NCBI GenBank assembly: GCA_947632015.1
Contig: CANRNP010000014.1
Span: 1 to 35,480 of the forward strand
DNA: 35,480 nt
Direction: 5' to 3'
Source: an uncultured Clostridia bacterium
GTDB lineage: Bacteria > Bacillota > Clostridia > Christensenellales > Borkfalkiaceae
Shown here: positions 1 through 35,480 of the stretch, piece after piece
Numbering within the stretch: position 1 is the first letter of the stretch
How the letters are laid out: every line of letters starts with the position of its first letter
Program-made: the position numbers and the translations under genes
Notes under the pieces: generated by a model
The model's database searches: none
What the model was told of the DNA's origin: nothing
The model's input: the letters and a program-made list of their open reading frames with translations, nothing else

Positions 1-242
1 CTGTTTTGGCGGCAGGTACCGCCAAAACCCCGTCGCGTTTGCCAACGCTCCTGTCGCGGTGCCCCTCACAGCCCGCAAGGCTGTTGAGAGAACGGCACCG
101 CGACACCCCCTCCTTGGAGGGGGCAAATATGTCACCCTGCCCCGCCCGCACGTTCTATGTTGTCGAAGGGCGGCACGAGGAGCAAAGCTCCGAAGTAGCG
201 GAGCGGAGCGAAGTCGAAGGGTCGCCGCAGTTTTAACGATTC
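1..242. repeat. Hairpin cluster and dispersed repeat downstream of fhs
   Basis: No gene is visible here. Three consecutive inverted repeats lie in the first 123 bases: 10-bp arms 3-12/19-28, 12-bp arms 52-63/94-105 (with an inner CAGCC/GGCTG stem), and 8-bp arms 106-113/116-123. From about 131 to 239 follows a sequence repeated in inverted orientation at 7321-7421 and differing mainly by a short indel. This is non-coding, foldable intergenic DNA; the hairpins could stop transcription leaving fhs, but none has a clean T-tract on the minus strand. Confidence 0.7.
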
Positions 243-1907
243 TCAGAACAGACCGGAAATGACGCCGTTCTCGTCTACGTCGATCTTCTCCGCGGCGGGA
301 ACTTTGGGAAGCCCCGGCATCGTTAAAATATTCCCCGTGAGCGCGACCACGAACCCCGCGCCCGCCGAAATTTTTACCTGCCGCACCGTCACCGTAAAGC
401 CCCGCGGCGCGCCGAGTTTTGCCGCGTCGTCCGAGAAAGAGTATTGCGTCTTTGCCATGCAGACGGGAGTGTTGCCGAAACCGAGCGCTTCGAGCCGCGC
501 GATCTCCTCCTCCGCTTCGGCAGTATAGGCAACGCCATTCCCGCCGTAAATTTTCGTGACGATCGCCTCGATCTTTTGCTTGATCGGAAGTTTTTCGTCG
601 TAGCAGAAGCGGAAATCGCTCTTCTCCTCACAGCACTTCACGACTTCGCGGGCGAGCGCTTCGCCCCCCTTGCCGCCCTCCGCCCACACGGTGGAGAGGC
701 AGACGTTTACGCCGAGCTCTTTGCAACGCTCGATGACGAGCGCGATCTCCGCGTCGGTATCGGTCGGGAAGCGGTTGACCGCCACGACCGCGGGTAGACC
801 GTACACGTTTTTGATGTTGGAAACGTGGCGCAAAAGGTTGGGAAGCCCCTCTGCAAGCGCTTCGAGATTTTCTGCGGCGAGCTCGGTCTTGGGAAGCCCG
901 CCGTGCATTTTGAGGGCGCGCACCGTAGCGACGATAACGACGGCGCTCGGTTTGAGCCCTGCAAAGCGGCACTTGATGTCGAGGAATTTTTCCGCGCCGA
1001 GATCGGCGCCGAAGCCCGCTTCCGTAACGACATAATCGCCGAGTTTCAAAGCCGTTTTGGTCGCCACAACGGAGTTGCAACCGTGCGCGATGTTGGCAAA
1101 GGGACCGCCGTGCACGAAGGCGGGCGTCCCTTCGAGGGTCTGCACGAGATTCGGCTTTAAGGCGTCTTTGAGGAGCGCGCACATTGCCCCCGCCGCTTTC
1201 AGATCCCCCGCCGTGACCGGTTTCCCGCTCCGCGAATAGCCCACGATCATGCGGGAGAGGCGGGCTTTGAGGTCGGAGAGCGAGGTCGCGAGGCAAAGGA
1301 TCGCCATGACCTCGGAAGCGACGGTGATGTCGTAACTGTCCTTCCGCGGCACGCCGTTCTTCTCGCCGCCGAGACCGTCCTCGATAAAGCGGAGCTGACG
1401 GTCATTCATGTCCACACAGCGGTGAAGGGTGATCTGTTCGGGGTCGATGTCGAGCTCATTCCCGCGGAAGATATGATTATCGAGCATGGCGCAGAGGAGA
1501 TTGTTCGCCGCGCCGATGGCGTGGAAGTCGCCCGTGAAGTGGAGATTGATGTCCTCCATCGGCACGACCTGCGCATAGCCGCCGCCCGCGGCTCCCCCCT
1601 TCACGCCGAATACGGGACCGAGAGAGGGCTCGCGGAGCGCCACAACGACGTTCTTCCCGATGCGGGAAAGACCGTCGGCAAGCCCGATGGTGGTGGTCGT
1701 CTTGCCCTCGCCCGCGGGGGTGGGGGTGATCGCGGTCACGAGAATGAGTTTCCCCGTTTTTCCCGCTCTTTCCATCACGCTCAGGGAGACTTTTGCCTTG
1801 TTCCTGCCGTAATATTCGATGTCGTCCTCCGAAAGTCCGACTTTCCCCGCAACGTCGCGGATGTGCAGGAGTTTCGCTTCCTGCGCGATTTCAATGTCCG
1901 TTTTCAC
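243..1907 (-). CDS. fhs: Formate--tetrahydrofolate ligase
   Basis: The enzyme makes 10-formyl-THF from formate, THF and ATP in the cytoplasm. It supplies the formyl donor used by PurN and the AICAR transformylase encoded upstream in the same cluster. The protein is 554 aa, the usual family length, with the nucleotide-binding loop [13 protein letters not shown] near residues 65-80 and the family segments [10 protein letters not shown] and [13 protein letters not shown]. The frame is open further upstream, but a GTG at 1907 preceded by AGGAGAT gives the normal N-terminus VKTDIEIAQ; the upstream extension is low-complexity repeat translation. It is last in the purine cluster, 395 bp downstream of purL. 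An alternative main role in acetogenic or one-carbon metabolism is possible, but the position favours purine supply. Confidence 0.96.
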
Positions 1908-2302
1908 TGTATTATCTCCTGTTAAGATTTTTATGGCTTTGATAAGTTTTCGTTTTTCGCCCGCGGTGAGCTCGGTTTTCTGCGAAGCAGGTGGTGGTTT
2001 CTTGGCGCCTCCTTTGAGGGGGAGCCAAGAGGGTGGTGGCGCGAGCAAAGAATCGTTCGAAACCCTAAATTTACTTGCCTTAGGCGGAATTCACTTCCGC
2101 CGTGGGCGACACAATTTGGCAAATCCTTTTGCCTTCTTGTCCGATGAAACGAACGAAAGGACAAAAAAGTTAAGGCAATACAGCACGTTTCCTCGAACGA
2201 TTATTTACGACGACACCCCTTCCGTCACGCGCTTCGCGCGTGACACCCACCCCTCAAGGGGTGGGCAAGGGGGAAGGCGCAAAGAATCGTTCGAAACAAA
2301 CT
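1908..2302. repeat. Folded repeat-rich spacer between purL and fhs
   Basis: No gene is visible in these 395 bases apart from the fhs RBS. The spacer is built of nested palindromes. A 10-bp sequence AATCGTTCGA at 2051-2060 recurs at 2286-2295, and its inverse is at 2193-2202. TTGCCTTA near 2074 is mirrored by TAAGGCAA near 2171. Compact hairpins include GGCGGAA/TTCCGCC near 2084-2102, GTCACGCGC/GCGCGTGAC near 2223-2243 and CCCACCCC/GGGGTGGG near 2246-2265. A copy of the repeat family also seen at 7599 and 11584 lies at 2110-2164. The third copy of the 10-mer ends only a few bases from the purL stop. Confidence 0.75.
2110..2164 (+). repeat. Dispersed hairpin repeat, copy 1
   Basis: The repeat starts with CACAATTTG, carries a hairpin (GGCAAA-tcc-TTTTGCC in this copy) and ends with a conserved stretch containing CCGATGAAACGAACGA. 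Copies 2 and 3 (7599-7654 and 11584-11640) keep the flanks, while the stem is GCCGC/GCGGC. Both arms of the stem have changed together, which suggests the fold rather than the bases is kept. Orientation is given arbitrarily as plus; it is opposite to the transcription of the pur genes. Confidence 0.7.
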
Positions 2303-5300
2303 TTACTTAAAATATCTTACCGCGCTCTCGAAGAGCTTCATGTCGTAATTCCCGATCACGTTTTGGTAGAGCCCGTTGCCCTTGCGTTCGGCATGCCCCA
2401 TCTTGCCGAATACCCTGCCGTCGGGCGAAAGGATCCCCTCCACCGCGCACGCGCTGCCGTTCGGGTTAAAGCGCACGTCCTGGGTGGGATTCCCTTTCAG
2501 ATCGACATACTGCGTCATGATCTGTCCCTTTGCGGCGAGCTCGCGGATGAGAGCGTCGCTCGCGACAAATTTCCCCTCACCGTGGGAGATAGGCACCGAT
2601 ATGACGTCCCCCACGTTCACCCCGGAGAGCCAGGGGGAATTGACGGAGGCGACGCGCACCTGTACGATGCGCGACTGGTGCCGACCGATCGTATTATAAG
2701 TGAGCGTGGGACAATTTTCGTCCGTATCCATGATCTTCCCGTAGGGCACGAGCCCAAGTTTTATGAGCGCCTGGAATCCGTTGCAGATCCCCCCCATCAG
2801 CCCCGAACGGCCGTTCAGAAGGGTTTCGATCTCCGCCTTCACCTCGGCGTTGCGGAAGAACGCCGTGATGAATTTGCCGGAGCCGTCCGGCTCGTCTCCG
2901 CCCGAAAAACCGCCCGGAATAAACACGATCTCGGTATATTTGCAAAGTTTTGCGAACTCCTCCACCGAGCGGGCAACTTCGTCCGCCGTGTTGTTGCGGA
3001 CGACAAAGACCGTCGCTTCGGCGCCCGCGTCCTCAAACGCCTTCGCCGTATCGTATTCGCAATTCGTGCCGGGGAAAACGGGAATGAGCACGCGCGGACG
3101 GGTATAACGCACGTCCGGCACCAGCAGGCTCCTCCGCTCATAGGAGAATTTAGGCGGCTTTTCCGCAGGGCACGGAATATTGCAGGGATAGACGGGTTCG
3201 AGCCGCTCTTCATAGACGCGCTGTAACGCATCGAGAGGGCACGTCTCCTTCCCGTAAGATATTTCGGGCAGTGCGGTCGTTTCGCCGAGCGGTTTCCCCA
3301 CCCGGCACGCGGCGTTGAGTTCGAGCACAAAGGCGCCGTAACGGTAGCCGAATATCGTTTCAAGGTCGCAATTTTTGTGATAGGAAAAGCCGATCCCGTT
3401 GCCCAAAGCGGCTTTGAGGACCCCTTCCGCGACGCCGCCGTAGACGGGCGTAAACGCGGAGCAGACCTTTCCTTCGCGCATAAGTTTTGTTACCGTATGG
3501 AAAGTTTCGAGCAAAGAAGCGGGCACGGGCAAGCCGTTTTCGTCGTATTCGGGCGTGAGCAGAACGACTTTATGCCCCGCCGCCTTAAATTCGGGCGAGA
3601 CAACTTCGGAAAGTTTCCCCGTCGTTACGGCAAAGGAGACGAGGGTGGGCGGGACGTCGATATGTTCGAAGGTACCGCTCATCGAGTCTTTTCCGCCGAT
3701 CGCGGCGACGCCAAGGTCGAGCTGTGCCTTGAATGCGCCGAGAAGGGCGGCGAGGGGCTGTCCCCAACGCTTGGGATCCTTTTGCGGCTTTAAGAAATAT
3801 TCCTGAAAACTGAGATACACGTCCTCGAAGCTCGCGCCGGTCGCGACGAGTTTCGAGAGGCTCTCCACCACCGCGAGATACGCGCCGTGGTAGGGGCTCT
3901 TTTCCATGATGTAAGGATTTCCGCCCCACGACATATACGAGACGGTTTGGGTATGTCCCTTTTCCAGCGAGACGAGGTGCACCATCGCCTGCGGAGGGGT
4001 CATCTGGTATTTTCCGCCGAAGGGCATGAGCACCGTGCCCGCGCCGATCGTCGAATCGAACCGCTCGGCGAGCCCGCGTTTTGAACACACGTTGAGGTCG
4101 CCCGCAAGTTCTCTATACCCTTCCGCAAAGGTTTCGGGCAGTTTTCTGCGGTAATCGCGGCACTTTTCGGGCGCGGCGGTAATATGTTTTTCGGCGCCGT
4201 TGCTGCCTAAAAATTCCCGCGAGACGTCTACGATCGTCTTGCCGTTCCAGCGCATTCTCAGGCGGGGCTCCTCCGTCACCTTTGCAACGACGGTCGCTTC
4301 AAGATTTTCCGCCCGCGCGAGCTCGATGAACCGTTCCGCCTTGTCCGCCTCGACGACGACCGCCATGCGCTCCTGCGATTCGGAGATGGCAAGCTCGGTG
4401 CCGTCGAGCCCGTCGTACTTCTTGGGCACGAGGTCGAGATCGATGTCGAGCCCGTCGGCAAGTTCGCCGATGGCGACGGAAACGCCGCCCGCCCCGAAGT
4501 CGTTACACCGTTTGATGAGGAGCATCGCCTCCCGGTTGCGGAAAAGACGTTGGAGCTTCCGCTCTTCGGGCGCGTTGCCCTTCTGCACTTCCGCGCCGCA
4601 ATGGGTGAGCGATTCGAGCGTGTGCGATTTGCTCGAACCCGTCGCGCCGCCGCAACCGTCCCTGCCCGTTCTGCCGCCGAGAAGGATCACCTTGTCGCCG
4701 GGAGCGGGCACCTCTCTGCGCACATTCTCCGCGGGGGTCGCCGCGATGACCGCGCCGATTTCGAGCCGCTTTGCAAGATAGCCTTCGTGATAGATCTCGT
4801 CTACCTGCCCCGTCGCAAGCCCGATCTGGTTGCCGTATGAGGAATAGCCCGCGGCGGCGGTCGTCACCAGCTTACGCTGGGGAAGTTTGCCCGGAAGGGT
4901 CTCAAAAACGGGTCTTGTGGGATCGCCCGCCCCCGTCACGCGCATGGCGGCGTAGACGTAACTCCTGCCGGAGAGCGGATCGCGGATCGCCCCGCCGATG
5001 CAGGTCGCGGCTCCCCCGAAGGGCTCGATCTCGGTGGGATGGTTGTGCGTTTCGTTTTTGAAGAGGAGCAAAAAGTCCTCTTCCTTGCCGTCCACATCGA
5101 CCTTGATCTTTACGGTACAGGCGTTGATCTCCTCGCTCTCGTCGAGTTTTTCGAGCAGTCCCCTCTTCTTCAAGACTTTCGCCGCGATCGTGCCGATGTC
5201 CATAAGATTTATGGGTTTTTTGCGGTCGGTCTCTTTGCGGGCGGCAAGATACTCCTCGTAGGCGCGCTGCAAGAGCCCGTCCTCGAAAACCACGTGATCG

Positions 5301-5989
5301 ATCGTCGTAAGGAAGGTGGTATGGCGGCAGTGATCGGACCAGTAGGTGTCGATCATGCGGATCTCGGTGAGCGTCGGGTCCCGCTTTTCCGCGGCGAAAT
5401 AATTTTGGCAGAAAAGGATGTCGTCGGCGTCCATCGCGAGCGCATAGCGCCCGATGAAATCTTCGAGACCGCGGCGGTCGAGCTTCAAAAAGCCGTGCAG
5501 CGTCTCCACTTCGGTGGGCACGGGGTGGGAAAGTTTGAGCGTCTCATTCAGCCCGAATCCCGCCTCACGGCTCTCCACGGGGTTTATGACATAATTTTTG
5601 ATGACGTTAAGCTCTTTTTGCGACACATCCCCGTAAACGGCATAGATCTTCGCCGTCCGCACGAGGGGGCGCTTGCCCTTCGAGATGAGCTGGATGCACT
5701 GCGCCGCGCTGTCTGCGCGCTGGTCGAACTGCCCCGGCAGATACTCCACGCAGAACGCCGAAGCGCCCGTGAGATCGACCGAATCGGAGGCGACGTCCAT
5801 CTGCGGCTCGGAAAATACCGACTTCACGGCGACGGCAAAGAGCTCCGGCGTGATGTCCTCCGCGTCGTAGCGGTTGATGACGCGGATCCTTTCGGCGTTC
5901 ACCCCCAAAAATTCGCGCACGTCGCTTAAAAGGGCTCTCGCCTCGTTGTCGAACCCCGCCTTTTTCTCCACAAAAATCCTGTAAACCAT
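2303..5989 (-). CDS. purL: Phosphoribosylformylglycinamidine synthase, single-chain
   Basis: This enzyme converts FGAR to FGAM using glutamine and ATP. At 1228 aa it is the large one-chain form, so PurS, PurL and PurQ functions are fused. An N-terminal PurS-like part is followed by the synthase core with SDHCRHTTF and two AIRS-type halves, and a class I glutaminase domain from about residue 965. The nucleophile is Cys1069 in GGICNGFQ, with His1136 and Glu1138 in SHGEGKF. The ATG at 5989 is preceded by AAGGAGGGAG. It lies 20 bp downstream of purD, so the two are certainly cotranscribed. No separate purS or purQ is seen, consistent with the fused form. All motifs look intact. Confidence 0.97.
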   Translation of the reverse strand: MVYRIFVEKKAGFDNEARALLSDVREFLGVNAERIRVINRYDAEDITPELFAVAVKSVFSEPQMDVASDSVDLTGASAFCVEYLPGQFDQRADSAAQCIQLISKGKRPLVRTAKIYAVYGDVSQKELNVIKNYVINPVESREAGFGLNETLKLSHPVPTEVETLHGFLKLDRRGLEDFIGRYALAMDADDILFCQNYFAAEKRDPTLTEIRMIDTYWSDHCRHTTFLTTIDHVVFEDGLLQRAYEEYLAARKETDRKKPINLMDIGTIAAKVLKKRGLLEKLDESEEINACTVKIKVDVDGKEEDFLLLFKNETHNHPTEIEPFGGAATCIGGAIRDPLSGRSYVYAAMRVTGAGDPTRPVFETLPGKLPQRKLVTTAAAGYSSYGNQIGLATGQVDEIYHEGYLAKRLEIGAVIAATPAENVRREVPAPGDKVILLGGRTGRDGCGGATGSSKSHTLESLTHCGAEVQKGNAPEERKLQRLFRNREAMLLIKRCNDFGAGGVSVAIGELADGLDIDLDLVPKKYDGLDGTELAISESQERMAVVVEADKAERFIELARAENLEATVVAKVTEEPRLRMRWNGKTIVDVSREFLGSNGAEKHITAAPEKCRDYRRKLPETFAEGYRELAGDLNVCSKRGLAERFDSTIGAGTVLMPFGGKYQMTPPQAMVHLVSLEKGHTQTVSYMSWGGNPYIMEKSPYHGAYLAVVESLSKLVATGASFEDVYLSFQEYFLKPQKDPKRWGQPLAALLGAFKAQLDLGVAAIGGKDSMSGTFEHIDVPPTLVSFAVTTGKLSEVVSPEFKAAGHKVVLLTPEYDENGLPVPASLLETFHTVTKLMREGKVCSAFTPVYGGVAEGVLKAALGNGIGFSYHKNCDLETIFGYRYGAFVLELNAACRVGKPLGETTALPEISYGKETCPLDALQRVYEERLEPVYPCNIPCPAEKPPKFSYERRSLLVPDVRYTRPRVLIPVFPGTNCEYDTAKAFEDAGAEATVFVVRNNTADEVARSVEEFAKLCKYTEIVFIPGGFSGGDEPDGSGKFITAFFRNAEVKAEIETLLNGRSGLMGGICNGFQALIKLGLVPYGKIMDTDENCPTLTYNTIGRHQSRIVQVRVASVNSPWLSGVNVGDVISVPISHGEGKFVASDALIRELAAKGQIMTQYVDLKGNPTQDVRFNPNGSACAVEGILSPDGRVFGKMGHAERKGNGLYQNVIGNYDMKLFESAVRYFK

Positions 5990-6009
5990 ACTCCCTCCTT
6001 CGGGAATTT

Positions 6010-7281
6010 TTAACCGTTGAGCGCGTCGAGCGCCCGCTTGCCGATGTCGCTGCGCTTATAGGCGTTTTCGAAATGGATCCTGCCGGCGAGGGCATAGGCT
6101 CTTTTAACCGCTTTTTCAAGCGTGGGAGCCGTTGCCACGGCGCCGAGCACCCTTCCGCCCGCCGTCAGCAGCCTGCCGCCGTCGAGTTTCGCGCCCGCGA
6201 CGTAGATCTCTTCGCCCTCCCCCGTTTCGGGAAGAGTGATCTCGTAGCCCGTCTGATATTTTTTTGGATAGCCTTCGGAAGCGAGCACCACACAGCAGGC
6301 AGAGCCTTGGGAAAACCGCACCATATCCGCCGTAAGCGTCCCCGCGCGGCAAGCCTGCATCACGGTGAGAAGATCGCTTTCTAGGAGCGGAAGCACCACC
6401 TGCGTTTCGGGATCGCCGAAGCGGCAGTTGTATTCGATCACTTTGGGTCCGTCTTTCGTGAGCATCAGCCCGAAGTAGAGGCACCCTTGGAAGGTCCTCC
6501 CCTCTCGGTTCATCGCCTCGATCGTCGGCAAAAAGATCGTTTTCATGCACACGTCTGCTATTTCCGGGGTATAATAAGGGTTGGGCGCGACCGTTCCCAT
6601 GCCGCCCGTATTGAGCCCTTCGTCGCCGTCGAGCGCGCGCTTATGATCCATTGAAGAGACCATCGGCACAACCGTCTTGCCGTCCGTAAAGGTCAGAACG
6701 GAGACTTCGGGGCCGCTCAGATATTCCTCCACGAGGACGCGGCTCCCGCTCTCGCCGAAAATTTTGGTTACCATCATATCCTCGACCGTCTTTTCCGCTT
6801 CCGCAAAATCGTTTACGATCACGGCGCCCTTGCCGAGGGCAAGTCCGTCCGCCTTGACGACGGCGGGATAGCCGCACGTTTTCAGATAGGCGAGCGCCGA
6901 GGCGGGATCGGTGAACGTGTGCGCCGCGGCGGTGGGGATATGGTACTTCTGCATGAGCTGTTTGGAAAAAACTTTGCTCCCCTCGATGATCGCGGCGTTC
7001 TTGCGCGGTCCGAAGCAGGGGATCCCAAGCGCTTCGAGCCTGTCCACAAGTCCGAGGCAGAGCGGATCGTCTGGCGTGACGACGGCAAAATCAGGTCTTT
7101 TTTCCGCGGCAAAGGAAACGATGCCCTCGACGTCGGTCGCTTTCACGGGGAAGCACTCGGCGTCCCGCGCGATGCCGCCGTTGCCCGGAAGGCACCAGAT
7201 CTTTCCAACCGTGCTGTTCTTTTTGAGACTTTTGATGACGGCGTGCTCTCTGCCTCCGCCGCCGATGACTAAAATATTCAT
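6010..7281 (-). CDS. purD: Phosphoribosylamine--glycine ligase (GAR synthetase)
   Basis: The enzyme joins phosphoribosylamine and glycine with ATP, step 2 of de novo purine synthesis. The 423-aa protein has the standard length and the N-terminal signature MNILVIGGGGREHAV. An ATP-grasp domain follows (residues about 100-320), including VKADGLALGKGAVI and the metal-binding region IEYNCRFGDPETQVVLPLL. The ATG at 7281 has only a weak GGTGAAG upstream. A 449-bp repeat-rich spacer separates it from the AICAR transformylase gene upstream, and purL follows 20 bp downstream. No disruption is seen. Confidence 0.97.
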   Translation of the reverse strand: MNILVIGGGGREHAVIKSLKKNSTVGKIWCLPGNGGIARDAECFPVKATDVEGIVSFAAEKRPDFAVVTPDDPLCLGLVDRLEALGIPCFGPRKNAAIIEGSKVFSKQLMQKYHIPTAAAHTFTDPASALAYLKTCGYPAVVKADGLALGKGAVIVNDFAEAEKTVEDMMVTKIFGESGSRVLVEEYLSGPEVSVLTFTDGKTVVPMVSSMDHKRALDGDEGLNTGGMGTVAPNPYYTPEIADVCMKTIFLPTIEAMNREGRTFQGCLYFGLMLTKDGPKVIEYNCRFGDPETQVVLPLLESDLLTVMQACRAGTLTADMVRFSQGSACCVVLASEGYPKKYQTGYEITLPETGEGEEIYVAGAKLDGGRLLTAGGRVLGAVATAPTLEKAVKRAYALAGRIHFENAYKRSDIGKRALDALNG

Positions 7282-7730
7282 AGCTTCACCATGTTTTTTG
7301 TTGTTTTATTGTGAGAGCGTTAACCCTGCGGAGACCCTTCGACTTCGCTTCGCTACTTCGGAGCTTTGCTCCTCGTGCCGCCCTTCGGCAACATAGAACG
7401 TGCGGGCGGGGCAGGGTGACGGATTAGAAGCGCACTTTCTAATTACGTCATTCCGAGCTTGTCGAGGAATCGCCTTAGCGTTAATAAAACTGCGGCGACC
7501 CTTCGACTTCGCTCAGGGTGACGGATTTGGAACAGAGGGGCGGGGCAGGGTGACGTTTTAGAACACTGCGCGAAGCAGGGTTTCCCTGCGGCAGCGCCCA
7601 CGATTTGCCGCATACTTGCGGCTTAGTGTTCGATGAAACGAACGAGAGGACAAGCAAGTTAAACCCGCGACAGCGCGTTTCCTCGCACAATTTTTTACGA
7701 ACAAAGTGAGCAAAAAATTGTGCGAAATGC
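7282..7730. repeat. Repeat mosaic between purH and purD
   Basis: These 449 bases hold no supportable gene. From one end to the other they contain: an inverted copy of the 131-239 repeat (7321-7421); a short REP-like palindromic string around 7444-7470 (TTCCGAGCTTGTCGAGGAA); another around 7498-7523 (CTTCGACTTCGCTCAGG); copy 2 of the dispersed hairpin repeat (7599-7654); and a strong hairpin with 14-bp arms TCGCACAATTTTTT / AAAAAATTGTGCGA around 7683-7726. Because purD lies downstream on the minus strand, any transcript from purE through fhs must cross all of this. Confidence 0.75.
7599..7654 (+). repeat. Dispersed hairpin repeat, copy 2
   Basis: Second copy of the family described at 2110. 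It starts CACGATTTG, has the stem GCCGC-atactt-GCGGC, then the conserved tail with CGATGAAACGAACGAGAGGACA. Downstream sequence also matches the copy 1 environment: GTTTCCTCG followed by a short A/T-rich block and TTTACGA appears in both. The repeated unit is therefore probably longer than the core I delimit here. Confidence 0.7.
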
Positions 7731-8915
7731 TTAGTGGTGGAAAAGCCTCAGCCCCGTGAACGCCATTACCATATTGTGTCTGTTCGCCGCCTCGATCACG
7801 ATGTCGTCGCGGATGGAGCCGCCCGGTTCGGCGACATATTCCACCCCGCTCATCGCCGCGCGGTCGATGTTATCGGCAAACGGGAAGAATGCGTCGCTTC
7901 CGAGCGAAACGCCCTTCACCGTTTTGAGATACGCCGTCTTCTCCTCGCGCGTGAACGGCGCGGGGCGCACGGCAAAGTTTTTCCTCCAAACGTCCTCCCC
8001 CGTGACCTCTTCGGGCGCGTCCGAAAGGTACAGATCGATGATGTTGTTCATCTCCGGTCTGCCGACGCCCTCGGCAAAGCGGAGGGAGAGCACCTTTTCG
8101 TGGCGGCGGAGGTGCCAAAGGTCCGCCTTTTGCGCGGCAAGCCGCGTGCAATGGATGCGGGACTGCTGACCCGCGCCGACGCCGATCGCCTGCCCGTCCG
8201 CCGCAAAGCAGACCGAATTGCTCTGCGTGTATTTGAGCGTGATGAGCGAAATGATGAGATCGACCGCCTTGTCCTCCGGCAAATTCCGGTTGACGGTAAC
8301 GATATTTTTGAGCAGATCCCTGTCGATCTTGGCTTGGTTGCGCCCCTGTTCAAAGGTGACGCCGAACACTTGCTTCCGCTCGATCTCGGCGGGAAGGAAA
8401 TTCGGGTCGATCTTTACGATGTTATACGCCCCTTTGCGCTTGGTTTTGAGGATCTGCAACGCCGCGGGGGAATAGGCGGGCGCGATGATGCCGTCGGAAA
8501 CTTCCCGCGCGATGATCTTTGCCGTCGTCTCGTCGCACTCGTCGGAGAGCGCGATCCAGTCGCCGAAAGAGGACATGCGGTCGGTCCCCCGCGCCCTCGC
8601 ATAAGCGCAGGCGAGCGGACTGTCGTCAAGCCCCTCCACGTCGTCCACAAAGCATGCCTTTTTCAGATCGGGGGGAAGGATCTTCCCGATCGCGGCGGAA
8701 GTCGGAGAGACGTGCTTGAAGCTCGTTGCCGCGGCATAACCCGTGTTTTCCTTGATCTCTTTCACAAGCTGCCACGAATTGAAGGCGTCTAAAAAATTGA
8801 TGTAGCCCGGTCGCCCGCTCAGAATTTCAACGGGGAGCTCGCTTCCGTCCGCCATAAAAATACGCGCGGGCTTTTGGTTGGGATTGCAACCGTATTTCAG
8901 CTCGAATTCCTTCAT
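7731..8915 (-). CDS. purH: AICAR formyltransferase (stand-alone PurH C-terminal domain)
   Basis: The enzyme transfers a formyl group from 10-formyl-THF to AICAR, giving FAICAR, the penultimate step to IMP. The protein is 394 aa and corresponds only to the transformylase half of bifunctional PurH; the inosinicase (MGS-like) half is missing. The catalytic Lys-His pair is visible as K67-H68 in SFKHVSPTSAA. It starts 4 bp after the end of the upstream purO gene, which supplies the missing cyclohydrolase activity. The GAGGTG Shine-Dalgarno overlaps the purO stop codon, suggesting translational coupling. Full length for this split form and intact. Confidence 0.95.
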   Translation of the reverse strand: MKEFELKYGCNPNQKPARIFMADGSELPVEILSGRPGYINFLDAFNSWQLVKEIKENTGYAAATSFKHVSPTSAAIGKILPPDLKKACFVDDVEGLDDSPLACAYARARGTDRMSSFGDWIALSDECDETTAKIIAREVSDGIIAPAYSPAALQILKTKRKGAYNIVKIDPNFLPAEIERKQVFGVTFEQGRNQAKIDRDLLKNIVTVNRNLPEDKAVDLIISLITLKYTQSNSVCFAADGQAIGVGAGQQSRIHCTRLAAQKADLWHLRRHEKVLSLRFAEGVGRPEMNNIIDLYLSDAPEEVTGEDVWRKNFAVRPAPFTREEKTAYLKTVKGVSLGSDAFFPFADNIDRAAMSGVEYVAEPGGSIRDDIVIEAANRHNMVMAFTGLRLFHH

Positions 8916-8919
8916 TTTT

Positions 8920-9645
8920 TCACCTCGTATATCGATTGAATATCACCTGTTCGCTCTCGCCCGTCTTGAAATCGTAGGCGCGGCAAACGAGGGAGATCTT
9001 GTTCGCTTCGTTGAGACTTTCCCAAATTTCACGGGCGAATTCCTTCACGTCGTTGGGAATTTTTACGGGTTCGGGCTCGCCGCGGAAGGTGGGGAGCGGA
9101 CTGCCGTCTTTTTCGTAGGTATGGAGAAAATGCCCCGTGCCGTTGACCCCTTCGTAACAGAAGAAGAAGCGGTTGCACTTTTTCCCCTTTGCATCGGCGC
9201 TTTTGAGGATCGACATCTCGTAGGTGAAGTCCGCCGCCTTCGCGGGAAGATGCAAAACCGCGCTGATGCGGGGGGTATAGTTCGGCGCGTCGGGTTCGAA
9301 CGTGCGCCACATGAGCGCATGGCGGAAGCAGTGCCCCTCCTTCAAGGAGCGCTCGATCGTATCCGTCTGGTCGCCGTTCGTGACAATGACGTCCCGTCCC
9401 GCCGTTTTCACGGGGGAATAGATGATGAGGGAGGGATCCTGCACTTTGGCGGGATCGAAGGGTTCTGTTCTGATCTCGTCGCCGTATGCCGCGAACACGC
9501 GGTTGCGGCTGTTTTCGCTCCTGCCCATGATAAAGTAGGCAAACATCGCCTTTTTTCCGTCGCTCGATTTTCCGACGACAATCCCTCTTCCGGGATAGGC
9601 GTTGTTTTTGAGAACGCGCGACATGTTTTTTCTGATGACGGACAT
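8920..9645 (-). CDS. purO: IMP cyclohydrolase, PurO-type
   Basis: This 241-aa protein resembles the archaeal-type IMP cyclohydrolase family (PurO fold), which closes the ring of FAICAR to give IMP. Visible family-like features are the N-terminal NAYPGRGIVVG, the FAYFIMGRSENSRNRVF segment and YTPRISAVLH. Its position between purN and the transformylase-only purH strongly supports the assignment, because the cyclohydrolase half of PurH is absent. Its ATG follows the purN stop with no intervening base. The symbol is by homology to PurO; the family call rests on recalled motifs, without a search. Confidence 0.88.
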   Translation of the reverse strand: MSVIRKNMSRVLKNNAYPGRGIVVGKSSDGKKAMFAYFIMGRSENSRNRVFAAYGDEIRTEPFDPAKVQDPSLIIYSPVKTAGRDVIVTNGDQTDTIERSLKEGHCFRHALMWRTFEPDAPNYTPRISAVLHLPAKAADFTYEMSILKSADAKGKKCNRFFFCYEGVNGTGHFLHTYEKDGSPLPTFRGEPEPVKIPNDVKEFAREIWESLNEANKISLVCRAYDFKTGESEQVIFNRYTR

Positions 9646-10254
9646 TTATTTCTCTCCTCTTATTTTTTTACAAACCGTTTGGATCGCCTCCGGGAAGATG
9701 ACCCACTCCGCCTCGCGCATCACCCGTTTTTGCAGGGTTTCGGGAGTATCCCCCTCCTTCACTTCCACCGCCTTCTGCGCGATGATGGGACCGCCGTCGC
9801 ATGCGGCGGTCACGTAATGGACGGTCGCGCCGGTCACCTTTACGCCCGCTTTCAAGACTGCTTCATGCACATGCAATCCATAAAACCCCTCGCCGCCGAA
9901 GGCGGGCAGCAGGGCGGGATGGATGTTGAGGATACGGTTTTCGTATTCCTTTACGAAGGCGGGGCTTAAAATGCTCATAAAGCCCGCGAGGACGACGAGC
10001 CCGACCCGATATTCTTTCAACGTTCCGATGATCTTTTGTTCGCGCGCCGCGCGGTCTTTCATCTCGCGGCGGTCGATCACGACCGCGGGGATCCCCATCC
10101 GCTCTGCGCGTTTGAGAACGAACGCCCCCGCATGGTCGCAGATCAGGAGGACGACCTCTCCGTCGGGCAAGAGCCCCGCTTCCTGCGCGTTGCAAACGGC
10201 TTGGAAGTTGGTCCCGCCGCCCGAACATAAAATTGCGATCCTTACCTTTTCCAT
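9646..10254 (-). CDS. purN: GAR formyltransferase (10-formyl-THF dependent)
   Basis: The enzyme formylates GAR to FGAR using 10-formyl-THF. The protein has 202 aa, typical for PurN. It shows AILCSGGGTNFQA at the N-terminus for phosphate binding and the catalytic triad N110, H112 (ILNIHPALLPAFGG) and D153 (CDGGPI). It lies 15 bp downstream of purM, and its stop abuts the purO start, so translation is probably coupled. No purT-type formate-dependent enzyme is seen, so this step depends on the folate pool fed by fhs. Confidence 0.97.
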   Translation of the reverse strand: MEKVRIAILCSGGGTNFQAVCNAQEAGLLPDGEVVLLICDHAGAFVLKRAERMGIPAVVIDRREMKDRAAREQKIIGTLKEYRVGLVVLAGFMSILSPAFVKEYENRILNIHPALLPAFGGEGFYGLHVHEAVLKAGVKVTGATVHYVTAACDGGPIIAQKAVEVKEGDTPETLQKRVMREAEWVIFPEAIQTVCKKIRGEK

Positions 10255-10269
10255 ACCCGGATCCGCTCC

Positions 10270-11307
10270 TCAGACGAGTTCTACCCCGTCGCCTTCGACG
10301 ATCTCGCCCAGCGCATATGCCTCTTCGCCGTGGGCGCGGAGGATCCCGATCGCCTTTTGCACGTCCTCTTTCGCGACGACGACGCTCATTCCCACCCCCA
10401 TATTGAAGGTGTTGAACATATCGTGCGCGGAGATCTTTCCGCGCGCCTGTATGAGCGGGAAGATCGGAGGGATCCTGATGTCCGCCTTGCGGATCTTTAC
10501 CCCCAGCCCCGCGGGAATGGACCGCGGCATATTTTCGTAAAAGCCGCCGCCCGTGATATGCGAGATCCCCTTGACTTTCACCTCTTCGAGGAGCGCCAGA
10601 ACGGGTTTTACATAAATTTTCGTGGGCGTAAGCAAAACGTCGCCGAGAGACTTTCCGCCGAGTTCCGCAACGGGCGCGCGAAGGTCGGCATGCTCTACGT
10701 CGAATACCTTCCGCACGAGGGAAAACCCGTTCGAATGCACGCCGGAGGAAGGAAGGGCGAGCATCACGTCGCCCGCGCGCATCGCCGATTTGTCGACGAG
10801 CTTGCTCCTGTCCGCGATCCCGACGGTGAATCCCGCGAGATCGTACTCCGTTTCGGGCATGGTGCCGGGGTGTTCGGCGGTCTCTCCGCCGATGAGCGCG
10901 CAACCCGCCTGCACGCAGCCCTCCGCCACGCCGCCGACGATCGCGGCGATCTTTTCGGGAATGTTCTTCCCGCAGGCGATGTAGTCCAGGAAAAAGAGGG
11001 GCTTCGCGCCGCAGCAGATCACGTCGTTCACACACATCGCCACGCAGTCGATCCCGATCGTATCGTGGCGGTCGAGCAAAATGGCGAGCCGCAGTTTGGT
11101 TCCAACGCCGTCCGTGCCGGAGACGAGAACGGGGTCGCTGAACCCCGCGGTCTTTAAGGGGAAGAGCCCGCCGAAATCGCCGACGTTTTCGAGCCCCTCG
11201 GTGAGCGTGCGGCGGATATGCTTTTTCATGAGCTCCACCGACTTATATCCCGCGGTAATATCCACTCCCGCCTCTTTGTAACTTTCGCTGTAACTTTCCT
11301 TTATCAT
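10270..11307 (-). CDS. purM: Phosphoribosylformylglycinamidine cyclo-ligase (AIR synthetase)
   Basis: The enzyme closes the imidazole ring, converting FGAM to AIR with ATP. The protein has 345 aa. The N-terminus MIKESYSESYKEAGVDITAGY, the DGVGTKLRLA loop, the IGGETAEHPGTM segment and ITGGGFYENMPR are all classic PurM features. The ATG at 11307 has AAAGGAAC upstream. It begins a tight purM-purN-purO-purH block (gaps 15, 0 and 4 bp), and is itself separated from purF by a 424-bp tandem-repeat spacer. Confidence 0.97.
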   Translation of the reverse strand: MIKESYSESYKEAGVDITAGYKSVELMKKHIRRTLTEGLENVGDFGGLFPLKTAGFSDPVLVSGTDGVGTKLRLAILLDRHDTIGIDCVAMCVNDVICCGAKPLFFLDYIACGKNIPEKIAAIVGGVAEGCVQAGCALIGGETAEHPGTMPETEYDLAGFTVGIADRSKLVDKSAMRAGDVMLALPSSGVHSNGFSLVRKVFDVEHADLRAPVAELGGKSLGDVLLTPTKIYVKPVLALLEEVKVKGISHITGGGFYENMPRSIPAGLGVKIRKADIRIPPIFPLIQARGKISAHDMFNTFNMGVGMSVVVAKEDVQKAIGILRAHGEEAYALGEIVEGDGVELV

Positions 11308-11330
11308 AAATGTTCCTTTTTTGTGATGGC

Positions 11331-11541
11331 AAAGCAGGTTTCCTCACGGCGTTAATTTTCGACTAACGCCCCCGCCAAGGGGGAAAAGAGAAAAGCAGGT
11401 TTCCTCACGGCGTTAATTTTCGACTGACGCCCCCGCCAAGGGGGGAAAGAGAAAAGCAGGTTTCCTCACGGCGTTAATTTTCGACTGACGCCCCTACCAA
11501 GGGGCGGGAAGGAGAAAAGAAACGCCGTGAAATTATTTCCT
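11331..11541. repeat. Three head-to-tail copies of a 61/89-bp repeat
   Basis: Unit boundaries are 11331, 11392 and 11453, exactly 61 bp apart. The first two units keep only the left arm of the outer stem and a CCCCC/GGGGG inner stem. The third has both arms. There is no spacer of non-repeat DNA between units and no nearby cas-like gene, so this is not a CRISPR array. Confidence 0.85.
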
Positions 11542-11583
11542 CAATCCCTGCGCGTTGGAAAATCACACTTTTCCATAAGCGCA

Positions 11584-11640
11584 CACAATTTGCCGCATAC
11601 CTGCGGCTTAGTGTCCGATGAAACGAACGAGAGAACGACC
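11584..11640 (+). repeat. Dispersed hairpin repeat, copy 3
   Basis: Third copy of the family at 2110 and 7599: CACAATTTG, stem GCCGC-atacct-GCGGC, then GTCCGATGAAACGAACGAGAG. It differs from copy 2 at a few positions, mostly in the loop and in the base after TGT. It sits between the two 89-bp repeat units. Confidence 0.72.
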
Positions 11641-11651
11641 GCGTTGATGGT

Positions 11652-11740
11652 AAAGCAGGTTTCCTCACGGCGTTAATTTTCGACTGACGCCCCTGCCAAG
11701 GGGCGGGAAGGAGAAAAGAAACGCCGTGAAATTATTTCCT
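11652..11740. repeat. Second 89-bp repeat unit overlapping the purF stop
   Basis: This unit is one base different from 11453-11541. Its last nine bases are the stop codon and last two codons (Arg-Lys) of purF, and the other unit carries the same nine bases outside any gene. The nested hairpin (outer 10-bp arms, inner 7-bp arms) lies immediately after the purF stop on the minus strand, so it could act as a processing or pausing structure. There is no long T-tract for intrinsic termination. Confidence 0.8.
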
Positions 11741-13177
11741 GTACTTCGGGTTCTCGGAGATCGGTCTTTCCCACCGCTCGAAGCGGCTCTTGGCGCTCTC
11801 TTTTGGCTCCTCCGTGGGATAGTTCCCGTCGAAGCAAGCCGTGCAAAAGCCCGTGCCGTCCCCCTTCGTCAGATACGAAACTTTTGCGAGGTCGAGATAG
11901 CCCACGCTGTCCGCGCCGATGATCTTGGCGATTTCGGGCACGGTATGGTGGCAGGCGATGAGGTTCTCGCGCGAATCGATGTCCGTGCCGTAGTAGCAGG
12001 GATTGAGAAAGGCGGGAGCCGAGGAGAGCATGTGGACTTCCTTCGCGCCCGCGTTCCGCAGCATCCGCACGATACGCTCGCAGGTGGTGCCGCGGACGAT
12101 GGAATCGTCTACCAGCACGACCCGCTTCCCCGCGATCGCCGATTTTAAGACGTTGAGCTTGATCCGCACGCGGTCCTCACGGGCGGCTTGTCCCGGAGCG
12201 ATGAAGGTTCTTCCGATATATTTGTTCTTGATGAAACCGATCCCGTAGGGGATTCCCGAAGCCTCGGCATAGCCGTAAGCGGCGTCGAGCCCCGAATCGG
12301 GAACGCCGACCACGATGTCGGCGTCGATATGGTATTGTTCGGCAAGGAATCTGCCCGCCTGCTTGCGCGCTTCGTGCACCGAATGCCCTTCGATCACCGA
12401 ATCGGGACGGGCGATGTACAGATATTCGAACACGCACAGATGTTTCCCCCTGCCGCAATGGGAACGGTCGGAGACGATCCCGTCTTTGGTGAAGATGAGC
12501 ATCTCGCCCGGTTCGAGTTCGCGGATGAGGTTCGCGCCGACGGAATCGAGCGCACAGCTCTCGGACGCGACGATGTACGCGCCGTCCTCCCTCTGCCCGT
12601 AGCAGAGGGGATGGAATCCGAACGGATCGCGGGCGGCGATCAGCTTGCTCGGCGACATGACGAGGAAGGAATAGGCTCCCTGCAAACGGTCCATTGCGGC
12701 GAGCACCGCCTCTTCGATCGAGCCGCATTTCACGCGCTCTTTGGTGATGATGTAGGCGATGACTTCGCTGTCCGACGTGGTATGGAAGATACTGCCGTCG
12801 TTTTCGAGCTCGTCGCGCAATTCGGAAGCGTTGATGAGGTTGCCGTTGTGCGCGAGCGCCATATTCCCTTTCAGATGGTTGACGACGATGGGCTGGGCGT
12901 TCTCTCTTCCCCCGCTTCCCGTGGTGGAATAGCGGACGTGCCCGATCGCCATATTCCCCTCGCCGAGCCTGTGAAGGACGTCGGCGGTGAACACGTCGTT
13001 TACGAGCCCCGCGTCCTTATAGGTGTGGAATACCCCGTCGTCGTTGACGACGATGCCCGCTGACTCCTGCCCCCTGTGTTGCAGGGCAAAGAGCGCATAA
13101 TATGCGGTGGACGCGACGTCCTGTTTTTGCGGTGCGAAGATGCCGAACACTCCGCACTCTTCATGAATCTGAGACAT
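11732..13177 (-). CDS. purF: Amidophosphoribosyltransferase, Fe-S cluster type
   Basis: This enzyme carries out the committed step, PRPP + glutamine to phosphoribosylamine. The 481-aa protein has a short propeptide MSQIHEE followed by the Ntn nucleophile Cys8, the glutaminase domain to about 240, then the phosphoribosyltransferase domain with the PRPP loop VVLVDDSIVRGTT (353-365). Cys248, Cys394, Cys445 and Cys448 match the spacing of the four 4Fe-4S ligands of the Bacillus enzyme, so an oxygen-sensitive cluster is likely. The ATG at 13177 has AAGGAG upstream. It sits 61 bp after purC. The last codons lie within an 89-bp repeat. Confidence 0.97.
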   Translation of the reverse strand: MSQIHEECGVFGIFAPQKQDVASTAYYALFALQHRGQESAGIVVNDDGVFHTYKDAGLVNDVFTADVLHRLGEGNMAIGHVRYSTTGSGGRENAQPIVVNHLKGNMALAHNGNLINASELRDELENDGSIFHTTSDSEVIAYIITKERVKCGSIEEAVLAAMDRLQGAYSFLVMSPSKLIAARDPFGFHPLCYGQREDGAYIVASESCALDSVGANLIRELEPGEMLIFTKDGIVSDRSHCGRGKHLCVFEYLYIARPDSVIEGHSVHEARKQAGRFLAEQYHIDADIVVGVPDSGLDAAYGYAEASGIPYGIGFIKNKYIGRTFIAPGQAAREDRVRIKLNVLKSAIAGKRVVLVDDSIVRGTTCERIVRMLRNAGAKEVHMLSSAPAFLNPCYYGTDIDSRENLIACHHTVPEIAKIIGADSVGYLDLAKVSYLTKGDGTGFCTACFDGNYPTEEPKESAKSRFERWERPISENPKYRK

Positions 13178-13238
13178 AAAAGCTCCTTATGCGTTTTGCC
13201 CCGGACCGAAGGGATCCGGGCTTGCCGCGTCTTAGGGA

Positions 13239-13958
13239 TCACTCCCCCGTGACCCGCTTGAAGATCTCTCTGTATGCGTCCTCGACGCCGCCCATGTCGC
13301 GGCGGAAACGGTCTTTATCGAGTTTTTCTCCCGTCTTTGCGTCCCAGAAACGGCAGGTGTCAGGCGAAATTTCGTCCGCGAGCACGATGCTCCCGTCGGG
13401 GAGACGTCCGAATTCGAGCTTGAAATCGATGAGCCGCACGCCGAGTTGCAAAAAATACTCCTTCAAAACTTCGTTCACCTGAAAGGCGTACTTCTCGATC
13501 GTCGCGATCTCTTCCTTCGTCGCGAGTTTGAGCGCGAGCGCATGATAGGTATTGAGCAGAGGATCGTCGAGCGCGTCGCATTTATAGGAAAATTCGATGG
13601 TGGGCTCGTCGAACACGATCCCCTCTTCGACCCCGTAGCGCTTTGCGAAAGAACCCGCGGAAACGTTGCGGATGATGACTTCGAGCGGCACGATCTTTAC
13701 CTTCTTGACGAGGGTCTCGCGGTCGGAGAGTTCCTCCACAAAGTGGGTAGGGATCCCCTTCTTTTCGAGAAGCTGCATCAGCATGTTGGACATCCGGTTG
13801 TTGACGACGCCCTTGCCCGCGATCGTGCCCTTTTTGAGCCCGTTGAACGCGGTCGCGTCGTCCTTATAAGAGACGATGCAGAGGGTCTCATCCGTCGTCG
13901 CAAAGACTTTTTTCGCCTTCCCCTCATAAAGTTGGACTGTTTTTACTGCCTTTTCCAT
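13239..13958 (-). CDS. purC: SAICAR synthetase
   Basis: The enzyme couples aspartate to CAIR with ATP. The 239-aa protein begins [16 protein letters not shown], the family N-terminus. It has [15 protein letters not shown] (about 95-110), DPLLN and [10 protein letters not shown] followed by [14 protein letters not shown] near the C-terminus. The start is set at 13958 because AAGGAG precedes that ATG; an in-frame upstream ATG would add nine unsupported residues. It follows purE by 41 bp and precedes purF by 61 bp. Confidence 0.97.
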
Positions 13959-13999
13959 GTTTATTTTCTCCTTCGATCGTTTCATGCGATCAGAAATTT

Positions 14000-14494
14000 T
14001 TACTTGCCGTACTTTTCACTCAATTTTTTGTCCTTTTCGAGGACCTGCGCGGCGGATTTTCTGCGGGCGGCGAGCAACCGTTCGGTAAGGGGTCCGTCCC
14101 CCACCGCCAAAATTTCCGCGGCGAGATAGGCGGCGTTCTTCGCCCCGTCGATGGCGACGGTCGCAACGGGGATGCCGGAGGGCATCATCACCGTGGAAAG
14201 GAGCGCGTCGAGCCCGCCCAAACTTCCCCCTGCGACGGGAATGCCGATCACGGGCAGCACGGTGTTTGCCGCAAACGCCCCTGCAAGATGCGCCGCCATG
14301 CCCGCGGCGCAGACGATCGCCCCGAAGCCCTTCTCTCCCGCCTTCTCGGCAAATTCCTTCGCCTCTGCGGGCGTGCGGTGGGCGGAGAATACGTGCACCT
14401 CGTAAGGGATCTCAAATTCCTCGAATACGCCGAAGCATTTTTCCACAACGGGAAGATCGGAATCGCTTCCCATGACGACTGCTATTTTTCTCAT
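14000..14494 (-). CDS. purE: 5-(carboxyamino)imidazole ribonucleotide mutase-type PurE
   Basis: PurE forms CAIR for PurC. The 164-aa protein starts [19 protein letters not shown] at 14494, chosen because GGGAGAAAG precedes this ATG; the frame stays open upstream without an [27 protein letters not shown] and [18 protein letters not shown] resemble class I (bacterial) PurE rather than the class II form that carboxylates AIR directly. Class I enzymes normally use N5-CAIR from PurK, yet no purK is seen here. It is the first gene of the purine cluster, behind a consensus promoter and an attenuator-like leader. Confidence 0.96.
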
Positions 14495-14621
14495 AACTTT
14501 CTCCCGAAAAAAACAAAGAGAGCAGTTTTTCTCTACGCGAAAAAAACTGCCTCTATGCCCGAACAAACGTATAGATTTTTTCTCCCCGCTTGAAGCGGAA
14601 GAAGATGCTTGCTCTGTTCAT
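14495..14621 (-). promoter_or_regulatory. purE leader with attenuator-like hairpin
   Basis: The leader between the likely transcription start (near 14621) and purE is about 127 nt. Just before the RBS a hairpin with 9-bp arms (GCAGTTTTT 14550-14542 / AAAAACTGC 14530-14522) is followed by a T-rich stretch ending about 10 nt before GGGAG. This has the shape of an intrinsic terminator. Another small stem (CCGC-ttcaa-GCGG) lies earlier. I do not recognise a purine, ZTP or T-box aptamer here, so any control would be of unknown type. Confidence 0.45.
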
Positions 14622-14627
14622 GTTTTT

Positions 14628-14657
14628 ATTATAGTACAAAGACGCATGCAAAGTCAA
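14628..14657 (-). promoter_or_regulatory. Sigma-A promoter of the purine cluster
   Basis: On the minus strand TTGACT (14657-14652) and TATAAT (14633-14628) are separated by 18 bp. Transcription would begin near 14621, giving a leader of about 127 nt ahead of purE. No other equally good promoter is apparent inside the cluster. Confidence 0.8.
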
Positions 14658-14746
14658 GCATATCGCGAATGAAAATAATTATCTCATTTTGTAACATTGA
14701 AGCTCGCCGCGGAAAGGGAAAACGTTCACAATTTATTTCGTTTTCC

Positions 14747-14776
14747 TTGACAACAGCGCCCTTTCTCCATTATAAT
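14747..14776 (+). promoter_or_regulatory. Sigma-A promoter for the 14800 gene
   Basis: TTGACA (14747-14752) and TATAAT (14771-14776) are 18 bp apart, 24 bp ahead of the ATG at 14800. It is divergent from the purE promoter about 90 bp away. The remaining bases of this 305-bp intergenic region (14658-14746) show nothing else I can name. Confidence 0.8.
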
Positions 14777-14799
14777 TACGGGAAACAGAGGAGAAGATC

Positions 14800-15294
14800 A
14801 TGGCAAGAGGAAATATACAGACGAAAGTGCTGTGCGTAAAAAAATTCGGCTGGCAGAGGATCGCCAAAGACAGGATGTGCTTCGGCTGGGAGCTCAACAA
14901 CGCCGAAGAGCACACCGAAACGACCTCGACCGTAAGTTACAACGTAACGGAATATTCGGGCAAATACGAGATCACCCCCGAAGTGACGCACTCCACCAAG
15001 GTGCGGATCTGGCTCTCCTTCCTCCGCGACAGGGACCGCTTCGAAAATCTCGGTTCGATCGCGCTCATCGAGCTTTTCTATAAGCTCGTCTTTACCGTCC
15101 GAAGGATCCTCAGCCTCATCCTGCCCGTATTCGCCGTGATCGCGGCGATCATCGGGTTCTTGGCAGGGCTCGAAGGCGGGGTCCACCCCATCGTCCTTTG
15201 GTTCATCGGTCTTACGGGCGCGTGGCTTTTGGGGATCGTGCTCGAAGTCGTGCTCGCCCGCATTGCGGCGGCGATCTTGCGGCGCAAATATTGA
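14800..15294 (+). CDS. Small membrane protein of unknown function
   Basis: I do not recognise this 164-aa protein. The first 90 residues are soluble and polar, with a WLSFLRDRDRFENLG segment, and look like a small cytoplasmic domain. Two hydrophobic stretches follow (about 103-126 and 131-155), ending in the basic tail RRKY, so both ends are probably cytoplasmic. The ATG has AGAGGAGAAG upstream and its own consensus promoter, and a strong terminator follows, so it is a single-gene transcript divergent from purE. Nothing in the sequence links it to purine metabolism. Confidence 0.85.
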   Translation: MARGNIQTKVLCVKKFGWQRIAKDRMCFGWELNNAEEHTETTSTVSYNVTEYSGKYEITPEVTHSTKVRIWLSFLRDRDRFENLGSIALIELFYKLVFTVRRILSLILPVFAVIAAIIGFLAGLEGGVHPIVLWFIGLTGAWLLGIVLEVVLARIAAAILRRKY

Positions 15295-15310
15295 CTTCTT
15301 TTCATATGCG

Positions 15311-15336
15311 AATCGGCGGCAAGGTTGCCGCCGATT
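15311..15336. terminator. Bidirectional terminator between convergent genes
   Basis: Perfect 12-bp arms AATCGGCGGCAA / TTGCCGCCGATT with a GG loop, followed by CTTTATTTTT on the plus strand. It sits 16 bp after the 14800 gene and 2 bp beyond the stop of the convergent SDR gene, so it can serve the former well and possibly the latter. Confidence 0.85.
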
Positions 15337-15338
15337 CT

Positions 15339-16250
15339 TTATTTTTGGTTGAATTTCTTCCTCACAAACCAGTCGGTGACCCGTTCGGGCAAGAGCTTGT
15401 TCGCATAGCGCAGAAAGTTGTTCCTGCTCCCCGCCGCGGAGACCGTGGGCGGGTTGCGCTTTGCGGCGAGTTTGAGGATGCTGTCGGCGACGAGCGAGGG
15501 CGACATTCCCCCCTGCTCCATATTCGCGAGGGCGGCCGAAGCCTTTTTCACCGAGGACGAATAGGTGCGGCTCTCCTCCTCGTTATATACCCTGCGGCTG
15601 TAAGTGAAATCGGTGGACGTGCCGCCGGGAAGAAGGGCGCTTACGCGGATGCCGTGGGGGCGAAGTTCCAGATCTGCCTCCCGCGCCAGCATAGACAGCG
15701 CCGCCTTCGAAGAGGAATAAAAACCATCGAAGGGAATGGGGACGTCTCCCCCCATCGAGCCGACGAGGATGACCCTGCCGCCCCTCTTTTTGAGAAAGGG
15801 CGCCGCCGCGCGGATCGCCTCGATGGCGCCGAAGTAGTTGACCTCGAACAGATACCGGTAGTCCCCGCTTTTTGCGTGTTCGAGCGGCGCCGCCATCGAA
15901 AATCCCGCCGAATAGACGAGCAGGTCGATGCCGCCCGTCTCCTCTCCGAGGGAGGCGATCGCCTTTTCGAGCTCGCCCTCCTGCGCGGCGTCCGCCGTGA
16001 CCGAACGGATGCGCTCCCCGTTGAACGGCGTGCGCGAAATGTTATACACGTTATAACTTTTTGCATGCAATTTCAGCGCCGTTTCTCTGCCGATGCCCGA
16101 CGACGCACCGACGACGACCGCAATTTTCTTCGGGGAAATACGCCCGTCGGTCTCCCCCGCCTTTTTCGTTTCCGCCTTCTCCCGCTCTTCCGCGCGCTCT
16201 TTGGGCGCTTCTTCCCGCGCCGCTTCGCCTGCCTTCTTTTCCTGTTTCAT
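15339..16250 (-). CDS. Short-chain dehydrogenase/reductase
   Basis: A 303-aa NAD(P)-dependent oxidoreductase of the SDR superfamily; the substrate cannot be told. The Rossmann motif GASSGIG is at 48-54 and the catalytic Ser165 (VGSMGG), Tyr178 and Lys182 (YSSSK) are present. SAGFSMAAPLE occupies the NAG-like position. The C-terminal half resembles SDRs acting on lipophilic substrates, but this is weak. The first 40 residues are an unusual Lys/Glu/Ala-rich charged extension, probably disordered or helical. The start at 16250 is the first ATG; a TTG further up is possible. It lies 36 bp downstream of the ZIP transporter gene and is probably cotranscribed with it. Confidence 0.9.
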   Translation of the reverse strand: MKQEKKAGEAAREEAPKERAEEREKAETKKAGETDGRISPKKIAVVVGASSGIGRETALKLHAKSYNVYNISRTPFNGERIRSVTADAAQEGELEKAIASLGEETGGIDLLVYSAGFSMAAPLEHAKSGDYRYLFEVNYFGAIEAIRAAAPFLKKRGGRVILVGSMGGDVPIPFDGFYSSSKAALSMLAREADLELRPHGIRVSALLPGGTSTDFTYSRRVYNEEESRTYSSSVKKASAALANMEQGGMSPSLVADSILKLAAKRNPPTVSAAGSRNNFLRYANKLLPERVTDWFVRKKFNQK

Positions 16251-16286
16251 ATTCCCGATTATGGGCAAAGGGCGCAATTTCTATAC

Positions 16287-17060
16287 TCAGCCGAGGGCGA
16301 TATCGAGGATCATCATGAGGCAAAACCCGAACACGACCCCCGCCGAGGCGAGCGTTTTGTTCCCCGCGTAACATTCGGGAATGAGCTCGGAGCAGACGAC
16401 GGCGATCATCGCTCCCGCGGAAAAGGCGAGCGCCCAGGGCATGAGCCCCGAAACGACGGTGGCGAGGGCGGCGCCGAGCACGCAGGCGGGGATCTCCACC
16501 ATGCCCGAACCCTGCGAAAAGAGAAAGCTCTTGAAAGGGCTCATCCCCTTTGCACGCAGAGGGAAGGCGACGCACATCCCCTCCGGAAAGTTCTGGACGG
16601 CGATCCCGACGCCGAGCAATATGGCGGTGAGCGCGCTCCCCTGCGAGCCGCACGCCTGCGCAAACGCGACGCCGACCGCCATTCCCTCCGGAATATTGTG
16701 CAGGGTGACGGCGAGATAGAGAAGGGCGCACTTTCTGTCCCCGATGCGTCTGAACCGCAGATCGCTCCGCGAGAGCGCCAGATCGGAGCAGACGATGAAC
16801 GCGCCGCCGAGCAAAAAGCCGAGCGTGACGGTGAGATAGACGGGCAGAGAGGTTTTGTATTCCATTGCGGGAAGGAGAAGGGAGAAAAAACTCGCCGAGA
16901 TCATGATCCCCGCCGCTGCGCCCGTGAGGGCGGTGAGCAGATGTTTATTTCCCCTTTTGGAAAAAAAGACGGCGCTGGCTCCCAAAGCCGTCATGGAATA
17001 CATCACGAGCGAGAGCAGAAATGCCTGCATCACAGGACTGAGCGTAAAAAACCATTGCAT
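16287..17060 (-). CDS. ZIP family metal transporter
   Basis: An integral membrane protein of 257 aa resembling the ZupT/GufA-like branch of ZIP divalent metal importers (zinc, possibly iron or manganese). About eight hydrophobic segments are visible. The two signature metal-site motifs are HNIPEGMAVG (near 120-130, TM4) and QNFPEGMCVAF (near 156-166, TM5). A charged cytoplasmic loop (SRSDLRFRRIGDRK) takes the place of the His-rich loop of other ZIPs. The start at 17060 is chosen for the GGGGG tract upstream; an ATG ten codons earlier is also possible. It is first of a two-gene unit with the SDR gene. Confidence 0.9.
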   Translation of the reverse strand: MQWFFTLSPVMQAFLLSLVMYSMTALGASAVFFSKRGNKHLLTALTGAAAGIMISASFFSLLLPAMEYKTSLPVYLTVTLGFLLGGAFIVCSDLALSRSDLRFRRIGDRKCALLYLAVTLHNIPEGMAVGVAFAQACGSQGSALTAILLGVGIAVQNFPEGMCVAFPLRAKGMSPFKSFLFSQGSGMVEIPACVLGAALATVVSGLMPWALAFSAGAMIAVVCSELIPECYAGNKTLASAGVVFGFCLMMILDIALG

Positions 17061-17120
17061 TCGTAAGACCCCCGTGCACCGCATTTTCATGCAGTCAATT
17101 CATCCTATGCGCGCAAAATT

Positions 17121-17134
17121 CCGAAATGTTTCGG
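17121..17134. promoter_or_regulatory. Palindrome between divergent ZIP and membrane-protein genes
   Basis: CCGAAA-TG-TTTCGG is a perfect 14-bp palindrome in the divergent promoter region. It lies 20 bp upstream of the -35 of the 17218 gene and about 60 bp from the ZIP start. It has the size of an operator half-site pair, but no regulator can be assigned. Confidence 0.3.
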
Positions 17135-17154
17135 AGAAATTTTTTCCATTGATA

Positions 17155-17183
17155 TTGACATTTGAAAAATTCTGTTTTATAAT
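17155..17183 (+). promoter_or_regulatory. Sigma-A promoter for the 17218 gene
   Basis: TTGACA (17155-17160) and TATAAT (17178-17183) with an ideal 17-bp spacer, in locally A/T-rich DNA. The GGGGGGA Shine-Dalgarno follows at about 17204-17210. This is one of the closest consensus matches in the window, so the gene is probably well expressed in growing cells. Confidence 0.9.
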
Positions 17184-17217
17184 GATAAAAAATTAAAAAT
17201 TTTGGGGGGAAATTTTT

Positions 17218-17742
17218 ATGGCATTTTTGGCAATCGGCATCGTCACGCTCTTTTTGACGAGTTTCATGATCGCTTATTACGGGTATCTTTTCAAGCATAC
17301 CGATCACGACGTCTCCTTCTTCCTGAGCGTAGGGATCATCTCCGTGGTAATGAATCTCTTTACCAACATGAGCGCTTCCGCGGCGGTCCTTTCCATCGTC
17401 TATCTCATCGTTGCGGTCGTGTTCCTCGGCGTGGGATTTGCGATCAGTCCCGACGGTTCCATCGCGTTCTACACCTCCATCGGCGGCTGGTTCGCAAATA
17501 TCTTCAACGACGCGGAAATGATCGCCTATAAACTAATCTCCTTCATCTTCTCGCCCGTCGGCATCCTCCTCTTCTTTGTGTTCTACCGCAGCAAGCGCGA
17601 AATTGCGGTCGTCTGCGGCAAAGCGGGCGCGTGGGGGCTCCTCATCGAGCTCTTGCTCGTGTGGATGATCCTCGGACTTGTCGCCGGGTTTGGCTCCGTC
17701 GGCGCCGCCGAGGCAGCGGCAACATTCGCCGCCGCGATATAA
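17218..17742 (+). CDS. Polytopic membrane protein of unknown function
   Basis: A 174-aa hydrophobic protein I do not recognise. Four to five membrane segments are apparent (about 3-24, 33-50, 54-76, 100-122 and 137-158), with a short basic cytoplasmic patch YRSKREIAVVCGK near 122-134 and an alanine-rich end. There is no signal peptide cleavage site or catalytic motif. It is expressed from its own strong promoter and ends at a strong terminator, so it is monocistronic. It is divergent from the ZIP transporter; a functional link is possible but unsupported. Confidence 0.85.
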   Translation: MAFLAIGIVTLFLTSFMIAYYGYLFKHTDHDVSFFLSVGIISVVMNLFTNMSASAAVLSIVYLIVAVVFLGVGFAISPDGSIAFYTSIGGWFANIFNDAEMIAYKLISFIFSPVGILLFFVFYRSKREIAVVCGKAGAWGLLIELLLVWMILGLVAGFGSVGAAEAAATFAAAI

Positions 17743-17765
17743 CCGTTATGTAACCGAAAGATCGT

Positions 17766-17803
17766 AAAAGCCCCTCTTCTTTCCGGAAAGAAGAGGGGCT
17801 TTT
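17766..17803. terminator. Strong bidirectional terminator
   Basis: Perfect long stem: AAAAGCCCCTCTTCTTTCC pairs with the mirrored half across a CCGG centre, with A and T runs at both edges. It separates the plus-strand 17218 gene from the minus-strand galM and can terminate both. Confidence 0.92.
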
Positions 17804-17823
17804 CTTATGCGCGTTTGCCCGCG

Positions 17824-18858
17824 TTACGATTCGAATTTGTAAGACGTGACGGACTCATACACTTCCCCTGCGTCTAAATAGGAGGAGAAGATCTCCGCGT
17901 ATTCGGGCACGTTCACGTTGTTCGGGATCGCCTGCGTCTCCAAACAGAAGGCGGCGCGCTTGCCGTAGCGGATCGTCTTGCCCTGCTGGGCGAGCCCGTT
18001 CCCCGTATAGAACTGGACGGCGGGAAGATCGGTAAAGCATCTCATCCGAATGCCGCTCTTTTTGCTCTCCGCCACGGCGTATTCGAGGAATTCGCGGTTG
18101 CGGTTCTTCAAAAGATAGCAGTGGTCGTAGCCGTTCCCCCGCTTCAGATCGGGGTCGTCCGCCCCGATGTCCCGCCCGATTTCTTTGGGCTCGTTGAAAT
18201 CGAAGGGGGTGCCCGCGACCTTGCGGAAGCCGCCCACGGGGATCATCGTGTCGTTCGTGGGGACGATCTCGTCGCTGTCGATCCGCACAACGTTGTCGAG
18301 AATGCTTCCGTCCCCCTCGCCGTTGAGGTTGAAATAGGCGTGGTTCGTGAGATTGATCACCGTCTTTTGATCGGTCGTCGCGCGGTAGCGGATCCTGAGT
18401 TCGCCGCCGGAGAGGGTGTAAACGACGGTAACGGTGAGCGTTCCGGGGTAGTTTTCCTCTCCGTCGGGGGAGACGAGGGTGAGAACGAGCGCGTCGCCCT
18501 CGATCTTATGCGCCCAGATCTTGCGGTTGAATCCCTCCTTGCCGCCGTGGAGGTGGTTGCCGCGGTCGTTGAGGAACAGCCGGTATTCCTTGCCGTCCAC
18601 GACGAGCTTCCCCTCGCCGATGCGGTTGCCGAATCTTCCGATCAGCGCGCCCAAATACCCGCCGTTCGTCTCGTAGCCGGAAACGTCGTTGTAGCCGAGC
18701 ACCACGTCGGTGGGCTTGCCGTTTTTGTCGGGCACGATAAGGCTCTGCAAGATCCCGCCGTAGCTTAAAACCGTTGCTAAGTTCGCCCCGTCGTGCAAGG
18801 TAAACGCGAGCACTTCGCGCCCGTCTGCCGTTTTGCCGAAATGTTTTGTCGTGATCAT
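17824..18858 (-). CDS. galM: Aldose 1-epimerase (galactose mutarotase)
   Basis: The enzyme interconverts alpha and beta anomers of galactose or glucose, feeding alpha-galactose to galactokinase. The 344-aa protein has GNHLHGGKEGF (101-110), the catalytic His173 in TNHAYFNLNG, Asp245 in GYDHCY and the catalytic Glu308 in FCLETQAIPN, all as in GalM. The ATG at 18858 is preceded by AAGGGG. It lies 30 bp downstream of galK in the same operon and ends before a strong terminator. No galT or galE is adjacent, so only the entry steps of the Leloir pathway are here. Confidence 0.95.
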   Translation of the reverse strand: MITTKHFGKTADGREVLAFTLHDGANLATVLSYGGILQSLIVPDKNGKPTDVVLGYNDVSGYETNGGYLGALIGRFGNRIGEGKLVVDGKEYRLFLNDRGNHLHGGKEGFNRKIWAHKIEGDALVLTLVSPDGEENYPGTLTVTVVYTLSGGELRIRYRATTDQKTVINLTNHAYFNLNGEGDGSILDNVVRIDSDEIVPTNDTMIPVGGFRKVAGTPFDFNEPKEIGRDIGADDPDLKRGNGYDHCYLLKNRNREFLEYAVAESKKSGIRMRCFTDLPAVQFYTGNGLAQQGKTIRYGKRAAFCLETQAIPNNVNVPEYAEIFSSYLDAGEVYESVTSYKFES

Positions 18859-18888
18859 AGATTACCCCTTTCGATATTTTTTCCGAAA

Positions 18889-20076
18889 TTACAGTTCGAT
18901 CTCGCACGCCCCGACGCCGCGGAGCGACGTGTAATAGACGTTTTCCCTGCCGAACACTTTCGCCATTTTTCTGCCGTACTCCTCTTCGCGCCCCGCTTTG
19001 GGGAAGGCGAGCACCGTACCTGCGAATCCGCCCCCCATCATGCGGAAAGCGCCCTCTTTGAGGATCTGCCCGCTCAGCTTTAACGCGAGCACGAGGGGCT
19101 GTTCGATCTCGCCCGGCACATAACAGTTTTGCAGATAGCCGAGGCTGCTCTCCCCGCTCTTTTGCACCATTTCGAGGAAGGTCGCGCTGTCGCCCCGCAG
19201 GAGCGCCTGCGCCGCCCGCTCCACCCGCTCGTTTTCTTCGAAAAAGTGGAAGGCGCGCAAAATGGCTCTGTCGCTCACCTTTTTCCTTAGGCGGGGCACC
19301 GCCTCGGTAAGTTCTCCGAGCGTGAGCTCCCTCAGCACGCTCTTTCCGAGCGCCGCGGCGACTTCCCCCATCTCGCGGCGGATGTCGGCATAGTGGGAAG
19401 TGAGCCCCGCGTGTGAACCGCCCGTGTTCGTGATCACGATGCCGTAGCCTTCGGGGGGCGGAACGGGCGTAACGGCAGGCGAAGAGACGGAGGAAAAATC
19501 GATCCGGTTGAGCCCGCCGAACGCGATGCCGCACTGGTCCAGAAGCCCGCAGGGCTTGCCGAAATAGACGCTCTCCGCATACTGCGCCGCCCGCGCCCGC
19601 AGAAACGGGGAAACTCCGCCGCCGCAATAGAGCGCGTTTAGAATTTCGGCGACGAGCACCTCGAACGCCGCCGAGGAAGAGACGCCCGCCCCGCGGAATA
19701 CCGTGCTGTGGGTGACGGCGGAAAATCCGCCGACGGGATAGCCGTTTTGGACGAAAAAGGCGCAAACGCCCCGCGCGAGGGAGACGGACTTCCCCTTTTC
19801 CCGCTCCCGCGAGGCAAGGTCCGAGACCGAGAATCGGATGGGCGCGAACTCCTGCGCGCGGATGTCGATCACGCCGTCGCCGCGCGGCGCGACAAAGGCG
19901 AGAATATCGCACGAAATGGCGGATACGAGCACGAGACCGAGGTTGTGGTCGGTGTGGTTGCCCACGAGTTCCGCCCTGCCGGGGGAGGAAAAGAGCCGTT
20001 TCGGCTCCTGCGAAAATTCACGGCGGAAAAAGAGCCGCATATCGGAGAGCCGTTTTTCGTCAACGTTGATGTCCAT
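18889..20076 (-). CDS. galK: Galactokinase
   Basis: A GHMP-family kinase that phosphorylates alpha-galactose to galactose 1-phosphate with ATP. The 395-aa protein has the substrate signature SPGRAELVGNHTDHN (30-44), the ATP loop GAGVSSSAAFE and motif 3 GGGFAGTVLAF near the C-terminus. The signature carries Asn-His-Thr-Asp-His where many galactokinases have Glu-His-x-Asp-Tyr, a variant I associate with clostridial enzymes. The start at 20076 lacks a Shine-Dalgarno; a TATAAT six bases upstream suggests a leaderless message. An in-frame ATG 12 codons later also lacks an RBS. It is divergent from a polysaccharide deacetylase gene. Confidence 0.94.
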   Translation of the reverse strand: MDINVDEKRLSDMRLFFRREFSQEPKRLFSSPGRAELVGNHTDHNLGLVLVSAISCDILAFVAPRGDGVIDIRAQEFAPIRFSVSDLASREREKGKSVSLARGVCAFFVQNGYPVGGFSAVTHSTVFRGAGVSSSAAFEVLVAEILNALYCGGGVSPFLRARAAQYAESVYFGKPCGLLDQCGIAFGGLNRIDFSSVSSPAVTPVPPPEGYGIVITNTGGSHAGLTSHYADIRREMGEVAAALGKSVLRELTLGELTEAVPRLRKKVSDRAILRAFHFFEENERVERAAQALLRGDSATFLEMVQKSGESSLGYLQNCYVPGEIEQPLVLALKLSGQILKEGAFRMMGGGFAGTVLAFPKAGREEEYGRKMAKVFGRENVYYTSLRGVGACEIEL

Positions 20077-20082
20077 GGAAAG

Positions 20083-20111
20083 ATTATAGCATAAAATAAA
20101 GCAAAAGTAAA
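20083..20111 (-). promoter_or_regulatory. Extended -10 promoter abutting galK
   Basis: On the minus strand TTTACT (20111-20106), 17 bp, then TATAAT (20088-20083) preceded by TG two bases upstream (an extended -10). Only six bases separate the -10 box from the galK ATG, so the predicted +1 is the A of the start codon. Confidence 0.65.
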
Positions 20112-20116
20112 TAATC

Positions 20117-20833
20117 TTGGAAAAAATCAAGCAATCTGTTGTTATGTACAGAAAATATGTGCCCCTCACGCTCGTGCTCGTCGTTCTGCTCACCCTGCTT
20201 GCCACGCTCGGATGGAAAACGGCGGCGGCGACCCCCGCGATCTGCCTCGCGGAGAGCGGCGGGGAAGCGAAAGAAGTCTATCTCACCTTCGACGACGGAC
20301 CGAGCACCGTGGTAACGGGGCGCGTCCTCGACGTGCTCAAAGCGGAAAATATCAAGGCGACCTTTTTTATCGTGAGCGACAGGGTCTGCGGCAGAGAGGA
20401 GATCCTCCGCCGCGCCGCCCGCGAAGGACATACCCTCGGCGTCCATTCCGCGACCCACGAATATTCGCGCATCTATGCCTCGGAGGAAGCCTTCCTGCAC
20501 GACGTCGAAAAATGCGCGGGCGTGATCGAGGACGTTGCGGGGATAACGCCGAACGTCTACCGTTTCCCCGGCGGGGGCGCCCATCCGCGGTTTTCCGCCC
20601 TGCTCTCCGAGCGCGGCTACCGCGTGATCGGCTGGAATGCCGTTTGCGGGGACGAAGAGATCCCGCGCGCGGAAGCGGAGACCCTCTACCGCGAGGCGGT
20701 AAAGACTTCCCGCGGAAAACAGCCCGTCGTGCTTCTCCTGCACGATTCGGCAAACCACCGCGCGACCGCCGAGGCACTGCCGAAGATCATCTCCTATTAT
20801 CGCGGACAGGGGTATGAATTCCGGCAATTCTGA
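20117..20833 (+). CDS. Polysaccharide deacetylase (NodB domain)
   Basis: A 238-aa membrane-anchored carbohydrate esterase of family 4 type, probably removing acetyl groups from peptidoglycan or another wall glycan. An N-terminal hydrophobic segment (about 13-32) is a signal anchor or signal peptide. The NodB motifs follow in order: TFDDGPS, HSATHEYS (metal His-x3-His), RFPGGGAHPRF and LLLHDS. The size is close to PdaA-like muramic acid deacetylases used in spore cortex, though that role is inference. The start is uncertain: TTG at 20117 or ATG at 20144, neither with a clear RBS. Its 3' end overlaps the convergent Ca2+-ATPase gene by 47 bp. Confidence 0.88.
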   Translation: MEKIKQSVVMYRKYVPLTLVLVVLLTLLATLGWKTAAATPAICLAESGGEAKEVYLTFDDGPSTVVTGRVLDVLKAENIKATFFIVSDRVCGREEILRRAAREGHTLGVHSATHEYSRIYASEEAFLHDVEKCAGVIEDVAGITPNVYRFPGGGAHPRFSALLSERGYRVIGWNAVCGDEEIPRAEAETLYREAVKTSRGKQPVVLLLHDSANHRATAEALPKIISYYRGQGYEFRQF

Positions 20834-23453
20834 CCTTTTTTTCGGGGCGCTCCCCTGCGGGGCGCTTTTTTTTGAACTTTTCCGACTTCTCGGCAATGTA
20901 CTTATAGAGCTCGCCGAGCGGGATCACGGCAAAGGAGCAGCCGAACACGGCGAGCCATTGAATTGCGCTCGGCGCAACGAGCCCGAACGCGCCCGCCAAG
21001 AAAGGCACGACGGCGAGCAGAACGTTGAGCGCAATGCCGAGGAGCGCCGTCGCAAGCAGCGTGCGGTTGGAAAAGAATTCGGCTATCGCCGTCCTTCCCC
21101 GCTCCTTCCGCACGTTGAACGCATGGAAGAGTTCCAGCAAGGAGAGGGTAAGAAAGGCGCAGGTGGAGGCCGCCTCGTTGCCCCAGCGCTTCAACCCGAA
21201 GAGGAAAAGACCGAGCACGATCGCCGTCTGCAAGAGCCCGAACACGAGCATAAAGATGACCGACTTCCTGCCGAAAATTTCGCCGACGGAGACGGGGGGT
21301 CGCTCCATAACGCCCGCCGTCCGCTCTACGCCGAGCGCGAGCACGGGGAGGGAATCGGTGATGAGATTGATCCAGAGCAGCTGGGTGGAGGTGAGGAAGT
21401 TATACTTCCAAAGGAATAACGTTGCAAAGAGCACGGAGAGGACTTCGGCAAAGTTCGTGCTCAAAAAGAAGGAGATCGTCCGCTTGATGTTGCAAAAGAC
21501 GTTCCTCCCCTCTTCGACCGCATGCACCATCGCGGAGAAATCGTCGTTCTCGATCACCATATCGGCGGCGTCTTTGGTGACGTCCGTCCCCGAACCCATC
21601 GCGACGCCGATGTCCGCCGCGCGGACCGAGGGGGCGTCGTTCACGCCGTCCCCCGTCATGGCGACGACTTCTCCGCAGTCTTGCAACGCCTTCACGATCT
21701 GCTGTTTGTGCTTGGGCGAAACGCGCGCGTAGACGGAGATCTCCTTCACGCGGCGGAAAGCCTCCCCTTCGTCGAGTTCTTCCCCCGTAACGACCTCGCT
21801 CGGCTCCTTCGCGATGCCGAGCGACCGCGCGATCGCAAATGCCGTTTCGGCGCTGTCGCCCGTGATCATCACCGTTCTCACGCCCGCTCTGCGGCATGCC
21901 GCCACCGCCTCTTTCGCCCCTTCCTTCGGGGGGTCGTACATGGCAACGAGCCCCAAAAAGGTGAGGTGTTCCTCTTTCACCACGCCCGGATACTCTCCCT
22001 CGGCAAAGGCGAGCACCCGCTTTGCCTGTGCGGAAAATTGCGAGACGTATGCTAAAATTTTGTCCCGATCGCCCTGCGTGAGCGGTCGTTTGCCCTCTCC
22101 TGAGGCAAGGAATCCGCACCGCGCGAGAACGACCTCGGCACCGCCCTTTACAAAGAGCGCCCGCTTCCCCTCCGTTTCGGCGGCGACGCTCATAAATTTG
22201 CGCTCGGACGAGAACGGGACCCCGCCCAGCCGCTTCCCCTCGGCAAAATAGCCGCATCGGTCGGCATATTCAAGAAGCGCCACCTCCGTGGGATCTCCCA
22301 AATAGCTCCCCGCTTCCCCCTTTACGGTATGGCAGAGGCGGATACAGCGCAAAAGCCGCTTTTGCACCGCCGTTCCGGCGTACGGTTCCCCCGCCGCGGA
22401 TAGGTCGGTGCACAGATCTTCCACCGTCATCTTGTTTTTGGTGAGCGTGCCCGTCTTATCCGAGCAAATGCAGGTGCAACTGCCGAGCGTTTCCACCGAG
22501 GAGAGCTTGCGCATGACCGCCCGCGCTTTGCTCATCCGCTGGACGCCCATCGCGAGAATGATGGTGACGACGGCGCCCATTCCCTCCGGGATCGCCGCAA
22601 CGGCGACCGCCACCGCCGACATGAGATTTTCCAGAAAGCCCACGCGGCGCGCCAAAATTCCGCCGAGGAAGAGGACCGCCGCCACGATGAGGACGGTGAC
22701 CGTGATCACCTTTCCGAGCTTCTCGACGGTGCGGTCGAGGGGGGAAGGCGCGGGCTTTGCGCGGTGCAATAGCTTGGCGATCTGCCCCATCTCCGTCTCC
22801 ATTCCCGTCGCCGTGACGAGACAGCGCGCGGAGCCGCCCACGCAGAACGTCCCCATGTGCACGGTGTTTTCCCGTTCGGCAAGGGCGGAAGAGGTGACCG
22901 CGCAGTCCCGCTTCTGCACGGGTTTGCTCTCCCCCGTAAGCGACGATTCGTCCACGCGGAGCCCCTCGGAAGAGAGGATGCGGCAGTCGGCGGGGATGCG
23001 GTCCCCTTCGGCGATCTCCACCACGTCGCCGGGCACGAGGAGGGTGGCGTCGATCTCGCAGACTTTCCCCTCTCTCACCGCCTTTGCCGTCGCCCTGGAG
23101 AGCTTTTTGAGCTTTTCGATGGCGGAATCGGCGCGGTATTGCTGGACGAATCCCACGACGGCGTTCAGCAGGATCACAAAGAGCAAGATGCCCGTATCGG
23201 CGATCTCGGAGAGGTCGCGCGTAACGTAGGCGAGCACCCCCGATAAAACGGCGGCGCAAATGAGGATGACCGTCATGAGGTCCTTGAACTGTGCAAAAAA
23301 CAGACCCGCGAGGCTTTGCTTTTTGCCTTCGTCGAGTCTGTTCTCTCCGTATTTTCCGAGGCGCGCCGAAGCCTCGTTTTCCCTCAGCCCGGCGTTGCCG
23401 GAGCCGAGTGCCCGCAAAAGTTCGCTCTTTCCGAGCTTGTACGCATCTTTCAT
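20787..23453 (-). CDS. P-type calcium-transporting ATPase
   Basis: An 888-aa IIA-type P-ATPase related to bacterial SERCA-like pumps exporting Ca2+. Visible: TGES (173-176) in the actuator domain, TM4 with IPEGMGAVV (Glu290), phosphorylated Asp332 in DKTGTLT, the hinge MTGDGVNDAPSVRAADIG, TM5 with STNFAEV and TM6 with NLITDSLP. These Asn, Glu, Thr and Asp residues are the ion ligands of the Ca2+ branch. The last 30 residues are a Lys/Arg-rich tail that reads through the terminator and 3' end of the convergent deacetylase gene. No clear RBS precedes the ATG; it follows the surface-protein gene by 37 bp. Confidence 0.95.
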   Translation of the reverse strand: MKDAYKLGKSELLRALGSGNAGLRENEASARLGKYGENRLDEGKKQSLAGLFFAQFKDLMTVILICAAVLSGVLAYVTRDLSEIADTGILLFVILLNAVVGFVQQYRADSAIEKLKKLSRATAKAVREGKVCEIDATLLVPGDVVEIAEGDRIPADCRILSSEGLRVDESSLTGESKPVQKRDCAVTSSALAERENTVHMGTFCVGGSARCLVTATGMETEMGQIAKLLHRAKPAPSPLDRTVEKLGKVITVTVLIVAAVLFLGGILARRVGFLENLMSAVAVAVAAIPEGMGAVVTIILAMGVQRMSKARAVMRKLSSVETLGSCTCICSDKTGTLTKNKMTVEDLCTDLSAAGEPYAGTAVQKRLLRCIRLCHTVKGEAGSYLGDPTEVALLEYADRCGYFAEGKRLGGVPFSSERKFMSVAAETEGKRALFVKGGAEVVLARCGFLASGEGKRPLTQGDRDKILAYVSQFSAQAKRVLAFAEGEYPGVVKEEHLTFLGLVAMYDPPKEGAKEAVAACRRAGVRTVMITGDSAETAFAIARSLGIAKEPSEVVTGEELDEGEAFRRVKEISVYARVSPKHKQQIVKALQDCGEVVAMTGDGVNDAPSVRAADIGVAMGSGTDVTKDAADMVIENDDFSAMVHAVEEGRNVFCNIKRTISFFLSTNFAEVLSVLFATLFLWKYNFLTSTQLLWINLITDSLPVLALGVERTAGVMERPPVSVGEIFGRKSVIFMLVFGLLQTAIVLGLFLFGLKRWGNEAASTCAFLTLSLLELFHAFNVRKERGRTAIAEFFSNRTLLATALLGIALNVLLAVVPFLAGAFGLVAPSAIQWLAVFGCSFAVIPLGELYKYIAEKSEKFKKKRPAGERPEKKVRIAGIHTPVRDNRR
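20841..20873 (+). terminator. Terminator of the deacetylase gene, inside the ATPase coding end
   Basis: A G/C stem (GCG..CCCC / GGGG..CGC) around TGC is followed by an eight-T run on the plus strand. It starts 8 bp after the deacetylase stop. On the minus strand the T-run reads as Lys codons in the ATPase C-terminal tail. Confidence 0.75.
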
Positions 23454-23490
23454 GCTACAAGATATGAGAAGCGGGCGGCGAATATGAAGG

Positions 23491-25491
23491 TTATAATTTC
23501 ATTTTGCGCTTGAACACGAGATAGAAGAGGATCGCCGCCGCACCCGCGGCGCACGCCGCTCCGAACACGATCGACAAGATGAGGTAGGCGCGCGAGGCGG
23601 TCTCCACGGCGAGTACATAGCGGGTGTGGGAAAATGAAGTTGCCGAAAAGACAAGGCAATCGCCCTCCCTGACCGCGCCGACTTCCTCCAAATTTCCGTC
23701 CGCGTCCACCCAAAACAGCTTGATCTCCTTCTCCCTCAGCTCTTCCGCCACGGGCAAAGACACGGTGAGTTCGCCCGCGTCCTCCACGACGATGCCGTCT
23801 TGCTGTAAGGTGAGTTCGTACACCCGCCGCGCTTCGAGGCTCCCCTCCGGTTTTACGGTGACCGAATCGGTCACGTCCTTCACGCCGAATTTCCATTCCG
23901 GCGGCAACCCCTCCTCTTTGGTGGCGGAGTATTCCATGCCCTCCGTTCTGCCCGTGATGGCTCTGCGTAAGACCGTGAGCGAGGTCGTAAATACCGATAA
24001 AATGTCCTCGTAATTCTCGCGGTCGGAGACGGAGAAAGAGAGCTCCACGTGATAGACGTCCGCGGGGAGCGCGGCGGCATTCAGAGGGGTTCCCCCGACC
24101 GTCGCCAAAACGGCGATGCCTTCGGGAAGAGAGGGCACGAAATCGCGCGCGTCGACCGCGTTCCCCTCCTTCACGGAGAGCGCCGCAATGTCGGCTTCGG
24201 TGACGGATACCTCGTATTTGCTCACGGTCACGAAGAATTCCAACTCCTTTTCGCCCACCTTCACCTTGATCGCCGCCTTCCCGTTTTCATGACTGCTCAG
24301 ATCCCCGGAAAGGGTATAATAATCGTCGATGTAGATCTCGCCGCACTTTTCCGTCGTCTCTTCGGGGGTCGCGCAGATGGGGCGCTCGTAGCCGTCGTCG
24401 TACATGCCCTTGAAGGTATATCCGCCGTCCTCGGTAAGCAGGCTCAAAGGACTGTCGAAGTAGAGCTTGGGCGGGTAGTCGGGAGCGATCACCGAGAGGG
24501 AAAGGATACGCGGTTTTTGCACCGCGATCTCGATCTGCGCCCGCGCCTCTTCGCCGTTTTCGCCCGTCGCCGTCACCGTGACGGGGCAGGTCGCCACCGT
24601 AAGGCGCCCCGAAAGGGAAAAGGAGAGCTCTCCCGCATAGGGCACCCCGTTCACGTTGACGCCCGTCACCTCGACCAGCTCTTTCAAACGTTCAAGCGAA
24701 GTGGTGGGAAAAACCTTTTCGCCCGAATAGGTCGCCTCGATCGAGCTGAGCGGCGCAACGGCGAGCCGCCCGTTTTCGGCGACGTAACGCTTGTCGTCCG
24801 CGGAAAATGTCCCGCTCCCGTCGCCGTCGGCAAAAATATCCCGATCGTCTTTATAGAGGCTGTCCGCCGCCGTGGTGACGCCCGCCGTGCCCGAAAAATT
24901 CGAGACGTGCAGTTTATTTCCGTACGTAAGAAAGATATTGCTGTCGTTTCCCGCGCCGTCCGTATTGCCCGTTACCGTCGCTTTTCCGCTCAGCGCGCAG
25001 CTTCCCGTAACGTAAATGCCGCCGCCGTCGAGCGTTGCCGTATTGCCCGAAATTTCCCCGCCGTTCATCGTGAACGTCCCGCGGGAATCGACGTAAACGC
25101 CGCCCCCCTGCTCGGCATTTCCGCCCGTAATCCTGCCCGTTCCGTAGAGGGTAAGTTTGCCGACGACTTTCAGCACGGAGCCGCTCCCGCCCTCTGCGAG
25201 CGAGAGAGCGAACTCGTTGAGATAGAGCGTCTTTTCTCCCGAAACGGAGATCGTCTCCTGCGTCTCGGCGTCGGCGAGAAGGGTGAGCGCGCTCCCCGCT
25301 TGCCATGCACCGAGCGCCTCTTCAAAAACCGTAAAGTTCTCTCCGTCCACCATGGCGACGGCGCCTTCCTGCGGTTCGGGGTCCTGTTCCTCCGCCGCGG
25401 CGGAAAAAACGGCGGGCGCCGCGGAAAAAAGGACGGGCGTAAGCAGAAGCGCGAGCCCGGCAACGGGGATAAATTTCTTCGGATCTCCCAT
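23491..25491 (-). CDS. Surface-anchored protein with beta-helix-like repeats
   Basis: A 666-aa exported protein without a family I can name. A signal peptide occupies about 1-33 (GLALLLTPVLFSAAPAVFSAAAEE). Residues about 70-200 carry polymorphic-repeat-like units such as GGGVYVDSRGTFTMNGGEISGN and GGGIYVTGS, suggesting a right-handed beta-helix. Beta-sandwich-like, Ig-type segments follow. The C-terminus has a TM helix (about 638-660) and a KRKMKL tail, anchoring it in the membrane with the bulk outside. The start at 25491 is chosen for AGAGG upstream. It has its own promoter and precedes the Ca2+-ATPase by 37 bp. A role in surface binding or sensing is only a guess. Confidence 0.85.
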   Translation of the reverse strand: MGDPKKFIPVAGLALLLTPVLFSAAPAVFSAAAEEQDPEPQEGAVAMVDGENFTVFEEALGAWQAGSALTLLADAETQETISVSGEKTLYLNEFALSLAEGGSGSVLKVVGKLTLYGTGRITGGNAEQGGGVYVDSRGTFTMNGGEISGNTATLDGGGIYVTGSCALSGKATVTGNTDGAGNDSNIFLTYGNKLHVSNFSGTAGVTTAADSLYKDDRDIFADGDGSGTFSADDKRYVAENGRLAVAPLSSIEATYSGEKVFPTTSLERLKELVEVTGVNVNGVPYAGELSFSLSGRLTVATCPVTVTATGENGEEARAQIEIAVQKPRILSLSVIAPDYPPKLYFDSPLSLLTEDGGYTFKGMYDDGYERPICATPEETTEKCGEIYIDDYYTLSGDLSSHENGKAAIKVKVGEKELEFFVTVSKYEVSVTEADIAALSVKEGNAVDARDFVPSLPEGIAVLATVGGTPLNAAALPADVYHVELSFSVSDRENYEDILSVFTTSLTVLRRAITGRTEGMEYSATKEEGLPPEWKFGVKDVTDSVTVKPEGSLEARRVYELTLQQDGIVVEDAGELTVSLPVAEELREKEIKLFWVDADGNLEEVGAVREGDCLVFSATSFSHTRYVLAVETASRAYLILSIVFGAACAAGAAAILFYLVFKRKMKL

Positions 25492-25521
25492 AAAAACAAA
25501 CCTCTTTTCTTTCTCTTTGAA

Positions 25522-25550
25522 ATTATAACACTTTTCCCGCAAATAAGCAA
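25522..25550 (-). promoter_or_regulatory. Sigma-A promoter for the surface-protein gene
   Basis: On the minus strand TTGCTT (25550-25545), 17 bp, TATAAT (25527-25522). It is 30 bp upstream of the ATG at 25491 and divergent from the gerAA promoter. Confidence 0.75.
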
Positions 25551-25585
25551 GTATTTTCCCGAAAATGCGGACCGCCCGCCCGCGC

Positions 25586-25614
25586 GCATAATTTTCCCGC
25601 GTTTCCCCATACTT
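25586..25614 (+). promoter_or_regulatory. Sigma-G-like promoter for the ger operon
   Basis: GCATA (25586-25590), a 17-bp spacer and CATACTT (25608-25614) fit the forespore sigma-G/sigma-F consensus known from Bacillus. There is no sigma-A-like -10. The predicted start point is at or next to the gerAA ATG (25620). Forespore expression is what is known for gerA operons. Confidence 0.55.
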
Positions 25615-25619
25615 TTTGC

Positions 25620-27056
25620 ATGAAAATTACGGGAACGCTCCGAAAAGACCTTGCGGCGCTGAAAAAGATTTTGCCCGCGGAAGACATTCTCACCTTCGAC
25701 TTCGAATCGGAGGCGGGGCTCGCCTTTACCGCCGTCTTTGCCGACCCCATCACCGATAAAGAACTGCTCGGCGAGCAGGTGATCCGCCCGCTCCTGCGCT
25801 ATGAGGGGGCGCCGACCGCCGAAGAGGTGGGAAAGAAGCTGACGTCCCCCGAAAAACGGACGGAGACCGACCTTGCAAAGCTCTCCGAAGAGGTGCTCGC
25901 GGGCAACCCCGTGCTCCTCTTCGAGGGCATGGACGAGGCGATCATCGTGGGCACGAAAAAGGTATTCGTCCGCGCCGTCGCCGAGCCTTCCACCGACGTC
26001 GCCGTAAAGGGACCCCGCGAAGGATTTATCGAGGACGTTAAGATCAATACCTCGCTCGTGCGCCGCCGCCTGAAAACGCCCGAACTCAAAATCGAATTCC
26101 TCAATGTGGGCAGACGCTCGAAAACGTATGTCGCCGTTTGCTATCTCGACGGGACTTCGGTACAAAAAACGGTGGACGACATCAAAAAAAAGTTACAGGA
26201 GATCGATATCGACATCATCCCCGATTCCTCCTATCTCACCCACTTTCTCTCTTCCCGCCCCTATTCGCTGCTCAAACAGATCGGCACGACCGAAAAACCG
26301 GACATCTTCTGCGCGAAGATCGCGGAGGGAAGGGTGGGCATTCTCGTAGACGGCTCCCCCATCGCCCTCACGGCGCCGTACCTGCTCGTGGAGGACTTCC
26401 AGTCGAGCGAGGACTACTTCGTGCCGCCCTACCGCGCGACCTTTACGCGCATTCTGCGCCTTCTTTCCCTGCTCGTGGCGATCTATCTGCCCGCGTTTTA
26501 CATTGCGGCGCAACTTTTCAAACTGCAACTCTTCCCCATCAAACTGCTGCTCACGATATCGGGAAGCATCCGCGACATCCCCTTTTCGCCCTCGCTCGAA
26601 ATGCTGCTCGTGCTGTTCGTGCTCGAAGTTCTGAACGAAGCGAGCATACGGATGCCCAAATATGTGGGAATGGCGCTCAGCGTCGTCGGCGCGCTGGTGC
26701 TGGGCGAAACGGCGGTCTCTGCGGGATTCGTCTCCACGCCCGCGATCATCATCATCGCGTTCAGCGGGATCGGGCTGTACGCCGTCCCCAACCTCATCGA
26801 ACAGACGAGCGTTCTGCGGCTCATTATGCTCCTCGTCGCGGGGAGCGTCGGCACCTACGGGATCATCCTCGTCACGGCGTTTTTACTGCTCTATCTCGTG
26901 ACGGCGGAAAACTTCGGGGCGCCCGTGCTCGCGCCTTTTTCGCCCGTCGTGGGAAAAGATCTCAAAGACAGCCTGATCAAGTACAATCTCGGCTCCCTTC
27001 CGACCCGTCCCCAAACGATCGGAAGCAAAAACAAGAGGAGGCTCAAACATGAATAA
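25620..27056 (+). CDS. gerAA: Spore germination protein, GerA A-subunit
   Basis: The A subunit of a GerA-type nutrient germinant receptor in the spore inner membrane. The 478-aa protein has a long soluble N-terminal region (to about 275) with the family segments RGF-like GPREGFIEDVKINTSLVRRRL, VGRRSKTYVAVCYLDG and GRVGILVDGSPIALTAPYLLVEDFQSSEDY. A membrane domain with several helices and the motif VLVLEVL-like VLFVLEVLNEASIRMPKYVG follows. No RBS precedes the ATG; a sigma-G-like promoter ends six bases before it. It overlaps gerAB by 8 bp. The gene is slightly short for the family but has no gap in recognised motifs. Confidence 0.93.
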   Translation: MKITGTLRKDLAALKKILPAEDILTFDFESEAGLAFTAVFADPITDKELLGEQVIRPLLRYEGAPTAEEVGKKLTSPEKRTETDLAKLSEEVLAGNPVLLFEGMDEAIIVGTKKVFVRAVAEPSTDVAVKGPREGFIEDVKINTSLVRRRLKTPELKIEFLNVGRRSKTYVAVCYLDGTSVQKTVDDIKKKLQEIDIDIIPDSSYLTHFLSSRPYSLLKQIGTTEKPDIFCAKIAEGRVGILVDGSPIALTAPYLLVEDFQSSEDYFVPPYRATFTRILRLLSLLVAIYLPAFYIAAQLFKLQLFPIKLLLTISGSIRDIPFSPSLEMLLVLFVLEVLNEASIRMPKYVGMALSVVGALVLGETAVSAGFVSTPAIIIIAFSGIGLYAVPNLIEQTSVLRLIMLLVAGSVGTYGIILVTAFLLLYLVTAENFGAPVLAPFSPVVGKDLKDSLIKYNLGSLPTRPQTIGSKNKRRLKHE

Positions 27057-28128
27057 ACTCTCTGCCCGCCAAATTTATTTCTTTCTCGCCTTCGTTGCGC
27101 CCGTCGGCAAACTCGTCGTTCTCCCCGCGCGGCTCGCTGAATATGCGGGCAACGACCTCTGGATCCCCGCGGCGGTGCAATTTCTTTTGCAGGCGGCGAT
27201 CGTGTTTTGCGTGCTGCTCCTCGCCAAACGGAATATGAGCCTCTTCGAACTGTTGGAAAATACCTTCGGGAAGGCGGTCGCGGGGATCGCCGTGCTCCTC
27301 TTCGGGCTGTTCCTGCTCTATGCGGGGCTGTTGCCCATTCTCGAACAGAAACTCTTTGTGCAGGGCGTTTTTTACGATACCCTGCCCTCCCTGCTCGCCT
27401 TTACGCCCTTCTTCCTCTTTGCCGCCTATCTCTGCTCCAAGCCCCTTTCGAGCTACGGGCGGGTATTCGACCTTCTCGCTCCCATCGCCGCCGCGGGGCT
27501 TGCGGGCGTGCTCCTCTTTTCGGCGGCGAACGCCGATTACGGCGCCGTGCTCCCCGTGGGCGCTTCGGGCGCGGAAGGGCTTCTCCGCGGCACGGCTTAC
27601 TCGTTCAGCTGGTTCTTCGACTCCGTGCTCCTGCTCTTCTTCCTCGGAAAGTTCGAATATAAAAAGGGCATGGCGTGGAAGGGGGCGCTCTGCTATCTCG
27701 GCGGGGGAGCGGCGGTCGTGTTCTTCCTGATCGTGTTTTACGGCATCTTCGAGGGGACCGCGATCAACCAGCTCTTCGCCTTTACCAAGACGAGCAAGTA
27801 TTTCTCCGGTTTTACCGTGCTCGGACGGGTAGACTATCTCTTCATCTTTGCCCTCTCGCTCGTGATGGCATTTTACTGCGCGTTGCCCCTTTCGGGCGCG
27901 ATCGAGAGCTGTGTGCAGGTGTTCGGGCGCAGAAAGTATCTGCCCACCCTGCTCGCCGTCGGGATCGGCGTGCTCTACTTTGTGTTCACCTGGCTCTTCG
28001 ATTACCGCTTCGGCGACGTGATGAGCGCCGTCTCCCAGAAAGCGTTCTGGGTCTTTCCCGTCTTTACCGTACTTCTGCCCGCACTCTGCCTCTTGCTCAA
28101 AAGGAGAAGATCTCATGACCGCCCGTAA
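27049..28128 (+). CDS. gerAB: Spore germination protein, GerA B-subunit (APC-type permease)
   Basis: The 359-aa B subunit, a ten-helix amino-acid/polyamine-permease-like protein that in studied receptors binds the germinant. The N-terminus KLSARQIYFFLAFVAPVGKLVVLP corresponds to the family's TM1, and hydrophobic segments continue to the end at VFPVFTVLLPALCLLL. GAGGAGG precedes the ATG, which lies inside the end of gerAA. The ligand cannot be predicted. The next gene, gerAC, overlaps by 14 bp, so the three products are translationally linked and should be made in fixed proportion. Confidence 0.92.
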   Translation: MNKLSARQIYFFLAFVAPVGKLVVLPARLAEYAGNDLWIPAAVQFLLQAAIVFCVLLLAKRNMSLFELLENTFGKAVAGIAVLLFGLFLLYAGLLPILEQKLFVQGVFYDTLPSLLAFTPFFLFAAYLCSKPLSSYGRVFDLLAPIAAAGLAGVLLFSAANADYGAVLPVGASGAEGLLRGTAYSFSWFFDSVLLLFFLGKFEYKKGMAWKGALCYLGGGAAVVFFLIVFYGIFEGTAINQLFAFTKTSKYFSGFTVLGRVDYLFIFALSLVMAFYCALPLSGAIESCVQVFGRRKYLPTLLAVGIGVLYFVFTWLFDYRFGDVMSAVSQKAFWVFPVFTVLLPALCLLLKRRRSHDRP

Positions 28129-29317
28129 CTTTATCAAAACGATCCCCATGAAATTGTACCTGATTCTGCTCGCGATCGTCCTCTTCTCCTTCTTTTCCAA
28201 CGATTTCGGGCTCGTGGACATCCAAAAGACGGCGATCATCCTCGCCGCCGGCATCGACAAATCGGAAAAAGGGTTCACGCTCACCGCGCAGATCGCCGTG
28301 CCCAAGGGGAGCGACCGCGCGCAGGGCGGGACTTCGAGCGTGGAGATCTCCGCGGAAGGAGAGACCGTTTCCGACTGCGTCTCCCTCATCTTCGGCAAGA
28401 CGGGCTGGGTGCCCAAGCTCGTTTTCTGCGACCTCATCGTCCTCGGCGAGGACGCGGTGAAGGAGGATACCGTCTCCTATCTCAACTATTTCCTGCGCAA
28501 CGAATATATGCCCGACAACTGCCTGCTCGCCGTCTGCGAAGGGAAGGCGGAAGAGCTCATCTCCTCAAAGAGCGCCATCGACGACGCCTCTTCGCTCGCC
28601 ATCGAGAAACTCTTCTCCGACGCCGCGGAAAAATCGGGCAAAGTGATGACGAACACGCTGAAAGATTTTGCGATCGGCTATTACGGCGTCTCCGAGAGCA
28701 GCTATCTCCCCTTCATCCGCATGACCCCGCAAAAGGGTTCCCAGCAAGCCGAAGGCGGAAGTTCGGGCGGAGGTTCGGGCGGCTCCGCGGGCGGAAGCTC
28801 CGGCGGGGGCGAAGAGGAACAGATTTACAGCGCGGAGGAGACGGCGATCTTCCTCAAAGGGAAAATGGTGGGGCTTCTCTCCGCCGAGCAGACCCTGGCG
28901 CTCTCCCTCCTCGAAGGGAATGTTTACGCGGGCACGTTTACCGCGAAAGACGGGGAACGACCGGTGACGCTCACCGTGTTGCGCAACGAAGGCGGGGTAT
29001 CGCTCGGCATGAAGGGGGCGCCGAAGGCGAAACTCACCGTAAGCGTGATGGCGCGCCTGTGCTGCCGCGGGACGACCGCGCCCATCGAAGATATTTCTTC
29101 CGACGCCGTTTCCCCCGAAATTCTCGAAAGCGCCAAAGAGGTGCTCACGGGCTACCTCAACGGGCTGTGGGAGGTGTGCAAGCAGACGAAGTGCGACCTG
29201 CTCGAACTCAAAAAGTCCCTCTACCGTTCCTCGCTGAAAAAATACGGGGAATGGAAAGATTATCTGCTCGACGCCGTCACCCCGGAGATCGTTGCCGAAG
29301 TGAATACCCTGAAATGA
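28115..29317 (+). CDS. gerAC: Spore germination protein, GerA C-subunit, no lipobox
   Basis: The 400-aa C subunit of the receptor. The order gerA-B-C, the N-terminal segment FGLVDIQKTAIILAAGIDKSEKGFTLTAQIAVP and the C-terminal domain with LLEGNVYAGTF and VTPEIVAEV place it in the Ger(x)C family. That family is normally a diacylglycerol-modified lipoprotein with Cys-Trp-Asp after the signal peptide. Here no Cys occurs before residue 88, so it must be held by an uncleaved N-terminal helix (about 13-29). Residues 207-235 form a Gly/Ser-rich linker between the two domains. AAGGAG precedes the ATG. Confidence 0.88.
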   Translation: MTARNFIKTIPMKLYLILLAIVLFSFFSNDFGLVDIQKTAIILAAGIDKSEKGFTLTAQIAVPKGSDRAQGGTSSVEISAEGETVSDCVSLIFGKTGWVPKLVFCDLIVLGEDAVKEDTVSYLNYFLRNEYMPDNCLLAVCEGKAEELISSKSAIDDASSLAIEKLFSDAAEKSGKVMTNTLKDFAIGYYGVSESSYLPFIRMTPQKGSQQAEGGSSGGGSGGSAGGSSGGGEEEQIYSAEETAIFLKGKMVGLLSAEQTLALSLLEGNVYAGTFTAKDGERPVTLTVLRNEGGVSLGMKGAPKAKLTVSVMARLCCRGTTAPIEDISSDAVSPEILESAKEVLTGYLNGLWEVCKQTKCDLLELKKSLYRSSLKKYGEWKDYLLDAVTPEIVAEVNTLK

Positions 29318-29357
29318 CCGCGAAAAAAAATTCCTCAAAAAATTTTTCCGAAACCGC

Positions 29358-29385
29358 TTGACAAAAGAAAAATATGTGTTATAAT
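29358..29385 (+). promoter_or_regulatory. Sigma-A promoter of the ger-spoIIE intergenic RNA
   Basis: TTGACA (29358-29363), 16 bp, TATAAT (29380-29385): both boxes match consensus exactly. It starts 41 bp after gerAC, so the RNA is transcribed independently of the sporulation-specific ger operon and should be abundant in vegetative cells. Confidence 0.9.
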
Positions 29386-29446
29386 GAAGGCACAAAAGGA
29401 AAATAACTTCCAAAAAATGTTACTTTCCAACAAGGAGACCACTCCA

Positions 29447-29464
29447 ATGGACAGGATCGTCTGA
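29447..29464 (+). CDS. Micro-ORF 1 (5 codons) in the intergenic RNA
   Basis: Reads MDRIV and stop. AAGGAG lies 9 nt upstream of the ATG, ideal for translation. However GGAG can pair with CTCC (29442-29445) in a small hairpin, so the SD-like string may be structural. No homology can be judged at this length. Confidence 0.25.
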   Translation: MDRIV

Positions 29465-29570
29465 AAAACCGCAATCACACCCTTTACACGGACGGAAAAG
29501 TTCGCATCGCAGGGAGACCGTTGAGGCGGTAAGGTCTTCGAAAAAACATCATATCGGGAGGTACGACGAT

Positions 29571-29603
29571 ATGAAAAATTCCCGGCACTTGAAGATCAAG
29601 TAA
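29571..29603 (+). CDS. Micro-ORF 2 (10 codons) in the intergenic RNA
   Basis: Reads MKNSRHLKIK and stop, a basic decapeptide. GGGAGG is 9 nt upstream. An 8-bp perfect hairpin (29549-29556/29567-29574) would hold the SD in its loop and the ATG in its stem. This could gate translation, or could mean the element is not translated at all. Confidence 0.3.
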   Translation: MKNSRHLKIK

Positions 29604-29618
29604 AAGGAGGACACACCG

Positions 29619-29651
29619 ATGTACTATTTATCCCAAGGGGCGGAAAAGTAA
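29619..29651 (+). CDS. Micro-ORF 3 (10 codons) in the intergenic RNA
   Basis: Reads MYYLSQGAEK and stop. AAGGAGG, the best SD in the region, is 8 nt upstream and begins right after the stop of micro-ORF 2, as in an operon. The codons overlap bases predicted to form the long-range helices of the RNA, so translation and folding would be mutually exclusive. If the RNA is purely structural this ORF is coincidental. Confidence 0.3.
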   Translation: MYYLSQGAEK

Positions 29652-29785
29652 CTCCACTGAAAAAGACGCGCGGCGGGCAGGCATGCCGCATCGGGAACGA
29701 GTCCCGTAAATAAAGTCGAGTTACTCCGAAAAAGGACGAGAAGGTCCGAAGTACGGCTACCCGACACAACTGAATGAGAGGATCG

Positions 29786-29819
29786 CCCTCCGTACGCGGT
29801 ACGGAGGGTCTTTCTTTTT
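29786..29819 (+). terminator. Terminator of the intergenic RNA
   Basis: Arms CCCTCCGTAC (29786-29795) and GTACGGAGGG (29799-29808), 10 bp with a three-base loop, followed by TCTTTCTTTTT. Clear intrinsic terminator. Confidence 0.92.
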
Positions 29820-29844
29820 GCGCAAAAGCGCCCTTTCCTCTCTC

Positions 29845-29853
29845 TTCGACAAA
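29845..29853 (-). promoter_or_regulatory. Spo0A box upstream of spoIIE
   Basis: TTCGACAAA is the reverse complement of TTTGTCGAA, a full match to the 0A-box core TTTGTCGAA. It lies about 41 bp upstream of the TATAAT at 29894-29899. Direct activation of spoIIE by phosphorylated Spo0A is established in Bacillus and seen in clostridia, so a site at this position makes functional sense. Confidence 0.65.
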
Positions 29854-29893
29854 CAAAGACGGAAACTCCCCTCTCTCGCCCCGCCGTTGCCTT

Positions 29894-29899
29894 TATAAT
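29894..29899 (+). promoter_or_regulatory. -10 box of spoIIE
   Basis: TATAAT with no recognisable -35 at 16-18 bp, as expected for a Spo0A-dependent sigma-A promoter. Transcription would begin near 29906, which rules out the ATG at 29898 as start codon. Confidence 0.6.
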
Positions 29900-29924
29900 G
29901 AGGAAAAACGATACCGAGGTGACT

Positions 29925-32210
29925 ATGAAACTGCCCAAGTTCAAACTCCCGCCCCTCTCCGTAAAGACGGCGGGAAAATACTGCGCCCTTTTTGTGGCGA
30001 TGGTCTTTATGAATTTCGCCCTGCCGCAACGGGAGCTCCTCTCCTTTCCCCTCTATTATGCCGCCCTCTGCTGCGGATTCGACCCGCTCGTTATGAGCGC
30101 GGGCTATCTGATCGCCTCTTCGGCGGCGGTCAACGCCTACGCCTCCCTCGCCGCCGCGGTGCAATGCGCCTTTCTTTTGCTCGTGTTCACGCTCTACCGC
30201 CGCTACGGACGGATGATGCGCCTCGAACGGCTCGCGTACATAGCGCTCTGCCAGCTGCCCTTCCTCTTTCTCTTTCCGCATACGGGATATGCCCTTTTCC
30301 CCTTCTCTCCCCTTTTGCAGAAGCTGGCAATCTCCGCCTTTCTCTTTCTCCTCTCCGCCTTTTTCGAGGGCGGGCTCAATTCTTTGCTCTGCCGCGTGTT
30401 CCGCTGCCGCCTCACTTCGGGACAGCTCGCCGAAATTTTGCTCATGTGGCTGGTGCTGGGTCTCGGACTGTGCGGCGCGCTGGGGGAAATCGCCTTTTCC
30501 TGTGTTGCGCTGAGCGTGCTTCTGCTCGGCGCCATCCTCCTCAAAAACGCCGCCGCCGTGCCCTTTGCCATCGTGCTCTCCGTCCCCCTCTGCTTCATCG
30601 GCGGAAGTTGCCTTCCCCTCGCCCTCTTCGCGATCTACGCCTGCGCCGCCGTGCTTCTCTCCACCTACGGGAAGATCCCCTCCACGCTCGCCTTCCTCCT
30701 CACCTATCTGTGCGCGCAATTCTTCGGCGGCGTGTTTTCCGAAACCGCCTCCGCCATCGTCTTTGCCCTGCTCCCGTGCGCGATAGCCTCGCTCATCGCC
30801 GTCTGTTTCCCCGAAAAATGGTACGCCCGCGCCAAAAAGAGCCTGCTCTTTTACCGCGAAAACGCCCTGCCGCGCGTCGCCATCAACCGCAACCGCCGCG
30901 CCGTCGGCGAACGGCTCTACGAGGTCTCTTCCCTCTTCCGCGAGATCGAGGGCGCGTTCTCGGAGACCCTCCCGGAGGATAATTCCGTCTCCCTCATCCG
31001 CGATAAGCTGGTCTCCACCCTCTGCCGCGACTGTCCGGGGCGCTTCCGTTGCGAAGAGGCGCACCTTACCGAAGGGCTGGATAAGCTCATCGCCATCGGC
31101 TACGCCAAAGGGCAGGTGAGCCTCATCGACCTGCCCGCGGACGTCGGGAACCACTGCGGGAATGCGGCGGGATTGCTCTTTGCCTGCAATAAACTGCTTT
31201 CGGGCTACCGAAGCACGGCGCGGGAGATCCAGAACGCGCGCGAAGGGCGGAAACTGCTCGCGGAGCAGGCGCACGGCGTGAGCGAGATCCTGAAAGACAT
31301 CGCCCTCGAACAGAGCGAAGAATACTCCTTCTCCGAGGGGGAGACGATGCTCTCCCGCGCCCTTGCGAACGCGGGCATCATGAGTTCGGAGATCTTCGTT
31401 TACGGCGAGGGCGCGACCTTGACCGTGAGCATGACCCTTTCCCCCGATACGGACGGAAAGAAGGTGTGCGAAGTGGCGGGCGAAGCGCTCGGCACCCCCC
31501 TCTCGCTCGCCGAAAAGATCCCGCTTGCCGCGGGGCGCGCCTGCTTCATCTTCAAGCGCAGACCCGCCTTTGACGCGGCGTTCGGCGTTGCGAGCCGACC
31601 CAAAGAGGGAGAGAGCGCCTGCGGAGACGCCTATTCCATCCTCAAAATCGACGAGCGGCGCTTCCTCATCGCCCTCTCCGACGGCATGGGGAGCGGCGAA
31701 AACGCGCGCGACGTCTCGGACAGGACGCTCAACCTCTTAGAGAGTTTTTACAAGGCGAAGATGCCCTCCGAAACGGTGCTCACGACCGTCAACCGCCTCA
31801 TCGCCTATTCCCCCGAAGAGACCTTCTCCTGCCTCGATCTCGCCGCCGTGGATCTGGATACGGGCGACGCCGACATCGTGAAGATCGGCTCCCCCGTCGG
31901 GTTCATCCTCTCCGACGAAGAGCTGAGGGTGTTGGAGGGGGAATCCCTGCCCATCGGCATGCTCGACGCGATCCACCCCGCGACCATGCGCACCAAAATC
32001 GGGGAAAACGACTTTATGCTCCTCATGAGCGACGGCGTGACCTCGGCGTTCGGCTCCTCCGCCGAGCTGTACTCCTATCTGAGCGGGTTGAGGCCCGTCA
32101 ACCCGCAGTCGCTTGCCGAGGAAGTTTTGCAGACCGCCCTCTCCCATTACCGCGGCGCCGCCGAGGACGACATGACCGTGCTCACCGTGAAATTGTTGAA
32201 AAGCGCATGA
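29925..32210 (+). CDS. spoIIE: Stage II sporulation protein E (SpoIIE phosphatase)
   Basis: A membrane-bound PP2C-type serine phosphatase that dephosphorylates SpoIIAA to release sigma-F in the forespore and acts at the polar septum. The 761-aa protein has about ten N-terminal hydrophobic segments (to about 310), a central regulatory region and a C-terminal phosphatase. Metal-binding Asp586 lies in SDGMGSGENA, Asp703 in SDGVTSAF and Asp748-749 in EDDMTV. It is shorter than the Bacillus protein (about 827 aa) but shows all motifs. The start at 29925 is chosen because GAGGTGA precedes it and the upstream ATG sits inside the -10 box. Confidence 0.96.
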   Translation: MKLPKFKLPPLSVKTAGKYCALFVAMVFMNFALPQRELLSFPLYYAALCCGFDPLVMSAGYLIASSAAVNAYASLAAAVQCAFLLLVFTLYRRYGRMMRLERLAYIALCQLPFLFLFPHTGYALFPFSPLLQKLAISAFLFLLSAFFEGGLNSLLCRVFRCRLTSGQLAEILLMWLVLGLGLCGALGEIAFSCVALSVLLLGAILLKNAAAVPFAIVLSVPLCFIGGSCLPLALFAIYACAAVLLSTYGKIPSTLAFLLTYLCAQFFGGVFSETASAIVFALLPCAIASLIAVCFPEKWYARAKKSLLFYRENALPRVAINRNRRAVGERLYEVSSLFREIEGAFSETLPEDNSVSLIRDKLVSTLCRDCPGRFRCEEAHLTEGLDKLIAIGYAKGQVSLIDLPADVGNHCGNAAGLLFACNKLLSGYRSTAREIQNAREGRKLLAEQAHGVSEILKDIALEQSEEYSFSEGETMLSRALANAGIMSSEIFVYGEGATLTVSMTLSPDTDGKKVCEVAGEALGTPLSLAEKIPLAAGRACFIFKRRPAFDAAFGVASRPKEGESACGDAYSILKIDERRFLIALSDGMGSGENARDVSDRTLNLLESFYKAKMPSETVLTTVNRLIAYSPEETFSCLDLAAVDLDTGDADIVKIGSPVGFILSDEELRVLEGESLPIGMLDAIHPATMRTKIGENDFMLLMSDGVTSAFGSSAELYSYLSGLRPVNPQSLAEEVLQTALSHYRGAAEDDMTVLTVKLLKSA

Positions 32211-32240
32211 ATCCCCTGCGGAAAAAATATATGAAAATAG

Positions 32241-32269
32241 TTGACGTTTTTTCTGTTATGGGTTATAAT
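32241..32269 (+). promoter_or_regulatory. Sigma-A promoter of an orphan small RNA
   Basis: TTGACG (32241-32246), 17 bp, TATAAT (32264-32269), 30 bp after the spoIIE stop. No plus-strand ORF follows. Confidence 0.82.
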
Positions 32270-32275
32270 GTCCAT

Positions 32276-32351
32276 ATCGACAGCATTGAAATTCGTTCAT
32301 CCTCACTTGTGGGTAGCCGTGCGTTGCATTTGCGACGTGCGGCTTTTTTTC
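32276..32351 (+). ncRNA. Orphan small RNA of about 75 nt downstream of spoIIE
   Basis: A transcript from the promoter at 32241 would run about 75 nt to a strong terminator: arms 32315-32327 and 32332-32344 form 13 pairs (some G-U) with an ATTT loop, followed by seven Ts. The 5' part contains TTCATCCTCACTTGTGGGT and has no ORF with an RBS. The next gene is on the other strand, so this is not a leader. I do not recognise the family. The spoIIE neighbourhood invites comparison with sporulation sRNAs such as CsfG, though the sigma-A-type promoter argues against that. Confidence 0.6.
32315..32351 (+). terminator. Terminator of the small RNA (and of spoIIE read-through)
   Basis: A 13-pair stem with loop ATTT and a T7 tract. 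It could also stop transcription coming from spoIIE, since no other terminator is seen between the two. Confidence 0.85.
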
Positions 32352-32389
32352 CAAAAAAAGAACGCCCGAAGGATGGATCTCTCCGGGCG
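32351..32389 (-). terminator. Terminator of the minus-strand operon
   Basis: On the minus strand CGCCCG (32389-32384) pairs with CGGGCG (32368-32363), followed by TTCTTTTTTTGG. It ends the four-gene unit beginning with the pyrophosphatase gene. Confidence 0.85.
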
Positions 32390-32400
32390 GTATGTTTGAT

Positions 32401-33318
32401 TCATTTCGGTATGGCGGGCGGCGCCCACAGGGCGGGCGTTCCGATCAGCGGCTTGCTTTCGCGTTCCCGCTCGGTCCACTTCGCAATGCGGGCGAGCGCG
32501 GCGTTCCCCCACTCCCATTCCGTCGCTTTGCGGAGCAGAAATTCCCCGTTGCACACCTCGCGTTCATGGCAGTCGAACCCGCGCGGCATGAGATAGGCGT
32601 CCCGCGAGCCGCTCATCCCGAAGCCTGAGACCGTCTCCACCGTAAAATAGAAACAGTTCTTGGCGTAGTAGAGATTCCATTCAAAGTTTTTTTCGCTGAG
32701 CTCGGCGAGTTTTTTGGGGTTCTGCCGCGGCAGGACCACCGAACAGGGCGAAAGATCCGCGAGCTTTTCCCGAAGCTCCAAGCAGGAGAGCGGCTCCCCG
32801 CCGTCTGTAAAATATCCGCCGTTGGTAGGGTCGAGCATACACCACTTCCCGCGCTTTCTGTCGTAGATCTCGGCAACGACGTGGTTATCGGCGTCGTAGG
32901 GGGAATTCGGGTACAGCCCCACCCGCCGCGCATGGATGCCGAGCGCCAAACAGCACTCTGCTAAGATCTTTGCCTTGCAGGCGCAGTTGAGCCCCCGTTC
33001 GCGGTTCCCGAAGCTGTATTCGAGGAGCGCGAGCGCGTTGAGCGGGATCTCGCTCGGCTCGGACAGGAAAAATTCGCCGTCATGCACGAGATTCGGCGCG
33101 AGCCAACGGCAGAGCCTGAGCGCCATCGTAAACTCATCGCCTCTGCCCGCGATCTCTTCCAGCCCGTATTTGCGGCGGAGCTGCGCAAACTCTTGGCAAC
33201 CGAAACGATAGAAAAGCGGGATCGGTTCCCCCTCTTCGAACTTTCGGTTGCCGTGCAAAATCCCGCAATAGATCTCCATCAAGCGGTTGTTCTGTTCCCG
33301 TCGCTCTTTCTTGGTCAT
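32401..33318 (-). CDS. Transglutaminase-like superfamily protein
   Basis: A 305-aa soluble protein with a papain-like transglutaminase core; the reaction is unknown (hydrolysis, cross-linking or a protease-like role). The triad is visible: Cys112 in GLNCACKAKIL followed by LALGIHARRV, His146 in DNHVVAEIYD and Asp163 in MLDPTNGGYF. There is no signal peptide, so it is probably cytoplasmic. GGAGGGGGGG precedes the ATG. It is last in an operon with the pyrophosphatase, SGNH hydrolase and nicotinamidase-like genes, 33 bp after the latter. Six Cys cluster around the active site region, an unusual number. Confidence 0.87.
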   Translation of the reverse strand: MTKKERREQNNRLMEIYCGILHGNRKFEEGEPIPLFYRFGCQEFAQLRRKYGLEEIAGRGDEFTMALRLCRWLAPNLVHDGEFFLSEPSEIPLNALALLEYSFGNRERGLNCACKAKILAECCLALGIHARRVGLYPNSPYDADNHVVAEIYDRKRGKWCMLDPTNGGYFTDGGEPLSCLELREKLADLSPCSVVLPRQNPKKLAELSEKNFEWNLYYAKNCFYFTVETVSGFGMSGSRDAYLMPRGFDCHEREVCNGEFLLRKATEWEWGNAALARIAKWTERERESKPLIGTPALWAPPAIPK

Positions 33319-33351
33319 GTCCCCCCCTCCGAAAAAGGTCCGGCAAGGACG

Positions 33352-33855
33352 TTATTCCTCTACGGTCACCTGACAGCTCTTCATCGTCGCCAGCGCCGCC
33401 TCATGGAGTTGCGGCGTTACGCCCGCGCATGCGGAAGAGATCACCCGCACCTCCGCTTCCGGCAGCATCGCCTTAACGAGCAACACGTTGCTCACCACGC
33501 AGATGTCGGTACAGACGCCGCAAAAGGTGATGTCGTCGTAGCCCTCCGCACGGATATATTCCGCGAGGGACAGACTGCCGAAGGCGGGTTTTTCGAATAC
33601 GGGAGCCCCCGCCCGGTACACTTCGGGCAGGATCTCCCAGCCTTCCGTCCCCTTGATGCAATGTTTGACGGGAAGATGCCTCCCTTCCCGCGTTTCCATG
33701 TAGTTTTCCCCGTGGGTATCGGCGGTGTAAACGACGTTCTCCGCCGCCTCCGCGAGCGCCTTTACGCGGGGCACGATCGCCTGCGCCTCCGCCGTTGAGA
33801 GCGCCCCCGTAACAAAATCGCGTTGCATATCCACGACGACGAGCAGTTTTTTCAT
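33352..33855 (-). CDS. Nicotinamidase-like cysteine hydrolase
   Basis: A 167-aa isochorismatase-fold amidohydrolase. Catalytic Asp9 (VDMQRDF), Lys89 (EKPAFGS) and Cys119 (GVCTDICVVSN) are present. So is an Asp46-x-His48 pair and the HCIKGTEGW segment seen in nicotinamidases, which convert nicotinamide to nicotinate for NAD salvage. Other amides cannot be excluded. The ATG overlaps the stop of the SGNH hydrolase gene by four bases (ATGA), with AAGGAG a little further up, so translation is coupled. Confidence 0.88.
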   Translation of the reverse strand: MKKLLVVVDMQRDFVTGALSTAEAQAIVPRVKALAEAAENVVYTADTHGENYMETREGRHLPVKHCIKGTEGWEILPEVYRAGAPVFEKPAFGSLSLAEYIRAEGYDDITFCGVCTDICVVSNVLLVKAMLPEAEVRVISSACAGVTPQLHEAALATMKSCQVTVEE

Positions 33856-34457
33856 AGATATTTTTTCAGCTCCTTAATGACGAGATCGGCAATATAACGG
33901 CATCCGCGGTGGGTGGGATGCACGCCGTCCACCGAAAACTGTTCGGGCTTGATGTCCTGTGTAAGCCCCGTAAAGATCTCGTCGAGCGGAATGAGCGGAA
34001 GCGCTTCCCTCACGGCGATATTGCCGATGACCTCGTTGATTTGCGCAATGTAGGGACGGAGGCGGGGCTTGTCCTCCATGTTGAGGACGAAGGGCTGCAA
34101 AAGGAGCAGCTTCGCGCCCGTCCCCTTGATGATCTCCACGAGTTTGTTGTAATTCTCGGTGAACTGCTCGACGGTGACTTCCCTTCCGAGCAGAAAACGG
34201 TGCCATACGTCGTTGACGCCGATGGCAAGGATGACGATGTCGGGATGTTCGTCGACGACGTCTTTTTGCACCCGTTCGAGGAGCTCGACGGTGCGATCTC
34301 CCCCGACGCCGCGGTTGAGGATGTCGAGTTCGAGATCGGGGTACAGCAGACGGAGCTTCCCCGCCGCGATCTTAACATAGCCGACGCCGAGATCGTCCGG
34401 ATCGAGCAAATTACGGTTGGATTCGGTGATAGAATCCCCGAAGAAAACGATTTTCAT
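33852..34457 (-). CDS. SGNH/GDSL-type hydrolase
   Basis: A 201-aa cytoplasmic esterase or lipase-like hydrolase. The four SGNH blocks are clear: Ser9 in FGDSITESN, Gly in NRGVGGDRT (about 50-53), Asn82 in GVNDVWH, and Asp177/His180 in DGVHPTHRG. No signal peptide is present, so the substrate is intracellular, perhaps an acylated small molecule. It lies 27 bp downstream of the pyrophosphatase gene and overlaps the nicotinamidase-like gene. The substrate cannot be deduced. Confidence 0.92.
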   Translation of the reverse strand: MKIVFFGDSITESNRNLLDPDDLGVGYVKIAAGKLRLLYPDLELDILNRGVGGDRTVELLERVQKDVVDEHPDIVILAIGVNDVWHRFLLGREVTVEQFTENYNKLVEIIKGTGAKLLLLQPFVLNMEDKPRLRPYIAQINEVIGNIAVREALPLIPLDEIFTGLTQDIKPEQFSVDGVHPTHRGCRYIADLVIKELKKYL

Positions 34458-34484
34458 GATAACCCCTCCCTTTCCTCAAAAAAT

Positions 34485-35015
34485 TTATTTTTCGATCTTT
34501 TCCAGATAGGCGGCGATACATTTTTGGATGATCTCCACCGCTTCGTCGCGGTGAGCGATCTCCTTGACCGTCGTCTTTTTATGTTCGAGCGTCTTATACA
34601 CTTCGAAAAAGTGCATCATTTCGTCAAAGACATGTTTCGGAAGCTCTTTGATGTCGTAATATTCGTTATATGTGGGGTCTTTATGCGGAATGGCGATGAT
34701 CTTCTCATCGAGAGAGCCGCTGTCGATCATCTTGATGACCCCGATGGGATAGCAGGAGACGAGCGTCATGGGATAGATGACCTCCCCTGAAAGGACGAGC
34801 ACGTCCAAGGGGTCGCCGTCCTCGGCAAGGGTCCGCGGGATAAAGCCGTAATTCGAGGGGTAGACCGTGGAAGTATAGAGCACGCGGTCGAGTTTCAAAA
34901 GCCCCGTCTCCTTATCGAGTTCGTACTTTGCCTTGCAGCCCTTCGGGATCTCGATGAGCGCTTCGAACGACTTGGGTGTGATCCGCTTCGGATCGATGTC
35001 GTGCCAGATATTCAT
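34485..35015 (-). CDS. ppa: Inorganic pyrophosphatase, family I
   Basis: The enzyme hydrolyses cytoplasmic pyrophosphate and so drives biosynthetic reactions, including the PRPP chemistry upstream in this window. The 176-aa protein carries the family signature EDGDPLDVLVL with Asp66, Asp68 and Asp71, plus YPSNYGFIP, the standard soluble family I layout. The start at 35015 is set by AAAGGAGAGG upstream; the frame is open for 19 more codons without an RBS and through the promoter. It is first of a four-gene operon. Confidence 0.96.
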   Translation of the reverse strand: MNIWHDIDPKRITPKSFEALIEIPKGCKAKYELDKETGLLKLDRVLYTSTVYPSNYGFIPRTLAEDGDPLDVLVLSGEVIYPMTLVSCYPIGVIKMIDSGSLDEKIIAIPHKDPTYNEYYDIKELPKHVFDEMMHFFEVYKTLEHKKTTVKEIAHRDEAVEIIQKCIAAYLEKIEK

Positions 35016-35039
35016 AAACCTCTCCTTTTTTTCCATAAT

Positions 35040-35068
35040 ATTGTAACATACTTTTGCGGCAAGGGCAA
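35040..35068 (-). promoter_or_regulatory. Promoter of the pyrophosphatase operon
   Basis: On the minus strand TTGCCC (35068-35063), 17 bp, TACAAT (35045-35040), 25 bp before the ppa start. Both boxes are one or two bases from consensus. Confidence 0.7.
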
Positions 35069-35119
35069 CCATCGCGGAGAAATTTTTTTAGATTTTTTGT
35101 TTTTCGGGTAGAATATACT

Positions 35120-35148
35120 TTGACAATCGCCGAAATTTATGGTATGAT
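35120..35148 (+). promoter_or_regulatory. Promoter of tRNA-Ser
   Basis: TTGACA (35120-35125), 17 bp, TATGAT (35143-35148). The transcript would carry a 5' leader of about 80 nt before the tRNA, to be removed by RNase P. Confidence 0.8.
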
Positions 35149-35234
35149 GAGGGCAAGAAAGTCAAGAGAAACAGAAAAAAATGTCACGGCGTTTCTTTCC
35201 GCGCGGAGCGCGCAAAGGAGCGGGTGAATAATTT

Positions 35235-35326
35235 GCAGAAGTACCCAAGAGGCTCAAGGGGCTCCCCTGCTAAGGGAGTAGTATCAGAGAATGGTAGCGC
35301 GGGTTCGAATCCCGCCTTCTGCGCCA
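35235..35326 (+). tRNA. tRNA-Ser (anticodon GCU)
   Basis: Full class II tRNA with CCA encoded. Acceptor arms GCAGAAG (35235-35241) and CTTCTGC (35316-35322), discriminator G and CCA 35324-35326. The anticodon stem CTCCC/GGGAG encloses CTGCTAA (anticodon GCT, reading AGC/AGU). A long variable arm follows, as in serine tRNAs, then the T-arm GCGGGTTCGAATCCCGC. No defect is seen. Confidence 0.97.
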
Positions 35327-35375
35327 CGGAAAGGCACCCGAAACGGGTGCCTTTTCCCGTGGCGCAGAAGGCGGG
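35311..35375. repeat. Inverted copy of the tRNA-Ser 3' end
   Basis: The 19 bases 35311-35329 (T-arm, acceptor, CCA and the next three bases) reappear as exact reverse complement at 35357-35375, enclosing the terminator hairpin. With that hairpin the whole forms an imperfect stem of about 35 bp. The remaining 105 bases to the window edge show no supportable gene. Confidence 0.85.
35333..35355 (+). terminator. Terminator of tRNA-Ser
   Basis: GGCACCCG-AAA-CGGGTGCC followed by TTTT, 6 nt after the tRNA CCA. It forms the core of a larger inverted repeat (see 35311-35375). Confidence 0.88.
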
Positions 35376-35480
35376 TCACTCGGAAACGCGAGGTCGCCGC
35401 GGGTTCGCGCGAGGAGGCGGAAACGGAAAAGCACTTCTCTTCCGCACAGTCCGCCGCCGACGACGCTTTCAATCGAAGCG

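Follow-up and report, generated by a model that had tools for sequence, protein, structure and literature searches.

Conserved tandem micro-ORFs in an independent structured RNA of Clostridia, a candidate for action through ribosome engagement

The transcription unit, its context and its distribution

The DNA analysed, referred to here as the window, is a 35,480-nt stretch from a Clostridia bacterium (GCA_947632015.1, contig CANRNP010000014.1). A complete transcription unit was located on its forward strand at 29358-29819, running from promoter to terminator between two sporulation gene clusters, with GerABC-like genes before it and a SpoIIE-like gene after it (protein names given by reading, without a family search); the RNA is about 430 nt long. 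The promoter (29358-29385) consists of TTGACA, a 16-nt spacer and TATAAT preceded by TG, giving 12 of 12 consensus matches, and its -35 hexamer and TG were invariant across 74 relatives in alignment A1. The same alignment revealed a conserved 5' leader (29392-29431) with a hairpin of 29398-29407 and 29419-29428. At the other end, the intrinsic terminator (29785-29819) is formed by a stem at 29785-29809 and a T-run, and ahead of it lies a conserved tag, ACAACTGAAT (29766-29775), which had been missed in the first-pass annotation; tag-like sequences were found in 98 of 124 unique RNAs with a loose pattern allowing several alternatives. No sense ORF of at least 40 aa was found wholly within the RNA, one plus-strand frame starting at 29774 in the 3' tail. 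These results are in accordance with that annotation, which had described a sigma-A promoter, a strong terminator and the lack of a long ORF. The fold energy of 29392-29819 gave a z of -2.52, with 2 of 100 shuffles equally good. Antisense ORFs of 56 to 136 codons lie over the RNA in 12 cases, that of the window included, and are likely by-products of the purine-rich sense sequence. With its consensus promoter, its terminator and a leader present in 236 of 398 family genomes, the RNA is a real, independent unit.

The position between ger and spoIIE had been read as tying the RNA to sporulation. Among 61 loci of the genus, ger and/or spoIIE stand beside the RNA at 55, in its own direction at 38 and opposite to it at 17, with neither present within the fetched stretch at 6; spoIIE lies downstream in the same direction at 25 of the 61, the window included. 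At the loci inspected in genera g4 and g12 the neighbours, named by eye, are antiporter-, MreB-, Maf-, FtsH- or UvrD-like genes, and two g12 loci (L045 and L047) adjoin GerC-like genes. As the RNA occurs in both orientations beside ger and spoIIE and has differing flanks in g4 and g12, it is no conserved leader of spoIIE; the link to sporulation is weak, being positional only. The region upstream of spoIIE (29849-29900) carries a TATAAT, not listed as a promoter by the promoter scan, and TTCGACAAAC, which we take to resemble a Spo0A box; TTCGACAAACAAAGACG recurs in some relatives.

In the 398 genomes of the family the RNA was present in 190 by blastn and in 236 by R1, a sequence-only model trained on the promoter and 5' leader of 74 copies (E<=1e-7). 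The R1 matches cover 127 of 197 good genomes, 6 of 18 genera and, counted from listed rows, 95 of the 103 genomes of the window's genus. A single match occurred in 217 of the 236 genomes, and two or three in the other 19; the additional matches were inspected in two of these, G229 and G166. Genome G229 (contamination 4%) carries a second true copy (L243, G229:C36) with three micro-ORFs of its own and the tag TACAACCGAAT, and a further extra match (L244) is cut by a contig end. At L242 (G166:C30), the additional match of G166, and at L082 (G139:C19) a different purine-rich RNA, beginning GGCACAACAAGGGAG and without the micro-ORF layout, stands behind a similar promoter and is possibly a second RNA of the genus.

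Across the order, strong full-length matches were confined to the family; the rest were weak and mostly promoter-like, with E of about 1e-6 to 1e-3. A pattern scan of genome contigs gave at least 80 stretches, with titles of Clostridia, Clostridiales or Eubacteriales, and Candidatus Gallimonas or Candidatus Coproplasma among the matches listed. A phage or viral origin was rejected, as blastn to phage records gave no match and the exact pattern occurred 0 times in viral contigs. Ten weaker matches in genera g2, g8 and g9 were inspected by eye. Micro-ORFs and tag were both present at L232 (g2) and L231 (g8), and the g9 loci L119, L227, L228, L233 and L234 showed leader-like starts and micro-ORFs, with no tag seen by eye. 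Only the common promoter and a few nucleotides of the leader recur at the g2 loci L229, L230 and L120, which may represent another RNA; they have a shared block of their own, CTGTACAGGG, accompanied in L229 and L230 by CGGAGTCTCAGCGGTAA, with no Rfam match. At the g9 loci L233 (G262), L228, L234 and L119, micro-ORFs like M-x-A-stop are followed a few nt later by an apparent compact H-type pseudoknot, CCUCC..GGAAC..GGAGG..GUUCC, of which three tandem copies occur in L233 and eight modules in all; paired changes seen by eye are CCAUCC/GGAUG in L234 and GGGAC/GUCCC in L119.

Tandem micro-ORFs and covarying helices

Three SD-led micro-ORFs, overlooked in the first-pass annotation, start at 29447, 29571 and 29619 and read MDRIV, MKNSRHLKIK and MYYLSQGAEK. 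SD1 (29432-29437) precedes ORF1 (29447-29464). SD2 (GGAGGT, 29557-29562) lies in the loop of a hairpin (29550-29573, arms 29550-29556 and 29567-29573) whose 3' arm holds the ORF2 start codon, and ORF2 (29571-29603) ends in a terminal hairpin of its own (29587-29592 with 29596-29601). SD3 (AGGAGG, 29605-29610) stands immediately past the ORF2 stop codon, and ORF3 (29619-29651) is the last frame.

The 195 loci collected were reduced to 178 with the leader by pattern, 124 unique in the first 250 nt and 98 with the 3' tag by the loose pattern. The frame tests cover only the 53 RNAs to which all three anchors fit, leaving out 71 of the 124; two of its members, L106 and L147, depart from the genus type. 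The patterns were ATG or GTG then TAC for ORF3, YCCVATG for ORF1 and CCR before the start for other last ORFs, and since these letters were demanded by the search they are no evidence of conservation.

ORF1 is 2-11 codons long with a median of 3, the corresponding values for the two alternative frames being 22 and 24; ORF2 has 8-14 codons (10-12 in 43 of 53 RNAs) and ORF3 exactly 10 in 44 of 53. The gap from the ORF2 stop codon to the ORF3 start is 15 nt in 45 of 53, and the spacing of ATG2 and ATG3 is a multiple of 3 in 48, that of ATG1 and ATG2 being spread over the three frame classes as 17/20/16 (multiple of 3 in 17). ORF3 codons 3-7 held 0 in-frame stops, compared with 41 and 12 in the other frames, per 265 codons each. 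SD-led ATGs numbered 2.5 per RNA in the 98 tagged RNAs; dinucleotide-shuffled sequences had 0.48 and the reverse strand 0.03. The frames range from 2 to 15 or so codons and were found in at least five genera. The unit is duplicated in some relatives (L061, with MH and MY, L037 and L040), and in L071 and L075 ORF2 and ORF3 are fused by a change of the start ATG to ACG. In these two loci (in genomes G137 and G156, respectively) three micro-ORFs precede the fused frame, namely MCT, MHN and MTM in L075.

As expected of a dual-function sRNA, the ORFs are kept in frame in the 53-RNA set, and they are judged to be very probably translated. The pN/pS ratio was 0.57 for ORF2 (18 independent pairs, 69 differences) and 0.77 for ORF3 (23 pairs, 98 differences), and the ORF3 differences fall on the codon positions as 33/29/36. 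Values below 1 leave room for a weak peptide constraint; judged from these comparisons, the peptides drift while the reading frames stay conserved, and the conservation is not mainly one of amino acids. The second codons of ORF1 and of the last ORF (starts 29447 and 29619, and relatives) are mostly NAC, that is UAC, AAC, GAC or CAC. Codon 2 of ORF1 was NAC in 42 of 53 RNAs, and that of the last ORF, where the pattern did not impose it, was UAC in 30, AAC in 13 and GCA in 1 of 44 RNAs outside the set, and UAC in 16, AAC in 6 and GCA in 1 of 23 from g4 and g12. The NAC codon box comprises the codons read by queuosine tRNAs.

Alignment A2 had misplaced the 3' strand of P1; base pairs were therefore never counted on it, and reliance was placed on alignment-free own-versus-cross tests, which compare how well a strand complements its own partner and partners taken from other RNAs, by permutations that ignore relatedness. 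The sample at genus level was 37 non-redundant tagged RNAs from the 53-RNA set. P1 (29647-29657 with 29715-29725), the 5' strand of which holds the ORF3 stop codon, gave z 8.5, the SD2 hairpin z 7.1, the ORF2 end hairpin z 5.9 and the leader hairpin z 4.9, each with 0 of 2000 permutations as good. Lower values were obtained for the hairpins P2 (GCGGC/GCCGC, 29670-29689; z 2.4, 17/2000) and P3 (CGGGA/TCCCG, 29692-29706; z 2.3, 26/2000). The minimum-energy and centroid folds both contain P1 (9 of 11 pairs), P2, P3, the SD2 and ORF2 hairpins and the leader hairpin (9 of 10 pairs). Three pairs of segments used as negative controls gave z -0.8, 1.0 and 0.0. Pairing of SD1 with CUCC was weak in the 37 RNAs (z 1.9, 65/2000), a helix around ORF1 spotted by eye (ACUCC...GGAGU) was unsupported (z 1.2, 259/2000), and mid-region hairpins gave z -0.1 (1040/2000) and 0.7 (480/2000). 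RNAalifold on MAFFT segments returned zero structure (0.0) for the leader and ORF1 segments. The first-pass annotation had proposed two long-range helices that cross; 29647-29654/29718-29725 holds as part of the covarying P1, and 29625-29630/29707-29712 was rejected (z 0.0, 1032/2000 as good). Of the two findings which that annotation had named as refuting its view, a lack of covariation in the long-range helices and conservation at the amino-acid level alone, neither was obtained.

The end of the last micro-ORF also pairs with the 3' end of the RNA, forming a helix, P0, that closes the 3' domain P1-P3. In the window its 5' strand (29637-29643, assigned by homology) lies inside ORF3, 29638-29643 pairing with 29757-29762. 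Support for P0 was modest in the window's genus (z 2.5, 15/2000, 37 RNAs); it reached z 8.3 (0/5000) in 46 non-redundant RNAs outside the 53-RNA set, a few of them from the window's genus, and z 5.6 (0/5000) in 23 RNAs of g4 and g12. Changes on both strands keep P0, as they do P1, examples being GAGGTC/GACCTC, TGAAATC/GATTTCA, AGAGGTTT/AAACCTCT and GGAATT/AATTCC. In the window's own RNA, P0 has one C.A mismatch and 0 of its 6 pairs occur in the minimum-energy or centroid fold, which speaks against a strong lock in this species. Compensatory changes were thus found in P1, the SD2 hairpin, the ORF2 hairpin and P0, against a null that does not include kinship.

The geometry of P0 was analysed in 84 non-redundant RNAs, 40 from the 53-RNA set and 44 others (at least six of these from the window's genus), taking the A of the start codon as +1. 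An open search from +4 to +60 gave a helix above threshold in 77 of 84, with P0 starting at +17 to +21 in 60 of the 77 (16 of 19 in the g4 and g12 subset); shuffling the 3' strand left 232 of 836 helices in this interval, and the G-rich end of the ORF therefore accounts for some of the spacing signal. On narrowing the search to +13 to +36, P0 lay at +17 to +21 in 71 of 84, its strand being inside the ORF in 70 of the 71. Up to four Watson-Crick pair types then occurred per position (at +23, C-G 41, U-A 15, G-C 7 and A-U 1, with one U-G and three mismatches), counts which are inflated by the picking of the best helix, the permutation tests being unaffected. P0 lies at a more variable distance from the stop codon than from the start codon, the latter spacing being narrow. 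In bacteria the front of an initiating ribosome lies near +15/16, and P0 mostly begins just past this expected edge, 17-21 nt from the start codon.

Alternative readings and known RNAs

The frames may be read as a polycistronic message encoding bioactive micropeptides, be they signals, antimicrobial peptides or formyl peptides, the structure merely tuning translation. Their conservation, and the recurrence of the pieces LKIK, GLKI, MY..GAE and, in g12, RYF, would agree with this. However, the amino acids are almost as free to vary as the silent sites, LKIK and GAE fall in helices conserved among relatives, ORF1 is in some cases no longer than MH or MG, and the fusion of ORF2 and ORF3 in L075 indicates that separate peptide products are not needed; the reading is accordingly considered unlikely. 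Small RNAs with coding ORFs, as treated in PMC5521070, are comparable in their size and in having short frames under selection; the ORFs described there are of 10-50 aa and kept for coding, whereas the present frames are tandem, only 2 to 15 or so codons long, drift in their peptides and end with an ORF that forms a strand of the closing helix.

Somewhat more improbable is a plain structured noncoding RNA, CsrB-like or an SD-only ribosome sponge, in which the micro-ORFs are by-products of purine-rich, SD-like sites for a protein or the anti-SD. It would account for the repeated GGA/GGAGG motifs, one of them in a hairpin loop, and for helices conserved across relatives. It is unsupported because the micro-ORF frames are conserved: a decoy needs no start codon, in-frame stop or codon-sized indels, and all three are kept.

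Leader-peptide and uORF attenuators are well known, and in them the translation of a tiny ORF remodels the RNA structure, as it would here too; the geometry of P0 and P1 would suit such a remodelling. With this precedent, and with spoIIE downstream and co-directional at 25 of 61 genus loci, the RNA might act in cis as a leader, its regulatory uORFs controlling read-through into spoIIE or whichever gene follows. Such a role is very improbable, since a conserved downstream gene in the same direction was not found (17 of 61 opposite to ger/spoIIE, other neighbours in g4 and g12), the RNA has a strong terminator of its own, and a TATAAT, although unlisted by the promoter scan, precedes spoIIE.

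The first-pass annotation had put forward a raiA-motif RNA, usually placed near raiA/comFC, as a candidate, and this identity was not borne out. In the Rfam search over the window no family reached the gathering score except a tRNA at 35235; relaxing the threshold to an E of 10 added five weak matches in 29300-29900, raiA not among them. Twelve loci scanned against Rfam 15 likewise gave only tRNA at gathering score. The raiA motif was found 0 times in the window's own genome and in 0 of 101 sampled family genomes, a separate search of the class with 12 of 79 serving as positive control, and the neighbours of the RNA are GerABC-like and SpoIIE-like genes instead of raiA/comFC. RNase P type A sits on contig C58, a full tmRNA match on C81 (138.5 bits, with none in this RNA) and a 6S-like RNA on C69 (45.4 bits against a cut-off of 46.4). 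In spite of its size, consensus promoter and sporulation neighbourhood, the RNA can therefore hardly be raiA-motif (ModT) RNA or another known housekeeping RNA. The description of an independent structured RNA of a possibly new class, made in the same annotation, gained support from the lack of an Rfam match, the RNA's own promoter and terminator, and the covarying helices.

Some likeness to these RNAs remains. Like tmRNA (RF00023), this is a structured RNA with a short frame that would meet ribosomes. It shares with raiA-motif RNA, or ModT (RF03072), its independence, structure and occurrence in Clostridia, and differs in having no covariance-model match and in belonging to a family with 0 of 101 raiA genomes. 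The abundance of ModT is said to rival ribosomal RNA (PMC11706538), high abundance being hinted at here by the consensus promoter only, and the main text of that paper is without the words ORF or open reading frame, unlike the present micro-ORF RNA. No description of such an RNA was found in the open-licence PMC literature, an unnamed entry in the supplement of the human-microbiome RNA survey PMC8040213 being possible.

Proposed engagement of ribosomes

The reading preferred here, at a probability of about 0.5, is that the RNA represents a new class, independent, probably abundant and probably trans-acting, that works by ribosome engagement. Ribosomes would load onto several tiny SD-led reading frames. 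The lambda bar minigenes, which consist of a start, one sense codon and a stop in a phage transcript, are similar in that two-codon ORFs with an SD engage ribosomes, but the present RNA is conserved, usually single-copy and chromosomal, with conserved helices. Towards its end, the coding sequence of the last micro-ORF would double as the 5' strand of P0, closing P1-P3 beside the tag AACUGAAU. At the start codon of this ORF, a ribosome in the act of initiation would fit just ahead of P0, and to advance further it would have to melt both P0 and P1. Whether the last micro-ORF is being translated would therefore decide the state of the 3' domain, closed with an idle or parked ribosome and open with an elongating one. 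The RNA might in this way read out, or tie up, initiating ribosomes: either they would park where the last ORF starts, or by passing through they would open the 3' domain and expose what lies near the tag, which may itself be a binding site. A scan for complements of the tag in the window and the tmRNA, 6S-like and RNase P loci gave a single exact complement, which lies in the window and is uninformative, and no target or partner.

The kept frame, the nearly free peptide, the coding strand in the closing helix and the placement of P0 together suggest that the function of the RNA lies in its being translated. A narrower version, put forward tentatively and more apt to be wrong than right, is that of a ribosome-parking RNA, whose conserved product would be translation initiation itself. 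The ribosome on the last ORF would be held against P0, and the RNA would store or count ribosomes in organisms where raiA was not found (0 of 101).

RNAs are usually sorted into coding and noncoding, and here the frames are apparently kept less for the sake of the peptide than for their being translated, the coding strand being at the same time the strand of a structural helix. If the proposed ribosome engagement is true, it would provide a natural RNA acting through ribosomes and a test bed for minimal ORFs, and it would explain why gene finders and RNA finders have both overlooked such loci.
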